Positions 1 through 64,000 of a stretch of DNA of 64,000 nt are shown one piece after another. Under the pieces are notes generated by a model, which saw only the letters and a list, made by a program, of their open reading frames with translations, did no database searches and was not told the origin of the DNA. Location: NCBI RefSeq assembly GCF_016508255.1, contig NZ_JADVKT010000007.1, positions 1 through 64,000 of the forward strand, given 5' to 3'. Origin of the DNA: Acinetobacter calcoaceticus. GTDB lineage: Bacteria; Pseudomonadota; Gammaproteobacteria; Pseudomonadales; Moraxellaceae. The position numbers and the translations under genes are program-made. Within the stretch, counting starts at the first letter, position 1, and every line of letters begins with the position of its first letter.

Positions 1-79
1 TATAGATTCAAAATCAGATTTGCATATTAACCATGTTGTATGAATATAATGATGAAGTTTCTTATTTTTAGGTGTTTAC

Positions 80-391
80 GTGAAAATTAACTCCTTCTCT
101 TCAATACCTGAGGATAATGAAGAACTTTCTCTCCCTGAATTAGTCTATTGGGCTTCTTTGGGGGACCTAGATCAGGTAGAGCAATTGCTTTTAGAAGGGC
201 AAGATCCCAATCAGGCAGATGATGAAGGCTATAGTGCTTTGCAAGCAGCTGCTGAAAATGATCATTTAGAGATAGTTAAACTCTTGGTAGCAAAAGGTGC
301 TCAAGTCGCTTATAAAAGCGAATATACAGCACTACAGCTTGCAGAAATGGCTAGTAATATGGACGTAGTAAATTATTTAAAAAGCTTATAA
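80..391 (+). CDS. Small ankyrin-repeat protein
   Basis: 103-residue protein with no signal peptide, so probably cytoplasmic. Residues about 45-100 form one and a half to two ankyrin repeats; the stretch DDEGYSALQAAAENDHLEIV followed by KLLVAKGA fits the repeat consensus. An acidic N-terminal 25 residues precedes them. Ankyrin repeats bind other proteins, but the partner cannot be told from sequence. The start is a GTG with an AGG about 7 bases upstream; no in-frame ATG gives a complete repeat. It stands alone and converges on the FMN reductase gene across a shared terminator. Sure of the fold, not of any function. Confidence 0.8.
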   Translation: MKINSFSSIPEDNEELSLPELVYWASLGDLDQVEQLLLEGQDPNQADDEGYSALQAAAENDHLEIVKLLVAKGAQVAYKSEYTALQLAEMASNMDVVNYLKSL

Positions 392-396
392 AAAAT

Positions 397-431
397 AAAA
401 GGCCTCTTATTTTAATGGTAGGAGGCCTTTT
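397..431. terminator. Bidirectional rho-independent terminator
   Basis: Ten-base-pair stem AAAAGGCCTC / GAGGCCTTTT with a loop of about 15 bases, A-rich on the left and T-rich on the right. It lies between two convergent genes and can end transcripts from both. Confidence 0.85.
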
Positions 432-437
432 AAAAAT

Positions 438-980
438 TTAAGATAAATGATATTTCTGTAGTTTCTCAACAATTGATTGAAGTCCTTTTACTTCAAATTC
501 ATTAGCTTCGAATTTTTCATCTTTATTGCGTTTAAAGATATCTCGTATCTCTATTACAGCATTTGGATCAATGATACTTAAGCTTGAGGTGACTTGACGT
601 ATTTGGCTGATAGAGCGAGAACCATTTGTTGAACCATAGCCAATAAATGCAGCAGGTTTATCGCTCCATTCTTTACCCACATAGTCGAGAGCATTTTTTA
701 ACGCTGGACTATAACCATGGTTGTATTCTGGGCTAATAAAGATAAATGCATCAGCTTGAGCAATTTTATCTGCCCATTCTTGTTGCTTAGGTTGATCATA
801 AATTCCGGTAGCGGGTGGGTGAGATCCTGAAAATAGAGGTAAATCCCATTCTTTTAAGTCGACTACTTCGGTTCGGAAATTATTTAGACCCAATGTTGGA
901 ATTGTGGATTCTAGCCAATTGGCAATTTTAATTGCTGTACGTCCTTCACGAACACTTCCGACGATAATATAGACCAGCAT
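438..980 (-). CDS. NADPH-dependent FMN reductase family protein
   Basis: 180-residue flavodoxin-like protein. The N-terminal GSVREGR (residues 8-14) is the FMN phosphate loop, and PEYNHGYS (84-91) is the signature of the NADPH-dependent FMN/quinone/azo-reductase family. The family reduces flavin or quinones with NAD(P)H in the cytoplasm. The start is well placed: AGGA sits about 8 bases upstream of ATG. It is monocistronic. It could in principle feed FMNH2 to the SsuD monooxygenase encoded about 10 kb away, but nothing in the layout links them and the sequence is not clearly SsuE. Physiological substrate unknown. Confidence 0.85.
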   Translation of the reverse strand: MLVYIIVGSVREGRTAIKIANWLESTIPTLGLNNFRTEVVDLKEWDLPLFSGSHPPATGIYDQPKQQEWADKIAQADAFIFISPEYNHGYSPALKNALDYVGKEWSDKPAAFIGYGSTNGSRSISQIRQVTSSLSIIDPNAVIEIRDIFKRNKDEKFEANEFEVKGLQSIVEKLQKYHLS

Positions 981-1096
981 GTATTTGTCCTGAGATTTTT
1001 ATATCTATAACTTAATTCATTATATGTGAGGGTGAGAACATAGAATTTGTAAGGATTCTTATTATTAGATAAATCTTACTTAGAACACTGAATAAT

Positions 1097-1124
1097 AAAA
1101 AGCCCTCTAAAAGAGGGCTTTTTA
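1097..1124 (-). terminator. Terminator of the ileS-lspA-fkpB transcript
   Basis: Stem AGCCCTCT / AGAGGGCT with a 3-base loop, followed on the minus strand by a T-run. It begins one base past the fkpB stop codon. Confidence 0.9.
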
Positions 1125-1125
1125 T

Positions 1126-1608
1126 TTACATGAGTTTAATGCCTTGTTGGCCTTCGGGAGTTACCTTAAATATTTCTACTTCAAAGGTAATGTTCTTCCC
1201 AGCTAAAGGGTGATTAAAATCAATTTCTGTAATGTCATCATTAACCGACTTCACTACACCAAATAAAGTTGTTTTTGCCTTATCTTCAAACTCAATCATA
1301 TGACCAGGAATAGGGCGTTGTTCAAACTTAACAGTATCGAAAGTTTGAATATTTTCTGGATTCCACGGACCAAATGCATCTTCTGGTGGAAGATGCACTG
1401 TACGACGGTCCCCTGCACGTAAACCAAATAATGCTTTTTCAAACCCCGGTAAAAGGTTTCCATCACCAATGGTCAGGCTAACAGGTTCTTCACGATTACG
1501 TGTGTTATCGATTTCTACACCATTTTCAATGGCGACAGAAAAGTGTAGGTCGACTTTAGAGCCGTCTGTAATACGAATTTCTTCGTTAGGTTGAATAATT
1601 TCGGTCAT
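1126..1608 (-). CDS. fkpB: FKBP-type peptidyl-prolyl isomerase, SlpA/FkpB type
   Basis: 160 residues from the chosen ATG (MTEIIQPNEE). A longer frame upstream exists, but it would overlap lspA by over 30 bases, and this ATG starts right at the lspA stop. Cytoplasmic prolyl isomerase of the SlpA/FkpB group: FKBP domain with the IF insert, residues such as VSLTIGDGNLLPGFEKAL and the AGDRRTV loop, and HPLAGK near the C-terminus, all typical of the family. In gamma-proteobacteria this gene regularly follows lspA, as here, and the two are probably co-translated. Last gene of the ileS-lspA-fkpB operon. Confidence 0.93.
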   Translation of the reverse strand: MTEIIQPNEEIRITDGSKVDLHFSVAIENGVEIDNTRNREEPVSLTIGDGNLLPGFEKALFGLRAGDRRTVHLPPEDAFGPWNPENIQTFDTVKFEQRPIPGHMIEFEDKAKTTLFGVVKSVNDDITEIDFNHPLAGKNITFEVEIFKVTPEGQQGIKLM

Positions 1609-1609
1609 A

Positions 1610-2140
1610 TTATGCATCCGAATTTTGGTTGCGTTGCTTCTCAAGGAAGAATGTATCGATGAGTAGCAAGATGGTACCTAAGGTAATGGCACTGTCCGCA
1701 ATATTAAAAGCTGGAAAGTGATGATTTTGGTAATAAACATGGATGAAATCGACGACATATCCTAAAGTAATGCGGTCAATTAAATTGCCTAGTGCTCCAC
1801 CTAAAATTAAAGCGATAGCTACAGGTAGTACCACCATTTTTTTAGGCATACGAAGCAACCAAAATACAAAAAGGACTGAAACTAAGCCTGCTAAAGATGT
1901 GAAGAAATAGCGTTGCCATCCTCCTGCATCAGATAAAAAGCTAAAGGCTGCACCATAGTTATGTAAGAGTGTCCAGTTTAAAAATGGAAGCACAGGCACT
2001 GGATCTGCATAATTCAGATGTGTACTTGCAATCCATTTTGTCCATTGATCCAAGACAATGGCAAGGACAGAAAGTCCGAGCCAAAGTAGGTTGTGTGGAT
2101 AAAACTGGAATAAGCCTTTTTTAGCTTGTGAATTAGGCAT
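1610..2140 (-). CDS. lspA: Lipoprotein signal peptidase (signal peptidase II)
   Basis: 176-residue inner-membrane aspartyl protease that cuts prolipoproteins before the lipidated Cys. Four membrane segments are visible (about 18-36, 75-95, 103-122, 146-165). The catalytic Asp pair should be D122 in GNLIDR and D149 in FNIADS; the NYGAAFSF and GGALGN boxes are also present. The start overlaps the end of ileS by 8 bases, so translation is coupled. Substrates in this same window would include Wza, the second SsuA-type protein and the small lipoprotein before the phospholipase. Normal length for the family. Confidence 0.97.
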
Positions 2141-4970
2141 ATTTTCTCACTTCGCCACGACCAGTGACGTTCACAATACAACGACCACATAAACCAGGAT
2201 GATCGGCATGTGTATTTACATCTGGAAGGACATGCCAGCAACGTGCGCATTTTTCACCTTCAGCTGCAGATATTTGTACACGTAAGCCTTCCATTTCAGT
2301 TGCTTCACCTTGTTCAGCAAACGGATGTACTACTACTTCTGAAGTAATAAGAACAAAACGGAGTTCATCAGCCAGTTGGTTTAAAACTGTTTGTAATGAT
2401 TCATTTGCCCAAAGTTCAACTTTGGCTGAAAGATTACTGCCGACAAGTTTAGCGTTACGAGCTGCTTCAATCTGTTTATTTACTGCAGATTTTACGCTAA
2501 TCAATGTTTGCCAATCTTCCTCAGAAAGCAAGTTTGCTTTTGATGAAACAGGTAGGTCATACCATTCTGAAGTAAATACATACTTTTCAGTTTGTTCTGG
2601 AATCAATGGCCAAGCTTCTTGAGCGGTAAAGCTTAAGATCGGGCTCATCCAACGAATAAATGCTTGAACAATATGGTAAAGCGCTGTTTGTGCAGAACGG
2701 CGTGCCTGAGAATCAGCTTTAGTGGTGTACTGACGATCTTTGATGATGTCTAGGTAGAAACCACCTAAGTCATTAATACAAAAGCTTGTTAACGCACTAC
2801 ATACCACATGGAAGTTCATTTCTTCATAGGCAGTGATAATCGTTTGTTGTACTTCATTCGCACGCTGCAAGATGTATTGATCAAGAGCGATGAGATCATC
2901 TACTGCTAGAGCATCTGTGCTTGGTTTAAAACCATTTAAGTTAGCAAGCAAGAAGCGTAGGGTATTACGAATACGACGATAGCTATCACTTACACGGCTA
3001 AAGATTTCTTTTGATGCTGCAATTTCATAGCGATAGTCGCTAGAAGCTACATACAAACGTAAACCATCAGCACCAAGCTGTTTGATGATTTCTTCAAGCG
3101 GAATATAGTTGCCTAAAGATTTTGACAGCTTACGACCGTTTTCATCAACCGTAAAACCATGTGTTAGCAATGCTTTATATGGCGCACGATTATGAATTGC
3201 CATAGAGGTTAATAAAGAAGACTGGAACCAGCCACGGTGTTGGTCTGAACCTTCTAAATATAAGTCAGCAGGGCTTTCTAAATCTTCACGTTGTTCAAGT
3301 ACAGCGTAATGTGTTGTGCCAGAGTCGAACCATACATCGAGGGTATCGCGAATAGCATTATATTGTTCAGCATCTTCACCGATAAAGTCTTTCGCTTCAC
3401 GTTTAAACCATGCCTCAATACCTTCTTGTTCGATAAGTTTAGCAACTTCTTCGATTAATTCAGGTGTACGCGGGTGTAATTCATTCGTATCTTTATGAAC
3501 GAAAAATGGAATTGGCACACCCCAAGTACGTTGACGTGAGATACACCAATCTGGGCGTCCCTCAATCATTGATTCGATACGATTTTTACCCCAGTTCGGG
3601 ACAAATTCAATATCGTTTTCAATCGCATTAATGGCACCTTCACGTAAACCCTTTTGATCCATGCTAATAAACCATTGTGGTGTTGCACGGAAAATAATAG
3701 GAGTTTTATGACGCCAGCAGTGCGGATAGCTGTGTTTGATTGGTTGATGCGCCCATAAACGGCCCATAGCACCCAAAGCTTCGATAATTTTTGGATTGGC
3801 TTTATAGATGTGTTCACCAGCAAAGATTGGCGCAGTTGGTAAATAAACACCGTTACCACCCACTGGGTTATCTACGGTAAGGTTATATTGAAGACCAACT
3901 TTATAATCGTCTGCACCATGGCCAGGAGCTGTATGTACTGCCCCAGTACCGCTTGTTGCGATAACGTGTTCACCTAAAATCACTGGAACTTGACGCTCAG
4001 TGAGTAGTGGGTGTTGTAATGTGAGGTTTTCAAGCTTGCTACCAGTAAAGTCTGCTAAAACTACTGGATTTTCAAGTTTATAGCGCTCAATTGCTGAAGC
4101 CACTAAGTCTTTAGCAAGAATGAAGTTTTGCTTACCGCGCTCTGTAGTTACTTGTACCAATTGATATTCAATTTCGGCATGTAAAGCAACCGCTTGGTTA
4201 GCAGGCAATGTCCATGGTGTCGTTGTCCAGATCACAATATCAGTTGGATCTTGAACGTCTACATTTAGACGGGCACTTAAATCTTTTAGATCTACAACAC
4301 CAAAACCAACGTCGATTGCATCAGATTTTTTATCTTCATATTCAACTTCAGCTTCAGCAAGTGCAGAACCACAGTCCATACACCAGTTCACTGGCTTTAA
4401 TCCTGGTTGGATATGACCATTTTTCTGAATCAAACCTAAAGCACGAACGATATCGGCTTCTTGTTTGTAATTCATGGTGAGATAAGAATTATCCCAGTCA
4501 CCTAAAATACCTAGACGTTTAAAGTCAGTACGCTGCAAATCAATTTGTTTTAGCGCATATTCACGGCAGAGTTTACGGAAAGTAGCCGCGTCAACTTTTT
4601 CGCCAACTTTACCAACTTTTTCTTCAACTTTTAACTCGATTGGTAACCCATGGCAGTCCCAGCCCGGCACATAAGGTGCATCGAAACCTGACAAAGTACG
4701 GCTTTTTACAATAACGTCTTTAAGTACTTTATTGACAGCATGGCCCAAGTGAATTGTACCGTTCGCATATGGAGGGCCATCATGCAAAATATATTTTTTC
4801 TTGCCAATACGCGATGCACGAATCTGCTGATAAATGTTGTCGGTATACCACTCTTCTAACCATTTCACTTCACGTACTGCCAAATTTGCTTTCATTGCAA
4901 ATTGAGTATCCGGCAGGTTTAGCGTGGCTTTGTAGTCCACTGCATTCTCAGGAGTTTGCTTATCGCTCAT
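2133..4970 (-). CDS. ileS: Isoleucyl-tRNA synthetase
   Basis: 945 residues from the chosen ATG ([10 protein letters not shown]); the frame extends four codons further but this start matches the family N-terminus. Class I synthetase charging tRNA-Ile. HLGH at about residues 74-77 is the HIGH signature, KLSKSLGN is the KMSKS loop, the editing domain lies between them, and the C-terminal CARCW...CGRC cluster is the zinc finger found in the bacterial type. Lies between ribF and lspA, the conserved order in this group of bacteria. Essential, and the known target of mupirocin in many bacteria. Confidence 0.98.
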
Positions 4971-5031
4971 GCAAGTTTTCATCCAGTTTAATCAGCTTGG
5001 GAGCCGACATGTTTTACAATCAAAATTCGAA

Positions 5032-6033
5032 TTAAAAAGGAAATTGTGTCGTGTCGTTACGATATTGTCGTAACTGCTGCACGTCATTATCAATTCCTGC
5101 CTTAAGTGCTTCAAGCGAAGGGTAGTTCAATTCACCATGAAGATAGTGAAGAAAAGTCACCCGCATAAATAAGCCATACAGATTAGCAGAAACATCAGGG
5201 AAATGTACTTCTAATCTCCACTCTGGATGTTCTTGCTGAATGGCTGGACGGGTACCGACATGCCCTGCGCCATATAGGCTGTTTTCATGATATCCGGCAA
5301 TTCCGGGTTTTTCAGGAGCATCCTGAAGCACTTTTTGAGTTAGCGACGTTGTTTCGCAAATGACTTCAACTCCATAAATACCATTTAAACAAGGTTTATG
5401 GCGGTTGAGACGAACGTTAATCGTTGGAAAATCCAGAGTTCGTCCAATCTGGTCACCATATTGGACGCGTCCGGTAATACTGTACGGACGGCCTAATAAT
5501 TTAGCTGCTAAGGCAAGATTTCCTGCCTGAAGTACCTGACGAATACGAGTTGAACTGACGCGTTCGCCTTCAAGTTCAATCGTATGTAAATTTGTGACTT
5601 GAAAGCCGTAATTTTTTAAAAATTCGCTGTTGCCTTGACGGTCTTTGCCAAAATGAAAGTCATCACCGAGAACTAAAGCCTGCGCGTTTAATTTATCTTT
5701 TAATAAGTCTGCAAAGGCAGACGCGCTCATACTACGGAAATGCTGATCAAATTTAGCAACGGCAATGTAATCAACCCCAAGCTCGGCTAGATATTCGACT
5801 TTTTCTCGTAATGAATTAATACGAGGAGGAGCATCGTAGCCTTTAAAGAACTCAAGAGGTTGTGGCTCAAAAATCATGACCAATATTTTTAAGCCTTGTT
5901 CTGCAGCAATTTTTTTGAGTTGAGCAATCATCGCTTGGTGACCTAAATGGACACCATCAAAATTACCAATAGTTACCGCTGTTTGGGGTAACTGAAAATT
6001 GGGCGATAAAGCATTAAGACGAAGCAGTTTCAT
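5032..6033 (-). CDS. ribF: Bifunctional riboflavin kinase / FAD synthetase
   Basis: 333 residues. The N-terminal nucleotidyltransferase domain starts with TIGNFDGVHLGH (residues about 22-33), the FAD synthetase signature. The C-terminal riboflavin kinase domain (about 185-320) has GRPYSITGRV, DFPTIN and the HFPD box. It turns riboflavin into FMN and FMN into FAD in the cytoplasm. It lies 61 bases upstream of ileS with no visible terminator between them, so it probably leads the ribF-ileS-lspA-fkpB transcript. Length is normal. Confidence 0.97.
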   Translation of the reverse strand: MKLLRLNALSPNFQLPQTAVTIGNFDGVHLGHQAMIAQLKKIAAEQGLKILVMIFEPQPLEFFKGYDAPPRINSLREKVEYLAELGVDYIAVAKFDQHFRSMSASAFADLLKDKLNAQALVLGDDFHFGKDRQGNSEFLKNYGFQVTNLHTIELEGERVSSTRIRQVLQAGNLALAAKLLGRPYSITGRVQYGDQIGRTLDFPTINVRLNRHKPCLNGIYGVEVICETTSLTQKVLQDAPEKPGIAGYHENSLYGAGHVGTRPAIQQEHPEWRLEVHFPDVSANLYGLFMRVTFLHYLHGELNYPSLEALKAGIDNDVQQLRQYRNDTTQFPF

Positions 6034-6240
6034 GAACTTAAAATATGGCTATTTTTGCAAGGGCTATATATTGCCATAATCTCACAGATTCGTCTTGTTG
6101 TTGTGTTTTTACTCAGTTATTTTTCAATATGAATATCTGTATATCTAAAATATTGATGAATTAAATAAAAATAAATCAATTTTTCTTATTATTGATTTAG
6201 CCTACTATAGCTCCATTCCCTCTTTGATTAGAGACTTAAG

Positions 6241-7374
6241 ATGAAAAGACCCTTTTACCAATTAAATCAAAGTAAAGATGTTATACGACATTTTACCCCA
6301 AATTGGTTTACAGCGACTATGGGTACTGGTGTGGTAAGTATGATTTTAATTCAGCTTCCATTTGCACAATCATTTTTATTCATGCTGGCCACTTTATTAT
6401 GGCAATTTAATATTGTCCTATTTAGTGTTTTTTCAGGTCTTTATTTATTGCGGTGGCTTCTTTTCCCTCATGAAGCGAAGCAAATATTTAATCATCCGAA
6501 TATGAGCTTGTTCTTAGGTGCTATTCCAATGGGACTCGCAACTATAATCAATGGCTTTCTAAGCTTTGGTGTCGGATTGTATGGTGAAGTTGCGATACAT
6601 ATTGCTCAAGCCTTATGGTACTTCGATGTATTTTTAGCTTTAGTAATTGCTTGGATTGTACCATTTTGTATGTTTAGCCGTCAGAACCATCAGCTACACA
6701 CGATGACAGCAATCTGGCTTTTACCTGTAGTTGCTTGTGAAGTAGCAGCAAGTTCTGCTGGGGTGCTAGTGGCACATTTACCAGCCGATTTGCATAGCTT
6801 TCACTTATTGCTAGTAGGCTACGTACTGTGGGGAATTTCTGTCTTACCCGCATTTGCCATTTTGACGATTTTAATGTTGCGTATGGCTTTGCATCAGTTA
6901 CCTGAAAAAGAAGTCGCAATTTCTAGCTGGCTTTCTTTAGGTCCTATCGGGACAGGTGCTTTAGGATTATTGTTGCTAGGTGAGCAGGCGCAAAGAGTGG
7001 CTCCACATGTAGGATTTCATCAATTTGCGAATGTCTTTCAAGCTTTAGGAATTGTGGGGAGTCTAGTTCTTGTTGGTTTCGGCTTATGGTGGCTCGGTCT
7101 TGCGATTTTAACAACGCTTCGTCATGCAAAGACAGGTATTCCATTCAACTTGGGCTGGTGGGGCTTAACCTTTCCATTAGGCGTATTTATTCTGGCACTC
7201 TTTAATTTAGGGCATCAGGTTGAAATTGTATTTTTACAATACGTTGCAGTGGCATTGAGCCTTTTATTATTAGTGATGTGGAGTGTAGTAATGAAGAAAA
7301 CGCTAGCAGGAGCTTATAGTGGGCAACTGTTCTTTTCTCCATGCTTAATCGCTTTACAACAAAAATTGCAGTAA
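6241..7374 (+). CDS. TDT-family transporter (TehA/SLAC1/Mae1-like)
   Basis: 377-residue integral membrane protein with about ten hydrophobic segments. The N-terminal FTPNWFTATMGTGVVSMIL is the hallmark of the tellurite-resistance/dicarboxylate transporter family, whose members move small anions: C4-dicarboxylates, sulfite, chloride or, indirectly, tellurite. The substrate cannot be read from the sequence. It is monocistronic with a hairpin just downstream. A role as a sulfite exporter is conceivable given the sulfonate operon 2 kb away, but no shared regulation is visible and that is only a guess. Confidence 0.85.
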   Translation: MKRPFYQLNQSKDVIRHFTPNWFTATMGTGVVSMILIQLPFAQSFLFMLATLLWQFNIVLFSVFSGLYLLRWLLFPHEAKQIFNHPNMSLFLGAIPMGLATIINGFLSFGVGLYGEVAIHIAQALWYFDVFLALVIAWIVPFCMFSRQNHQLHTMTAIWLLPVVACEVAASSAGVLVAHLPADLHSFHLLLVGYVLWGISVLPAFAILTILMLRMALHQLPEKEVAISSWLSLGPIGTGALGLLLLGEQAQRVAPHVGFHQFANVFQALGIVGSLVLVGFGLWWLGLAILTTLRHAKTGIPFNLGWWGLTFPLGVFILALFNLGHQVEIVFLQYVAVALSLLLLVMWSVVMKKTLAGAYSGQLFFSPCLIALQQKLQ

Positions 7375-7383
7375 TAATGAAAA

Positions 7384-7404
7384 GGTGCAAAAAGCTTTTG
7401 CACC
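7384..7404 (+). terminator. Hairpin after the TDT transporter gene
   Basis: Perfect 9-bp stem GGTGCAAAA / TTTTGCACC with a 3-base loop, starting 9 bases after the stop codon. The T-run after it is poor, so termination may be partial. Confidence 0.55.
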
Positions 7405-7454
7405 TGATTTATACTTATTTTCTAATTTTATTGATTTTGACTTGAGCTTTTTGA

Positions 7455-8021
7455 ATGAACACTGATATTGCTTTAATTATGGCACTTCCTAATGAATCTA
7501 AAGGTTTATTTGAACAAGCAGGTATTGAAGTCCATTACAGTGGTATCGGTAAAGTTAATGCGGCTTTTAAAGCATTTGAAGTTATTCAGAAAACGGGTTG
7601 TAAAACTTTAATTAACTTAGGTACAGCGGGAAGCTCTGCATTTAATCGACATGATTTAGTCGAAGTTGAAACTTTTGTGCAACGTGATATGGATGTTTCA
7701 CCTTTAGGATTTGAAGTTGGTGTAACGCCGTTAGATGATCATTTGGCCGCTGAGATTCATCTTCAACCGCATTTTTCAAATTTGCCAAAAGCAGTTTGTG
7801 GAACAGGTGATTCTTTTGAAACAGGGCAGCCAAAGGTAGCGTGTAATGTGGTTGATATGGAAGGCTATGCTTTAGCAAAAGTTTGCCACAAGTTAGGAGT
7901 ACGCTTGATTTCGGTGAAATATATTACGGATGGAGCGGATGATACGGCTCATCTGGATTGGGAAGAAAATTTATTATTAGGTGCACAAAAACTCTTAGCA
8001 CTTTATCAAAATCATTTCTAA
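7455..8021 (+). CDS. MTAN-like nucleosidase / nucleoside phosphorylase
   Basis: 188-residue protein of the PNP/UDP phosphorylase superfamily, shorter than the 230-residue MTA/SAH nucleosidase. NLGTAGS (about 56-62) matches the phosphate/ribose loop, VDMEGYALAKV (about 136-146) carries the Met-Glu pair that binds ribose, and KYITDGADD has the Asp expected to protonate the purine N7. It probably cleaves a purine nucleoside or methylthioadenosine-like compound in the cytoplasm. No good ribosome-binding site is seen before the ATG. Exact substrate unknown. Confidence 0.75.
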   Translation: MNTDIALIMALPNESKGLFEQAGIEVHYSGIGKVNAAFKAFEVIQKTGCKTLINLGTAGSSAFNRHDLVEVETFVQRDMDVSPLGFEVGVTPLDDHLAAEIHLQPHFSNLPKAVCGTGDSFETGQPKVACNVVDMEGYALAKVCHKLGVRLISVKYITDGADDTAHLDWEENLLLGAQKLLALYQNHF

Positions 8022-8051
8022 AAAAAGATCGGCAAAATTGCCGATCTTTTT
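8022..8051. terminator. Bidirectional rho-independent terminator
   Basis: Perfect stem AAAAAGATCGGCAA / TTGCCGATCTTTTT with a 2-base loop, between the convergent nucleosidase and RutR-like genes. Confidence 0.93.
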
Positions 8052-8055
8052 ATTT

Positions 8056-8676
8056 TTAACGAGGTAATACGCCGTAGAGCATCAGATGAACTGTATGCTC
8101 AATTGAGCGTTGGAACATACTGCGGTTGCGAAGCGTTTTTCCGGTAACCATTTCCATTTGAGTAGCAAAATCTGCATAGTTTTGCGTAAGTCCCCAAATG
8201 TTTAAGATTAATAATTCCGGATCGATATCTGGTGAAATTTTTCCTTCCTCTTGCCAAGTCTGGATCACTTTAGCCTTACGTTTAAATAGTTTTTTTAATG
8301 GTCCTTTGAGAATAGGGAGTATATGCGGCGCACCCTGAATAATTTCTAAAGCAAATAATCTAGATGCTTTGGGTTGGCTACGTGAAAGTTCGATTTTTTG
8401 AATTAAGTAATGTGTTAGGGCTTCGGCTGGTTCTAACTCAGCTTCTAAAGTTTGTAAGGGAGCCAACCATTTTTGTAAAACAGTTGTGAGCACTTCTACG
8501 TATAAAGACTCTTTATTTTCGTAGTAATAGAAAATATTCGACTTATGCATGTCGGCGAGTTGGGCAATTTCATCCAGACTTGCGCCAGTAAACCCATATA
8601 GTGAAAACACATCAAGGGCGGCAGCAAGAAGCTGATTGCGCTTTTGGGTACTCTTCTTTTGTTCCATCTGCTGCAT
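8056..8676 (-). CDS. TetR-family regulator, RutR-like
   Basis: 206 residues from the chosen ATG (MQQMEQKK); a GTG 17 codons upstream is possible but the longer N-terminus is not family-like. N-terminal TetR helix-turn-helix (about 12-58). The C-terminal half resembles E. coli RutR: WLAPL, SRLFALEIIQGAP and LTQNYADFATQMEMVTG match it closely. RutR senses uracil/thymine and controls pyrimidine degradation and related genes. No rut genes are in this window, so its targets here are unknown. It may be an orphan regulator with a different ligand. Convergent with the nucleosidase gene. Confidence 0.85.
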   Translation of the reverse strand: MQQMEQKKSTQKRNQLLAAALDVFSLYGFTGASLDEIAQLADMHKSNIFYYYENKESLYVEVLTTVLQKWLAPLQTLEAELEPAEALTHYLIQKIELSRSQPKASRLFALEIIQGAPHILPILKGPLKKLFKRKAKVIQTWQEEGKISPDIDPELLILNIWGLTQNYADFATQMEMVTGKTLRNRSMFQRSIEHTVHLMLYGVLPR

Positions 8677-8852
8677 AATTAAAAAAATAATATTCCCATT
8701 GTAAGGGAAATTGTTTGATTTGTGCACAGGTGTCTTGCTTTTTTAATCAAAAAACGGCTAGTTATTTGCGTAATAGATATACTATTGTGCAAAAAATAGA
8801 GAGATTCACTAGTTTATTGTTATTCTTAAAAATATTTTTTAAATTTCGCCCT

Positions 8853-8886
8853 AAAAAAGAGCAATAAAACAGCAGCTTTATTGCTC
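8853..8886 (-). terminator. Terminator of the ssu operon
   Basis: Stem GAGCAATAAA / TTTATTGCTC with a 6-7 base loop, followed on the minus strand by six T. It lies 50 bases past the ssuB stop codon. Confidence 0.88.
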
Positions 8887-8935
8887 GAAAAGTGGGCATT
8901 TTTATGAGCTATGATTATTTTTCCTATCATTGTTC

Positions 8936-9736
8936 TTAAGTGGCTAAAACAGCATCAAGAACTTGCTGCTCAAGCTGAGCAAAAGAAATACTCTTTTTAC
9001 GGGGACGTGGCAAATTAACTTGAAAACTTTGAGCGATTTGGCCCTTATCTAATAAGATAATACGGTCAGCCAATTGAACAGCTTCACTCACATCATGTGT
9101 CACTAAAATGGCTGTAAAACCTTGTTCTTTCCATAAGCGTTCAATCAAGCTCTGCATCTCAAGTCGAGTTAGCGCGTCTAATGCTCCCAAAGGCTCATCA
9201 AGCAACAAAATACGTGGCGTATGCGAAAGTGCACGTGCTAAAGCGGTACGTTGACGTTGCCCACCAGAGAGTTGGGAAGGCCATTGACCAGCTTTTTCTT
9301 TTAAACCTACTTTTTCTAATAATTCTTCTGCCAAAGCATGTTGGGTTTTAGGTAGTCCGAGTTGAACATTTTGAAGAATATTTCTCCAAGGGAGCAAACG
9401 AGGATCTTGGAACATGACCCGAATATCATCATTGGTAATGCCTTCGCGCAAATGACGGGCAGATTTAAATTTGATTTCTCCAAAGCTGGCTTTTTCAAGT
9501 TGGGCAATTAAGCGTAATAAAGTACTTTTACCACACCCACTTCGGCCCACAATAGCCAAAAATTCACCTGGCTGAATATGTAAGTCAAGATCTTCAAGGA
9601 CCTTTACCTCGCCATAGAATTTATAAAGTTGCTCAATAAGAATTTCTGCGCCAAAGACTGGTTCTGATGATTCTTGCGGGTTTTCTGGAATAAGCTGTAC
9701 ATCATTCTGATTAATATTTAAATTCAGATTTGTCAT
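8936..9736 (-). CDS. ssuB: Aliphatic sulfonate ABC transporter ATPase
   Basis: 266-residue ATP-binding subunit of a nitrate/sulfonate/taurine-type importer. The Walker [10 protein letters not shown] is at about residues 63-71, the Q-loop [10 protein letters not shown] is typical of the SsuB/TauB group, the signature LSGGQRQR is at about 157-164, and the Walker B ILLLDEP at about 176-182. The N-terminal 25 residues are a Gln/Asn/Pro-rich extension. It sits at the end of the ssuA-ssuA-ssuD-ssuC-ssuB operon, 13 bases after ssuC, and acts on the cytoplasmic face of the inner membrane with SsuC. Confidence 0.93.
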
Positions 9737-9749
9737 GTTTTAAGCTCCC

Positions 9750-10547
9750 TTATTTTTGATAGCCAGAGTGCCAACGTAGTAAATAGCGTTCTAAAATCTG
9801 TGCTAAAACATCTGCTAACTTACCTAATAGGGCATAAAGAAGAATACCGACTAGCACTACATCTGTTTGTAAAAATTCCCGTGCATTCATGGTCATATAG
9901 CCAATACCTGCCTGAGCAGAAATGGTTTCAGCAACAATGAGTAATACCCAAACCAAGCCTAAAGCAAAGCGTAAACCGACTAAAATTGATGGCATTGCAC
10001 CGGGCAGAATGATTTCTTTATAAAGCTGCCAACGAGAAAGGCCATAGCTTTTACCCATTTCAATGAGCTGAGGGTCAACTGACCGAATACCGTGATAAGT
10101 GTTGATATAAATCGGAAAAAAAACACCTACAGCGACTAAAAATAATTTGGCAGTTTCATCAATCCCGAACCACAAAATTACGAGCGGAATAAGCGCAAGA
10201 GCTGGAATATTACGAATCATTTGTAAGGTCGTATCGAGCAGGGTAGATGCAAAACGTGAAGACCCATTCAGCAGACCTAATAGCAAACCTAAACCACCAC
10301 CAACCAAAAGACCAATCAAAGCGCGACCAGCACTTACTTTAACGTGATGCCATAATTCTCCACTAAGGAGGAGATGCCAAAAAGCGGAAACCACAGCAGT
10401 CGGTGCAGGCAAAATACGGTTCTCTAAAAGACCCGAGCTTGAGGCAATTTGCCAAATAACCAATAGAACAATAGGGAAAATCCAAGGCAGCAAACGCTGC
10501 CCGATTTGCTTGGTTCCACGTGAAACAATGCTTTCAGCTTTGCTCAT
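9750..10547 (-). CDS. ssuC: Aliphatic sulfonate ABC transporter permease
   Basis: 265-residue inner-membrane permease with six membrane segments. The EAA-like loop, with [20 protein letters not shown] at about 165-184, docks on the ATPase. The start ATG overlaps the ssuD stop codon, so translation is coupled. Family members carry alkanesulfonates, taurine or nitrate; the fused context with ssuD argues for sulfonates. Normal length. Confidence 0.93.
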
Positions 10548-11725
10548 GCAGGCTCCTTGACGGAACTATTTTGCTTCTTCTCGTCTGGAACATAGTTGTT
10601 GGCAATAATTTCACCAAATGGCCCAGTCAGGTTTGGCTGAGCAAGTTTAGCGCGAGTTTCGATTGGTAATAACGGGAATACTAATTCTGCAAAACGGATT
10701 GATTCTTCAAGATGCGGATAGCCTGAGAAAATAAAAGTATCGATACCTAAGTCAGCATATTCCTGAATACGGGCAGCAACGGTTTCTGGGTCACCTACAA
10801 GCGCCGTTCCAGCTCCACCACGGACTAAGCCAATGCCGGCCCAAAGGTTTGGAGATACTTCAAGCTTGTCTCGGTTGCCGCCGTGTAGAGCCGCCATACG
10901 TTGTTGGCCTACAGAGTCCATTTGTGCAAATTTTTTCTGTGCAGCAGCGATAGTTGCATCATCAAGATATTGGATAAGCTCATTGGCAGCTGCCCAAGCT
11001 TGTTCATTGGTTTCGCGAACAATCACATGCAAACGAATGCCATAAGTTAATTTACGGCCTTTTGCCTCAGCTTTAGCACGAACATGTTCGACCTTCTGTT
11101 TGACTGCCGCTGGAGGCTCACCCCAAGTGAGGTAAGTATCGACTTGTTCTGCTGCAAGGTCGACAGCAACATCTGAAGAACCACCAAACCATAGCGGTGG
11201 ATAAGGCTTTTGCACAGGTGGGTAGAGCAGTTTAGCGTCATCTACTTGTAAACGTTCACCGTGGAAGGTAAATGCTTCACCGGTATGTGAGCGTGTCAAA
11301 ATTTCACGCCAGATTTTTACATATTCATTGGCTGTTTGATAACGTGTTGAGTGATCTTCATATAAACCATCACCGCGTAGTTCAGCTTCATCACCACCAG
11401 TGACTAAGTTGAGTAACACACGACCATTCGACAAGCGGTCAAATGTTGCGGCCATACGTGCTGCTAAAGCTGGTGTAGTTACGCCTGGGCGTAAGGCAAC
11501 TAAAAACTTAAGGTGTTGAGTTGCGTCAATGAGGCTGGCCGCTGTAATCCATGGATCTTCACATGAACGACCAGTTGGAATAAGTACGCCTTCATAACCC
11601 AAATTATCTACCGCCACAGCAATTTGCTTCATATAGGCATGGTCAACCTGACGAGCGCCTTTACTTGTACCTAAATAGCGACTATCACCGTGGGTAGGAA
11701 TAAACCAGAAAATTTTCATGTGCAT
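10544..11725 (-). CDS. ssuD: FMNH2-dependent alkanesulfonate monooxygenase
   Basis: 393-residue luciferase-like monooxygenase that splits C1 and longer alkanesulfonates to aldehyde plus sulfite, providing sulfur under sulfate starvation. The N-terminus [20 protein letters not shown] is almost the family signature, and DHAYMKQIA and [15 protein letters not shown] follow. The first two Met codons (MHMK) are both usable starts. It needs reduced FMN from a partner reductase (SsuE), and no ssuE is in this operon. Placed between the binding-protein and permease genes, unlike the E. coli order ssuEADCB only in having two ssuA-like genes and lacking ssuE. Confidence 0.95.
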
Positions 11726-11745
11726 TACCTATATGTATGTTGAAA

Positions 11746-12729
11746 TTACTTGGCAACCCAAACAGCTTGTTTGATGCTGATTGGTTTTGGAATGATGCCT
11801 TGTTGAGTAAAGATGTCAGCGAGCTGCTGTTGCTCGGCAATAACTTTGCTGTTGAGCGGAGCTGCCGATGATGGGCGTGGACGGCGTTTAATAAATAGGT
11901 CACTGGTGGCAGGTTTGAGTCCTGTACTTTGACCAATGGCAGTTGCCGTTTCTGCTTGATGGCTTTGAACCCATTTGTCGGCTTGATTAATTTGTTTGAT
12001 GAGTCCTGAGACAGCTTTAGGATATTGCTTAACAAAATTTGGAGCGGCTAAGTAAAAGGTATAATTCGGGCTTAAGCCTTTACCTGATGCAAGAATGCGA
12101 GCCTGATCTTCTAATTGTGCTGAAGCGAAGTAAGGATCCCAAATTGCCCATGCATCAACAGCTCCTTTTTGAAATGCAGCACGAGCATCGGCAGGTGTAA
12201 GCCAGATTGGAGTAATATCGCTCCATTTTAGGCCTGCTTTACGCACTGCTTGTACGAGTAAATAGTGGGAGCTAGAACCTTTTTGCAGTGCAATACGCTT
12301 GCCTTTCAGGTCTTTAAGTTGAGTTAACTGTGAGTTTTTAGGAACTAAAATTGCCGATGCCAATGGCTTAGCTGCTTCATAGGCAATGTAATATAAAGGC
12401 TTGCCAGCTGCTTGAGCATAGACCGGAGGGGTGTCCCCAGTAACGCCTACATCAAGTGAACCGACAGCCAAAGCTTCTAAAATTTGAGGGCCCGCAGGGA
12501 ACTCATTCCAAGTGATTTTGGCATTTGGAAATTCTTGTTCAAATAATTTTTGCTGTTTGGCAATTGCAAAGTTAATCGAGCTTTTTTGAAAACCGATACG
12601 AAGTTCTTTTACAGTAGGGTCAATTGCCCAAGCGGGTGCGGCAATTGTTAAACCTAATACAGCGACTGCGCTAAAGCGCTTAACTAATTGAGTCCATTGA
12701 CCCTTATTAAATAATGACTGGTGTTGCAT
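11746..12729 (-). CDS. ssuA: Periplasmic sulfonate-binding protein, SsuA type (first copy next to ssuD)
   Basis: About 327 residues from an ATG with AAGGA 7 bases upstream; ATG codons 2 and 11 codons earlier are also possible. Cleavable Sec signal peptide (hydrophobic AVAVLGLTIAAPAWA, cut after AWA). The mature part has the SsuA/TauA fold: ELRIGFQK, WNEFPAGPQILEAL, VGVTGDTPPVYAQAAGKPL and DARAAFQKGAVDAWAIWDPY are the typical ligand-pocket segments. It delivers sulfonates to SsuBC. The upstream neighbour is a lipidated paralogue clearly similar along its length, which suggests tandem duplication with divergence. Confidence 0.92.
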   Translation of the reverse strand: MQHQSLFNKGQWTQLVKRFSAVAVLGLTIAAPAWAIDPTVKELRIGFQKSSINFAIAKQQKLFEQEFPNAKITWNEFPAGPQILEALAVGSLDVGVTGDTPPVYAQAAGKPLYYIAYEAAKPLASAILVPKNSQLTQLKDLKGKRIALQKGSSSHYLLVQAVRKAGLKWSDITPIWLTPADARAAFQKGAVDAWAIWDPYFASAQLEDQARILASGKGLSPNYTFYLAAPNFVKQYPKAVSGLIKQINQADKWVQSHQAETATAIGQSTGLKPATSDLFIKRRPRPSSAAPLNSKVIAEQQQLADIFTQQGIIPKPISIKQAVWVAK

Positions 12730-12801
12730 ATTCATATCCTTGTTCCCCTTGAGGTCAGGCACAGCATTTATATGATTATTGAAGCTGTGCCCAAGCTGGG
12801 T

Positions 12802-13770
12802 TTATTTCAGTTTTAAAATGGCATCTTGAATGGTGAGTTTGTTTGGAATGAGCTTTTGCGCATAAAAGGCATCAGCAACATATTGTTGTTCTTGTGCCAC
12901 CTTGTCAGAGATTGGCTGAACTCCAAAACCCATACGTGAAATGGAAGTTTTAAGTACATCAAACTCAAGTGCTGTAGGTTTTTCGAGTAGCTTTGCAGCT
13001 TCATCTTGATGCGAACTGACCCATTCAGTTGTCTGGTTAAGTGTTTGGACAACGGTGTTTAAAACTTTTGGATTCTTTTCTGCAAATTTACGGTCAGCTA
13101 GATAGAACTGATGATTGCTTACTAAATTTTCACCTGTTGCTAAAACTCGAGCTTGAATTTGATGCTCAGCTGCTGCAAAGAACGGATCCCAAATAACCCA
13201 TGCATCTACAGCACCTTTTTCAAAGGCAGCACGTGCGTCGGATGGCGGTAAATAAACAGGTTGAATATCACTTAATGTTAAGTGGTTCGCTTCTAGAACT
13301 TTTAATAATAGATAATGAACATTCGAACCTTTATTAAGAGCAACACGTTTGCCTTTTAAATCTTTAATAGACTGAATTGGAGAGTCTTTTTGTACCAATA
13401 ATGCTTCGGCTTTTGGCGCAGCAGGTTGGTTTGCGACATAGACTAAATTTGGATTGGCGGCTTGAGCAAAAATAGGTGGTGCTTCACCTGCTTCACCGAG
13501 TGAAACGCTCCCTACATTTAAGCCTTCAAGTAATTGAGGACCAGCAGGAAATTCCACCCATTTCACTTGCACGCCTTGATCTTTTAATGCTTTTTCTAAG
13601 TCACCACGTGCTTTTAAAATAGGAAGGATGCCATATTTTTGATAGCCGATATTTAAAGTTGTGGTGGTTTTTTCCTCTTTTTTGGCACAACCTCCTAGCA
13701 TCATCACTCCCGCAAGGCTGGCTGCAACAACTGTATATTTTGCCCATGAGGTTGATTTAAAAAGTGCCAT
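12802..13770 (-). CDS. Sulfonate-binding lipoprotein, SsuA paralogue
   Basis: 322-residue SsuA-type solute-binding protein and first gene of the ssu operon. Its signal peptide ends in the lipobox LGGC (Cys at about 28), so this copy is lipid-anchored while the next one is soluble. Shared segments with the downstream paralogue include WVEFPAGPQLLEGL, DARAAFEKGAVDAWVIWDPF and KGKRVALNKGSNVHYLL. The two binding proteins probably widen the range of sulfonates or sulfate esters fed to one SsuBC transporter. Which ligand each prefers cannot be told here. Confidence 0.88.
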   Translation of the reverse strand: MALFKSTSWAKYTVVAASLAGVMMLGGCAKKEEKTTTTLNIGYQKYGILPILKARGDLEKALKDQGVQVKWVEFPAGPQLLEGLNVGSVSLGEAGEAPPIFAQAANPNLVYVANQPAAPKAEALLVQKDSPIQSIKDLKGKRVALNKGSNVHYLLLKVLEANHLTLSDIQPVYLPPSDARAAFEKGAVDAWVIWDPFFAAAEHQIQARVLATGENLVSNHQFYLADRKFAEKNPKVLNTVVQTLNQTTEWVSSHQDEAAKLLEKPTALEFDVLKTSISRMGFGVQPISDKVAQEQQYVADAFYAQKLIPNKLTIQDAILKLK

Positions 13771-14103
13771 GAGATTTTATGCTCCCCGAAAGAGAAAAAG
13801 AAAAATAATTGGATGAGCAGATACCCTAAAGGGATTTTTATTTCATAAAAAATAAGTATTCGGTCTTTATTTATGCAAAAAAAAGCTAAAAACATTAGGC
13901 TATAAACTTATGCAAAAAAATGATTTGTTAAATAGAAGAATATTTATTGATTTATCGTTAAGTTTTTGTAAATAAAATAAAAAATATTAAAATGCTAAAA
14001 AATGAAGATTTAAAAAAAGTACAACCATAAAATAATAGAGCTTATGGTCATACTTTTTTAGCTAAGCTTAGCTGAAATAAGAATATCTTAAAAACAGCAA
14101 AAG
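13771..14103 (-). promoter_or_regulatory. ssu operon upstream region with a 13-bp direct repeat
   Basis: 333 bases without a gene, very AT-rich. It must hold the ssu operon promoter on the minus strand. TTATGCAAAAAAA occurs at 13871-13883 and again at 13908-13920, a direct repeat 37 bases apart that could be a regulator-binding site (for example a CysB/Cbl-type LysR protein), though I cannot match it to a known motif. A perfect 14-bp palindrome AGCTAAGCTTAGCT lies at 14060-14073, past the argA stop. No convincing -35/-10 pair could be fixed. Confidence 0.45.
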
Positions 14104-15459
14104 CTAAGGAAGCAATTTCTTAAAGACCAAAGAGTTTCTTTGGTAGTTATATAGTTCCTGACGGGCATTAGGTAAATCATCAACACTGACTTGATGGAAA
14201 CCATGTTCTAAAAACCAATGTGCGGTACGCGTTGTTAAAACAAATAATTGACGAATACCTTGTTGCTTGGCCTTTTCTTCAAGGAACTGCAAAATCTGGC
14301 TACCACGGTTTGATTTACGATAGCTCGGATGTACTGCAACACAGGCAATTTCTGCTGAACGTGTTTCTTTAAATTCGGTTGGAATTGGATAAAGGGCAGC
14401 ACAGGCCAAAATCATACCGTCGCGTTCAATGACCGCAAATTGGCTGATTTCTTGCTCTAGACGTTCACGTGAACGATAAACCAAGATGCCTTCTTCTTCT
14501 AAAGGGCGTAATAAATTCATTAAGCCACCCACATCTTTAATATGGGCTGTGCGGACTTCTTCATAATGCGCATCGGTAATCATCGTTCCTATGCCATCTC
14601 GAGTAAATAACTCTTCGAGAAGGGCACCATCATAGGCATAAGAAATTAGATGGACACGGTGTACACCGGATAAGGACGCTTTTTTTGCTTCTTGTAAATG
14701 TAGAGTTAAGGTTGGGCTGCTGGTTTGATATTGTTGAATATAGTAGTCCAGTTGATGAGGGCTTAATTCACGCAATAACTGTCCTTCTTCGTTAAGCAAA
14801 CCTTGTTGCTCACCTAAAAAGATTAATTTATCTGCTTTCATATACGTCGCGGTTTTGGTCGCAACTTCTTCAGCTCTTAAATTAAATACTTCGCCTGTGG
14901 TCGAGTAACCAGTCGGGCCAAGTAAAACAATATTGTCGTTATCAAGATGGCGTTGAATCGCATCGGTGTCTATTGAACGGACTTCACCAGTAAGCTGAAA
15001 GTCCATTCCATCACGAATACCATAGGGTTTAGCTGTTACGAAATTACCTGATACAACATCTATTCGAGCGCCGTACATTGGAGAGTTAGCTAATCCCATA
15101 GATAACAATGCTTCAATTTCTAAACGAATAGAGCCCACCGCACTCATCACACAGCTTAATGACTCACGTGTTGTAATACGACTGTTGTCATAAAAAGGGG
15201 TTTCAATTCCTTTATCTTTAAGGTTTTGATTAATTTGTGGGCGTGCGCCGTGTACTAAAATTAAACGGATACCAAGCGAATGCAATAAAGCAATATCATG
15301 AATGATATGTTCGAAATTAGGATCGCGCACGGCTTCACCGCCAAACATTAAAACAAAAGTTTTATCGCGATGGGCATTGATATAGGGTGCTGAATGTCGG
15401 AACCAATGTACATAATGTTGGGTGTTATTATGTGATTTCTCTAAAGACTTAGTTGGCAT
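14104..15459 (-). CDS. argA: N-acetylglutamate synthase (amino-acid N-acetyltransferase)
   Basis: 451-residue two-domain enzyme for the first step of arginine synthesis: acetyl-CoA plus glutamate gives N-acetylglutamate. N-terminal amino-acid-kinase-like domain (about 25-290; FVLMFGGEAV, LILVHGARPQIN) that in this family senses arginine. C-terminal GNAT domain (about 300-445; IACVAVHPSYRKSNRGSQIL is the acetyl-CoA loop). The length is as in the gamma-proteobacterial ArgA. Monocistronic with no clear terminator. Usually feedback-inhibited by arginine. Confidence 0.95.
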   Translation of the reverse strand: MPTKSLEKSHNNTQHYVHWFRHSAPYINAHRDKTFVLMFGGEAVRDPNFEHIIHDIALLHSLGIRLILVHGARPQINQNLKDKGIETPFYDNSRITTRESLSCVMSAVGSIRLEIEALLSMGLANSPMYGARIDVVSGNFVTAKPYGIRDGMDFQLTGEVRSIDTDAIQRHLDNDNIVLLGPTGYSTTGEVFNLRAEEVATKTATYMKADKLIFLGEQQGLLNEEGQLLRELSPHQLDYYIQQYQTSSPTLTLHLQEAKKASLSGVHRVHLISYAYDGALLEELFTRDGIGTMITDAHYEEVRTAHIKDVGGLMNLLRPLEEEGILVYRSRERLEQEISQFAVIERDGMILACAALYPIPTEFKETRSAEIACVAVHPSYRKSNRGSQILQFLEEKAKQQGIRQLFVLTTRTAHWFLEHGFHQVSVDDLPNARQELYNYQRNSLVFKKLLP

Positions 15460-15534
15460 ACCGATCTCGAATCAACAGCAAAAAGATATAAAGATGATTC
15501 TAAACAAAAAAGCTTAAAGCCGCATGTTTTAGAT

Positions 15535-15564
15535 AAAAAAACACCCAAATCTAAGTTTGGGTGT
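15535..15564 (-). terminator. Terminator of the first RcnB-like gene
   Basis: Stem ACACCCAAA / TTTGGGTGT with a 6-base loop, followed on the minus strand by six T. Confidence 0.85.
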
Positions 15565-15579
15565 TTAAATTTTTTGAAA

Positions 15580-15909
15580 TTAGTGAACCACTCTAATGAT
15601 TTTATGGCTTTGTTCATTTACAAGCACATAATTTCCGTTCACTTTATACCATTTTTGAAAACGCCCTGGCTTGTTCAATTTGTCATGTGAACGGTAGTCA
15701 ATTGCATAACGTGAGTGTTGATATTCACGGGGTACAACTTGACCTTCTCGCCAGATATTCGCATGGTCATCTTTGTGAATTACTTTAACAGGTCTGCCTT
15801 CATGATTTTGGTAGTTACCATGACGGTCATGATCATTTGGAGCAGCCATTGCGGTTGTTGCGATTAATCCACTCATTGAAAGAACAATCGCTGTTGTTAG
15901 TTTTTTCAT
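15580..15909 (-). CDS. RcnB-like periplasmic protein (109 aa)
   Basis: Sec signal peptide (about residues 1-22, cut after TAMA), then a His- and Asp-rich stretch (NDHDRHGNYQNHEGR) and a C-terminal segment with GQVVPREYQ, PGRFQKWYKVNGNYVLVN and a final IIRVV. This is the RcnB family architecture; E. coli RcnB is a periplasmic protein needed for nickel/cobalt homeostasis. The His-rich region could bind metal, but many family members have no assigned role. A paralogue lies next to it on the same strand with its own terminator, so the two are probably separate transcripts. Confidence 0.82.
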   Translation of the reverse strand: MKKLTTAIVLSMSGLIATTAMAAPNDHDRHGNYQNHEGRPVKVIHKDDHANIWREGQVVPREYQHSRYAIDYRSHDKLNKPGRFQKWYKVNGNYVLVNEQSHKIIRVVH

Positions 15910-16064
15910 TGTAAACCTCGAATGATCAATTTAATTTCGATAATTGAAGATTAGTGAACAATTAAAGATAAATCGTGAAGACTAAGAACAATAAATGTGA
16001 AAAATTTCTATGAAATAAGAAGAAAACTAGAATATAAATTTTCAATAATATATTGATATATAAT

Positions 16065-16099
16065 AAAAAAGGATAAAACCATGAGGTTTTATCCTTTTT
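16065..16099 (-). terminator. Terminator of the second RcnB-like gene
   Basis: Long stem AAAAAGGATAAAACC / GGTTTTATCCTTTTT with a 4-base loop; T-run on the minus strand. Confidence 0.92.
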
Positions 16100-16126
16100 G
16101 CTCAGCGATAACGAGGGTCTATCGCT

Positions 16127-16537
16127 TTAAAAACCGCGGATGCTAACAATACTATTGGAATCAGTGTCGACTAAAATATAGTCATTGTTGATTTTATACC
16201 ATTGTTGGTTACGGCCAGGTCTTGGCAAGTCATTATCTTTATAATCGACTTTATAGCCATTACCACGATAGTGCTGAGGCATGACATAGCCAGGCTGCCA
16301 TCTGTGCTGTTTTAGGCGTTCAAAGCCACGTTCTTCTCGCATACGGCGTTCATCACGGATACTGTCTTCATCATGATCACGTCCAAATCCGGGCCCACGG
16401 TCATTCCAGTCACCCCTAGATCCACCTTTAGGACCTTTCTGGCCATGGCCACGTTCAAAAGGAGGGTCAGCAAAACTCGCCATACTTGTGGTGAGTACGG
16501 TTATACATAGGGCTAAGATGGTGAACAACTTTTTCAT
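16127..16537 (-). CDS. RcnB-like periplasmic protein (136 aa)
   Basis: 136 residues from the ATG of MKKLFTILALC, which begins a good Sec signal peptide (cut near SFA); a 26-codon upward extension is open but would bury the signal peptide. The middle is low-complexity and highly charged (Gly, Arg, Asp, Glu: GQKGPKGGSRGDWNDRGPGF). The C-terminus has the RcnB-type motif PGYVMPQHYRG, PGRNQQWYKINNDYILVD and a final Ile-rich strand. Paralogous to the neighbour at 15580. Function unknown beyond family membership. Confidence 0.82.
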   Translation of the reverse strand: MKKLFTILALCITVLTTSMASFADPPFERGHGQKGPKGGSRGDWNDRGPGFGRDHDEDSIRDERRMREERGFERLKQHRWQPGYVMPQHYRGNGYKVDYKDNDLPRPGRNQQWYKINNDYILVDTDSNSIVSIRGF

Positions 16538-16665
16538 GATGCATCCTCGTTTACATCTGATGTCTCTCATGTTGAATACTGTACGCGCAAAATGCAGAGA
16601 AACTGTGAAGATCATTTAATGATTCAATTAAAATTACGGATAGATCCGGAGTTTTTTATCAATAA

Positions 16666-16707
16666 TAAAAAGGGCTTGGATATATCTTTTCAGGTATAGG
16701 CAAGCCC
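16666..16707 (-). terminator. Terminator after the yciK-like gene
   Basis: Stem GGGCTTG / CAAGCCC with a loop of about 22 bases, followed on the minus strand by TTTTTATTATTG. Confidence 0.7.
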
Positions 16708-16755
16708 GATGTGATGATCGGCTGTGATTTTATTTAGCTTTTCATCATCAACTTT

Positions 16756-17502
16756 TTAATCCTGCGCATCAATACTTTGACCATTGAGTGACAAGCTATC
16801 TTCCCCCATTAAATAGAGATAAGCAGGTAAGATTGACTCTGGTGTTGGTAATGTTTTTGGATCTTCTTCTGGATAGGCTTTGGCACGCATCGCGGTACGT
16901 GTTGCGCCTGGATTAATGCAGTTAAAGCGGATGTTAGGATAGGTATGCTCCGCCGCAAAAATTTTACTAACTGCTTCAATTGCAACTTTGGAGACTGAGT
17001 ATGCTCCCCATAAGGCGCGTGCTTCACGACCTACACCTGAACTGGTAAATACAACAGAGGCATTATCTGATTTTTGCAAAAGGGGTAAGAGAGCTTGCGT
17101 TAAGGCAAAAGGCGCACGCAAGTTAACTGACATCACATCATCCCAAGTTTCAGCTGGATAATGAGCTAGCTCCACTCGTTCACCTAAAATACCTGCATTA
17201 TGCAAAATGCCATCAAGGCGCCCAAATTGCTTTTCCAGCGTATTGACTAAGAAATCATAATCACGGTCAGAAGCACTCGAAAGTTGTAATGGTAAAATCG
17301 CTGGTTGCGGTGCACCCAGACTTTCAATTTCATCATAAATAACTTCAAGTTTATTTAAGGTTCTACCATGCAGTACAACGGTTGCACCATGTAGGGCATA
17401 ACTCAGAGCTGCAGCTCGCCCAATTCCATCACCAGCACCAGTGATTAAAATAATTCGATCTTTGAGTAGATCCGGACGAGGTTGGTATTCTGAATATTTC
17501 AT
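16756..17502 (-). CDS. yciK: Short-chain dehydrogenase, YciK family
   Basis: 248-residue classical SDR. The nucleotide loop TGAGDGIGRAAAL is at about 21-33, NAGI at about 102-105, the catalytic Ser in FTSSGVG and YSVSK at about 168-172. The gene order ubiG-mupP-yciK is the one found in Pseudomonas and relatives. It is an NAD(P)-dependent oxidoreductase with unknown substrate. It lies 67 bases after mupP, probably in the same transcript, and ends at a terminator. Confidence 0.92.
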   Translation of the reverse strand: MKYSEYQPRPDLLKDRIILITGAGDGIGRAAALSYALHGATVVLHGRTLNKLEVIYDEIESLGAPQPAILPLQLSSASDRDYDFLVNTLEKQFGRLDGILHNAGILGERVELAHYPAETWDDVMSVNLRAPFALTQALLPLLQKSDNASVVFTSSGVGREARALWGAYSVSKVAIEAVSKIFAAEHTYPNIRFNCINPGATRTAMRAKAYPEEDPKTLPTPESILPAYLYLMGEDSLSLNGQSIDAQD

Positions 17503-17569
17503 TGGTAAACCTCCTTCTTTTTATATTGATAAAACAATTAGCGTTAAAAAAGCCTATAAAACTCTAGTG

Positions 17570-18271
17570 TTAACTTATCATACGCTGATTCTTCTGTAGA
17601 GCAGGAAGCTTTTGACGTAACATATCGTGTAATTCTGTCACCGTATTTACAATCGAATCGGCTTGCCATGCAGCTAAATCATCGCGGTGTTCAATCGGCA
17701 GGTAACCGTATGCAGCCAAAATAGTATACATATTGGCATTGCGACCAGCATCAATATCACGTGGGTGGTCACCCACATAAATAATTTCATTTGCCGGAAT
17801 ATTTAGCTGTTTAGCAGCCAGATACATCGGTTCAGGATCAGGTTTCGTTTTACTGACATCTTCAGGGCAAACTAAAACTGCACAGCGTTCGGTCAGATTT
17901 AACTTTTCTAAAAGCGACTCACTTAAACCGCGGGGCTTATTGGTCACAATACCCCATGGAATCTGCTCGGCTTCTAACTCTTCTAGAAGTTGATACATCC
18001 CTTCAAATAAGTCTGTATCAACCACAATATTATTGCCGTAAATATCTAGAAAGTTTTGTCGATGCGCCAAGAAAATTGGATTGGCAACATCCATCTCTGG
18101 ATAGACCAATTTGACCATCGCACGAGCGCCTTCAGAAACCTGAGTACGAATCAGATCTGCTTCAACAACGGGACGTCTTGCATCAAGACACATTTGTTGA
18201 ATAATACGAATGAAGTCAGCAGCCGTATCAATAAGAGTGCCATCTAAATCAAATAAAACAGCTTTCATCAT
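17570..18271 (-). CDS. mupP: N-acetylmuramic acid 6-phosphate phosphatase (HAD hydrolase)
   Basis: 233-residue HAD phosphatase. Motif [10 protein letters not shown] (residues 8-16) holds the nucleophile Asp, motif II is in IVTNKP (about 108-113), motif III and IV are K...GDHPRDID. Often annotated phosphoglycolate phosphatase (gph), but its position between ubiG and yciK is that of Pseudomonas MupP, which dephosphorylates MurNAc-6-P in the cell-wall recycling bypass to UDP-MurNAc. AmpD, another recycling enzyme, is encoded 10 kb away. The start overlaps the ubiG stop (ATGATGA), so translation is coupled. Confidence 0.88.
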
Positions 18272-18981
18272 GCACCTGTATTTATGGTGTGAACCATATA
18301 ATTAACATCGACATTTGGCGCTAACCAGTAATGCTTGGTAATTGGGTTATAGTGCAGCCCAGTCATTTCTTTCAAAGTGAGGCCTGCATTGCGAATATCA
18401 TGAGCCATTTCAGAAGGGCGAATAAATTTATGATAATCGTGAGTGCCTTTTGGCAACATACGTAGTACGTATTCTGCACCAATAATGGCAAATAAATATG
18501 ACTTTGGATTACGGTTAATGGTCGAAAAGAACACGTGGCCGCCCGGTTTAACCAAAGCCTGACATGCTTTTACAATAGAAGCAGGATCTGGAACATGTTC
18601 CATCATTTCCATGCAAGTCACCACATCATATTGGCCTGCTTGTTCTTGTGCTAATTCTTCTACAGGAATTTGGCGATATTCAATATTTTGAACATTCTCT
18701 TGTTGAGCATGCAAGCGACCTACAGCTAGAGGGGCTTCACCCATATCAATGCCCAGTACATCTGCTCCACGACGAGCCATACTCTCGGCCAAAATACCGC
18801 CACCACAGCCAACATCAAGTACTTTTTTATCAGCAAGACCGTCTACACGTTCATCAATCCAGTTTAAACGTAGTGGATTAATTTGATGAAGTGGGCGAAA
18901 TTCAGAATGTTGATCCCACCATTTGGCAGCAAGTGCTTCAAACTTTGCGATTTCTTGTAAGTCAACATTCAATTGCGACAT
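18268..18981 (-). CDS. ubiG: Ubiquinone biosynthesis O-methyltransferase
   Basis: 237-residue SAM-dependent methyltransferase for both O-methylations in ubiquinone synthesis. Motif [14 protein letters not shown] is at about 55-67, and the N-terminal [20 protein letters not shown] segment and [10 protein letters not shown] are UbiG hallmarks. A peripheral membrane enzyme with the Ubi complex in related bacteria. First gene of ubiG-mupP-yciK and divergent from dsbA, with a 180-base shared upstream region. Confidence 0.96.
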
Positions 18982-19161
18982 GGTGCTACCTCTAAACTTG
19001 AGTTATCTTTTTGGATATAGTTCGCCGTTAGTGTAGCGATTATTGGGAAAAAAGCGATAAACCCAATAAAAAACTTCACAGAAGCAAAACGAATTTAGCA
19101 TATTTGTTTTATATTTAGGGCATAAGCTAATGCATAACAACTTAGAGGAAAAGCTGTAACA

Positions 19162-19779
19162 ATGAAAAAATTGGTTTTGGGTGTTTTGAGTGCAGCAATT
19201 ATGGCCGTATCGGGTAGTGTAATGGCAGCAGATTTTGTTGCTGGTAAAGACTACACCGTGATTGCCAATCCAAGCAAAGTGGAAGTTCCGGGGAAAATCG
19301 AAGTTCGAGAGTTCTTTTGGTATGGATGTCCACACTGTTTTAAACTTGAACCACATATGCAAGCGTGGTTAAAACAGGCTCCGAGTGATATACGTTTCGT
19401 CCGTACACCGGCTGCTATGAACAAAGTATGGGAACAAGGGGCACGTACTTATTATACATCTGAGGCATTAGGTGTACGTAAGCGTACTCATTTACCATTA
19501 TTCCATGCAATTCAGGTCAATGGTCAGCAAATTTTTGATCAGGCTTCTGCGGCTAAGTTCTTTACTCGTTATGGCGTGCCTGAACAGAAATTTAATAGTA
19601 CTTACAACTCATTTGCTGTGACTGCAAAAGTTGCTGAGTCAAATAAACTTGCTCAACAGTACCAATTAACAGGTGTTCCTGCGGTTGTCGTTAATGGTAA
19701 ATATATCGTGCAGGGTGAAGATGGTAAAGTTACTCAAGTTCTTAATTATTTAATTGAGAAAGAACGTAAAGCAAAATAA
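19162..19779 (+). CDS. dsbA: Periplasmic thiol:disulfide oxidoreductase DsbA
   Basis: 205 residues with a Sec signal peptide cut after VMA (about residue 22). Thioredoxin fold with the active site WYGCPHCF (about 53-60), the CPHC form that is strongly oxidising, and the cis-Pro loop GVPAVVVNG at about 172-180. It makes disulfides in exported proteins. A ribosome-binding AGAGGAAAAG lies 8 bases before ATG. Monocistronic, closed by a strong palindromic terminator. Confidence 0.95.
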   Translation: MKKLVLGVLSAAIMAVSGSVMAADFVAGKDYTVIANPSKVEVPGKIEVREFFWYGCPHCFKLEPHMQAWLKQAPSDIRFVRTPAAMNKVWEQGARTYYTSEALGVRKRTHLPLFHAIQVNGQQIFDQASAAKFFTRYGVPEQKFNSTYNSFAVTAKVAESNKLAQQYQLTGVPAVVVNGKYIVQGEDGKVTQVLNYLIEKERKAK

Positions 19780-19798
19780 GTTGTTTAGGCTTTACTTC

Positions 19799-19828
19799 AA
19801 AAATGGGCTTCGTACGAAGCCCATTTTT
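19799..19828. terminator. Bidirectional terminator after dsbA
   Basis: Perfect 30-base palindromic hairpin, arms AAAAATGGGCTTCG / CGAAGCCCATTTTT. It separates dsbA from the convergent TetR-family gene. Confidence 0.95.
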
Positions 19829-19866
19829 ATATTTAATTTATCGTTAATTATCACGAAATATTTCAA

Positions 19867-20526
19867 TTAATTTTGCGAGTTTTCATCTTCAATTTGAAAA
19901 TTTAAAACATCAAAATTAACAGTTTGAGTGGGCAGCGATAATGCCTGATTAATATATAAATTAATTAATTTTTGGCGAGAACCAATAGATCGCTGATAAT
20001 ACGTAGAATTTAAAAGCAGTGATGCGCCGTAAGTCAGTGACCAGATATAAGACAAATAATCACGAATCGACATGTCATAATTTAATGATTTTAAATAATT
20101 TTCTGTAATATCTTTAATCGCTAAAATACGCTGTTGGCGGATTTCATAAAGCTCTTCAAAAAGATGCTTCAACTTAGACTCTGTCATTGTCAGATTTTCT
20201 TCAAGTTGATGCAATAAAATGGTTTTTCCTGGCGTAAGCAAATGGTGAAGCATGTAATGAGGGGCATATTCTTTGAAATCTGTATTATATTTTTTAGAAA
20301 TTTCTAAAATTTGCTTTTCATTTTGAATAATGAGCTCAAGTAGAAGCTCATTTTTGCTTCTAAAATGCTTATAAAGTGTACCTTTAGCAATATCTAGCTC
20401 GGCCACTAACTCATCTAGAGTAATTTCCTGATTGTTTTCTAGTAACAATTTCTCTGCCACGCTTAGAATTTTTTCTTTGCGCATCAAAAACTGTGTATGA
20501 CGATCAAGATTCATAGGTATTCCCAC
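19867..20526 (-). CDS. TetR-family transcriptional regulator, unassigned
   Basis: 219 residues. N-terminal TetR helix-turn-helix (about 14-60; ITLDELVAELDIAKGTLYKH is the recognition region), followed by a helical ligand-binding half without a recognisable signature. No adjacent target on the same or the divergent strand: upstream is another TetR gene in the same direction. The DNA-binding domain is certain; the ligand and targets are not known. It may act on the desaturase locus next door, but the operators there fit the FabR-like protein better. Confidence 0.85.
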   Translation of the reverse strand: MGIPMNLDRHTQFLMRKEKILSVAEKLLLENNQEITLDELVAELDIAKGTLYKHFRSKNELLLELIIQNEKQILEISKKYNTDFKEYAPHYMLHHLLTPGKTILLHQLEENLTMTESKLKHLFEELYEIRQQRILAIKDITENYLKSLNYDMSIRDYLSYIWSLTYGASLLLNSTYYQRSIGSRQKLINLYINQALSLPTQTVNFDVLNFQIEDENSQN

Positions 20527-20651
20527 ACCAGTTTGGCCTAACTAATAGTTTACTTCCTGTAAAAAGAAAAAGACTTTTCTCGAAATTTTTAGCCTTTTTC
20601 TTTCTCTCTTTACGTATTACCACATAACCTATTTTTTGTCATTTGCCGCTT

Positions 20652-21290
20652 CTATCGTTCCCAGTTTGCAATCCCTCTAAAGAGTAAGCGAACTTGTGTA
20701 GAGGCATTTTCAATAAAGGCGATTTGTTGCTGTTTGAGCTGCTCATCTTGATATTGTTTAGATAGATTGAGCCACGTCATTGCCCATGTAAATGACATAT
20801 TAGTCAAAATAGTCGATAAGACATTTAAGTCTTGAGGGTGTTGAATATGCTTAAAATTTTCGAGTTTAGTGAGATCAGTTGTTAAATCTTCAATCAGAAA
20901 TTCGATCTCTCTGGCAATGGCTGCACGAACTGTTTCTGAACCACCCCAACGCTCGGAAATCATAAATTGCCACTGCTTTGGGCTATGATTTACCGCCTGA
21001 ACAAATAGCTCAATGCTGGTCTGAGTTTTGGTCGATTTATGTTGTAAATAACTTTGACCCAGTTGATGCAAAACACTTTTTAAATGTAATGCAACTTGGT
21101 CAACTAGTTCCTTACCGAGTTCATCCATGTCTTGAAAATGACGATAGAACGCTGTTGGTACTAAACCAACTTCACGTGCAACTTCACGCAAACTGATACT
21201 ACTGAACGAACGCCCAGACGTGCTCAGATGCAAGGCTGCATCTAGAAGTGCCTGACGACTTTGCTGTTTTCGTTCATCCCGTATCGACAT
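20652..21290 (-). CDS. FabR/DesT-like TetR repressor of fatty-acid desaturation
   Basis: 212 residues. The N-terminal helix-turn-helix reads SISLREVAREVGLVPTAFYR followed by HFQDMDELG, the FabR/DesT form. These proteins sense the ratio of saturated to unsaturated acyl-CoA or acyl-ACP and repress unsaturated-fatty-acid genes. It is divergent from the ferredoxin-reductase/desaturase pair, the same arrangement as Pseudomonas desT beside the desaturase operon. Three 18-bp palindromes of the form AGTGAACAnnTGTTCACT lie in the shared 173-base region, so it very likely controls the pair and perhaps itself. I assign the role from context plus family; gene name left blank. Confidence 0.88.
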   Translation of the reverse strand: MSIRDERKQQSRQALLDAALHLSTSGRSFSSISLREVAREVGLVPTAFYRHFQDMDELGKELVDQVALHLKSVLHQLGQSYLQHKSTKTQTSIELFVQAVNHSPKQWQFMISERWGGSETVRAAIAREIEFLIEDLTTDLTKLENFKHIQHPQDLNVLSTILTNMSFTWAMTWLNLSKQYQDEQLKQQQIAFIENASTQVRLLFRGIANWER

Positions 21291-21356
21291 TAAAAGAGCC
21301 TATTTAAACCGTGAGCCAGAGTCTAACAAAAAAGAGCAAATTTTCATAAAAAAAAT

Positions 21357-21431
21357 AGTGAACAAGTGTTGACTGAGTGAACAGTTATAAATATAGTGTA
21401 CATATGTTCACTATACGAACATGTGTTCACT
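21357..21431 (+). promoter_or_regulatory. Desaturase promoter with three 18-bp operators
   Basis: Three imperfect palindromes share the form AGTGAACAnnTGTTCACT: 21357-21374 (AGTGAACAAGTGTTGACT), 21395-21412 (AGTGTACATATGTTCACT) and 21414-21431 (TACGAACATGTGTTCACT). A sigma70-type promoter fits inside: -35 TTGACT at 21369-21374 and -10 TATAGT at 21392-21397 with exactly 17 bases between. Operator 1 covers the -35, operator 2 covers the end of the -10 and the start site, and operator 3 is just downstream. A bound FabR/DesT-type repressor would block polymerase. Confidence 0.75.
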
Positions 21432-21463
21432 CAAATAAATAGCCAGATACAAAAGAGGAACGT

Positions 21464-22489
21464 ATGAACGCAACACTTAGTTATCAGCCACATTTGGTTC
21501 GAGAAGATTTCGTTGATTTTGTTTTGCAGAAAATTAACGTGACTTGGGCATGGAAACGCGTACTTGCAGAAGTTACCGCGGTTCAGTCTCTTCATACCGA
21601 TATGGTGCTTATCAAGCTTAAACCGAATCGTAATTTTAAATTTGATCAGGTACGTGCTGGGCAAAGTATTTTATTAACGCTACTTATAGATGGAGTGTAC
21701 CAACAGCGTAGTTATTCAATTATTGAAGTAACTCCTCAAGGTGAAATCTCTTTAGGAATTAAAGTACAAGGTCTGGTGTCTAGTGCCGCTCAACGATTAC
21801 ATGTTGGGGAGAGTATTGAGATTTCGCAGCCACAAGGTGATTTTACTTTGCACCAAGGCCAGCAAGCTGCGATTTTGATTGCGTCAGGTAGTGGTATTAC
21901 TGCAATTTATTCACTTTTGCAGCAAGCGTTGAAACAGCAGCTTGAACAGATTCATGTCATTTACTTTAATCGTGCTGAAATTTTCCATGCTGAATTAAAA
22001 GCTTTGGCAGAAAAGCATCCAGAGCTTCAATATCATTTCTTTAATACTACCGAACAAAAGCAGCATTTAGATGCGAAATTGTTGGCGAAACTTGTCCCGA
22101 ACTTTAAAGACCTACAAATGTATGCATGTGGTCATCACGGCATGATGCGTCAGGCACAGGATATTTATAAGCAACATGATGTGTTGGAAAACTTCCATCA
22201 AGAGTTTTTCATGCCTGTTCAAATTGAACAGTCTAAAGAAGCACAACCAATCATATTCCGTCGTTCGCAACAAAACTTTATTGCCACGACAACGTTATTA
22301 AGCAGTGCAGAGCAAGCTGGCTTACGTCCACAGCATGGGTGTCGTATGGGTGTATGCAACCAATGTACGTGTACCAAGGTCAGTGGTGTCACCCAGAACA
22401 TATTAACAGGTGAAATTGACGATCAACCAAATCGCGCAATTAAGTTATGCGTGAACCAAGCCCTTAGCCCAGTCACTATTGATCTATAA
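21464..22489 (+). CDS. Ferredoxin reductase, electron donor to the desaturase
   Basis: 341 residues. N-terminal FAD and NAD(P)H domains (about 30-245; RSYSIIE binds flavin, ASGSGITAI is the nucleotide loop). The C-terminal plant-type 2Fe-2S domain (about 255-341) has HGCRMGVCNQCTC plus the later LCVNQ Cys, four ligands as expected. It passes electrons from NADPH to the iron-containing desaturase encoded 33 bases downstream. An AAGAGGAACG ribosome-binding site precedes the ATG. Equivalent to the oxidoreductase gene that accompanies desB in Pseudomonas. Confidence 0.92.
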   Translation: MNATLSYQPHLVREDFVDFVLQKINVTWAWKRVLAEVTAVQSLHTDMVLIKLKPNRNFKFDQVRAGQSILLTLLIDGVYQQRSYSIIEVTPQGEISLGIKVQGLVSSAAQRLHVGESIEISQPQGDFTLHQGQQAAILIASGSGITAIYSLLQQALKQQLEQIHVIYFNRAEIFHAELKALAEKHPELQYHFFNTTEQKQHLDAKLLAKLVPNFKDLQMYACGHHGMMRQAQDIYKQHDVLENFHQEFFMPVQIEQSKEAQPIIFRRSQQNFIATTTLLSSAEQAGLRPQHGCRMGVCNQCTCTKVSGVTQNILTGEIDDQPNRAIKLCVNQALSPVTIDL

Positions 22490-22522
22490 AAACAAACATA
22501 AAAGAGATTTGAGGATACCATT

Positions 22523-23686
22523 ATGAATATGGCAGTAGAACTTAAAGCAGTCGCAAAATCGGCACATTTAACCCCAGAGCAAACAGAAGCTTTTGGTCGC
22601 CGTATCGAAGAAATTCGTCTTGAAGTGATGAAAGATCTCGGGGAAGAAGATTCAAAATATATTTATAAAGTACGGAATTTTGTACGCTACACCGAAATTG
22701 CATCACGTGGCATGTTGATGTTTGGTGGTTGGATTCCACCAGTATGGTTGTTGGGTACGGCTATGCTAGGCATATCTAAAATCGTTGAAAACATGGAGCT
22801 CGGTCATAATGTGATGCATGGTCAGTTTGACTGGTTAAATGACCCAACGCTTAATGGTGCAACCTATGACTGGGATACGGTGTGTACTGGTGAAGACTGG
22901 AAATATACCCATAACTATAAGCATCATACCTATACTAATGTGTTTGGCATGGATCATGATATTAGCGGTTATGGTGTGATGCGCATGAGCCGTGAGCAAA
23001 AGTGGGAACCCCGTTTTTTATTCAACGTGCCAATGGGTTTTGTATTATCGACGGGTTTTGAATGGCTACTGGCTTTGCAACGTCTAGAGATGGAAAAAGT
23101 GTTGTTTGATGGCACCAAAACTTGGAAAGAAGTGTATGTAGAATCTAAAAATCTACGTAAAAAAATGGTACGTCAGTTTGGTAAAGATTATGTGCTGTTC
23201 CCACTCATTGCAGGACCAATGTTCTTGCCAGTATTGGCTGGTAACTTTTTTGCTAACTTGATCCGTAACTACTGGGCATCGACTGTGATTTATTGTGGTC
23301 ATTTCACAGAAGACTCTGAAATTATCACTGACAATATTGATAATGAAACCAAAGCAGAGTGGTACTTGCGTCAGATTCGTGGTTCAGCAAACTTTACTGG
23401 CGGTAAAATCATGCATTTCTTGAGTGGTAACTTGAGTCATCAAATTGAACATCACTTGTTTCCTGATGTACCTGCCAACCGCTATCAAGAGATGGCGCCT
23501 AAAGTACGTGAAGTCTGTGCAGAGTTCGGGCAACAGTACAATACCGCGCCCTTTGGATCTCAAATTTTGAGTGTGTATAAACGTCTGGCTGTTCACTCTT
23601 TACCTGACAATGTGGTTGATCATTTAGTGGCGACCAAGCGGACCTTTGTTGAGGCAGTGAAAGGCATGTTTGGCAAAGCTGCTTAA
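22523..23686 (+). CDS. Membrane fatty-acid (acyl-CoA) desaturase
   Basis: 387-residue membrane di-iron desaturase. The three histidine boxes are visible: GHNVMH (about 93-98), HNYKHH (about 132-137) and HQIEHH (about 303-308). Hydrophobic spans around 65-90 and 225-250 anchor it in the inner membrane. It inserts a double bond, probably delta-9, into saturated acyl chains to adjust membrane fluidity. Second gene of a two-gene operon with its reductase, under the FabR/DesT-like repressor, and ended by a terminator. Regiochemistry is inferred from family only. Confidence 0.92.
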   Translation: MNMAVELKAVAKSAHLTPEQTEAFGRRIEEIRLEVMKDLGEEDSKYIYKVRNFVRYTEIASRGMLMFGGWIPPVWLLGTAMLGISKIVENMELGHNVMHGQFDWLNDPTLNGATYDWDTVCTGEDWKYTHNYKHHTYTNVFGMDHDISGYGVMRMSREQKWEPRFLFNVPMGFVLSTGFEWLLALQRLEMEKVLFDGTKTWKEVYVESKNLRKKMVRQFGKDYVLFPLIAGPMFLPVLAGNFFANLIRNYWASTVIYCGHFTEDSEIITDNIDNETKAEWYLRQIRGSANFTGGKIMHFLSGNLSHQIEHHLFPDVPANRYQEMAPKVREVCAEFGQQYNTAPFGSQILSVYKRLAVHSLPDNVVDHLVATKRTFVEAVKGMFGKAA

Positions 23687-23714
23687 TAAAGATAAGGCAG
23701 TGTTTAAGGTATTC

Positions 23715-23745
23715 AAAATAGCTCCTTTTAAGGGGCTATTTTTAT
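23715..23745 (+). terminator. Terminator of the desaturase operon
   Basis: Stem AAAATAGCTCCTT / AGGGGCTATTTT followed by T-rich sequence. Confidence 0.88.
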
Positions 23746-23860
23746 TTTTGAGTCATGAAAAGTGCAGACTTACATTTGAAAGTAGGGAATAAACTCAACC
23801 TGTCAAAATCCTTTGCTATACTATGCCCAAGTTTGTATTTAAGAGAAGTTAGGAAGGATT

Positions 23861-24577
23861 ATGCGTATTGACCAACGTGCATTAGACCAATTACGTGAAG
23901 TGAAAATTACACGAAACTATACCCGTTATGCTGAAGGTTCTGTGCTGGTCGAGTTTGGTCACACCAAAGTCCTTTGTACTGCAAGCATTGATAACTCAGT
24001 GCCACGCTTTTTAAAAGGCCAAGGCCAAGGCTGGGTAACAGCAGAATATGGCATGTTGCCGCGCTCAACACACTCACGTTGTGATCGTGAAGCTGCTCGT
24101 GGTAAGCAAACTGGTCGTACTCAGGAAATTCAACGTCTGATTGGTCGTAGCTTACGTGCTATGGTTGATTTGAAAAAGCTTGGTGAAAATACGATTACTA
24201 TCGACTGTGATGTGATTCAGGCAGATGGTGGTACACGTACTGCTTCAATTACTGGTGCGGCTGTCGCATTGGTTGATGCTATGAATGTTTTGTTATCTCA
24301 AAAGAAAATTAAGCATGATCCGCTTAAAGGATTAGTTGCTGCAATTTCTGTAGGTATTTATCAAGATGAAGTTTTACTTGATCTTTGCTATGAAGAAGAT
24401 TCGAACTGTCAAACTGACTTAAACGTGGTGATGACACAAGCGGGTGAGTTCATTGAAATTCAAGGTACAGCCGAAGATAAACCATTTACCCGTGCGCAAA
24501 GCAATGCCATGTTAGAAATGGCTGAAAAGGGAATTGCCGAGCTCATTAAAAAGCAACAAGAAGCTTTAGGCTGGTAA
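23861..24577 (+). CDS. rph: Ribonuclease PH
   Basis: 238-residue phosphorolytic 3'-5' exoribonuclease that trims the 3' ends of tRNA precursors. RNase PH fold throughout: [36 protein letters not shown] and the [11 protein letters not shown] segment with the RNA-binding Arg residues, then [20 protein letters not shown]. Full length, unlike the frameshifted rph of E. coli K-12. Monocistronic, closed by a UUCG-loop terminator. Confidence 0.97.
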
Positions 24578-24590
24578 TTTTACGCTTTCT

Positions 24591-24619
24591 AAAAAACGCA
24601 TCTTCGGATGCGTTTTTTT
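24591..24619 (+). terminator. Terminator of rph with a TTCG tetraloop
   Basis: Stem AAAAACGCATC / GATGCGTTTTTT closed by the very stable TTCG loop. Confidence 0.95.
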
Positions 24620-24710
24620 ATGCCTTCATCAAATCGACATAAAAACATCATTTGCTTGTCACTTTTTCACTTTATTAGTAGTTCGCATTTAAACCGTTTG
24701 GAAAAAACCA

Positions 24711-24845
24711 ATGCGAAAAATTTCACTTCTATTAATTACTTCTTTAGCACTTTTGCTCAGTGCTTGTAACGATAATAACGACTCAGATAATTCATCGCCA
24801 ACAACACCGCCGACCAGTAATTGCAAAATGCACTGTGCGCCATAA
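24711..24845 (+). CDS. Tiny lipoprotein upstream of the phospholipase C gene (44 aa)
   Basis: 44 codons starting MRKISLLLITSLALLLSACN: basic N-terminus, hydrophobic core and lipobox LSAC with Cys at 19, so a lipoprotein whose mature part is only about 26 residues. The mature tail is rich in Asn/Asp/Ser/Thr/Pro and ends with two Cys in NCKMHCAP. There is no ATG-proximal perfect ribosome site, though GGAAAAAA is 7 bases upstream. It ends 23 bases before the phospholipase start and has no terminator after it, so the two are probably co-transcribed. I do not recognise a family; small lipoproteins of this kind are easily missed. Confidence 0.65.
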   Translation: MRKISLLLITSLALLLSACNDNNDSDNSSPTTPPTSNCKMHCAP

Positions 24846-24868
24846 TAAGAACTCAGGATAAAAAACTA

Positions 24869-27037
24869 ATGAATCGTCGCGAATTTCTTTTAAATTCTAC
24901 AAAAACCATGTTTGGAACAGCTGCTTTGGCGAGTTTTCCACTCAGTATTCAAAAAGCGCTTGCAATCGATGCTAAAGTTGAAAGTGGAACTATTCAAGAT
25001 GTTAAACATATTGTCATTTTGACTCAGGAAAACCGTTCTTTTGATAACTATTTCGGAACACTCAAAGGCGTACGTGGTTTTGGTGATCGCTTTACCATTC
25101 CAATGACAGAAGGCCGAAAAGTATGGGAGCAATATGATGCTAAGAAAAATAAAATATTGCCCTACCATTTAGATAGCCGTTTAGGAAACGCACAGCGCGT
25201 TTCAGGTACGCCTCATTCATGGTCCGATAGTCAAGCTGCTTGGGACAATGGTCGCATGAGCGACTGGGTTGCATATAAAAAGCCGCAGTCGATGGGTTAC
25301 TACAAAAAACAGGAAGTCGAATACCAGTTTGCCTTAGCCAATGCTTTTACGATTTGTGATGCTTACCACTGCGCTATGCATGCGGGTACTAATCCAAACC
25401 GTAAGTTTATCTGGACCGGAACAAATGGCCCTACAGGGGCAGGTGTTGCCAGTGTCGTAAATGAATTTGATGGGATTGGATCATCAGCAGAAGGTTATGA
25501 ATGGACGACTTATCCTGAACGCTTACAACAAGCTGGCGTGACATGGAAAGTTTATCAAAACATGCCTGATAACTTTACAGATAACCCGTTAGCTGGTTTC
25601 AAACAATATCGCCGTGCAAATGAGCAATCTGGTCAACCTGTAAGTAATGATACGCCAATATGCCCAGCATATGATGAAAAGATCGATGCAAATCAACCAC
25701 TTTATAAAGGTATTGCTAATACCATGCCAGACGGTGGTTTTTTGGGTAGCTTTAAAGCAGATATCGCTCAAGGTAAATTGCCTCAAGTCAGCTGGTTAGT
25801 TGCTCCAGCAAATTATAGTGAGCACCCTGGACCATCTAGCCCTGTGCAGGGTGCTTGGTATATGCAAGAAGTATTGAATGCATTAACTGAGAATTCTGAG
25901 CTATGGAGTCAGACAGTTTTATTAGTGAACTTTGATGAGAATGATGGTTTCTTTGACCATACTCCTTCACCAAGTGCGCCGTCTAAAGATGCGAATGGTG
26001 TTGTATACGGGAAAACGACTTTAACTGATCAGCAAACATCTTATGAATACTTTAACCATCCGGCAGTAGCGGCCTCAAAATCTCAGCCTAAACCAGATGG
26101 TCGAGTGTATGGGCCAGGGGTACGCGTTCCAATGTATGTGATTTCTCCGTGGAGCCGTGGTGGTTGGGTGAATTCACAAGTCTTTGACCATACTTCTATT
26201 TTGCAATTCTTGGAAAAACGCTTTGGTGTGCAAGAGCCGAATATTAGTCCATATCGCCGTGCCGTATGCGGTGACTTAATGACAGCTTTTAACTTCAAAA
26301 CACCAAACCTCATGCCTATAGCCCAATTAGATGGCAAGAAAACAAAAGCTGAAGCCGATGCGATTCGTGTTGCTCAAGCTTTATTGCCACAAGTTCCTGT
26401 TCCAAGCCAGCAACAATTTCCTCAACAGGAAATGGGAATTAGACCATCGCGTGCTTTACCTTACATTTTGCACACCAGTGCCAAAGTTGATACAGCACAA
26501 AAGATTGTAAAACTGATGTTCTCAAACACAGGCAAACAAGCAGCCGTTTTTCATGTGTATAACCGATTAGATCTTAACGTAACTCCACGTCGTTACATGG
26601 TTGAGGCGGGTAAACAGCTTGATGATGTGTGGAATGCTCCAACTGGTGAATATGATTTGTGGGTACTTGGGCCAAATGGTTTCCACCGTGCGTTTAAAGG
26701 AGATCTAAACCAAGCTAACCAGACTCAAGCACTACCGGAAATTAGGGTATGTGTTGAAGAGTGTGATGCGAATTTATATCTAAAAGTTCGCCATGATGGT
26801 AATAAGTCAGTCAAGCTAATGGTCAAGGCAAATGCTTATCTTGCAAATAAGACTTGGAATATAGAAACGAACAGTTCTGAAAAAGAACTAGTTTGGGATA
26901 TGTCTGAATTTGGGGGGTGGTATGACTTCACTGTGACTTTGGCAGATGATGTGACTTTTAGTCGTCGTTTTGCCGGCCGTATAGAAACCCAAGAAGATTC
27001 AATTTCTGACCCATATATGGGTTATCTTGAATCATAA
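24869..27037 (+). CDS. plc1: Phosphocholine-specific phospholipase C, Tat-exported
   Basis: 722 residues from MNRREFLLNS; the frame opens 16 codons earlier, but this ATG begins the signal peptide. The N-terminal NRREFLL followed by a hydrophobic stretch ending in KALA (about 32) is a twin-arginine signal. The catalytic phosphoesterase domain begins with IVILTQENRSFDNYFGTLKG, the acid-phosphatase-superfamily signature of PlcH/PlcN, and includes NFDENDGFFDH. The C-terminal part has the two beta-rich DUF756-type domains. It hydrolyses phosphatidylcholine or sphingomyelin outside the cytoplasm. I call it plc1 because A. baumannii has two such genes and this one lies near nadC and the K locus. Confidence 0.9.
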   Translation: MNRREFLLNSTKTMFGTAALASFPLSIQKALAIDAKVESGTIQDVKHIVILTQENRSFDNYFGTLKGVRGFGDRFTIPMTEGRKVWEQYDAKKNKILPYHLDSRLGNAQRVSGTPHSWSDSQAAWDNGRMSDWVAYKKPQSMGYYKKQEVEYQFALANAFTICDAYHCAMHAGTNPNRKFIWTGTNGPTGAGVASVVNEFDGIGSSAEGYEWTTYPERLQQAGVTWKVYQNMPDNFTDNPLAGFKQYRRANEQSGQPVSNDTPICPAYDEKIDANQPLYKGIANTMPDGGFLGSFKADIAQGKLPQVSWLVAPANYSEHPGPSSPVQGAWYMQEVLNALTENSELWSQTVLLVNFDENDGFFDHTPSPSAPSKDANGVVYGKTTLTDQQTSYEYFNHPAVAASKSQPKPDGRVYGPGVRVPMYVISPWSRGGWVNSQVFDHTSILQFLEKRFGVQEPNISPYRRAVCGDLMTAFNFKTPNLMPIAQLDGKKTKAEADAIRVAQALLPQVPVPSQQQFPQQEMGIRPSRALPYILHTSAKVDTAQKIVKLMFSNTGKQAAVFHVYNRLDLNVTPRRYMVEAGKQLDDVWNAPTGEYDLWVLGPNGFHRAFKGDLNQANQTQALPEIRVCVEECDANLYLKVRHDGNKSVKLMVKANAYLANKTWNIETNSSEKELVWDMSEFGGWYDFTVTLADDVTFSRRFAGRIETQEDSISDPYMGYLES

Positions 27038-27049
27038 GTTCTTTGAAGG

Positions 27050-27086
27050 AATGTGCAAGAGAGTATTATCTTTCTTGCACATTTTA
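27050..27086 (+). terminator. Terminator of the phospholipase C gene
   Basis: Stem ATGTGCAAGA / TCTTGCACAT with a loop of about 12 bases, followed by TTTT. Confidence 0.85.
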
Positions 27087-27222
27087 AAAATTATGAAAAA
27101 TCATATAGATCAACAAAAAAAAGAGGATATGGCTACGTTTTGTAACGGAACCTCCTAAGCTCTGTCATATTTATCTTTTATTGTAAGACCTTAATTTTTT
27201 GAAAGAGTAATGGGGAAAATTT

Positions 27223-27390
27223 ATGCTACAAGGTTTTATTGTATTATTAGCAGTAGTTACATTTGTTTTGATGGCTGCCGACCCACGAGATAACGGGGCG
27301 CAAGCGACTCAGTCAGCATGGCAGAAAACACAAGCGGCAGACATGACCAAGTCGCAAAAACATACGAATAACGATGTGGATTTTATTTAA
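27223..27390 (+). CDS. Small membrane-anchored protein of unknown function (55 aa)
   Basis: 55 codons beginning MLQGFIVLLAVVTFVLMAAD: a single N-terminal hydrophobic helix (about 3-18) and a polar, Gln/Lys/Asp-rich tail. It is not a clear cleavable signal peptide and has no lipobox, so an inner-membrane anchor is most likely. AGAGTAATGGGG lies upstream of the ATG. The stop codon overlaps the convergent nadC stop by 4 bases (27387-27390), so transcription of the two must run into each other. No family recognised. Confidence 0.55.
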   Translation: MLQGFIVLLAVVTFVLMAADPRDNGAQATQSAWQKTQAADMTKSQKHTNNDVDFI

Positions 27391-28232
27391 GCATTAAAAC
27401 GCATTGATAAATCAACAGCTCTAACGTCTTTAGTCAGTACGCCCATAGAAATGTAGTCAACGCCAGTGGTGGCAACTTCGCGCAAGTTTTCAATGGTGAT
27501 ATTACCTGATGCTTCTAGCTTACAGCGACCAGCAACATGTTTTACCGCATCAATCATTTGCTGTTGACTGAAGTTGTCGAGCATGACAATGTCTGCACCA
27601 GCTTCTAGCGCTTGGTTTAGCTCATCCCAAGTTTCAACTTCGACTTCAACAGGTTTGCCTGGCGCAATTTGATGTGCTTTTGCAATTGCCTGAGCAATGC
27701 CGCCAGCTGCCATAATATGATTTTCTTTAATTAAGAACGCATCAAATAAACCGAGACGATGGTTTCGTCCGCCACCAATAGCTACCGCATATTTTTGTGC
27801 AATACGTAGGCCTGGTAAGGTTTTTCGCGTATCAAGAAGTTTGGTGTTTAGTCCTTCGAGATGCTGTACATATTCGGCTGTTTTAGTGGCAACAGCAGAT
27901 AAAGTTTGAATAAAATTCAACGCAGGGCGCTCTACAGTAAGTAAGCTGCGTGCAGAACCTGACAGTTTTAAAAATGCTTCGTTTGCAGCAACACGATCAC
28001 CTTCTTGTTTTAACCAAGTCACCTGAACCGTATTGTCATAGGCTGAAATGAGTGCATTCACCCAAGGCTGTCCGGCTAAAACCATATCTTCACGGCTAAT
28101 AATGGTCGCGGTTGCTTGCTCATCTTCAGGTGTGAGCATAGCGGTAATGTCACCGTCCCCAATATCTTCTTGTAATGCTTGTTGAATATTGATTTGAATT
28201 GATTGTTCAAGCAAAGACTGAGGTATGCTCAT
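27387..28232 (-). CDS. nadC: Nicotinate-nucleotide pyrophosphorylase (carboxylating)
   Basis: 281-residue quinolinate phosphoribosyltransferase that makes nicotinate mononucleotide in de novo NAD synthesis. EDIGDGDITAML at about 19-30, the LDTRKTLPGLR loop (about 130-140) that binds quinolinate and PRPP, GGGRNHRLGLFDAFLIKENH, and the C-terminal VEVEVETWDE and LEASGNI strands are all present. Normal length. Convergent with the 55-residue ORF. Confidence 0.97.
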   Translation of the reverse strand: MSIPQSLLEQSIQINIQQALQEDIGDGDITAMLTPEDEQATATIISREDMVLAGQPWVNALISAYDNTVQVTWLKQEGDRVAANEAFLKLSGSARSLLTVERPALNFIQTLSAVATKTAEYVQHLEGLNTKLLDTRKTLPGLRIAQKYAVAIGGGRNHRLGLFDAFLIKENHIMAAGGIAQAIAKAHQIAPGKPVEVEVETWDELNQALEAGADIVMLDNFSQQQMIDAVKHVAGRCKLEASGNITIENLREVATTGVDYISMGVLTKDVRAVDLSMRFNA

Positions 28233-28403
28233 ACGGTTTCCATTTTGTCGATGACCCTAAAACTTGCGATATATTAGCACCGTCGACTTTAAAAATAAGC
28301 TGTTTTATGAGATTAATCGCGATAAACAATCGAGCTTACTACTTTGAAAAGTTAGTAACTGCTTTAAACTAAAACAATTGGCAAGCAATTTATTGGCATT
28401 TCA

Positions 28404-28973
28404 ATGAAACAAATTACACCGTATGAAGTTGTAGATGGACAATTAAAAGGGGCGAGACAAATCCCTTCTCCAAATTTTAACCAGCGGCCGACTGGTACCG
28501 AAATTCAAATGATTGTAGTTCATAATATTAGTTTGCCGCCGTCTCAATTTGGAGGTGGCTATATTGAGCAGTTTTTTCAAAATAAGTTAGATTGGTCGGT
28601 TCATCCCTACTTTCAGACCATTGAAGGCATGCAAGTTTCTACACATCTGTTGATTTTAAGAACTGGAGAAGTACTGCAGTTTGTTAATTTTAATGATCGA
28701 GCATGGCATGCAGGGCGTTCGAGTTATTTAGCCAAAGTAGAATGTAATGATTACTCAATAGGTATTGAACTTGAAGGAAGTGATGACCTGCCTTTTGAAG
28801 AAGTACAATATGAAGCTTTAACTGACGTTGCTACTGCCATTCGCCAAGCTTATCCAGAAATTAAAAACCATATTGCAGGGCATTCAGACATTGCGCCCGG
28901 CCGAAAAACTGATCCGGGACCTTATTTTGAATGGCGGCACTTTAGACAATTGTTGCTTCAGAAAAAAAGTTGA
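28404..28973 (+). CDS. ampD: 1,6-anhydro-N-acetylmuramyl-L-alanine amidase
   Basis: 189-residue cytoplasmic zinc amidase of the Amidase_2 family that cuts the stem peptide from anhydro-muropeptides in wall recycling; loss often derepresses beta-lactamase in other bacteria. Zinc-ligand segments are MIVVHNISLPP (His40), the WHAGRS box and the C-terminal HSDIAPGRKTDPG. No signal peptide, which separates it from exported amidases. Located directly before murJ, so two peptidoglycan functions are adjacent. Confidence 0.95.
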   Translation: MKQITPYEVVDGQLKGARQIPSPNFNQRPTGTEIQMIVVHNISLPPSQFGGGYIEQFFQNKLDWSVHPYFQTIEGMQVSTHLLILRTGEVLQFVNFNDRAWHAGRSSYLAKVECNDYSIGIELEGSDDLPFEEVQYEALTDVATAIRQAYPEIKNHIAGHSDIAPGRKTDPGPYFEWRHFRQLLLQKKS

Positions 28974-29054
28974 GTTCATTCATCATTTCACAACGAAAAG
29001 ATTTTCTAGTTTCATTACAATAGCGTCTTTCGAATATAGCTGTAGGTGAGTACG

Positions 29055-30596
29055 ATGGCATTGTGGCGATCGACTTTTATTGTCAGTGCAATGACGATGT
29101 TGTCACGAGTGTTAGGACTAGTGCGTGACGTCGTATTGCTCAATGTGTTTGGTGCAGGTAAAGATTTTGATACCTTCGTCGTCGCTTTTCGTATTCCCAA
29201 CTTCTTTCGACGATTGTTTGCCGAAGGTGCCTTTTCTCAGGCCTTTATTCCAGTATTAACTGAATATAAAACAGGCCGAGCACATGCTGAAGTGCAGATC
29301 TTGATTAGTCGGGTATTTGGCTGTTTGCTAACAGTCATGACTTTACTTACTTTTGTGGCTATGGTTTTAGCACCAGCTATCATTTATATGTACGCACCTG
29401 GCTTCCATAGCGATCCTGAAAAGTTCGATTTAGCAGTCAGCATGTTCCGGTTGACCATTCCTTATTTATTATTTATGTCACTGACTGCTTTTGCCAGCAG
29501 TATTTTAAATAGTTATGGTTCGTTTGCTTCACCAGCTTTTTCACCAGTTTTACTGAATGTTGCGATGATTGCAGGCGCATGGTGGCTTACGCCGTATATG
29601 GCTGAACCAATCAAAGCATTAGGCTGGTCAGTGGTGGTAGCAGGGGTATTGCAGTTAGCTTTGCAGATTCCGGAACTATGGCGTAAAAACTTGCTGATTC
29701 CACCTAAAGTTGATTTTAAACATGAAGGTGTAGAGCGTATTTTAAAATTAATGCTTCCAGCATTATTTGGGGTATCTGTTACCCAGATTAACCTGTTATT
29801 AAATACGATTTGGGCATCTTTCATGCAAGATGGTTCAGTATCTTGGCTCTACAGTGCGGAGCGTATGACTGAATTGCCGTTAGGCTTAATTGGCGTTGCG
29901 ATTGGTACCGTAATTTTACCTTCACTTTCTGCCCGTCATGCAGAACAAGATCAAGCCAAGTTCCGCGGTATGATCGACTGGGCTGCTAAAATTATTGTAT
30001 TAGTTGGCTTACCAGCAAGTATTGCCTTATTTATGCTTTCTACTCCGATTATTCAGGCATTATTCCAACGTGGTGAGTTTGATCTGCGTGATACACAAAT
30101 GACAGCTCTAGCACTGCAATGTATGAGTGCAGGCGTGATTGCATTTATGCTGATTAAAGTCTTTGCACCTGGTTTCTATGCACAGCAAGATACCAAAACA
30201 CCTGTACGTGTCGGTTTAATCTCAGTCGCAGCGAATGCTATTTTAAACGTTGTATTTATTGGTTTCTTTAAGCTGATTGATTGGCATGCAGAGCATATGG
30301 CACTTGCATTGGCATCTTCTGGCTCAGCTTTAGTGAATGCGAGTCTACTCTATTTTTATTTACATAAACGTAATATTTTCCGATTTGATTCGCATTGGAA
30401 AAAATTAGGACTTCAATATGGTTTGGCTAACCTTGCCATGATTGCAGCACTTTGGTTTGGGTTAAATTGGTATAACGGTGAGCTTTCACAGTGGCTACGT
30501 ATTGCCGAAGTGGTTGGATTATGTGTTGTTGGCGTAGTTGCTTATCTGGTCGCTCTAGTCATTACTGGTTTTCGACCTAGAGACTTAAAACACTAA
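29055..30596 (+). CDS. murJ: Lipid II flippase
   Basis: 513 residues from the ATG of MALWRSTFIVSAMTMLSR; a GTG three codons upstream is possible. Integral membrane protein with about 14 hydrophobic segments of the MOP/MviN superfamily; SRVLGLVRDVVLLNVFGAG and FFRRLFAEGAFSQAFIPVL are near-universal MurJ signatures. It flips lipid II across the inner membrane and is essential. In A. baumannii, mviN/murJ, fklB and fkpA are the usual left neighbours of the K locus. Confidence 0.96.
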   Translation: MALWRSTFIVSAMTMLSRVLGLVRDVVLLNVFGAGKDFDTFVVAFRIPNFFRRLFAEGAFSQAFIPVLTEYKTGRAHAEVQILISRVFGCLLTVMTLLTFVAMVLAPAIIYMYAPGFHSDPEKFDLAVSMFRLTIPYLLFMSLTAFASSILNSYGSFASPAFSPVLLNVAMIAGAWWLTPYMAEPIKALGWSVVVAGVLQLALQIPELWRKNLLIPPKVDFKHEGVERILKLMLPALFGVSVTQINLLLNTIWASFMQDGSVSWLYSAERMTELPLGLIGVAIGTVILPSLSARHAEQDQAKFRGMIDWAAKIIVLVGLPASIALFMLSTPIIQALFQRGEFDLRDTQMTALALQCMSAGVIAFMLIKVFAPGFYAQQDTKTPVRVGLISVAANAILNVVFIGFFKLIDWHAEHMALALASSGSALVNASLLYFYLHKRNIFRFDSHWKKLGLQYGLANLAMIAALWFGLNWYNGELSQWLRIAEVVGLCVVGVVAYLVALVITGFRPRDLKH

Positions 30597-30601
30597 AAAT
30601 A

Positions 30602-30631
30602 AAAAAAGCGATCTTAAATGATCGCTTTTTT
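30602..30631. terminator. Bidirectional terminator between murJ and fklB
   Basis: Stem AAAAAAGCGATC / GATCGCTTTTTT with a 6-base loop, between convergent genes. Confidence 0.95.
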
Positions 30632-30644
30632 ATATCTAATGAAT

Positions 30645-31340
30645 CTATTTTGGTAAAACTTGCAGTAATTCAATATCAAAAATTAAAGTATTGTTTGGGC
30701 CAATAGTATCACCAGCACCTACTTCACCATAAGCCAGATTTGCAGGAATAAAGAAACGGGTTTTCCCACCTTCTTTCATGGTTTGCAGACCTTCTGTCCA
30801 ACCTGTAATCACTTGACTGAGCTGAAACTCAACTGGATGATTACGAGCAATCGAACTATCAAATACAGTCCCGTCTAGTAAACGGCCTTCATAATTTACT
30901 TTAACACGAGATGTAGCTTTCGGTTTTTGACCATTACCTTCTTTTAATACTTGGTATTGGAGACCAGATTTGGTCGTAATCACACCTGATTTTTTAGCAT
31001 TTTCTGCAAGAAATGCAGCGCCAGCCTGAGCATTTTGTTGACCTAATTTTTGAAACTCGACTAACTGTTTAGCTTCTAAAGTTTTTTTATACTCATTAAT
31101 TGCTTTCGCCATTTCTTCGTCTGTCAAACGAGCGCTTTTCTTCTGTGCACCTTCTTGAAGGCCTTGATAAAAGATATCAAGATTTAAATCTGTTAATGCA
31201 TCAGTATTATTTCGACCCATTAAATAGCCATAACTATAGCTAAACTGTTCTTTTGCTGGACTTTTATTTGTTATCGAGGGTGCAGCAAAAACAGATAAAC
31301 TCATTGTTGATGTTGCAATAATTAAACCAATTTTTTTCAT
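30645..31340 (-). CDS. fklB: Exported FKBP-type peptidyl-prolyl isomerase, FklB type
   Basis: 231 residues from MKKIGLIIATS, the ATG that starts a signal peptide (cut near VFAAPS). N-terminal helical dimerisation domain (about 25-125; FSYSYGYLMGRNN, TDEEMAKAINEYKKTLE) and a C-terminal FKBP domain (about 135-230; VKVNYEGRLLDGTVFDSS, GWTEGLQTMKEGGKTRFFIP, AYGEVGAGDTIGPN). A periplasmic folding catalyst of the FkpA/FklB class. Separated from fkpA by a terminator-like hairpin, so its expression may depend on readthrough or its own promoter. Confidence 0.93.
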   Translation of the reverse strand: MKKIGLIIATSTMSLSVFAAPSITNKSPAKEQFSYSYGYLMGRNNTDALTDLNLDIFYQGLQEGAQKKSARLTDEEMAKAINEYKKTLEAKQLVEFQKLGQQNAQAGAAFLAENAKKSGVITTKSGLQYQVLKEGNGQKPKATSRVKVNYEGRLLDGTVFDSSIARNHPVEFQLSQVITGWTEGLQTMKEGGKTRFFIPANLAYGEVGAGDTIGPNNTLIFDIELLQVLPK

Positions 31341-31350
31341 GCTGTTTTCC

Positions 31351-31380
31351 AAAAAAAAGGAGAGTAGTGTTCTACTCTCC
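31351..31380 (-). terminator. Terminator between fkpA and fklB
   Basis: Stem GGAGAGTAG / CTACTCTCC with a 4-base loop and eight T on the minus strand. It ends 10 bases before the fklB start codon, so it is very close to the fklB ribosome-binding site. Confidence 0.85.
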
Positions 31381-31389
31381 TGAATGTTG

Positions 31390-32115
31390 TTATTTCACTG
31401 AAATGAGTTCTACATCAAAAATCAGTGTACTGTTTGCTGGAATACCAGGAATTTCCTGCGGGCCATAGGCAAGATTTGATGGAATAAAGAACGTTGCTTT
31501 ACCGCCTTCTTTCATCAATTGAAGTCCTTCCGTCCAGCCTGGAATTACTTGATTAAGAGGGAACTCAACTGGCTGACCGCGTTTATAAGAACTATCAAAA
31601 ACCTGACCGTTAATTAAACGACCTTCATAATGTACTTTAACTATAGATTGTGCAGTAGGCTGCTTACCTGTACCTTCTTTAGTAATGATATATTGCAAGC
31701 CAGACGCCGTCGTTTTTACTCCAGCTTTTGTTTTATTTTCTGCAAGGAATTGAGCATCTGCAGACTCAGGAGCAGTACCAGCAGCTTGTTCTGGTTTATT
31801 CTGTTGCTGCATTTTTTGCTGCAATTCTTTTTCATAAGCCGCTACAGCAGCTTTTAACTCTTCTTGAGTATAGGCACTTGGCTGCTTGCTGCGAGCATCA
31901 TGGATGCCTTTCACAAATGCTTTTGTATCTAGCTCAGGTGGAGTTTGCTGAGCAACTTCATATCCAAGAACATAACTGATTTTTTCAATTGGAGAGGCAT
32001 TTTTATTTGCCTTGCTTCCGACTTCTGTGGTCGGATGTTGGCTTGCATAATATACTGGTACAAGTGCAGCACCGCCTAAAACTACAGCGACAGCAATGGG
32101 TAAGGCTTTACTCAT
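31390..32115 (-). CDS. fkpA: FKBP-type peptidyl-prolyl isomerase, FkpA type
   Basis: 241 residues from MSKALPIAVAVVLGG, chosen over an ATG-less extension of four codons. A single hydrophobic N-terminal helix (about 4-22) anchors or exports it. N-terminal dimerisation part (about 40-100) and FKBP domain (about 135-241; VKVHYEGRLINGQVFDSSYKRG, GWTEGLQLMKEGGKATFFIP, YGPQEIPGIPANSTL). A paralogue of fklB next door. This gene is the customary left boundary of the A. baumannii K locus. The region around residues 95-115 is Gln-rich. Confidence 0.93.
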   Translation of the reverse strand: MSKALPIAVAVVLGGAALVPVYYASQHPTTEVGSKANKNASPIEKISYVLGYEVAQQTPPELDTKAFVKGIHDARSKQPSAYTQEELKAAVAAYEKELQQKMQQQNKPEQAAGTAPESADAQFLAENKTKAGVKTTASGLQYIITKEGTGKQPTAQSIVKVHYEGRLINGQVFDSSYKRGQPVEFPLNQVIPGWTEGLQLMKEGGKATFFIPSNLAYGPQEIPGIPANSTLIFDVELISVK

Positions 32116-32261
32116 AAAAGGTTCCAAAAATAATCATTTGAGTCTAAAAGGCTGCTTTGATCTTAGCATGCTTAAGCATAGAATGTTTAAGAAAAAAAAC
32201 GAGTGGTTTTTTATATATTTTAGTTAGTTTTAGTAGGGATATACTTAAAAGAAGCTTAAAT

Positions 32262-32291
32262 AAAAAACCGGATCATTTGATCCGGTTTTTT
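32262..32291 (-). terminator. Terminator of wzc-wzb-wza
   Basis: Perfect stem AAAAAACCGGATC / GATCCGGTTTTTT with a 4-base loop, 13 bases past the wzc stop. Symmetric, so it can work in both directions. Confidence 0.95.
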
Positions 32292-32304
32292 AGAGAATTT
32301 AAAA

Positions 32305-34497
32305 TTAATCCTCTTTTTGTGCCTTATAAGCGTAAGCATAGTTATAGCCATAACCACCGCTAGCACGCTGAATGTCGTTAAGAATAAAGCCATTGACTTT
32401 AACGCCAGCTTGCTCAAAACGGTTAACAGTTAATTCAAGCTCTTTCATATGAGACTTGATATAACGAGCTACAATTAAGTTCACGCCAGTGTATTGAGAA
32501 ATAATAATACCATCGGTTACAGCCAGCACTGGTGGAGTATCAATGATGATATGATCATATTGAGTCTGTAGTTGCTCAAGTAATTCTTTGAACTGCGTAG
32601 AACTCAACATTTCCGAAGGATTGGTTGGGCTCTTGCCACGAGTAATCACATCAAGATTCGCAACTTGTGTTTTATGTAATATTTGTGACAAATCAGCTTG
32701 TCCACTCAATAATTCAGAAAGGCCTGGTTTTACATCGACATCAAAATATTTATGCATATAACCACGACGCATATCTGCATCAATAAGCAATACACGTTTG
32801 TTACTTTGAGCAAAAATTGTAGCAAGGTTAGTCGAAATAAATGATTTTCCGACTTCTGGAGACGGGCCAGCAATCATAATGATATTGTTTTTTGCATTTG
32901 CTAATGCAAAGTGAATCGCTGTTCGGATACTACGTAGACTTTCAATTGCGATATCATCACTATTTTTAACCGCAAGAATAGGAATACTCTTTTTCTTCTT
33001 CAAGATATTCATACGAGTTTCTTGAATCGGAGAACGTGGAACGGTCGCATATACTGGGAGATCGAGTTCATTTTCGATTTGGGCAGAATCTTTAACGCCG
33101 CTACGCATCATATTACGTAATAACGCAATCAGTACGCCTATAAACCCACCAACTAAAATAGAAAGAATTAATACAATCAGTCTTCTTGGTTTAATTGGTT
33201 TAACGGGTTCTACAGCAGTATCAATAATGCGGACATTACCAATTTCACCTGCATTAGCAATTTTGAGCTGCTGATAAGAGTTAAGCAAAGATGTGTAAAG
33301 CTCGGTATTTACTTTTACATCACGATAAAGTTGTAAATATAAACGTTGTGTTTCAGGGAGTTGTGTTAAACGATTGTTGAGGTCAGCAATCTTTTTATTA
33401 ATTTCTGCAATTTGCGCATCAATTTGGCGGATTAATGGATGATCATTGGTATATTTTGCTGAAAGCTCAGCTTGTTTTTGTTGCAACTCAATCTTAAGCT
33501 TTTCTAGATCAATGTTTTGTTTAAGTAATAGCTCAGATTCAGCGTTCACATCTACTGTTTTATACTTTTCCCGGAATTGGTTAAATTTGATTTCAGAATC
33601 TTCTAGTTGCTTTCTAAGGAGTGGTAACTGTTTCTCTAGGAAAGCTAAAGTTTGTTTAGATTCTAGAGACTTTCGCTCAATATTCTGTTGATGATAAACA
33701 TTTAGAACATTATTGAGTACTTGAGTGATATGTTCTGGATCTTGACCTAAATAGCTTAAACCAATAACACCAGTCATCTTACCTTTTTCAGCAACATTAT
33801 AGATATCATTAAAGTTTTTAACGGCTGTTGGAAGGGCGAGCTTAGCTAATGTGAATGTTTGTTTTTTCAAATCACCTTGGGCACTAAGTTGTACTTGCCA
33901 TAACCCTTTTTCAGTATTTAGTACATTTTTCTTGTTTAGCACACCATTAAATACAGTTTGGTCTTTATAAGTTAGAGTAAATTGATGGATATCTTTAAAC
34001 TCTAATTTTAGGGGTTTATCTAGATAATATTCAGGTATGACAAGTTGTTTAACTATTAAGTTGTTATTTTTATTAGTATAAATTAAAGCATCATGATGAT
34101 AGTCAAGTTTGCTCTTTTCTTGTGAGATTAGCTTAGAGATCAATCCTGATTGGTTATCTTTGATGTTAATATCAAGATTGAGATTATGAATCACTTGCCC
34201 TAAAACCATTCTAGAACGAAGAATCTCTATTTCAGGATCAGCCGGTGATTTTTGAGATAGACCTCCGCTGACTTTAGAAAGATCCCCAAGCAGAGCAGCA
34301 GAGGCAGCACCTTTACTATCTTCAACTTGTACCATCGCATCTACAGCGTAAGTGTCTGGTGTTATTCGCAAATATAGCAAGGCACAAATTAAACTTAAGA
34401 CCACGCAGCATGCTATGATTTTCCACTGTGCAATCAATGAAAAGAATAACTCTTTTAAATCGATGCTATCTTCGCTAGTTTTAGAGTTTTGGTTCAT
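32305..34497 (-). CDS. wzc: Capsule polysaccharide co-polymerase / tyrosine autokinase Wzc
   Basis: 730 residues from MNQNSKTSED (the upstream 7 codons start with TTG). Wzz/PCP-2a chain-length domain with two membrane helices (about 26-48 and 435-455) around a periplasmic region rich in coiled coil (about 285-420). C-terminal cytoplasmic BY-kinase domain with the Walker A segment PSPEVGKSFISTNLA, Walker A' LLIDADMRRG and a tail with tyrosines (GGYGYNYAYAYK) that are autophosphorylated in this family. It controls capsule length and export with Wza and is dephosphorylated by Wzb. Last gene of the leftward wza-wzb-wzc operon. Confidence 0.96.
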   Translation of the reverse strand: MNQNSKTSEDSIDLKELFFSLIAQWKIIACCVVLSLICALLYLRITPDTYAVDAMVQVEDSKGAASAALLGDLSKVSGGLSQKSPADPEIEILRSRMVLGQVIHNLNLDINIKDNQSGLISKLISQEKSKLDYHHDALIYTNKNNNLIVKQLVIPEYYLDKPLKLEFKDIHQFTLTYKDQTVFNGVLNKKNVLNTEKGLWQVQLSAQGDLKKQTFTLAKLALPTAVKNFNDIYNVAEKGKMTGVIGLSYLGQDPEHITQVLNNVLNVYHQQNIERKSLESKQTLAFLEKQLPLLRKQLEDSEIKFNQFREKYKTVDVNAESELLLKQNIDLEKLKIELQQKQAELSAKYTNDHPLIRQIDAQIAEINKKIADLNNRLTQLPETQRLYLQLYRDVKVNTELYTSLLNSYQQLKIANAGEIGNVRIIDTAVEPVKPIKPRRLIVLILSILVGGFIGVLIALLRNMMRSGVKDSAQIENELDLPVYATVPRSPIQETRMNILKKKKSIPILAVKNSDDIAIESLRSIRTAIHFALANAKNNIIMIAGPSPEVGKSFISTNLATIFAQSNKRVLLIDADMRRGYMHKYFDVDVKPGLSELLSGQADLSQILHKTQVANLDVITRGKSPTNPSEMLSSTQFKELLEQLQTQYDHIIIDTPPVLAVTDGIIISQYTGVNLIVARYIKSHMKELELTVNRFEQAGVKVNGFILNDIQRASGGYGYNYAYAYKAQKED

Positions 34498-34518
34498 AAA
34501 TTTACAACTAATATACAA

Positions 34519-34947
34519 TTATAATTGAGTGCGCCAATCTTGCACATAGCTTTGAATGTTGCGGCAAGTCTGATCAAAAAAAGCTTGGTCATGCTGATAA
34601 GGATCAGGTACATTTTGTCCTTGCCAATGACCAAGCCTAAAAATTTTTCCCTTAGCAAAGGGCCAAGTTTGTTCAATATGCTTTTGTTGATTATTGCTCA
34701 TCACCAAAATTAAATCATTTTGTTTAATCAACTCTGCATTAATCTGACGAGCAATATGAGTGCGCATATCGATGCTCAACTGATCCATACAATAAATAGC
34801 TTTGTCATCTGCAGCATGGCCTACTAAAGCCGAAATACCAGCTGATGAGATATTTAATGTAGGGTGTTGATCTTTTAATAAGTACTCTGCCATTGGGCTG
34901 CGGCAGATATTACCCACACAGACTACTAAAATATTTTGTAATAGCAT
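34519..34947 (-). CDS. wzb: Low-molecular-weight protein tyrosine phosphatase Wzb
   Basis: 142 residues from MLLQNILVVCVGN; the frame extends 18 codons into wza but this ATG overlaps only the wza stop region and starts the conserved fold. Active-site loop VCVGNICRSP (CX5R, about 8-17) and the general-acid Asp in the C-terminal VPDPYQHD box. It removes phosphate from Tyr residues of Wzc, letting the Wzc ring cycle. Starts 2 bases before the wza stop is passed, so coupled translation. Confidence 0.96.
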   Translation of the reverse strand: MLLQNILVVCVGNICRSPMAEYLLKDQHPTLNISSAGISALVGHAADDKAIYCMDQLSIDMRTHIARQINAELIKQNDLILVMSNNQQKHIEQTWPFAKGKIFRLGHWQGQNVPDPYQHDQAFFDQTCRNIQSYVQDWRTQL

Positions 34948-34948
34948 G

Positions 34949-36049
34949 CTAATTTTTACCCAATTGATCAAAGGTATAAAGTGCACTTGAGAACGGTACA
35001 ATTTGGTTCATAATACGTTGCCAACGAGTTAGGCCGGTTGCATCAATATAAACAATATCATTTTTTTGCATTTGAAATTGATTGGACAATGCAAGGTTAC
35101 CAATACTGCTCAAGTTAAGCTGATAAATTGTTGATCTTTTTGTTTGTAAATCTGTACGCATGACATAAATACGAGCGGCACTTGCAGAATATGGATTAAC
35201 TCCTTCACTTTCACCTAGTACATCACTTAAGCTCATACCTTGATCTCGTAATGGAATCGCTGAGCTTTTATTAGACTCACCCATAACATAGAGTTTTTGA
35301 TTTTGTTTGGTATTTACATAGATTGTGTCATTGGGTTGTACCAATAATTTGTGTAGCGAGTATCCTCGCTTTTCAAGCGCAACGACATTTAAGTTATAAA
35401 CCTCACCATTTCTAATGAGTTGAATATCAGTATTGTCACCAGATTCTTGATTTACACCACCAGCCATACTTAAGGCTGTATAAATACTAATGGGTTGATC
35501 GTCTAAAGTATATTGTCCACTTTTCATGACCTGACCATTAACAAAGTAGCGTTTGGCTTGGTAAGACAATACTCGAACTACAACGTCAGGCGTTTTTAAG
35601 TATTTGGAAAATTGACTTCGTAAATATTTATTGGTCTCAGCCAGTGTTTTCCCTGCAATATGAACTTGCCCCACAAGTGGTAGTTGGACATTTCCTGCAG
35701 AGTCAATCGGATATCCAAACGCTTTAATATCACTAGAAGCACCTTGAATAGGTGGAGTGATTTCAGGATAAGCCCAGAGTTGAATTGATAAGACATCCCC
35801 AGAGCTTAAGCGATATTGATAAAAAGGGGTATTGAATAAGGCGCTTATATTTCCTTGCGGACGCAAAGATTCAGAACTGATTTCTGGAATATTATTTTGG
35901 GTGAGTTGGATAACAGAAACTTCAGCTCCTTGTTCTGTTTTAAAACTCCCTTGTTCAGGTAAGTCATAAGTTTGTAAGCCTGATGTGACAGCACATCCTG
36001 TAAACGAAAGTGAAATGGCTAAAAATAATAATGTGCTTTGATGCTTCAC
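34949..36049 (-). CDS. wza: Outer-membrane capsule export lipoprotein Wza
   Basis: 366 residues from a GTG (KHQSTLLFLAI...) with AAAGGG 7 bases upstream; the frame stays open 17 codons further to an ATG, but no signal peptide would then be at the terminus. Lipobox SFTGC puts the lipidated Cys near residue 19. Poly-export domain (about 75-165; YRLSSGDVLSIQLWAYPE) and two SLBB domains (about 170-330). It forms the outer-membrane channel for the capsule. First gene of the leftward export operon, divergent from gna. Confidence 0.94.
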   Translation of the reverse strand: MKHQSTLLFLAISLSFTGCAVTSGLQTYDLPEQGSFKTEQGAEVSVIQLTQNNIPEISSESLRPQGNISALFNTPFYQYRLSSGDVLSIQLWAYPEITPPIQGASSDIKAFGYPIDSAGNVQLPLVGQVHIAGKTLAETNKYLRSQFSKYLKTPDVVVRVLSYQAKRYFVNGQVMKSGQYTLDDQPISIYTALSMAGGVNQESGDNTDIQLIRNGEVYNLNVVALEKRGYSLHKLLVQPNDTIYVNTKQNQKLYVMGESNKSSAIPLRDQGMSLSDVLGESEGVNPYSASAARIYVMRTDLQTKRSTIYQLNLSSIGNLALSNQFQMQKNDIVYIDATGLTRWQRIMNQIVPFSSALYTFDQLGKN

Positions 36050-36071
36050 ATTCAAACCCTTTATTGTTTGT

Positions 36072-36106
36072 AATCCAATGATACTTTGCATTGAAGACAT
36101 TGGATT
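36072..36106 (-). repeat. Inverted repeat in the wza leader
   Basis: AATCCAATG at 36072-36080 and CATTGGATT at 36098-36106, a perfect 9-bp inverted repeat with 17 bases between. On the minus strand it sits 23-57 bases before the wza start codon. It could be a hairpin in the 5' leader or a protein-binding site; no T-run follows, so it is not a terminator. Confidence 0.6.
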
Positions 36107-36184
36107 GTAGTCTATAATTAACCCAAATCATACTTTATTTGCCGAGCAGAGATTGTATATTTCGAGAAAATTTTGTTTAAAGTC

Positions 36185-36193
36185 TGCTATATT
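36185..36193 (+). promoter_or_regulatory. Probable extended -10 promoter for gna and the K locus
   Basis: TGCTATATT is an extended -10 element (TGnTATAnT form) about 62 bases upstream of the gna start, in the 205-base divergent wza/gna region. No -35 with good spacing is clear, which is compatible with an extended -10. I could not fix the divergent wza promoter. Confidence 0.5.
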
Positions 36194-36254
36194 AACGTAG
36201 TAGGTCGTATCCATGATGTTTGCCCATTTACAATTAAATGGTTAGGTTTTATAT

Positions 36255-37532
36255 ATGTTTCAACTTGAACAACTAAAAATAGCAATTATCGGCTTAGGGT
36301 ATGTTGGATTACCTTTGGCGGTTGAGTTTGGTAAACATAAACCTACAATAGGATTTGATATAGACCAAAAACGAATATTAGAGTTGCAAGGTGGGTACGA
36401 CCATACTTTAGAGGTCACTTCAGATGAGCTAATGCAGGTGCAGCAGCTTTCGTATACGGCGCATATTGAACATTTACAAAATTCAAATTTCTTTATTGTC
36501 ACAGTGCCAACACCAATCGACGATTTCAAGCAACCGGATCTAACTCCTCTTATAAAAGCATCTCAAAGCATTGCTAAAGTGTTAAAAAAAGGCGATATCG
36601 TTGTTTATGAGTCAACTGTTTATCCTGGTGCTACAGAAGAAGTGTGTATACCTGAGTTAGAAAAACATTCAGGTTTAAAGTTTAATCAAGATTTTTTTGT
36701 GGGGTATAGCCCTGAGCGCATTAATCCTGGTGATAAACAGCGACGTGTGACCAATATTTTGAAAATCACATCGGGATCTACTCCTCAAGTAGCTGATTAT
36801 GTGGATCTAGTTTATAACCTAATTATTGAGGTAGGGACACATAAAGCACCAACTATAAAAGTTGCTGAGGCTGCAAAAGTCATCGAAAATACACAAAGAG
36901 ATGTCAATATTGCATTAATCAATGAGTTAGCTCTTATTTTTAATAAAATGGGTATTGATACCGAAGATGTGCTTAAAGCAGCGGGTACAAAGTGGAATTT
37001 TTTAAAATTTAGACCAGGTTTGGTTGGTGGTCATTGTATTGGTGTTGATCCGTACTACTTAACGCATAAAGCAGAGTCAATTGGTTTACACCCTGAGATT
37101 ATTTTAGCAGCTCGTCGTTTAAATGATCGTATGGGTGAATACGTGGCAACCCAACTAATTAAAGAAATGGTGAAGCAGCGCATACAGGTTGTCGGTGCCC
37201 GTATTTTAGTTTTAGGTCTAAGTTTTAAAGAGAATTGCCCAGATATTCGAAATACCAAAATTGTAGATATGGTAAAAGCACTAAAAGAATACGATTTAGA
37301 TCTTGATATATATGATCCCTGGGTTGATAGTGCTGAGGTTGAAGCAGAGTATGGTTTAGCGCCAATTATGGAGTTAAAACAAGGTCAGTATGATGCTATC
37401 GTCATTGCGGTTGCACATGATCAGTTTAAATTGATGTCTAGCGCAGAACTCATTGCATTAGGCAAAGAAAAACATGTTTTATATGATTTAAAATATGTTT
37501 TAGATAAAGAACAAAGTGATATTCGACTGTAA
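36255..37532 (+). CDS. gna: UDP-N-acetylhexosamine 6-dehydrogenase Gna
   Basis: 425 residues of the UDP-glucose/GDP-mannose dehydrogenase family, TviB/WbpA type. It oxidises UDP-GlcNAc or UDP-GalNAc to the 6-uronic acid with 2 NAD. The nucleotide motif GLGYVG is at 13-18, VPTPID at 84-89 and the catalytic Cys is C261 in [11 protein letters not shown]; the C-terminal domain has [12 protein letters not shown]. All key residues are intact, unlike the protein at the ugd position. First gene of the rightward K-locus operon. Many K loci keep gna even when the uronate is absent from the repeat. Confidence 0.94.
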
Positions 37533-37554
37533 AAATTACTAACATAGGAATTTT

Positions 37555-38631
37555 ATGAAAATTTTAGTTACAGGTGGAGCTGGTTTTATTGGTTCTGCTG
37601 TTATTCGTCATATTATCCAAAATACAAATAATAATATTCTTAATGTTGATAAATTGACATATGCTGGAAATCTAGAGTCGCTCAAAGAAGTTGACCAAAA
37701 TTCAAGATATCAATTTTCTCAAACTGATATTTGTGATCGAAAGGCTTTAGATGTTTTATTTAAAGAGTTTCAACCAGATTTAGTGATGCATTTGGCAGCA
37801 GAGTCACATGTAGATCGCTCAATCACTGGGTCTGCTACATTTATCGAAACCAATATTATTGGTACATATCAGTTATTAGAAGCTGCACGTCATTATTGGA
37901 ATAATTTGAGTGACAATAGAAAAATAGCATTTCGTTTTCATCATATCTCAACTGATGAAGTATATGGAGATCTTGAAGGCACTGAAGATTTATTCCATGA
38001 AACAACATCTTATGCACCAAGTTCTCCATATTCTGCAAGTAAGGCGAGTTCGGATCATTTAGTACGCGCTTGGAATCGTACTTATGGTTTACCAGTAGTA
38101 ATTACGAATTGTTCTAATAACTATGGACCATATCATTTCCCAGAAAAATTAATTCCTTTAGTAATATTAAATGCATTAAAAGGGAAACCTTTACCAATTT
38201 ATGGTAAAGGTGACCAAATTCGTGACTGGCTATATGTTGAAGATCATGCGCGTGCACTTTATAAAGTTGTTACTGAAGCTAAATTGGGGGAAACTTATAA
38301 TATTGGCGGCCATAATGAACAAAAAAATATCGATGTCGTAAAATCAATTTGCGAGTTACTTGAAGAACTTGCCCCAAATAAACCTGAAGGCGTGGCCCAT
38401 TACGTTGATTTAATTACTTATGTCAAAGATCGCCCTGGTCATGATTTGCGTTATGCAATTGATGCGACGAAAATTAAAGAAGATTTAGGTTGGGTGCCAG
38501 AAGAAAGTTTTGAAACAGGTCTTCGTAAAACAGTTGAATGGTATTTAAATAACCAAGAATGGGTTGAAAACGTACAAAGCGGTGAATATAAAAACTGGGT
38601 ACAACAACAATATCCGGCTAAAAAAGCCTAA
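37555..38631 (+). CDS. rmlB: dTDP-glucose 4,6-dehydratase
   Basis: 358-residue extended [12 protein letters not shown] at 6-14, [11 protein letters not shown] at about 82-92, the active-site segment STDEVYGDL (about 132-140; Asp-Glu couple) and YSASK (about 160-164). Second step of dTDP-L-rhamnose synthesis. Starts 22 bases after gna with AGGAATTTT before ATG. All four rml genes are intact and in the order B-D-A-C. Confidence 0.97.
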
Positions 38632-38647
38632 ATTTTGAGTGATAACC

Positions 38648-39553
38648 ATGAAAATATTATTGCTTGGAAAAAATGGACAAGTTGGTTGGGAGTTACAACG
38701 CGCTTTGCAACCACTTGGTGAGGTGATTGCACTTGATCGTTCTACAAGTTTAGATGGTTTAAATGGTGATTTGGCTAATTTTGATCAAATTAAACAGACT
38801 ATTGAAAAAGTTCAGCCAAATATAATTGTAAATGCAGCTGCATATACCGCGGTTGATAAGGCTGAATCTGATAAAGAAAATGCTGATTTAATTAATCATC
38901 TCGCTGTCAAAAATCTAGCTGAACTTTGTCAAACTCATCATATTTTACTCATTCACTATTCAACGGATTATGTTTTCAATGGTGAAGGAACAAAAGCATG
39001 GTCTGAGAGTGACTTAACGGATCCAGTAAATTTGTATGGAAATACGAAGCGGCTTGGTGAAATTGCACTTGAGCAAAGTAGTTGTGCTTTTATTAACTTT
39101 AGAACATGTTGGGTTTATGGTTCGCATGGTAATAACTTTATAAAAACGATGTTGAAATTAGCTTCAAATCGTGAAGAGCTAAGTATTATTCATGACCAGA
39201 TTGGTGCGCCAACAGGGGCTGCTCTTATTGCGGATGTAACAGCACAAGCATTAAAGTATTATTCATTAATGGGTGCTCAGCAACAAAAAGATTTATTAGG
39301 GCATTATCATTTAGCTGCTGCTGGTGAATGCTCGTGGTTCGACTATGCACAATTTGTTTTTGAATTAGCAAAACAAAAAGGTCAACCTTTAGTAATTCAA
39401 AAAGTAAATCCAATTGAAACAATAGCATACCCCACTCCAGCTAAACGACCTTTAAATTCACGTTTAAATACAAATAAACTACAAGCAAATTTTAAAATAC
39501 ACTTACCGAATTGGAAGTTAGGTGTAGCACAAGTTTTAGAGGAAATTATTTGA
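38648..39553 (+). CDS. rmlD: dTDP-4-dehydrorhamnose reductase
   Basis: 301 residues from [13 protein letters not shown]; three extra codons upstream are read through but this ATG matches the family. [10 protein letters not shown] (7-16) is the nucleotide loop, [10 protein letters not shown] and YGNTK (about 129-133) the SDR active site. Last step of dTDP-L-rhamnose synthesis, using NADPH. The stop codon overlaps the rmlA start (TGATG), so the two are translationally coupled. Confidence 0.96.
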
Positions 39554-40446
39554 TGAGCCAAGTAAAACGTAAAGGTATTATTCTTGCCGGTGGTTCAGGA
39601 ACTCGTTTATACCCAATCACGATGGGTACATCAAAACAATTATTGCCAATTTATGATAAACCAATGATTTATTATCCATTGTCTGTTTTGATGTTGGCAG
39701 GAATCAATGAGATTTTAATTATTTCCACTCCAGAAGACTTACCTAATTATGAAAAACTTTTAGGTACTGGTGAGGAAATTGGTCTAAAGCTTTCATATAA
39801 AATCCAGCCATCTCCTGATGGTTTAGCTCAAGCATTTATCTTGGGTGAAGAATTTATAGGTGAAGATAATGTTTGTTTAGTTCTAGGTGACAATATTTTC
39901 TATGGTCAAAGTTTTGGAACGCAGTTAAAGCGCGCAACTGAAAAAGCGACTGGTGCAACGGTATTTGGTTATTATGTAAATGATCCAGAGCGTTTCGGAG
40001 TTGTTGATTTTGATGAAAATGGAAAAGCTTTAAGTATTGAAGAAAAACCAGAATATCCAAAGTCACATTATGCAGTTACGGGTCTTTATTTTTATGATAA
40101 TAAAGTAGTTGATATTGCGAAAAATATTAAGCCCTCACACCGTGGTGAGCTAGAAATTACTGATGTAAATAATGTATATCTTCAACAACAACATTTAAAT
40201 GTCGAGTTGTTGGGCCGTGGATTTGCATGGTTAGATACAGGTACGCATGATTCACTACTTGAGGCGAGTCAGTTTGTTCAAACAGTCGAGCATCGCCAAG
40301 GTCTAAAAATAGCTTGTTTAGAAGAGATAGCATTTAATAATGGTTGGATTGATGAACAACAACTTCTTAAACGTGCAAATTTCTTTAAGAAAACGGGGTA
40401 TGGTCAATATTTATTTAAATTACATAATGAACACTTGGAAAAATGA
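39553..40446 (+). CDS. rmlA: Glucose-1-phosphate thymidylyltransferase
   Basis: 297 residues from [20 protein letters not shown]; 14 upstream codons lie inside rml[10 protein letters not shown](I/V)T is the nucleotidyltransferase signature, KPMIYYPLS and [10 protein letters not shown] follow, and [10 protein letters not shown] is typical. It makes dTDP-glucose from dTTP and glucose-1-P, the first step to dTDP-L-rhamnose, and is feedback-inhibited by the end product in the family. Confidence 0.97.
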
Positions 40447-40502
40447 TGTTTTTGTAAGAGTTTGTAGATGATTGTGAATATTTTAAAGTATAGAGATAAA
40501 AA

Positions 40503-41057
40503 ATGAACGTAATTGAAACGAAGATTAAGGGTCTTCTAATTTTAGAACCTAAAGTTTTTGGTGATGACCGTGGCTGGTTCATGGAAAGTTTTAATCAAAA
40601 AGCTTTTGAACAAGCACTAAAAGAGAGAGATTTAGAAGTTCCACAATTTGTTCAAGACAATCATTCTTTATCTCAAAAAGGTGTTTTACGAGGATTGCAT
40701 TATCAGTTGACTCCATATGCTCAAGGTAAGCTGGTCCGAGTTGTGCAAGGACGTGCATGGGATGTTGCTGTTGATATTCGTGTAAATTCGCCAACATATG
40801 GTCAGTGGGTCGGTGTTGAACTTTCAGCTGAAAACCATAAACAGTTTTGGATACCGGAAGGCTTTGCTCATGGGTTCATAGCTTTAGAAGATAATACACA
40901 ATTTTTGTATAAAGCTACCAATTACTATAATAAGCAAAGTGAAAGAGCAATTATTTGGAATGATCCGACACTTAAAATTACTTGGCCTCTAGATGGGGTA
41001 GTGGAGGTGTCGGTGAGTGAAAAAGATCTTGAGGCTGAGTTTTTTGTGAATAACTAA
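40503..41057 (+). CDS. rmlC: dTDP-4-dehydrorhamnose 3,5-epimerase
   Basis: 184-residue cupin. FMESFNQKAFEQAL, the active-site His in RGLHYQ (about 61-66), VRVVQGRAWDVAVDIR with the partner Asp, and PEGFAHGF. It epimerises C3 and C5 of the 4-keto sugar before RmlD. It lies 56 bases after rmlA, and 123 bases without a gene follow it before the dehydratase, which probably marks the left edge of the strain-specific module. Confidence 0.97.
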   Translation: MNVIETKIKGLLILEPKVFGDDRGWFMESFNQKAFEQALKERDLEVPQFVQDNHSLSQKGVLRGLHYQLTPYAQGKLVRVVQGRAWDVAVDIRVNSPTYGQWVGVELSAENHKQFWIPEGFAHGFIALEDNTQFLYKATNYYNKQSERAIIWNDPTLKITWPLDGVVEVSVSEKDLEAEFFVNN

Positions 41058-41180
41058 GCCCTAGTTAAGACGTAAAGTAAATGTGTAAAGATCAAATCTA
41101 ATTAAAATAAGCAGTTCCCTAAATTGATTATAGAAAGCTTTTGGGAATAGTTTATGTATTGAAACAGAACAGAGGAAAAG

Positions 41181-42236
41181 ATGGAAATTAAAAAAGCCCC
41201 AAAAAGTACTGATATGTTAAAGGGTAAAACGCTTTTAATTACAGGCGGCACAGGCTCTTTTGGTAATGCTATGATTAAGGGTTTTTTAAACTCAGATCTT
41301 AAAGAAATAAGAATTTTTAGTCGTGATGAAAAAAAACAAGAAGATATGCGTATTGCTTATAAAAATGAAAAACTAAACTTTATAATTGGTGATATACGAA
41401 ATTTTAATGATATAAATCAAGCAATGATGGGGGTAGATTTTGTCTTTCATGCAGCTGCATTAAAGCAGGTTCCTTCATGTGAATTTTATCCAATGCAGGC
41501 TGTTCAAACGAATATTCTGGGTGCAGAAAATGTATTGGAAGCAGCAGCAAGAAACAATGTCCAACGAGTTGTGGTTTTAAGTACAGATAAAGCTGTTTAT
41601 CCAATTAATACAATGGGTATGTCGAAGGCGTTAATGGAGAAACTAGCAGTTTCGAAGGCCAGAGATACTAGAGTTAAAAATATAGATGCAGTCTATACAG
41701 CCACACGTTATGGCAATGTAATGTGTTCACGTGGATCAATTATCCCGTTATTTATTAAACAAATTAAAGAAGGCTTACCTTTAACTATTACTAATCCTAA
41801 AATGACTCGTTTTATGATGTCATTACAAGACTCTGTCGAACTAGTTTTGTTCGCTTTTAGTCAAGGTAATCCTGGTGATATTTTAGTACAAAAATCACCA
41901 GGTGCAACGATTGAGGTTTTAGCTCAAGCACTTAAAGAACTCTTTAACGCAGATAATGAGATCAAAATTATTGGCGAACGTCATGGTGAGAAGCTATTTG
42001 AAACTCTTTGTTCAAAAGAAGAAATGGCGAAAGCAGATGATTTAGGAGACTTTTATAGAATTCCTGCTGATTTTCGAGATCTAAACTACAGTAAATATGT
42101 GCAAGAGAATGCACCTGCTTTATTAGATGAGGAATATAATTCACACAATACGCATAGATTAAATGTTGAGGAATTAAAAGAATTATTGCTCACGTTAGAG
42201 TATGTTCAAGATGAATTAAAATCACATCAAGGATAA
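41181..42236 (+). CDS. UDP-GlcNAc 4,6-dehydratase/5-epimerase, FnlA/CapE type
   Basis: 351-residue SDR. TGGTGSFG at 21-28; the catalytic region LSTDKAVYPINTMGMSK has D136, K137 and, in place of the usual Tyr of YxxxK, M145 with K149 four residues on. That Met-xxx-Lys form and the tail DLNYSKYVQE and YNSHNTHRLNVEELK place it with FnlA/WbjB/CapE rather than FlaA1/PseB. Those enzymes convert UDP-D-GlcNAc to a 6-deoxy-4-keto-L-sugar, the first step to UDP-L-FucNAc. Here fnlB and fnlC are absent and two aminotransferase homologues plus a GNAT follow, so the 4-keto group is probably aminated. AGAGGAAAAG is a strong ribosome site. Confidence 0.88.
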   Translation: MEIKKAPKSTDMLKGKTLLITGGTGSFGNAMIKGFLNSDLKEIRIFSRDEKKQEDMRIAYKNEKLNFIIGDIRNFNDINQAMMGVDFVFHAAALKQVPSCEFYPMQAVQTNILGAENVLEAAARNNVQRVVVLSTDKAVYPINTMGMSKALMEKLAVSKARDTRVKNIDAVYTATRYGNVMCSRGSIIPLFIKQIKEGLPLTITNPKMTRFMMSLQDSVELVLFAFSQGNPGDILVQKSPGATIEVLAQALKELFNADNEIKIIGERHGEKLFETLCSKEEMAKADDLGDFYRIPADFRDLNYSKYVQENAPALLDEEYNSHNTHRLNVEELKELLLTLEYVQDELKSHQG

Positions 42237-42240
42237 TAAA

Positions 42241-43329
42241 ATGTTACCACTTATAAAAACCAGTTTGCCTGAAAGAGAGCTATTAATACCTCGCTTAGAG
42301 GAAGTTTTGTATAGCGGTTATATTGCCCAAGGTGAGATTGTTGAAAATTTTGAAAGAAAATTCGAAGAATATATTGGAAGTGGAAATACACTGTCATTAA
42401 ACTCAGGAACTGCAGCATTACATATCGCATTGATATTGGCTGGGGTTGGGCAAGATGATGAAGTAATTAGTACGGCATTGACTGCTGAACCGACTAATGT
42501 TGCAATTAAGATGGTCGGGGCAAAAGTTCGTTGGGCTGATGTCGATTATGAGACTGGTAATATATCACCTGACTCGATTGAGAAAGCAATCAATGCTAAA
42601 ACGAAGGCAATTATTGTTGTCGACTATGCAGGTATTCCTGTTGACGTAAAGAGAATTCAGGAAATTTCTGAAAAGTATGGTATTCCAGTCATTGAAGATG
42701 CTGCGCATGCAATAGGTGCTAAATTTAATGGGAAAAAAACAGGAAATCATTTTCCGTTTACTGTTTTTTCTTTTCAAGCGATAAAACATCTAACAACAAT
42801 AGATGGTGGTGCTTTACAGATTCAAGATGATGCTCTTTATGAGCGAGGTAAAATTATAAGATGGTTCGGGTTAGATAAAAAGAAAACAAGATTAGATAAT
42901 AATATAACAGAACAAGGCTATAAGTATCATATGAACAATGTGAATGCTTGCGTTGGCCTTTTACAATTGGAAGGAATCGATAAAATTGTTGATAAGTATA
43001 TAGAGAATGGTAAATACCTTGACCAAAATTTAAAAGATATACCGGGTGTAGAGTTAATTAAATATTATGATAACTCAGAACCATCTTACTGGTTATACAC
43101 ATTAAAGGTTGAGAATAGAGCTAACTTTATTAAAATGATGGAAGCGAATGGCATTGCTGCTTCTGAACTTCATAAACGTAATGATTTACATGAATATTTA
43201 AATGACAATCCTACAGAATTGCCAAATTTAGATCGGTTTTATGAAAAGATGGTGCATATTCCATGCGGATGGTGGGTCACTAAAGATGACTGCGATAAGA
43301 TGATTGAATTGATTCGGAAAGGTTGGTAA
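42241..43329 (+). CDS. DegT/DnrJ/EryC1 sugar aminotransferase (catalytic copy)
   Basis: 362-residue PLP-dependent aminotransferase. LNSGTAALHIAL at 53-64 grips the PLP phosphate, IEDAAHAIGA (151-160) carries the Asp that binds the PLP nitrogen, and K182 in FSFQAIKHLTTIDGG is the Schiff-base Lys. The C-terminus has IPCGWWVTKDD and a final helix. It starts 4 bases after the dehydratase stop, so it probably aminates C4 of that enzyme's 4-keto product using glutamate. It is not clearly PseC, LegC, PglE or VioA. The exact stereochemistry of the product is unknown. Confidence 0.88.
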   Translation: MLPLIKTSLPERELLIPRLEEVLYSGYIAQGEIVENFERKFEEYIGSGNTLSLNSGTAALHIALILAGVGQDDEVISTALTAEPTNVAIKMVGAKVRWADVDYETGNISPDSIEKAINAKTKAIIVVDYAGIPVDVKRIQEISEKYGIPVIEDAAHAIGAKFNGKKTGNHFPFTVFSFQAIKHLTTIDGGALQIQDDALYERGKIIRWFGLDKKKTRLDNNITEQGYKYHMNNVNACVGLLQLEGIDKIVDKYIENGKYLDQNLKDIPGVELIKYYDNSEPSYWLYTLKVENRANFIKMMEANGIAASELHKRNDLHEYLNDNPTELPNLDRFYEKMVHIPCGWWVTKDDCDKMIELIRKGW

Positions 43330-44393
43330 TGATTCCCATTTTTAAACCCTATATGCCCAGTGATATCTTACCAGAATTAGAGAATATTCTATATTCTGGT
43401 CAATTAGCATATGGAAAATATGGAAAATTATTTGAATCAGAATTAGCCAAGTTTATAGGGAACCCATATGTAATCTCGGTGAACTCTTATAATCAAGCTA
43501 TGTTGTTGGCTCTATCTATATTAAATTTAAATCCAGGGGACGAAGTAATTGCTTCCCCTGTAAGTTGTTTGGCTTCGAATCAGCCTTTTGTGATTAAAGG
43601 ATTAAACGTGATTTGGGCCGATGTTGATCCAAACACTGGGGCACTTTGTGTTGAAGATGTTAAAAAAAGAATCACTTCAAAAACCAAAGCGATATTCCAT
43701 AATCACTTCTGTGGTTATTTAGGTGATGTAATAGCAATAAATCAACTAGCTAAAGAGCATGGTCTTTGGGTTGTGGATGATTGTATTGAAGCCTTTGGAA
43801 CAGAACATAATGCTCAAAAAACAGGAAATTTAGGCGCTGATCTAACGGTATTCTCTTTTCAAACAGTTCGATTGCCAAATACGGTAGATGGTGCTGCAAT
43901 AAGTTTTTCATCTAAAGAGTTATATGAGAAAGCTATTCTTATGCGCGATTATGGCATAGATCGGAAAAACTTTAGAACCTCTATGGGGGAAATTAATCCA
44001 AATTGTGATATCTCATTAGAAGGATATGGCGCAACGCTTAGTGAAATTAATTCATATATTGGTTTAAAACAAATGGATAATTTGCCTAATTTGTTGAATA
44101 AACAGAGAAGTAATGCTGTAAATTGGAATAATAAAATTCAAGAAATGTCAGCGATAAAACCTCTAAGCTTAGTGTCTGGTACAAAGCCAAATTATTGGGT
44201 TTTTGGTGTTTTATGTGAGAATAAAGAAAAAGCATTGGAAAATTTTCGTAAAGAGAATTGGTATGCGACAGGTGTTCATATCAATAATAATATTTATTCT
44301 GTTTTTAATAATTTTGAAACTTTAAATGGAGTAAATGAATTTATGAGTAAATTTTTAGCTTTACCATGCGGTTGGTGGGTAGAGAAAATTTAA
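43329..44393 (+). CDS. DegT-like protein lacking the PLP lysine
   Basis: 354 residues from the ATG that overlaps the preceding stop (TAATG). It aligns with the upstream aminotransferase along its length and shares the C-terminal LPCGWWV box, but key positions differ: R181 (codon CGA at 43869-43871) in FSFQTVRLPNTVDG stands where the upstream protein has K182; SGTAAL becomes NSYNQAML; EDAAHA becomes DDCIEAFG. The protein also stops three residues after CGWWV, without the last helix. The frame is open throughout, so this is not a recent wreck. Most likely a non-catalytic subunit pairing with the upstream enzyme, or a DegT relative with different chemistry, as ColD uses His here. Confidence 0.8.
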   Translation: MIPIFKPYMPSDILPELENILYSGQLAYGKYGKLFESELAKFIGNPYVISVNSYNQAMLLALSILNLNPGDEVIASPVSCLASNQPFVIKGLNVIWADVDPNTGALCVEDVKKRITSKTKAIFHNHFCGYLGDVIAINQLAKEHGLWVVDDCIEAFGTEHNAQKTGNLGADLTVFSFQTVRLPNTVDGAAISFSSKELYEKAILMRDYGIDRKNFRTSMGEINPNCDISLEGYGATLSEINSYIGLKQMDNLPNLLNKQRSNAVNWNNKIQEMSAIKPLSLVSGTKPNYWVFGVLCENKEKALENFRKENWYATGVHINNNIYSVFNNFETLNGVNEFMSKFLALPCGWWVEKI

Positions 44394-44408
44394 AGATAGG
44401 TTACCAAT

Positions 44409-44909
44409 ATGTATCAAATTAAGTTGATAGCACACAAAGAAATAACTGAAAATGAATTAAATGAAGTTGTAAGAATTAAATCTGCGCAATGGCATTATAG
44501 TTATGATGAACAATTACAATGGATAAAGAAAAATATAAAGGACTTAGATATTCATGTACTGCTATCTTTAGATGGGCGAAATGTAGCTTATTTAAATTTA
44601 ATTGATATTGATTTATTTGTAGAGGAAATAGCAGTAAAAGGTTTTGGAATTGGTAATGTATGTGCAATTGAAAAGGGAAAGGGTTTTGGCTTTGAATTAA
44701 TGAAAGAGGTGAATGAGACTATAATTCGATTAAATAAAGTTGGATTGTTATTTTGCAAAGAGCCATTATTAAAGTTCTATCGTTCCTTAGGTTGGAAAGA
44801 TCTAGCATCAGAAGAATATAAGATAAATGGTGATAAACTAGAGGTTATGATATACAACGTAAATTATGATAATAAAATTTTGATCGAGTATGATGGAATC
44901 CTCTTCTAG
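44409..44909 (+). CDS. GNAT-fold acetyltransferase, probable sugar N-acyltransferase
   Basis: 166 residues. The fold pattern fits GNAT: N-terminal KSAQWHYSYDEQLQWIKKNI, central strands HVLLSLDGRNVAYLNLIDID, then GIGNVCAIEKGKGFGFELMKEVNE, where GKGFG is the acetyl-CoA pyrophosphate loop, and a final LLKFYRSLGWKD, the conserved FY..GW turn. It lies 15 bases after the second DegT homologue, so it probably acylates the new amino group, parallel to PseH after PseC. Similarity is to the fold only, so the acceptor and acyl group are guesses. Very AT-rich codon use. Confidence 0.75.
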   Translation: MYQIKLIAHKEITENELNEVVRIKSAQWHYSYDEQLQWIKKNIKDLDIHVLLSLDGRNVAYLNLIDIDLFVEEIAVKGFGIGNVCAIEKGKGFGFELMKEVNETIIRLNKVGLLFCKEPLLKFYRSLGWKDLASEEYKINGDKLEVMIYNVNYDNKILIEYDGILF

Positions 44910-45023
44910 CAATAAGTATCTTAAACTATTTATTTATAAGAGCATCCAAAACCAGTGCACTAGATTGAAATCTTTTAATTTTTATTTAGGCAATTTTTAG
45001 GTTGATTAAAAGGTTTTTATGAA

Positions 45024-46493
45024 GTGAACAAGGTAACTAAAAATATTATCGCAAATTATTTGGGTAAATTATGGGGTTTTGCCTCCATATTTATTTTTGT
45101 GCGATTTTATATTGATATACTTGGTGTTGAATCTTATGCAATTATAAATTTTTACACAGTAATATTGGGTCTACTTATATTTGCTGATGCAGGATTAACA
45201 GCCACATTAACAAGAGAGTTGGCTAGGGATATAAGTATTCAAGAAAAATCTAATCTTGTATATACCTTTGAAAGAATTTATATCTTTATATGCATTTTAG
45301 TTGCTTCCATTATTGTAATTTCATCAAACTTTATAGCAAATAACTTTTTACATTCGGCAACATATACTCCAAGTTCCGTTGCATATTTTATTAAGTTAAT
45401 AGGGGTCGGAATTGCTATTCAATTATTTTCTACTTTATATGAAGGTGGTTTAAATGGACTACAACAGCAAGTATTAACTAATAAAATTAGAATTATTTGG
45501 AGTTTATTTAGATCAGGTGTTGTCTTAATTCCAATTTATTTCTATCCAAAATTAGATATATATTTTTGGTGGCAAGTAATATGTAACATAGTTCTTTTAT
45601 ATGTTCTTAGAAAATCTTTATATTTATTCCTGCCAAATAAAGAATCTATATTTTCAATAGATTTGGTTAAATCTACGGGGAAATATGCGTTAGGAATGAT
45701 GGGGATTGCATTTATTTCAGCAATTAACATACAAATTGATAAATTAGTTACTAGTAAATATTTTTCAATGAAAGACTTTGGCTATTATTCAATAGCTAGT
45801 ACGTTAGCTCAATTACCTACTATGGTAGTCATGCCCATTATTGTTGCAGTTTTCCCTTTATTATCTCAATTTGTATCCCAACAAAATAATACAGAAGTAA
45901 CAAATAATTTTCATAAATATTCTTTTTTAACATCCAGTATTGCAGCTCCACTAGCATTTAGTATTGCTTTATACTCTATTTCGATCATTACGCTATGGAC
46001 TGGACGCCCAGAAATTGCATTACAAATAAACTATGTTGTTAAAATGTTACTTGTTGGTGGTTTGTTTTTATGCTTACAGCTAACTCCATTTTACTTAGCT
46101 TTAGCTAATGGTTTTACACGTATAAATTTGTACTCAGGAATTATTGGGATAATTATTACTATTCCTTTGATGATTTTTTCAATTCAAAAATATGGAATGC
46201 TAGGTGTAACATTTCCATGGATTTTTATAAACATAACTACTTTTTTTATTGTTGGAATGTTTATTGTCAACAAATTTTTACCTAAACAAGTGTATAATTG
46301 GCTATTATGGGATGTATGTACCCCTATAATTGTAACATTGTTTGTGATTGCTATAGTTGAATTTTCTTTCAAATCAATTATCAGTAATTATTTATTTATT
46401 TTTAAATCAATAATTATTGGATTTTTGAGTTTTACTTTAAATTTATTTATCTATAGATTTATCATATTAAAGAATAAATTATTCTTTAAATAG
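45024..46493 (+). CDS. wzx: Capsule repeat-unit flippase Wzx
   Basis: 489-residue polytopic protein with about 12 hydrophobic segments of the polysaccharide-transport (MOP) family; the N-terminal NIIANYLGKLWGFASIFIFV and FADAGLTATLTRELARD are typical for Wzx. It moves the undecaprenyl-linked repeat unit across the inner membrane. Start is GTG: the ATG 6 bases upstream is immediately followed by TGA. The preceding 114 bases and the low-GC codon use suggest a separately acquired module. Wzx is specific to the repeat's first sugars in many systems. Confidence 0.9.
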   Translation: MNKVTKNIIANYLGKLWGFASIFIFVRFYIDILGVESYAIINFYTVILGLLIFADAGLTATLTRELARDISIQEKSNLVYTFERIYIFICILVASIIVISSNFIANNFLHSATYTPSSVAYFIKLIGVGIAIQLFSTLYEGGLNGLQQQVLTNKIRIIWSLFRSGVVLIPIYFYPKLDIYFWWQVICNIVLLYVLRKSLYLFLPNKESIFSIDLVKSTGKYALGMMGIAFISAINIQIDKLVTSKYFSMKDFGYYSIASTLAQLPTMVVMPIIVAVFPLLSQFVSQQNNTEVTNNFHKYSFLTSSIAAPLAFSIALYSISIITLWTGRPEIALQINYVVKMLLVGGLFLCLQLTPFYLALANGFTRINLYSGIIGIIITIPLMIFSIQKYGMLGVTFPWIFINITTFFIVGMFIVNKFLPKQVYNWLLWDVCTPIIVTLFVIAIVEFSFKSIISNYLFIFKSIIIGFLSFTLNLFIYRFIILKNKLFFK

Positions 46494-46604
46494 TTTTGAG
46501 AGATAGATAGGTTTATTTAGATGCATATATTAGCTACATGATTGTTTTAAAATAGGATCCAATATTAAATCCTTGGTTTATTAATTTTTGATATTGAGTG
46601 TAAA

Positions 46605-47756
46605 ATGGAAAAGCCCTTAGTAAGTATAGCAATTGCAACTAAAAATCGCCAAAAATATTGTATAGAAGCAATAAAGTCTATATTAGCTTATAATAACTCC
46701 CAGATCGAAATTGCTATTGCAGATAATAGTGCAACTAGTGAAATTCAAGAGTTTGTAGAAGATTTAAATAGCCCATTTGTAAAATATTTTTATGATGGTA
46801 AAGATAATGTATCTTCTATTGATAACTTTAATCGTGCACTCGAGTTGACGAGTGGTGATTATGTTATGTTGATTGGAGATGATGATTCTATTTTACCTAA
46901 AGTTGTAGAAGTAGCTCAGTGGGCAAAAGACAACAACATAGACTCAGTTTGTTCACATGAAAATTTAATATATTATTGGCCCAATGTCTTAGAAGAGTAT
47001 CCAAATGGAGTAATGATTACTCCTCCTTCGACTGGGAAAATTACAAAAATTAATTTTAGAAAACACCTCAATGCTCTATTGGAAAATGGACTGCAACTTT
47101 ATCTTTTATATCCATTGCCTAAAACCTATCATGGGCTGGTGAAAAGAAGTTTAATGGAAGAGATAAAAAATAGAGTTGGTCATTATTATGGTGGTTTAAG
47201 TCCAGATTTATATTCTTCAATAGCTATTTCTTGTGTTGCAAATAATCATTTTATAATTGATGAGCCTTTATCTATTGCTGGTGTCTGTACTCAAAGTACT
47301 ACAGCTGACAACTTTAAAGGACTTCATTCTGGAAGTCTTGAGGGAATTCCCCATTTAAAAAATCGGCCGAATTATGTATTTAGTGATAGAATACCACTAT
47401 ATTATTCTGTAAATACTATTTGGGCAGAGTCTGGACTTAAAGCTCTAGAAGAACTTAATGAAGAGGAGTTACTTCAAAAGTTTAATATGCATAGATTAAT
47501 GGCTCAAGCATGGATTCATAATCGAAAGTATATTTCTTCTATTATGAAAGAAAAGCATAAAGAATTATTATTTAAACATCATGTTGGGGTTTTTAATAAA
47601 TTTTTCTCTTTTACTCTAGCTACTATTTATATTTTAATAAATAAATGTATTCGTACCTTGAAAGGACTAATTGGTAAGGAAAAATCAGTTAAGGTAGAGG
47701 GTGTATTGAATATAACCGAAGTTATCGAACAATATAGAAAAGACTGTAAAAGATGA
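46605..47756 (+). CDS. GT2-family glycosyltransferase (first)
   Basis: 383 residues. GT-A fold: VSIAIATKNRQKYCIEAIKS at 6-25 is the nucleotide-sugar start of GT2, and GDYVMLIGDDDSILP (about 86-100) has the DDD metal/UDP motif. The C-terminal half (about 300-383) has a basic amphipathic and hydrophobic stretch that may sit on the membrane. It overlaps the downstream polymerase gene by 4 bases. One of three transferases that, with the initiating enzyme, would build a four-sugar unit. Which sugar it adds cannot be told. Confidence 0.88.
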   Translation: MEKPLVSIAIATKNRQKYCIEAIKSILAYNNSQIEIAIADNSATSEIQEFVEDLNSPFVKYFYDGKDNVSSIDNFNRALELTSGDYVMLIGDDDSILPKVVEVAQWAKDNNIDSVCSHENLIYYWPNVLEEYPNGVMITPPSTGKITKINFRKHLNALLENGLQLYLLYPLPKTYHGLVKRSLMEEIKNRVGHYYGGLSPDLYSSIAISCVANNHFIIDEPLSIAGVCTQSTTADNFKGLHSGSLEGIPHLKNRPNYVFSDRIPLYYSVNTIWAESGLKALEELNEEELLQKFNMHRLMAQAWIHNRKYISSIMKEKHKELLFKHHVGVFNKFFSFTLATIYILINKCIRTLKGLIGKEKSVKVEGVLNITEVIEQYRKDCKR

Positions 47757-48823
47757 TATATTATATATTTCCTTATTTGTATATTTTAGTTTTTTCACTA
47801 TTGTTATATTTTAGTAATCTGAAATCTATAAAATTATGGTATATGTTTGTATTGTTAATGCCTGCTGTATTAGTGTTTGCCCTTAGGGGAAATGTTGGTA
47901 CAGATACATATTATTATTTAGCTTTATTAGATGATTATATGTATTATGGTGAAAGTGCTGCAAAATATGAGCCGGGTTTTGAATTTTTAGGAAAGATTTT
48001 AATATATTTAGGTTTGTCACCACGTATAGCGCTAGCATCAATTGGTTTAATAACGACCTTGCTCTTATGTAAGTCATTTTCTGCATCTAAACGCCAAATG
48101 TTAGTCCTAATGTTATTAGTTTTTCCTTTATACTTTTTTGATTTTACAATGAATGGTATTCGATATGGTTTAAGTTTCAGCTTGGCTGCAATCGCTGTCG
48201 ATAAACTTTATCTAAAGAAATATCGCTCTGCCACAATGTGGGCAGTAATTGCTATTAGTATGCAATATTCTGCAGCTTTAGTAATACTTCCTTTTGTTGG
48301 AACTTTAGTAAAAAAGAGATATATTTTTATTTTTATTTCATTGTTGGTATTAGCTTATTTAACTTCACCAACTTTATTTAGCCTTTTTACTGATAGAATT
48401 TCAGGGAAAACTGATGCATATAGTGAAATTTTTTCTCCTAGTTTACTTTCTGGTTTAGCACCCCTTTTAATTGTTTTAGTTCTATATACAGCATTTTTAT
48501 ATTTTAATAAAAATAATTTTTCTTCAAAATTAATCCATATAATTTTATTGTTAGAAATTCTTTCTTTTATTATGGCAAAATTTACTTACGCTGGTTTGAG
48601 GTTCCAAGGTGTATTTATGTTTTGTATGATCCTGTATTTGAAGCATAGTATAGATGCTATAAATATTAATCATATCAGAAAGTTCGTTTATGTTCTTATA
48701 CTGTTAAGTCTGATAGGTATAATTTTATTTATAAAAAATATATATGTCACAGTTGATGGGGATATGTCACCATATTTACCTTATAAATTTTTCTGGGAAG
48801 AGCAAAGGCCGTATACACTATGA
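47753..48823 (+). CDS. wzy: Capsule repeat-unit polymerase Wzy, EpsG-like
   Basis: 356-residue membrane protein with about ten hydrophobic segments. ALRGNVGTDTYYYLALLDDY (about 42-61) is the EpsG-type signature of Wzy-like polymerases, followed by a conserved YEPGFEFL. It joins flipped repeat units in the periplasm. It overlaps genes on both sides by 4 bases. Low sequence conservation is normal for Wzy, and no other gene in this locus looks like a polymerase, so the assignment is firm by elimination too. Confidence 0.88.
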   Translation: MIYYIFPYLYILVFSLLLYFSNLKSIKLWYMFVLLMPAVLVFALRGNVGTDTYYYLALLDDYMYYGESAAKYEPGFEFLGKILIYLGLSPRIALASIGLITTLLLCKSFSASKRQMLVLMLLVFPLYFFDFTMNGIRYGLSFSLAAIAVDKLYLKKYRSATMWAVIAISMQYSAALVILPFVGTLVKKRYIFIFISLLVLAYLTSPTLFSLFTDRISGKTDAYSEIFSPSLLSGLAPLLIVLVLYTAFLYFNKNNFSSKLIHIILLLEILSFIMAKFTYAGLRFQGVFMFCMILYLKHSIDAININHIRKFVYVLILLSLIGIILFIKNIYVTVDGDMSPYLPYKFFWEEQRPYTL

Positions 48824-49611
48824 AAATTTCAGTAGTAATACCGATGTATAATTCTTCAAAAACGATATTAAGAGCATTAAACTCAGTAAAAAATCAGAGT
48901 TATAAATGTGAATATGAAGTTTTGGTTGTTAATGATGGATCATCAGATAATAGTCGATCTATTGTTGAAAATTATATCCCAAAAAGTATTAATAATAAAT
49001 TTAATATTGTTTTATTAGATCAGAATAATGGTGGTGTTTCTAAAGCTAGAAATGCTGGATTACGTATTGCTACAGGTGATTTTATTGCTTTTCTTGATTC
49101 TGATGATGAGTGGTTTAGTAATAAAATTGAAAAGCAAATTAATTTAATTAAACAGTATCCAGATATAGATTTTCTAGGCTGCGCTTTTGATGGTTTGTAT
49201 CTAAATAAGTTACCTGAGGATAGTCTTTTAAAAATTAATCTTGAGCAACTTATTTATAAAAACTATTTTCAGCCTTCTACTGTAATTATGAAAAAAGATG
49301 TATTAATAAAGATAGGTTTTTTTGATGAAGATCAAAAATATGCTGAAGAAGGTAATTATTTTATACGCGTAGCTAATATTTTTAATTGTTATTTTGGTAA
49401 CTTTAAGGTGCTTAATTATGGTGATGGGAAATCTGGGTTCGGTGTGAGTGGTTTAAGTGCGAACTTAAAAGAGATGCATAAAGGGTTCAATAAAAATCTT
49501 AAATTTGCATATAAAAATAATTTAATTACTTTAAGTCAATATATATTAGCGCGAACAGTTGAGCAATTAAAATATATTCGTCGAGTTCTTATCGTGGGAT
49601 TCAAAAAATGA
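48820..49611 (+). CDS. GT2-family glycosyltransferase (second)
   Basis: 263 residues. Starts MKISVVIPMYNSSKTILRAL, the classic GT2 N-terminus; VVNDGSSDNSRSIVE and the DXD-like FLDSDDEWF (about 91-99) are clear, and a C-terminal acidic EEGNYFIRV box (about 179-187) corresponds to the ED-type catalytic base region. Overlaps the next gene by 4 bases. Donor and acceptor unknown. Confidence 0.9.
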   Translation: MKISVVIPMYNSSKTILRALNSVKNQSYKCEYEVLVVNDGSSDNSRSIVENYIPKSINNKFNIVLLDQNNGGVSKARNAGLRIATGDFIAFLDSDDEWFSNKIEKQINLIKQYPDIDFLGCAFDGLYLNKLPEDSLLKINLEQLIYKNYFQPSTVIMKKDVLIKIGFFDEDQKYAEEGNYFIRVANIFNCYFGNFKVLNYGDGKSGFGVSGLSANLKEMHKGFNKNLKFAYKNNLITLSQYILARTVEQLKYIRRVLIVGFKK

Positions 49612-50204
49612 TTTCGACTTATGGATTAATAGGTACCTTCAAGATTTTCTATTTTTTTTTAAAAACAAAGATTTTCTTTTCTAAAGTGAGATTGGTGCGT
49701 TTCCCAATTGATATCCGGAATAAAAAAAATATAGATTTTGGTGTAAATCTTACAACTGGTGTTGGGTGTAGAATAGAATGTTTTCCAATTAAGCCAACAA
49801 ATGATAAGTTATTAAAATTTGGTAAAAATGTACAAATAAATGATTATGTCCATATTACTGCAGCTCATTCAGTTGAAATAGGCAATAATGTGCTGATGGC
49901 TAGTAAAATTTATATATCAGATTGTTCACATGGCAGTTATATTGGTAATAGCGATGATAGTGATCCAAGAGTAGTCCCTACAGATCGCCCTTTATCTGTA
50001 AAATCAGTTAAAATTCAAGACAACGTTTGGCTTGGTGAGTTTGTATCGGTTTTACCTGGTGTAGCTATTGGGGAAGGAACTATTGTAGGTGCAAATTCTG
50101 TGGTAAGTAAAAGTTTACCTTCTTATGTCATAGCTGTTGGATCACCAGCGAAACCTATTAAATTTTATAATTTTGATACTCAGAAATGGGAAAAATATGT
50201 TTAA
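49608..50204 (+). CDS. Left-handed beta-helix acetyltransferase (hexapeptide type)
   Basis: 198 residues. The C-terminal two thirds has the hexapeptide repeats of the LbH fold: VEIGNNVLMASKIYISD, KIQDNVWLGEFVSVLPGVAI and GEGTIVGANSVVSKSLP, then AVGSPAKPIKFY, the WcaF/CysE-like end. Such enzymes O-acetylate capsule sugars using acetyl-CoA. The N-terminal 50 residues are a basic hydrophobic lead-in. It overlaps the next gene by 8 bases. It probably decorates this capsule, on an unknown hydroxyl. Confidence 0.88.
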   Translation: MISTYGLIGTFKIFYFFLKTKIFFSKVRLVRFPIDIRNKKNIDFGVNLTTGVGCRIECFPIKPTNDKLLKFGKNVQINDYVHITAAHSVEIGNNVLMASKIYISDCSHGSYIGNSDDSDPRVVPTDRPLSVKSVKIQDNVWLGEFVSVLPGVAIGEGTIVGANSVVSKSLPSYVIAVGSPAKPIKFYNFDTQKWEKYV

Positions 50205-51333
50205 AAATGTATTAATAACTGGCGGAGCGGGCTTTATTGGCTCCAATCTAGCATTAAAGCTTATTTCAAAAGGTTATAATGTTACTATATTAGATAATTT
50301 ATCTCCCCAAATTCATGGTGACAATCCTCAAGAGACATCACCACTATTTCTAAGCATTAAAGATAAAGTAAAATTTATCTTAGGAACAGTAACTAAAAAA
50401 TCTGATTGGGAATTAGCATTAAAAGATCAAGATGCTATTATTCATTTGGCTGCAGAAACTGGTACTGGGCAGTCTATGTACGAAGTGCAGAAATATGTTG
50501 ATGTAAATATTAACGGTACTGCTTTGATGTTGGATTTATTAGTAAATAACTCTTATCCAGTTAAAAAAGTAATTGTAGCATCTTCTCGTTCAATATATGG
50601 CGAAGGAAAGTACATCAGTAAAGAACTAGGTGTTGTTTATCCTACTCAAAGAACTGCTGACTATATGGATCAGAAAGATTTTGAAGTAAAATATGATGGT
50701 TCATCTGAATTAAGACTAGTTGCTACAGATGAAGAGTCGAAAATTCACCCATCTTCAGTATATGGAATCACTAAACAAAATCAGGAGCAAATGGTATTAA
50801 CTGTGTGTTCAAGTATGGGTATCGCTGGCGTAGCATTTCGATATCAAAATGTATATGGACCTGGCCAATCACTTAAGAACCCATATACAGGTATTTTATC
50901 CATATTCTCTACACAAATTAAAAATGGAAATAAAATTAATATTTTTGAAGATGGTAAAGAAAGCCGAGACTTTGTTTATATTGATGATGTGGTTGAAGCA
51001 ACAATTTTAGGCTTAGAAAAGGAAGAGGCAAATAATCAAGTATTTAATGTTGGAACGGGTATCGCAACAAGTGTTTTAACTGTTGCTGATCAACTTGTTA
51101 AGAATTACACTATAGATGTGCCTATTACTATTTCAGGAAATTATCGCTTAGGAGATATTCGTCATAATTATGCTGATCTATCAAAAATTAAGAAATATTT
51201 AGGCTTTGAACCTAAAGTTTCATTTGAAGAAGGCATAACAGAATTTACGAAATGGGTGAATACTCAAGAAATTCAAGAAGACCGGTATCAGCAATCTATC
51301 AATGAAATGAAAGAAAAAGGGTTATATAAGTAA
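50197..51333 (+). CDS. tle: Probable dTDP-L-rhamnose 4-epimerase (6-deoxy-L-talose synthesis)
   Basis: 378 residues from MFKNVLITGG; 20 upstream codons lie inside the preceding gene. Extended [12 protein letters not shown] at about 8-16, then LSPQIHGDNPQE, HLAAETGTGQSMYEV and RYQNVYGPGQSLKNPYTG. That last pair of boxes, with the LSPQIHG segment, matches what I know of the dTDP-L-rhamnose 4-epimerases (WbiB/Tle), which make dTDP-6-deoxy-L-talose. YGITK is the active-site Tyr/Lys. The substrate dTDP-L-rhamnose is made by the rml genes of the same locus, which supports the call. A different NDP-sugar epimerase is possible. Confidence 0.7.
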   Translation: MFKNVLITGGAGFIGSNLALKLISKGYNVTILDNLSPQIHGDNPQETSPLFLSIKDKVKFILGTVTKKSDWELALKDQDAIIHLAAETGTGQSMYEVQKYVDVNINGTALMLDLLVNNSYPVKKVIVASSRSIYGEGKYISKELGVVYPTQRTADYMDQKDFEVKYDGSSELRLVATDEESKIHPSSVYGITKQNQEQMVLTVCSSMGIAGVAFRYQNVYGPGQSLKNPYTGILSIFSTQIKNGNKINIFEDGKESRDFVYIDDVVEATILGLEKEEANNQVFNVGTGIATSVLTVADQLVKNYTIDVPITISGNYRLGDIRHNYADLSKIKKYLGFEPKVSFEEGITEFTKWVNTQEIQEDRYQQSINEMKEKGLYK

Positions 51334-52365
51334 ATGAAAAAACTTGAGCACCTTGAAGGTAAAAAAGTATTATTTTTGTGTGTACAAGCTTTTGACTTAG
51401 AAAAAGGGATTGTTCAGCAACTAGAAAAACATGGTGCTCAAGTAAGCTATTTTGATGAAAGGCCAAAAAACAATAATTTTGTTAAGGGCTTAATTCGATT
51501 GAAAAGAGACTTATTACAGCGAAAAATCAATAAATATTATAATAATATTTTAAAAAAAATTAGAAATGAAAAATTTGATTATTTATTAGTTAATCGTGGA
51601 GAAGTTGTACCGTCTTTTTTTCTTGAGAAGTTTATAGAACTTCAACCCCAATCTATTCGTATATTTTATACTTGGGATAGTTTCCATAATCATAGCCATG
51701 GTCTTAAAATTTTAAATTATTTTCATAAGCGATTTACTTTTGATAAAAAAGATTCAGAAAAGTATAATATTGGTTTTAGACCTTTATATTTTACAGATAA
51801 ATATAGAGAAATATATAACCATGATTCTAAAAAAGAGATTGATGTTTTATTTTTAGGTACTGCTCACTCTGATCGTTACATTATTAGTAATAAGGTAAGT
51901 GATTGGTGTAAAGGAAATGGTTTAAAGACCTATAGTTATTATTATATGCAAGGTAGATTAGTATATTTTTACAAGAAATTTTTTGATAAAACATTTTTTG
52001 ATTTTGATTTTAGTAAACTAAGCTTTCAAGGCTTAAGTTTAGATCAAATTATTGAATTTTATAAAAAATCAAATGTTATCTTAGATATCAGCCATCCTGG
52101 TCAGTCTGGATTAACGATGCGGACATTTGAAGCGATTGGTGCAGGGAAAAAATTAATTACAACTAACACGAATATAAAAGAATATCCTTTTTATAATTCT
52201 GACAATATTTTTCTAATCTCACGTGATGAACTTGTTCTTGAAAAAGATTTCTTCTTAAAGAAATATAAACCACTGACATCAGAATTATATGATAAGTGTT
52301 CAATTGATGGATGGATAGAAGATATATTCTTTGGAGAAGAAAATAATGATTGGAAGAGTTATTAA
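51334..52365 (+). CDS. Unusual glycosyltransferase, CgeB/GT4-like C-terminus
   Basis: 343 residues with no signal or membrane segment. The N-terminal part (about 1-170) has GKKVLFLCVQAF and a Rossmann-like pattern without a known signature. The C-terminal part has KEIDVLFLGTAHSDRY, then IIEFYKKSNVILDISHPGQSGLTMRTFEAIGAGKKLITTN (boxes at about 248-288): the Glu of RTFEAIGAGK is the GT-B nucleotide-binding site, as in CgeB-type and GT4 enzymes. It directly follows the epimerase gene with no gap and may be the transferase for the rhamnose-derived sugar. The family is loosely characterised, so this is a fold-level call. Confidence 0.7.
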   Translation: MKKLEHLEGKKVLFLCVQAFDLEKGIVQQLEKHGAQVSYFDERPKNNNFVKGLIRLKRDLLQRKINKYYNNILKKIRNEKFDYLLVNRGEVVPSFFLEKFIELQPQSIRIFYTWDSFHNHSHGLKILNYFHKRFTFDKKDSEKYNIGFRPLYFTDKYREIYNHDSKKEIDVLFLGTAHSDRYIISNKVSDWCKGNGLKTYSYYYMQGRLVYFYKKFFDKTFFDFDFSKLSFQGLSLDQIIEFYKKSNVILDISHPGQSGLTMRTFEAIGAGKKLITTNTNIKEYPFYNSDNIFLISRDELVLEKDFFLKKYKPLTSELYDKCSIDGWIEDIFFGEENNDWKSY

Positions 52366-52627
52366 ATATTGCGAATTCGGACATTTAGTCTAAGTAATAA
52401 TCCCCTGTTACAAAAGGGTTTGTATAATTTTTTGCTTATATTAGTAATCGTGTTGTTTTTCTGCAAAGCTTAAGTAGGTTGGTAATTGTAAAAAAACATA
52501 AGTTTTTTGTTGAGGTATAAAGAACTATTTAGAAAACCTGATAGAATGCATGCGTATCTACTTTCACTATACTTCGTGGATAACTTTTAAGCTTCCGTGT
52601 ACTTTACAGTAGAAATAAGAGCAAACA
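52366..52627 (+). other. 262-base gene-free gap before itrA
   Basis: AT-rich stretch with no ORF, no clear hairpin and no convincing promoter pair. It is the right junction of the variable module with the conserved itrA-galU-ugd-gpi-gne1-pgt1-pgm end. A promoter for itrA may be present, but I could not define it. Confidence 0.5.
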
Positions 52628-53242
52628 ATGAAACGACTAATAGATATCCTTATATCTTTGATAGCTTTAATTATTTTATCACCAATTTTCATTTTAATTG
52701 CTTATAAGGTAAGCAAAAATTTGGGCGCACCAGTTTTTTTCCTTCAAGAGCGTCCAGGGAAAAATGGTAAAATTTTTAAAATGATTAAGTTTCGTTCAAT
52801 GAAGGATGCGATTGATCAAGATGGGAATCTGTTACCTGATGAAGAAAGAATTACTCCTTTCGGTCACAAGCTTCGTTCTACAACATTAGACGAAATGCCC
52901 CAGCTTTTTAATGTATTAAAAGGTGATATGAGTATTGTGGGGCCTCGTCCTCAGCTTACTGATTTTATGCAACATTATACTTCAAGACAAATGCGACGAC
53001 ATGAAGTAAGACCGGGAATGACGGGTCTTGCTCAAATAAATGGACGAAATAATTTAAGTTGGGAAGAGAAGTTCGAGTTGGATGTAGAATACGTAGAGAA
53101 ACATAATATTTGGTTAGATTTTAAAATTATGTTTAAAACTGTTTTGGTAATACTTAAAAAAGAAGGTATCAATGCACCAGATCAGTTAGTGGGGGCAAGT
53201 CGTTTTTCTGGTTCTCCAAAGAAAGATGAAGTACAGTATTAA
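52628..53242 (+). CDS. itrA: Initiating sugar-phosphate transferase, ItrA type
   Basis: 204-residue monotopic phosphoglycosyltransferase of the PglC class. One N-terminal re-entrant hydrophobic helix (about 7-28), the RPGKNGKIFKMIKFRSM basic box, the catalytic Asp-Glu in TLDEMPQ (about 88-94) and GPRPQ. It puts the first sugar-1-phosphate on undecaprenyl phosphate. In A. baumannii, ItrA forms differ in sugar choice (GalNAc, GlcNAc, QuiNAc4NAc types are reported), and I cannot assign the form by eye. Gene order itrA-galU is standard. Confidence 0.92.
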   Translation: MKRLIDILISLIALIILSPIFILIAYKVSKNLGAPVFFLQERPGKNGKIFKMIKFRSMKDAIDQDGNLLPDEERITPFGHKLRSTTLDEMPQLFNVLKGDMSIVGPRPQLTDFMQHYTSRQMRRHEVRPGMTGLAQINGRNNLSWEEKFELDVEYVEKHNIWLDFKIMFKTVLVILKKEGINAPDQLVGASRFSGSPKKDEVQY

Positions 53243-53265
53243 TTGTTATTTATAAAGTAAGCCGC

Positions 53266-54141
53266 ATGATTAAAAAAGCAGTTCTACCAGTGGCCGGTTT
53301 AGGTACACGTTTTTTACCCGCAAGTAAGTCTATTCCTAAGGAAATGGTTACTGTTGTTGACCGTCCTGCTATTGAGTATGTGGTGCGTGAGGCGGTAGAA
53401 GCAGGAATTGAACAAATTATTTTGGTAACTCATTCTTCTAAGTCTTCAATCGAAAATTATTTTGATCGAAACTTTGAACTAGAAACTATATTAAACCAAA
53501 AAAACAAATTCGATTTGCTTGCAGAAATCACGCAAATTGTTCCTTCTCATGTGAGTGTTGTAAGTGTAAGACAACCTCAACCTTTAGGTTTAGGGCATGC
53601 TGTTTTATGCGCGAAAAGTGTAGTAGGGCAAGATGATTTTGCTGTGTTATTACCAGATGTATTGGTAAAAGAAAATAGTGCTGAAAATGATCTTGCTCGT
53701 ATGATTCAGCGTTTTAATTCATCTAAAGCATCACAAATTATGGTTGAAGCAGTACCTGATCATTTGGTGGATCAATATGGTATTGTTGATGTTGCCCAAA
53801 GCCCAAATGAAGGTGAAAGCATTGCCATGCAGGGGATTGTCGAAAAACCTGCTGTAGGTTCTGCACCATCGAATTTATCTGTTGTTGGTCGTTATGTTTT
53901 ACCTGCAAAAATTATGCAGTTGCTTGAAAATACACCAAAAGGTGCAGGTAATGAAATTCAATTAACCGATGCGATTGCGATGCTGCAACAAACTGATGTA
54001 GTTGAGGCCTATCGTATGCAAGGGCAAACCTTTGATTGTGGTAGTAAACTTGGTTATCTAAAAGCTGTTCTACATTATGGTATTGAGCATCCTAAATTGG
54101 GAAATGATTTTAAAAAGTTAATTCAAGAACTTAAATTATAA
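53266..54141 (+). CDS. galU: UTP-glucose-1-phosphate uridylyltransferase
   Basis: 291-residue nucleotidyltransferase that makes UDP-glucose. KAVLPVAGLGTRFLPASK at 4-21 is the signature, VDRPAIEYVVREA follows, and the GalU-type Lys in GIVEKP (about 190) is present. Starts 23 bases after itrA. UDP-glucose feeds gne1 (UDP-galactose) and would feed a working Ugd. Standard K-locus gene. Confidence 0.97.
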   Translation: MIKKAVLPVAGLGTRFLPASKSIPKEMVTVVDRPAIEYVVREAVEAGIEQIILVTHSSKSSIENYFDRNFELETILNQKNKFDLLAEITQIVPSHVSVVSVRQPQPLGLGHAVLCAKSVVGQDDFAVLLPDVLVKENSAENDLARMIQRFNSSKASQIMVEAVPDHLVDQYGIVDVAQSPNEGESIAMQGIVEKPAVGSAPSNLSVVGRYVLPAKIMQLLENTPKGAGNEIQLTDAIAMLQQTDVVEAYRMQGQTFDCGSKLGYLKAVLHYGIEHPKLGNDFKKLIQELKL

Positions 54142-54201
54142 ATTTTTGTAGATCATCTTAAGTATTTGTAAAAATTAATGAATATGTAAGCTGTTCAATA
54201 T

Positions 54202-54228
54202 ATTCTCTTCCTGTAATGGGAAGAGAAT
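54202..54228 (+). repeat. Inverted repeat between galU and ugd
   Basis: Perfect 10-bp stem ATTCTCTTCC / GGAAGAGAAT with a 7-base loop, 30 bases before the ugd start. No T-run follows, so it is a weak terminator at best; it could be an attenuator or an mRNA-stabilising hairpin. Confidence 0.55.
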
Positions 54229-54257
54229 TCCATAGAATATTAAAAATCAGGTGTACA

Positions 54258-55520
54258 ATGAAAATCGCGGTATTTGGAACCACCTTGCACGCTGGTGTAA
54301 TGGCAGCGTTATTAGCTGAATATGGTAATCAGATCTATTGGTGTACAAGTGTCACCTGTGAAGAAAATATATCTGTACTTTCATATCAAGACCAAGAAGT
54401 TAATAATTATTTAAATAAACAAAGAAAAGCAGGTTTTTTAACAGAGACTCCGTTTTCTCAAATTCCTTTAGATATTGAAGTTTATTTATTTTGTTTTAGT
54501 CCTACACAAATTCAGTTTGCTTTAAATACAGTTGAAAAGTTGAGTCAACGTCCTATCGTTCACCCTAGACTCATGATAAATGGTTCTACTTTTGGTTTAC
54601 ATGGGACTGATCAGTTAAAGCAATATTTGCCAAAAGACGAATGGGTCTATTTTCCTGATGTCATTCAAGAAGGTAATGCGATTAATAGTGTACTCAATGT
54701 AAAACATGTCATTGTTGGTGTTGAATCGAGCTATGCTCAAGACACGATGCAAGAGTTATTGCGTCCATTCTTCCGTTTTAGCTATCAATATTTATTCATG
54801 CCGATTCTAGATGCCGAGTTTACCAAGCTCAGTATTTCGGGCATGTTGGCGACTAGAATTAGTTATATGAATGACCTTGCCCTAGTTGCTGAAAAGTTGG
54901 GTATTGATATAGCCAATGTAAAGCATGGCATTGCTGCAGATACACGTATTGGAGCAGCTTATTTATCGGCAGGCGTTGGGTTTGGCGGTGAAAACTTTTC
55001 GCATGATATTTTAACACTTTCCAGTACGGTTTCTGAAACAGGTGTGAAAAGTCGGCTTTTAGAACAAGTTTGGGCAATTAATGAACAACAAAAAGAAATT
55101 TTATTCCGTAAATTATGGAACTATTATCATTGTAATTTGAGTGGAAAAACCGTCGCAATTTGGGGAGCTTCATTTAAAGAGAATACTCCAAGTACACATA
55201 ACTCACCTATTCATATTTTATTGGCTGCGTTATGGGCTCAAGGTGTAAAGGTGCGTTTACATGATCCACAAGCTCTTGATGAAATTGTAGCTTTATATGG
55301 TAGTCGTGAAGACCTAGTTTTATGCACTGATCAATATGAAGCAGCACAAGGATCACATGCTTTATGTCTAGTTACGGCATGGAAGCAATATTGGAGTCCT
55401 GACTTTAAACAGTTACAACAATTAATGCAGCATCCTCTTATTTTGGATGGACGTAATATTTATGATCCAGCATATGTGAAATCTAAAGGTTTTGCTTATG
55501 AAGGAGTAGGTCGATTATGA
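54258..55520 (+). CDS. ugd: Ugd homologue with altered catalytic and NAD-binding motifs
   Basis: 420 residues from [13 protein letters not shown]; 14 upstream codons are rejected. The overall fold is UDP-glucose 6-dehydrogenase: DTRIG (228-232), SAGVGFGG (237-244) and the C-terminal [12 protein letters not shown]. But the catalytic Cys motif, usually GGSCFPKD, reads GGENFSHD (243-250): N246 replaces Cys, Ser replaces Pro and H249 replaces Lys. The Rossmann GxGxxG reads GTTLHA (7-12). K190 is kept, but the expected Asn four residues on is Ser. So activity as a UDP-glucose dehydrogenase is doubtful, although the gene is intact and co-translated with gpi (ATGA overlap). This is the gene conventionally called ugd in A. 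baumannii K loci. Confidence 0.8.
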
Positions 55521-57187
55521 GTAAATCTATCGAAAAGTTTCCCAAAGAGCTAGTTTCACCTATTGCCCAGCTTCATTCTTTAGTTGAGAAAAATTCAAAT
55601 TTACATATAAAAGAATTGTTTGTATCAGAGTCGGACCGTTTTCAGCAATATTCTGTAAAGTTCGATCAATTGGTTTTTGATTATAGTAAGCACCGTGTGA
55701 CTAAGAATGTTTTAGAGCAGTTGGTGGCTTTAGCAAAGACCAAACAATTGACTCCCTGGATTGAACGGTTATTTTCTAAAGACAAAATCAATTGTACAGA
55801 GCAGCGTGCAGCAATGCATTGGGCTTTACGTTTACCATCAGAATATTCTAAATTTCCGGAATTAACTAAACAGGTTCATAGCCAACTACAGCGCATGTAC
55901 ACGTTGGTTGAAAAAATCCATGCTGGGCAATATCGTGGTGCCACAGGTGAAGTCATTCAGGATGTCGTGAATATTGGTGTGGGCGGATCTGATTTAGGCC
56001 CCCAAATGGTGACTCATGCATTATCGGATTTTAAAGTAAAAACCGCCAAACCCCTCAATGTCCATTTTGTATCGACCATGGATGGTAGTCAGTTATCGGA
56101 ATTGCTTCATCAACTACGACCAGAAACGACTTTATTTATTATTTCTTCTAAGTCATTTGGTACGATTGATACTTTATCGAATGCACAAACTGTTCGGCAG
56201 TGGCTTGAAAAAGCGTTAGGTAAACATGAAAGGGTGGTAAAAAGCCATTTTATTGGTGTTTCTACAAAAGCTGACAAAATGTCAGAGTGGGGGATTGCTC
56301 CTGCAAATCAGTTACTGCTTTGGGATTGGGTGGGTGGACGTTATTCACTTTGGTCGTGTATTGGTTTACCTATCGCATTGCTAGTTGGTGTTGATGGTTT
56401 CCAGCAGCTTTTAGCTGGAGCTCACGCTATCGATGAGCATTTTCAAAATACAAGTTTTGAGCAGAACATTCCTGTACTCATGGCATTGTTGGGAATCTGG
56501 AATAATAATTTTTTAAATATTCAGACCCATGCTGTATTACCTTATGATGGGCGTCTAAAATATTTTGCTGCCTATTTACAACAGCTTGAGATGGAGTCTA
56601 ATGGTAAATCAGTGCAACGTGATGGACAGAAAGTTGAATTAGATACTTGTCCGATCGTATGGGGTGAAGTTGGACCCAATGCCCAGCATGCATTTTATCA
56701 ACTCTTACATCAGGGGACACAAGCTGTAAGCTGTGATTTTATCGCACCTGTACAACGTTATAATGCTGACCATTTCACTTATGTAGAAAATGCTGAGGCA
56801 TTGATTGAACAACATCATCTTGCACTTTCAAACTGTTTAGCGCAATCACGGTTATTGGCTTTTGGTAACGAAGCCTTAGATGCAAAAGAGTTAGGAAATT
56901 TACCTATCTATAAGCAATATGAAGGGAACCAACCAAGCTCAACGTTACTTTTAAAGGAACTTAATCCTTATAGTTTAGGAATGTTGATTGCTTTATATGA
57001 GCATAAAGTATTTGTACAATCTGTAATTTGGAACATTAACCCATTCGATCAATGGGGTGTTGAAAAGGGTAAACAAATTGCTGATCAATTACTCCCAATT
57101 TTGAATGGTGTTCAAAATGATCTTTCAGCACTCGATTCTTCAACGCGCGGTTTAATTCAAATGTTATTAGAAAAAGTCGATGGCTAA
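55517..57187 (+). CDS. gpi: Glucose-6-phosphate isomerase
   Basis: 556 residues. Signature blocks [21 protein letters not shown] (about 149-170; it includes the sugar-phosphate loop), [33 protein letters not shown] and the C-terminal [12 protein letters not shown]. It interconverts fructose-6-P and glucose-6-P and links the K locus to central metabolism; with pgm it provides hexose-1-P for GalU and RmlA. It overlaps the ugd stop and the gne1 start. Confidence 0.97.
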
Positions 57188-58199
57188 AATTTTAGTTACT
57201 GGTGGTGCTGGCTATATTGGTTCACATACTTGTGTAGAGCTTTTACAAGCAGGTCATGAAGTTATTGTTTTTGATAATCTTTCAAATAGTTCAGAAGAAC
57301 CTTTAAAGAGGGTCCAAGAAATCACCCAAAAAAGTTTAACTTTTGTAGAGGGTGATATTAGAAATACAGATGAGCTTGATCGTGTATTTCTAAATCATAC
57401 AATCGACGCGGTTATTCATTTCGCAGGTTTAAAAGCAGTTGGTGAAAGCCAAGAAAAACCGCTTATTTATTTCGATAATAATATTGCAGGCAGCATTCAA
57501 CTGGTTAAGTCAATGGAGAAAGCAGGTGTTTATACACTCGTGTTTAGCTCATCTGCGACAGTATATGATGAAGCGAATACTTCTCCACTAAATGAAGAAA
57601 TGCCTACAGGTATGCCTAGTAATAATTACGGTTACACTAAATTAATCGTTGAGCAATTATTACAAAAACTATCTGTTTCAAATTCTAAATGGTCGATTGC
57701 TTTACTTCGTTATTTTAATCCAGTAGGTGCACATAAAAGTGGTCGTATTGGTGAAGATCCACAAGGTATTCCAAATAATTTAATGCCTTACGTTACACAG
57801 GTTGCTGTGGGCCGCCGTGAAAAACTTTCTATTTATGGCAATGACTATGACACAGTAGATGGCACAGGCGTACGTGATTATATCCATGTTGTTGATTTAG
57901 CGAATGCACATTTATGCGCTCTAAATAATCGCTTAAAAGCGAATGGTTGCCGTGCATGGAACATTGGAACGGGCAATGGTTCTTCTGTTTTACAGGTTAA
58001 AAACACCTTTGAACAGGTCAATGGAATAGCTGTTGCTTTCGAATTTGCACCACGCCGAGCAGGAGATGTTGCAACTTCTTTTGCAGATAATGCTCGTGCT
58101 GTTGCTGAGCTGGGTTGGAAACCACAATACGGCTTAGAAGATATGTTAAAAGATAGTTGGAATTGGCAAAAACAAAATCCGACCGGATATAAAAATTGA
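57180..58199 (+). CDS. gne1: UDP-glucose/UDP-GlcNAc 4-epimerase
   Basis: 339-residue extended [17 protein letters not shown] at 8-21, [13 protein letters not shown] (about 80-92), active-site SSSATVYD and YGYTK (about 150-154). It makes UDP-Gal from UDP-Glc and possibly UDP-GalNAc from UDP-GlcNAc; I use the K-locus name gne1. It overlaps gpi by 8 bases. A terminator-like hairpin follows. Confidence 0.94.
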
Positions 58200-58262
58200 T
58201 TATTTAATTTTTCTAAATATCAGTTATCTATCTTTATTGAATTGAGATAAAGCTCTTTTCTA

Positions 58263-58333
58263 AAAAAGAGGCTACAGTTGTAGTGAATACTTTCATGCTA
58301 GTATTCGCTACAATCTCCTGTTAGCCTCTTTTT
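58263..58333 (+). terminator. Long two-tier hairpin/terminator between gne1 and pgt1
   Basis: Outer stem AAAAAGAGGCTA (58263-58274) / TAGCCTCTTTTT (58322-58333) encloses an inner stem TTGTAGTGAATAC (58278-58290) / GTATTCGCTACAA (58301-58313) with one G-T pair. The T-run ends only 6 bases before the pgt1 start codon. It can act as the terminator for the upstream operon. Confidence 0.75.
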
Positions 58334-58339
58334 GTCGTC

Positions 58340-60181
58340 ATGGTTTTTCTGCGTCAACAACTGTTATTTATTTTTATTGCCTTTTTATCCACCTGTGTAG
58401 GCGTATATGTTGCATGGGATATGAACCTGACATGGCATAAGTTTTATACCTATTTGATTTCAGAAAAAGCTATTTTTTCAATTCTCTTTAACTATGCCGT
58501 AATTCAGCTATTTTTTATTGTCTTAGGCCGTAAATATACTGCACTCTTTTTAAGCCAATTATTCGTTATATTTTTAAATTTTATTAATAAAAAGAAGCAG
58601 CAATATCTCTTTAGTAATTTAAGCCCCGAAGATATTTTTTTACTTCCCGAGGCAATGAAGGCAACGCCTTGGCATTTACAAATTATCTTTTTTACTCTTA
58701 TTATTTTCTTCCTTATTGTGCTTTTAATTGCTGTACGTAAAGAAAGTAAAGCGACTTTTCATACCTATGTTCCCAATATTATTATTTTTGGGTTACTTGG
58801 TAGCGGCTTAATTTATTTAAACTTTATTAAAAATCCTGCTGGAGCTTGTTTCTCTGAAAACAAACCTATGATTTGTGCCAGCTTGCAGGAGTTTCCAAAT
58901 ACTAGAAACGACTGGATTGGTGACTACCGAAAGATTCAGGATTATGGTTTTGTGACTTTTTACGTTTCTAAAGTACTTGATAATGTAACGAGTGTATTGT
59001 TACCTAACCGTAAAGTGTCTGAACAAGACATCATGCAAATTTTGCAGCAACATCATTTTGTTCAACCTTTAGCAGAGAATGAGAAGGAATATCCGAATAT
59101 TGTTGTCATTATGGAAGAGTCTTTCTGGGATTCTCATAAATTAGATGATGGTCTTTCGAAAGATTTATTGTCCTTTGTTCATCAAAATCAGGTCTCTAAT
59201 TTATTGTCACCTTCTTTTGGTGGGGGGACTGCTAACGTAGAATTTGAAGTCCTGACAAGTATGAATACGACTTTTTTCCCAAATGAATTGTTATATGTCT
59301 CTAAGCTGAAAAAGCCAATTTATGCTCTTCCTTATTATTTAAATTCAATTGGTTATCAGACAGTAGCAATGCATAATAACTATGGATATTATTATAATCG
59401 TAATAAGGTATATCCAGACCTAGGGTTTGATAAATTTATATCGCTTGAAAATATGATTGCTCAAAAAGATCGGACTAACGTATTTAACTTAGGGGGATGG
59501 GCTACAGATGATCTTATTTTTGATTCGATTAAGTATACTTTAGAAGAGAGTGATCAACAGCCAAAGTTTATTTATGCGATTACTGTTGAAAATCATCCGA
59601 TGTATAACGATGATCGATTTGGTAAGCAAAATTATAAATTGAATAAAGAACTGTCTGAAACTGAAAAGCAAAAGTTAAGTACGTATACCGCTGGAACTGC
59701 GCGTGCTAACCAAAAATTGCAAGAGCTTGCTGCATATTTAAAGACAGTAGATCGACCAACAATTTTAGTGGCTTTTGGCGATCATTTACCTAATTTACAA
59801 GAGGTCTACGATAGTTATGGATTTTTTAAAGATGATCCTGAGCGGAAAAATCTAAAAAACTACCAGACGCCATTTGTAGTGTGGAGCAATTATAAATTAG
59901 ATAAGAAGCCTTTAAAGCAACCGTATATTGCTGCAAGTTTTGTTGCTCCAAAACTATTAAAGCTAGCAGGGCTGCCGTTGTCAGATTACTATCAATTTGT
60001 TGATGATGTATCGAGTTGTTATAGTGCTATTCATCAAAAATTTATCAATGAAAATCAAACATGTAATTTTGATAAGAAAGCGCTGTTAAAAGGTTATGAA
60101 AATCTAAATAAGGATGTATTGGATGGGCATAATCATACTTATAAAATTATGCAAAATACCCAAGAAGAGATGGAAAAATAA
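58340..60181 (+). CDS. pgt1: Membrane phosphoglycerol transferase, LTA-synthase-like
   Basis: 613 residues. N-terminal membrane domain with about four to five helices (to about residue 165), then a periplasmic sulfatase/alkaline-phosphatase-superfamily domain (about 245-560): NIVVIMEESFWDSHKLDD holds the first metal ligands, SPSFGGGTANVEFEVLTS has the nucleophile Thr region (GGGTANVE), and LVAFGDHLPNL is the last metal box. Relatives include LtaS and OpgB/MdoB. In A. baumannii the gene is called pgt1 and is common in K loci. It probably decorates an envelope polymer with phosphoglycerol. No ribosome-binding site precedes the ATG, which sits right after a hairpin. Confidence 0.9.
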   Translation: MVFLRQQLLFIFIAFLSTCVGVYVAWDMNLTWHKFYTYLISEKAIFSILFNYAVIQLFFIVLGRKYTALFLSQLFVIFLNFINKKKQQYLFSNLSPEDIFLLPEAMKATPWHLQIIFFTLIIFFLIVLLIAVRKESKATFHTYVPNIIIFGLLGSGLIYLNFIKNPAGACFSENKPMICASLQEFPNTRNDWIGDYRKIQDYGFVTFYVSKVLDNVTSVLLPNRKVSEQDIMQILQQHHFVQPLAENEKEYPNIVVIMEESFWDSHKLDDGLSKDLLSFVHQNQVSNLLSPSFGGGTANVEFEVLTSMNTTFFPNELLYVSKLKKPIYALPYYLNSIGYQTVAMHNNYGYYYNRNKVYPDLGFDKFISLENMIAQKDRTNVFNLGGWATDDLIFDSIKYTLEESDQQPKFIYAITVENHPMYNDDRFGKQNYKLNKELSETEKQKLSTYTAGTARANQKLQELAAYLKTVDRPTILVAFGDHLPNLQEVYDSYGFFKDDPERKNLKNYQTPFVVWSNYKLDKKPLKQPYIAASFVAPKLLKLAGLPLSDYYQFVDDVSSCYSAIHQKFINENQTCNFDKKALLKGYENLNKDVLDGHNHTYKIMQNTQEEMEK

Positions 60182-60193
60182 TTTTCCATCTCT
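60166..60193. repeat. Inverted repeat over the pgt1 stop codon
   Basis: Perfect 12-bp arms AGAGATGGAAAA / TTTTCCATCTCT with a 4-base loop that includes the pgt1 stop. Neither strand has a good T-run after it. It lies between convergent pgt1 and pgm and may act as a weak terminator or as a barrier to 3' decay. Confidence 0.6.
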
Positions 60194-60208
60194 GGTGTAT
60201 AGAAGTTA

Positions 60209-61579
60209 TTAAGACTGAATTAATCCAGTTAATTCATCTACATAATGCTGCATTGGCTGAGCTTGGCGGTCTGCACGGCTTTCAATATTGAGGCGTAGTA
60301 AAGGCTCAGTATTTGAAGCACGTACATTAAAACGCCATGCACCAAAGTCGAGGCTTACACCATCGGTACGGTCAATTTCAGGCTTTTGATCGGCATAGAA
60401 ATCGAAAATCTTTTGAATAGTGATCTGTGTATCCGCTACCTTAAAGTTGATTTCGCCGCTGCAAGGAAACTTGGTAATCATATTCTCGACTAGAGTTGAT
60501 AGAGATTGTCCAGTTTCAGAGAGGAGGGCAACGGTGAGTAACCAAGGAATCATACCGCTGTCGCAGTAAGCAAAGTCACGGAAATAGTGATGGGCACTCA
60601 TTTCGCCGCCATATACGGCATTTTGTTCGCGCATGACATCTTTAATAAAGGCATGACCAGATTTTGATTGTACGGCAATGCCTTTGTATTCATCGACGAT
60701 ATCAAATGTATTCCACACTAAACGTGGGTCATGAACAATTTTCTCGCCTGATTGTTTAATCAAGAAAGCTTGAGCCAATAGACCAACAATATAGTAGCCT
60801 TCAATGAACTGACCCTTTTCATCGAACAAGAAACAGCGGTCAAAGTCGCCGTCCCATGCAATTCCCATATCTGCTTTATGCTCAAGTACAGCATTTTGGG
60901 TACTGTTACGGTTTTCAATTAAAATTGGGTTAGGAATCCCATTTGGGAAAGTACCATCTGCTTCATGGTGAATTTTAATAAATTCAACTGGTACGTTAAG
61001 CGCTTTAAATTTTTCTTCAATGGCATCAATCACATGCCCAGCTGCACCATTACCCGCGTTTACCACTAACTTTAATGGACGGATTTTTTTCGGTTCAATA
61101 TAGGTAATTAAGTGATCAACGAACTCAGGCAAAATGTTATAACTTTGAGTTGTACCTTTTTGGCTAACTTCTTCAAAGATATTGGTTTCTGTTAAGGCTT
61201 GAATTTCTTTTAAACCCGTATCTGCACTAATTGGACGAGCATTTTCTCGAACCAATTTCATACCGTTATAGTCCATTGGGTTATGACTAGCAGTAACTTC
61301 AATACCACCTTGTACATCTAAATGGAAAGCGGCGAAGTAGACTTCTTCAGTACCAGTCATGCCTAAATCAAGCACATTGATACCGGCATCATTTAAGCCG
61401 CGGATGGTCGCTTGTTTTAAAGCCTCGCTGCTTAGACGAATATCACAACCGACAACTACTGTCTTTGGTTTATAGATTTGTCCGTAAGCGCGGCCAATTT
61501 TATAGGCGATTTCTTCATTCAATTCGGTGCCGAGTTTGCCTCGGATATCATAAGCTTTAAAACACGTTAGAGTAGTCAT
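60209..61579 (-). CDS. pgm: Phosphomannomutase/phosphoglucomutase
   Basis: 456 residues of the alpha-D-phosphohexomutase family, AlgC-like. Active-site Ser in [14 protein letters not shown] (about 95-108), metal loop DGDFDRCF (about 242-249), sugar loop [10 protein letters not shown] (about 322-331) and the C-terminal [12 protein letters not shown] phosphate site. It makes hexose-1-phosphates for GalU and RmlA. Convergent with pgt1. It ends the K locus on the right. Confidence 0.95.
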
Positions 61580-61961
61580 TATTCAATTCAATACATGTGG
61601 TTTGAGTTGTGCGCACATTATACATAGATCATGAAACAGGTATGTTTATAGTTTTTATATTCAAATTTTTCACTTAATTTCTGTAGACCAAGTTTAAATT
61701 TATAAGAAAAGTTTTTTACGACTTTAGTCTAATCAATCAATCCATTAGTTCGGAATGGCTTGATTTTGCTTAGTGTAATTGGTAATACCAATTTTGGTGT
61801 TTATTTAATAGTTGATCTTGTTATATTGTGTGTTTATGATGCATCCTGTGTTTTGAGGAATGACATTTGCACTTTAATTTTAATTGGTCATACCAATTGT
61901 GTTAAATGTTTAAAAATTTAAGGTACAAAAAAATTCGCCCCAGCATTTCAAGGAGATGACA
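61580..61961 (+). promoter_or_regulatory. lldP promoter with two LldR-type operators
   Basis: 382 bases without a gene. Two near-identical 17-bp palindromes, AATTGGTAATACCAATT at 61777-61793 and AATTGGTCATACCAATT at 61882-61898, match the FadR/GntR-type TTGGTnnnACCAA operator. Their centres are 105 bases apart, about ten helical turns. A sigma70-type promoter sits between them: TTGATC at 61812-61817, 17 bases, TATGAT at 61835-61840. LldR, whose gene starts at 63643, is the expected regulator; in E. coli LldR uses two operators in the same layout. Confidence 0.8.
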
Positions 61962-63623
61962 ATGCTCAATATGTGGCAACAACTTTATGACCCTTTAAAT
62001 AATATTTGGCTGTCCAGTGCAGTTGCATTAATCCCGATTATTTTCTTCTTTTTGGCATTGGCTGTTTTCCGTCTAAAAGGCAGTATCGCGGGTACGGGCA
62101 CAGTTATTATTGCATTATTGATTGCTCTCTTTTTCTATCAAATGCCGGGTCAAATGGCCTTTGCTTCTATTATTTATGGTTTCTTCTATGGTTTATGGCC
62201 AATTTCATGGATCATTATTGGGGCAGTTTTTTTATACAAAATTTCGGTAAAAACAGGCCAGTTTGAGGTTATTCGCTCAAGCATTTTGTCGATTACTGAA
62301 GACCAGCGACTACAAATGTTACTTGTTGGTTTTGCCTTTGGTACTTTCCTTGAAGGGGCGGCAGGTTTTGGTGCTCCTGTTGCAATTACTGCTGCATTGC
62401 TTGTCGGTTTAGGTTTCAAACCTCTTTATGCTGCCGGTTTATGTTTGATTGTAAATACTGCACCAGTGGCATTTGGCGCAATGGGTATTCCAATTATTGT
62501 GGCAGGGCAGGTTTCTGGTGTAGATACCATGGAAATTAGCCAGATGGTGGGTCGTCAGTTGCCGTTTTTAACGCTAATTGTGCTGTTCTGGATCATGGCG
62601 ATTATGGATGGCTGGCGTGGTGTTAAGGAAACTTGGCCTGCGGTCGTCGTTGGTGGTGGTGCTTTTGCGATTGCCCAATATCTTACATCTAACTTTATTG
62701 GCCCTGAGTTACCTGACATTACTGCGGCAATTGCTTCATTGATCAGCCTGACTGTGTTGTTCCGTTTCTGGCAACCAAAACATATTTTCCGCTTTGAACC
62801 CGAAGCTGGTCAAACTCTAGCTCAGCAACCTACAATAATTCAGCGTTATAGCATTGGGAAAATTGCTAAGGCGTGGTCTCCATTTGCAATCTTAACGGTC
62901 ATGGTAACCATCTGGAGTGTTAAGCCGTTTAAAGCATTATTTGCAAAAGATGGGGCACTGGAACATTTAATTTTTAAACTTGAAGTGCCGTACTTGCATA
63001 AATTGGTCGAAAAAATGCCGCCGATTGTGTCAGAGATGAAACCATATGAAGCGATTTATAAGTTTGACTGGTTCTCTGCGACAGGTACTGCAATTTTTAT
63101 TGCTGCAATCATCACTGCTATTTTCTTGAAAATGAAAGCGAGTGAGGCAGTAACGACCTTTGGTGAAACACTAAATGAGTTAAAAACACCGATTTACTCC
63201 ATTGGTATGGTGTTGGCTTTTGCTTTTATTGCGAACTATTCAGGTTTATCTGCAACTTTAGCTTTGGCTCTATCGCATACGGGTCATGCTTTTACTTTCT
63301 TCTCGCCATTTTTAGGTTGGCTTGGTGTGTTCCTTACGGGTTCAGATACATCTTCAAATGCTTTGTTCTCCGCATTACAAGCGACCACTGCTCAGCAGAT
63401 TGGTATTCCGGAAGTATTGCTTGTAGCAGCGAATACCAGTGGTGGTGTGACAGGGAAGATGATTTCTCCACAGTCAATTGCAATTGCTTGTGCAGCAGTA
63501 GGCTTGGTTGGAAAAGAATCTGACTTGTTCCGTTTCACGGTAAAACATAGCATCATATTCACGGTCTTTGTTGGCATCATTATTACGGTTCAGGCTTATC
63601 TGGTTCCGTGGATGATTCCATAA
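61962..63623 (+). CDS. lldP: L-lactate permease
   Basis: 553 residues from the ATG with AAGGAG 6 bases upstream; an ATG two codons earlier overlaps the ribosome site and is not used. About 12-14 membrane segments. [20 protein letters not shown] is very like E. coli Lld[22 protein letters not shown] and [11 protein letters not shown] are family motifs, and [25 protein letters not shown] is near the C-terminus. It imports L-lactate with protons. First gene of the lld operon (lldPRD order), the customary right border of the A. baumannii K locus. Confidence 0.96.
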
Positions 63624-63642
63624 CTCGAGTGAAGGAAACGCG

Positions 63643-64000
63643 ATGAGAATCTCCGATCAAGTGGTCATGAAATTGCAGGCATTAATTGAAGAACGTCACA
63701 TGAGAAAAGGTGACCGTTTGCCTGCCGAACGCCAGCTTGCAATAAGCTTGGGAGTTTCTCGTCCTTCTTTGCGTGAAGCGATTCAGCAGCTCAATAGTCA
63801 AGGTGTACTCACTAGCCGTCGGGGTGATGGTACTTATATTCAGCAGTTACCTGAACAGTGGCCACAGCAACTCATTGTGAACCCGATTAGCAATCTGATT
63901 GAAGAAGATCCGCTGTACCGTTTTGATGTACAAGAGGCGCGGTTATTACTTGAGGGGGGTACTGCGTGGTATGCCGCATTACGCTCAACACCCGAAGACC
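63643..64000 (+). CDS. lldR: L-lactate operon regulator LldR (cut by the window end)
   Basis: At least 119 codons; the frame is open to the end of the window and the C-terminal part lies outside it. Starts MRISDQVVMKLQALIEERHM; the GntR/FadR-type winged helix-turn-helix is at about 5-70 (LPAERQLAISLGVSRPSLRE is the recognition region), then the start of the FCD ligand domain (YRFDVQEARLLLEGGTAWYAA). It lies 19 bases after lldP in the same transcript, with GTGAAGGAAACG as ribosome site. It likely binds the two operators upstream of lldP and is released by L-lactate. Confidence 0.92.
   Translation, partial: MRISDQVVMKLQALIEERHMRKGDRLPAERQLAISLGVSRPSLREAIQQLNSQGVLTSRRGDGTYIQQLPEQWPQQLIVNPISNLIEEDPLYRFDVQEARLLLEGGTAWYAALRSTPED

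Follow-up and report, generated by a model that had tools for sequence, protein, structure and literature searches.

The window (the stretch of 64,000 nucleotides analysed here) contains an Acinetobacter-type capsule locus with two tandem DegT genes, which we call A and B. Divergent Wza- and Wzc-like genes, recognised with Pfam, and rml genes, named from their open reading frames, lie upstream of the pair. Its immediate surroundings are a third gene, F, on the upstream side and a weak GNAT match on the downstream side, all four genes being on the + strand. F (41181..42236) is a FnlA-like UDP-GlcNAc 4,6-dehydratase/5-epimerase, with FnlA as its best NCBIfam match. It scores 503 bits against the FnlA equivalog TIGR04130, which leaves it outside this equivalog (cut-off 730), and 305 bits against the PseB model (cut-off 407.75).

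A (42241..43329) encodes a DegT aminotransferase of 362 aa (Pfam DegT, 297 bits) that carries the PLP lysine, Lys182 (codon AAA, 42784..42786), a residue present in all 34 aligned A rows. Its stop codon and the start of B overlap as TAATG (43327..43331), and the overlap is identical in loci L001 and L002. B (43329..44393) is a DegT-fold paralogue without the PLP lysine, 354 aa long when counted from the ATG; the ORF prediction begins it at a TTG at 43323. By sequence and homologue alignment, the PLP-lysine position of B is occupied by Arg181 (codon CGA, 43869..43871), in the same alignment column as Lys182 of A. The motif SGTAAL of A is NSYNQAML in B, EDAAHA is DDCIEAFG, and the loop F215-R216-TSMG-E221-IN of B (43971..43997) is an insert that faces a gap in A. 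The gene overlap, the two residues at the lysine position and both motif replacements are as the initial annotation had described them. Its further remark that B lacks the end of the chain after the CGWWV box is true of the window B but specific to its lineage, since the E. coli B proteins (370, 379 and 383 aa) extend beyond CGWW/CGYW.

Both the match of B to Pfam DegT/DnrJ/EryC1/StrS (PF01041; 210 bits, cut-off 19.8) and its fold span the whole chain, and the predicted model is confident along its full length (mean pLDDT 95.6). The Pfam scan of B returned DegT and other aminotransferase families only, with no PF05523 cupin domain. The best NCBIfam model for both A and B is PseC (TIGR03588), at 235 and 158 bits respectively, both far under the cut-off of 423.5. 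AtmS13 / CalS13 (4zwv, 4xau, 4zas) are the nearest solved structures to A by sequence and the nearest to B by sequence and fold, but the PLP-lysine site holds Lys in 4zwv and Arg in B. Finally, the gene downstream of B (44409..44909) encodes a GNAT-like N-acetyltransferase, whose match to Pfam Acetyltransf_9 (24.3 bits) lies just under the cut-off of 25.

The lysine site and the descent of B

Site 181 is Arg in all 120 listed close homologues of B (the best 120 of 3179), and the PLP site is Lys in all 120 listed homologues of A. A search with the B protein of E. coli O119 added 109 rows, 103 with Arg and 6 with Lys. The six Lys rows are A-type proteins with the motif SFQA(I/V)KH(L/M)TT, and the five of them that were entered in the tree described below all fall in the A clade. 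This set omits P0266, a chimera-like protein of 451 aa with sugar transferase domains, one third of which is 99% identical to O119 B and which is perhaps a chimeric assembly. As a control, we examined 34 DegT proteins from 30 loci, a subset of the matches from a search of 369 gammaproteobacterial genomes; 31 have Lys. The remaining three, from G003 (Arg), G931 (Asn) and G1053 (Thr), are all of the B type, and each adjoins an A.

Loci L135 and L136, from two gammaproteobacterial genomes, contain B-type proteins (B') with Asn and Thr in place of Arg at site 181. In both of them Asp replaces E221, and in L136 Glu replaces D151 as well. Across the sequences compared, loss of the lysine is general in B-type proteins, with Arg as the usual but not a required replacement, and the residues in L135 and L136 mean that a mechanism for B should not hang on Arg alone. 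A local mutation, which the initial annotation had considered, is rejected because no B-type protein examined has Lys, including none of the 120 close homologues. As to the conservation of R181 in other loci, a point it had also raised, Lys is absent throughout the B type but Arg is not universal.

We then placed the proteins in a tree of 72 rows (36 with Arg, 21 A proteins with Lys and 15 other DegT proteins; the partial L077 was left out). The Arg rows form one clade (93/79) with the A rows as its sister (97/89), and the two clades together are separate from the 15 other DegT proteins (100/99). Taken with the residues at the site, the simplest reading of these sister clades is one duplication and one loss of the lysine. 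In a tree of 77 rows that includes L135 and L136, the B-type proteins again form a single clade (95/84), in which the neighbours of L135 and L136 are P0309 and P0350, both with Arg. The lysine-less B is a real finding, older and wider than one sequence could reveal.

Comparison of the window with two Acinetobacter loci gave dN/dS values of 0.10 and 0.09 for B, 0.06 and 0.06 for A, and 0.03 and 0.03 for F. B is under purifying selection, in agreement with the initial view that its reading frame is maintained. It also has a conserved residue set of its own: 18 columns are invariant in 84 chosen B rows, whose identity to the window B goes down to 27%, and they include C80, D151, S176, F215, R216, E221, H317 and Y323 (R181 is invariant too, the rows having been chosen with Arg). 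D151 and S176 align with the pyridine-nitrogen Asp and the phosphate Ser of A. An RGEIN stretch resembling the loop of B is found in one outgroup DegT protein, L072, so the loop is not exclusive to B. In the alignment, the invariant polar residues look like an active site of B's own. A metal or Cys cluster in B was considered and dropped, as Cys80 is the only invariant Cys and is also present in the Lys-type proteins P0327 and P0333.

The gene set and its sugar

In all 33 loci taken from species genomes, A with Lys and F accompany B with Arg; these loci cover Acinetobacter, Bacteroidota, one contig labelled Rhizobium and one uncultured bacterium, and in L015 the contig ends within the F gene. 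A and B are direct neighbours in 26 of these loci, and other genes lie between them in the remaining seven (L015, L028-L033). Among 299 Flavobacteriaceae genomes, A (E <=1e-80) and B (E <=1e-90) occur in the same three, two of which, G005 and G168, also underlie L011 and L019. Among 395 Bacteroidota genomes, A is found at an identity of at least 51% in five, and all five have B (G006 and G528 also underlie L029 and L003). The Bacteroidota genomes G510 and G632 have only a 40% A-like protein, with no F or B near it within the 15 kb examined. The gammaproteobacterium G937 has a 46% A-like protein without B, and its four DegT matches all carry Lys; this A-like protein groups with the outer Lys branch of P0327/P0330/P0333. 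An F homologue is present in 15 of 149 Acinetobacter genomes, and A and B in two of the 15, the genomes of L001 and L002. In 12 of the other 13, F has FnlB and the beginning of FnlC as neighbours; the thirteenth, L063, has an FnlB-like stretch that is more distant.

In E. coli, where 5426 genomes were searched at the DNA level, the set was traced to the O119 (L048), O109 (L049) and O182 (L050) O-antigen clusters, with one genome of each examined, and every one of these holds an acyltransferase, A with Lys, B with Arg, and F. A set of one FnlA-like protein and two DegT proteins, one of them without Lys, is found in the window, the 33 loci, O109, O119 and O182. This gene set is already known and named, as weiS/P/Q and, in A. 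baumannii, as rhnABC. The initial annotation had not recognised it as an L-RhaNAc3N gene module, although its observation on the two DegT proteins is confirmed. Like the window, the O109 cluster with weiS/P/Q has a FnlA-like dehydratase and two DegT proteins. According to the excerpted text of PMC9676051, rhnABC of A. baumannii KL166/KL224 is 33-66% identical to WeiS/P/Q of O109; the corresponding identities between the window and O109 are 65% for F, 49% for A and 31% for B, close to the published range. The same excerpt gives weiS/P/Q of O109 and rhnABC one joint prediction, L-RhaNAc3NAc, and marks this product in A. baumannii as being without structural data (PMC9676051). It discusses neither the missing lysine nor separate enzyme roles for rhnABC or weiS/P/Q. 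The title of the O109 paper, as it appears in the bibliography of PMC5643014, speaks of evidence for L-RhaN3N derivatives in O109 and O119. The literature matches listed include nothing on the member without lysine, on the single clade that it forms or on its probable role outside transamination. From gene similarity, we infer that the window makes an L-RhaNAc3N-type sugar, its B being only 31% identical to the O109 protein.

The acyltransferase in the set is a formyltransferase in O119 and a GNAT in O109 and O182. These types agree with the sugars, acetyl in O109 and formyl in O119, where we take the sugar to be the N-formyl form. Other loci have a GNAT, a left-handed beta-helix protein, a formyltransferase, or KASIII, SDR and AMP-ligase genes with the set, modules that were named by Pfam from one or two members per cluster. 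Such variation would be expected of a single free amino group that is acylated differently from locus to locus. Where KASIII, SDR and AMP-ligase genes occur, a hydroxyacyl group may be their product. GNAT genes related to that of the window are present in other loci of the set, and blastp similarity between the window GNAT and those of O109 and O182 is not meaningful. Exchangeable acyl modules are joined to the set in L005, L009, L011, L012, L014, L016, L021, L029 and L031. The O-polysaccharide of Flavobacterium psychrophilum was considered as a chemical anchor and set aside, as its cluster, in the excerpt of PMC6519341, has fnl and pglE/pglF and apparently not the F/A/B set.

Candidate role of B

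Database names call B-type proteins aminotransferases, but B cannot be one in the usual way, and its sequence indicates that it probably has a role other than that of a transaminase. The synthesis of a 3-amino sugar through a 4-keto sugar needs a keto shift, which in dTDP sugars is performed by a cupin of the FdtA/QdtA type. We consider it quite possible, though still short of an even chance, that B is the missing 4-keto to 3-keto isomerase, built on the aminotransferase fold, and that A is the C3 aminotransferase. F, A, B and the acyltransferase would then convert UDP-GlcNAc into a UDP-2-acetamido-3-acylamino-2,3,6-trideoxy-L-hexose of the L-RhaNAc3N type. F would yield a 5-inverted 4-keto-6-deoxy intermediate; B, having abandoned transamination, would use acid-base (enediol) chemistry to shift the C4 carbonyl to C3; A, as its own dimer, would aminate C3; and the GNAT-like protein, which likely acylates the new amino group, would acetylate it. 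We infer each of these steps, above all the one assigned to B.

The dTDP-sugar 3,4-ketoisomerases FdtA/QdtA (PF05523) catalyse the step proposed for B, but they have a cupin fold whereas B has the DegT fold. No FdtA match was obtained in a scan of ten proteins, two encoded in the window and eight in the three E. coli clusters. In a survey of 17 genomes with the set, taken apart from the E. coli O119, O109 and O182 records, PF05523 is absent from seven, both Acinetobacter included; the other ten have 14 PF05523 matches, 11 of which, by contig number and length, are on a different contig from the set. The remaining three, in the Flavobacterium genomes G005, G834 and G839, are marginal FdtA-like cupins that share a contig with the set and lie 12-14 kb away from B. 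The genes of this family (L078:1567-1992, L139:193-624 and L142:338-757) encode proteins of 139-143 aa at the edge of the FdtA profile (21.8-24.5 bits, cut-off 23), and the one in G005, Flavobacterium resistens (C5:298769-299191), adjoins another, Lys-type DegT gene and an RmlC-like gene. The family is absent from the other 14 of the 17 genomes, from the 38 loci tested and from the window. This cupin could perform the keto shift in G005, G834 and G839, which weakens the isomerase reading of B a little. A cupin of its own is thus no regular feature of the F/A/B set, which makes B the best uncommitted candidate for the keto shift, unless F performs it. No DegT-fold isomerase was found among the top 15 of 126 literature matches.

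The isomerase reading has to be weighed against one in which A and B together form a heteromeric aminotransferase, B being its non-catalytic or half-site subunit and the keto shift being performed by F or on A. LCB1, the non-catalytic subunit of serine palmitoyltransferase, is a model for such a partner. The joint occurrence of A and B (33 of 33 loci, the same three of 299 Flavobacteriaceae genomes and five of five Bacteroidota genomes) and the TAATG overlap are in its favour, as is a motif match by which both proteins keep an N-terminal stretch corresponding to the partner-pocket segment of Spr1654, whose uracil pocket takes Gly28 and Ile30 from the second monomer (excerpt of PMC5936713). In Pcryo_0638, the ligand residues common to three enzymes are Thr60, Asp156, Ser180, Lys185 and Asn239, and some ligand contacts come from the second subunit (excerpt of PMC8040287). 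In the alignment, A has Lys228 at the Asn site, with Lys in 37 of 37 A rows, whereas the 37 B rows have Gly (29), Ala (4), Ser (2), Asn (1) or Thr (1) and never Lys. This column presumably holds the Asn that most DegT proteins lend to the neighbouring subunit. With that role assumed, A2 sites would be complete and an A-B dimer would offer a poor partner for the A site, which argues against the heteromer. So do the separation of the two genes in seven of 33 loci and the apparent exchange of A in L004 and L009 (58-59% identity to the window A against 79-83% for F). The correlation of identities points the same way, at 0.72 for A-B against 0.82 for A-F and 0.75 for B-F, although this mirror-tree comparison of 35 rows, with L015 (truncated F) and L031 (truncated A) left out, is weak evidence. 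We regard the heteromer as unlikely. Of the two readings that the initial annotation had offered, other chemistry fits better, while the non-catalytic partner receives little support.

In another reading, which we consider rather improbable, B still has PMP or PLP as a cofactor that is not attached through a Schiff base, and acts on the 4-keto sugar by PMP chemistry like that of ColD or E1. B retains Asp151, Ser176 and, at the Thr57 site, a small polar residue, so that binding of PLP or PMP could persist. ColD (GDP-4-keto-6-deoxymannose 3-dehydratase) and the E1 dehydrase carry His at the lysine position and perform PMP-dependent 3-deoxygenation. The initial comparison with ColD holds only in part: the residue in B is Arg, and no His of the ColD/E1 type occurs at the site among the 120 and 109 rows, L135 or L136.

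We give a similarly low probability to F making the 3-keto sugar itself, with B left in a minor role such as further epimerisation or the protection or channelling of a labile keto sugar. FnlA enzymes epimerise C3 via an enediol, and F might perform the keto shift along such a path. The F proteins of the set stay below the FnlA equivalog cut-off of 730 (503 in the window, 507 in L006 and 549 in O119), whereas FnlA of E. coli O26 passes it (761), and set F and FnlABC-type F lie on opposite sides of one branch (100/98, unrooted tree). However, a keto shift by F would leave unexplained the constant company that B keeps with A and the conserved residue set of B, and the position of the E. coli set F beside FnlABC-type F (94/81, unrooted) is neutral or mildly against it. 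Decay of B, with Arg as a chance loss, can be dismissed as next to impossible: B does diverge faster than A (dN/dS 0.10 against 0.06; identity to O109 31% against 49%), but this is contradicted by purifying selection, by the 18 invariant columns and by the absence of Lys from every B-type protein examined in Acinetobacter, other Proteobacteria and Bacteroidota.

Returning to B as an isomerase, Asn and Thr at site 181 in two rows of the B clade weaken any role that requires Arg. With a little more reserve, we suggest that B might represent a new enzyme class, a nucleotide-sugar 3,4-ketoisomerase without PLP. It would have arisen a single time, after duplication of a sugar aminotransferase, and would work beside its parent-type twin A, B performing the keto shift and A the amination, in capsules, O-antigens and apparently flagellin loci. 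If so, B would fill the missing step towards a rare diamino sugar in E. coli serogroups and Acinetobacter capsules, and would add a new reaction to a large fold family. Any prediction of sugars from capsule loci should then first establish whether each DegT gene encodes the lysine. With its four proteins, the pathway is small and directly testable.

Spread of the set

A scan of viral contigs gave one distant match (27%), and plasmids gave no match at 1e-60. The window F groups with Bacteroidota F proteins, apart from the FnlA of 13 other Acinetobacter, which suggests a transfer of the set between Bacteroidota and Acinetobacter. To judge from the identities given above for L004 and L009, A seems to have been exchanged between loci there.

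The two loci with B' contain F-A-B'-acetyltransferase cassettes (L135:7301-11379 and L136:5663-9834) that adjoin flagellar genes. Their Pfam neighbours are FliS and a sigma-54 activator in L135, and flagellin and a FleQ-type regulator in L136. In these loci, the diamino-sugar set may serve flagellin glycosylation.

The copy of the set in L015 is Bacteroidota-like; its contig bears the label of a Rhizobium MAG and is perhaps misbinned. In L006, from F. psychrophilum DSM 3660, a partial copy of Wzx lies directly before the full Wzx gene (L006:9924-12240).
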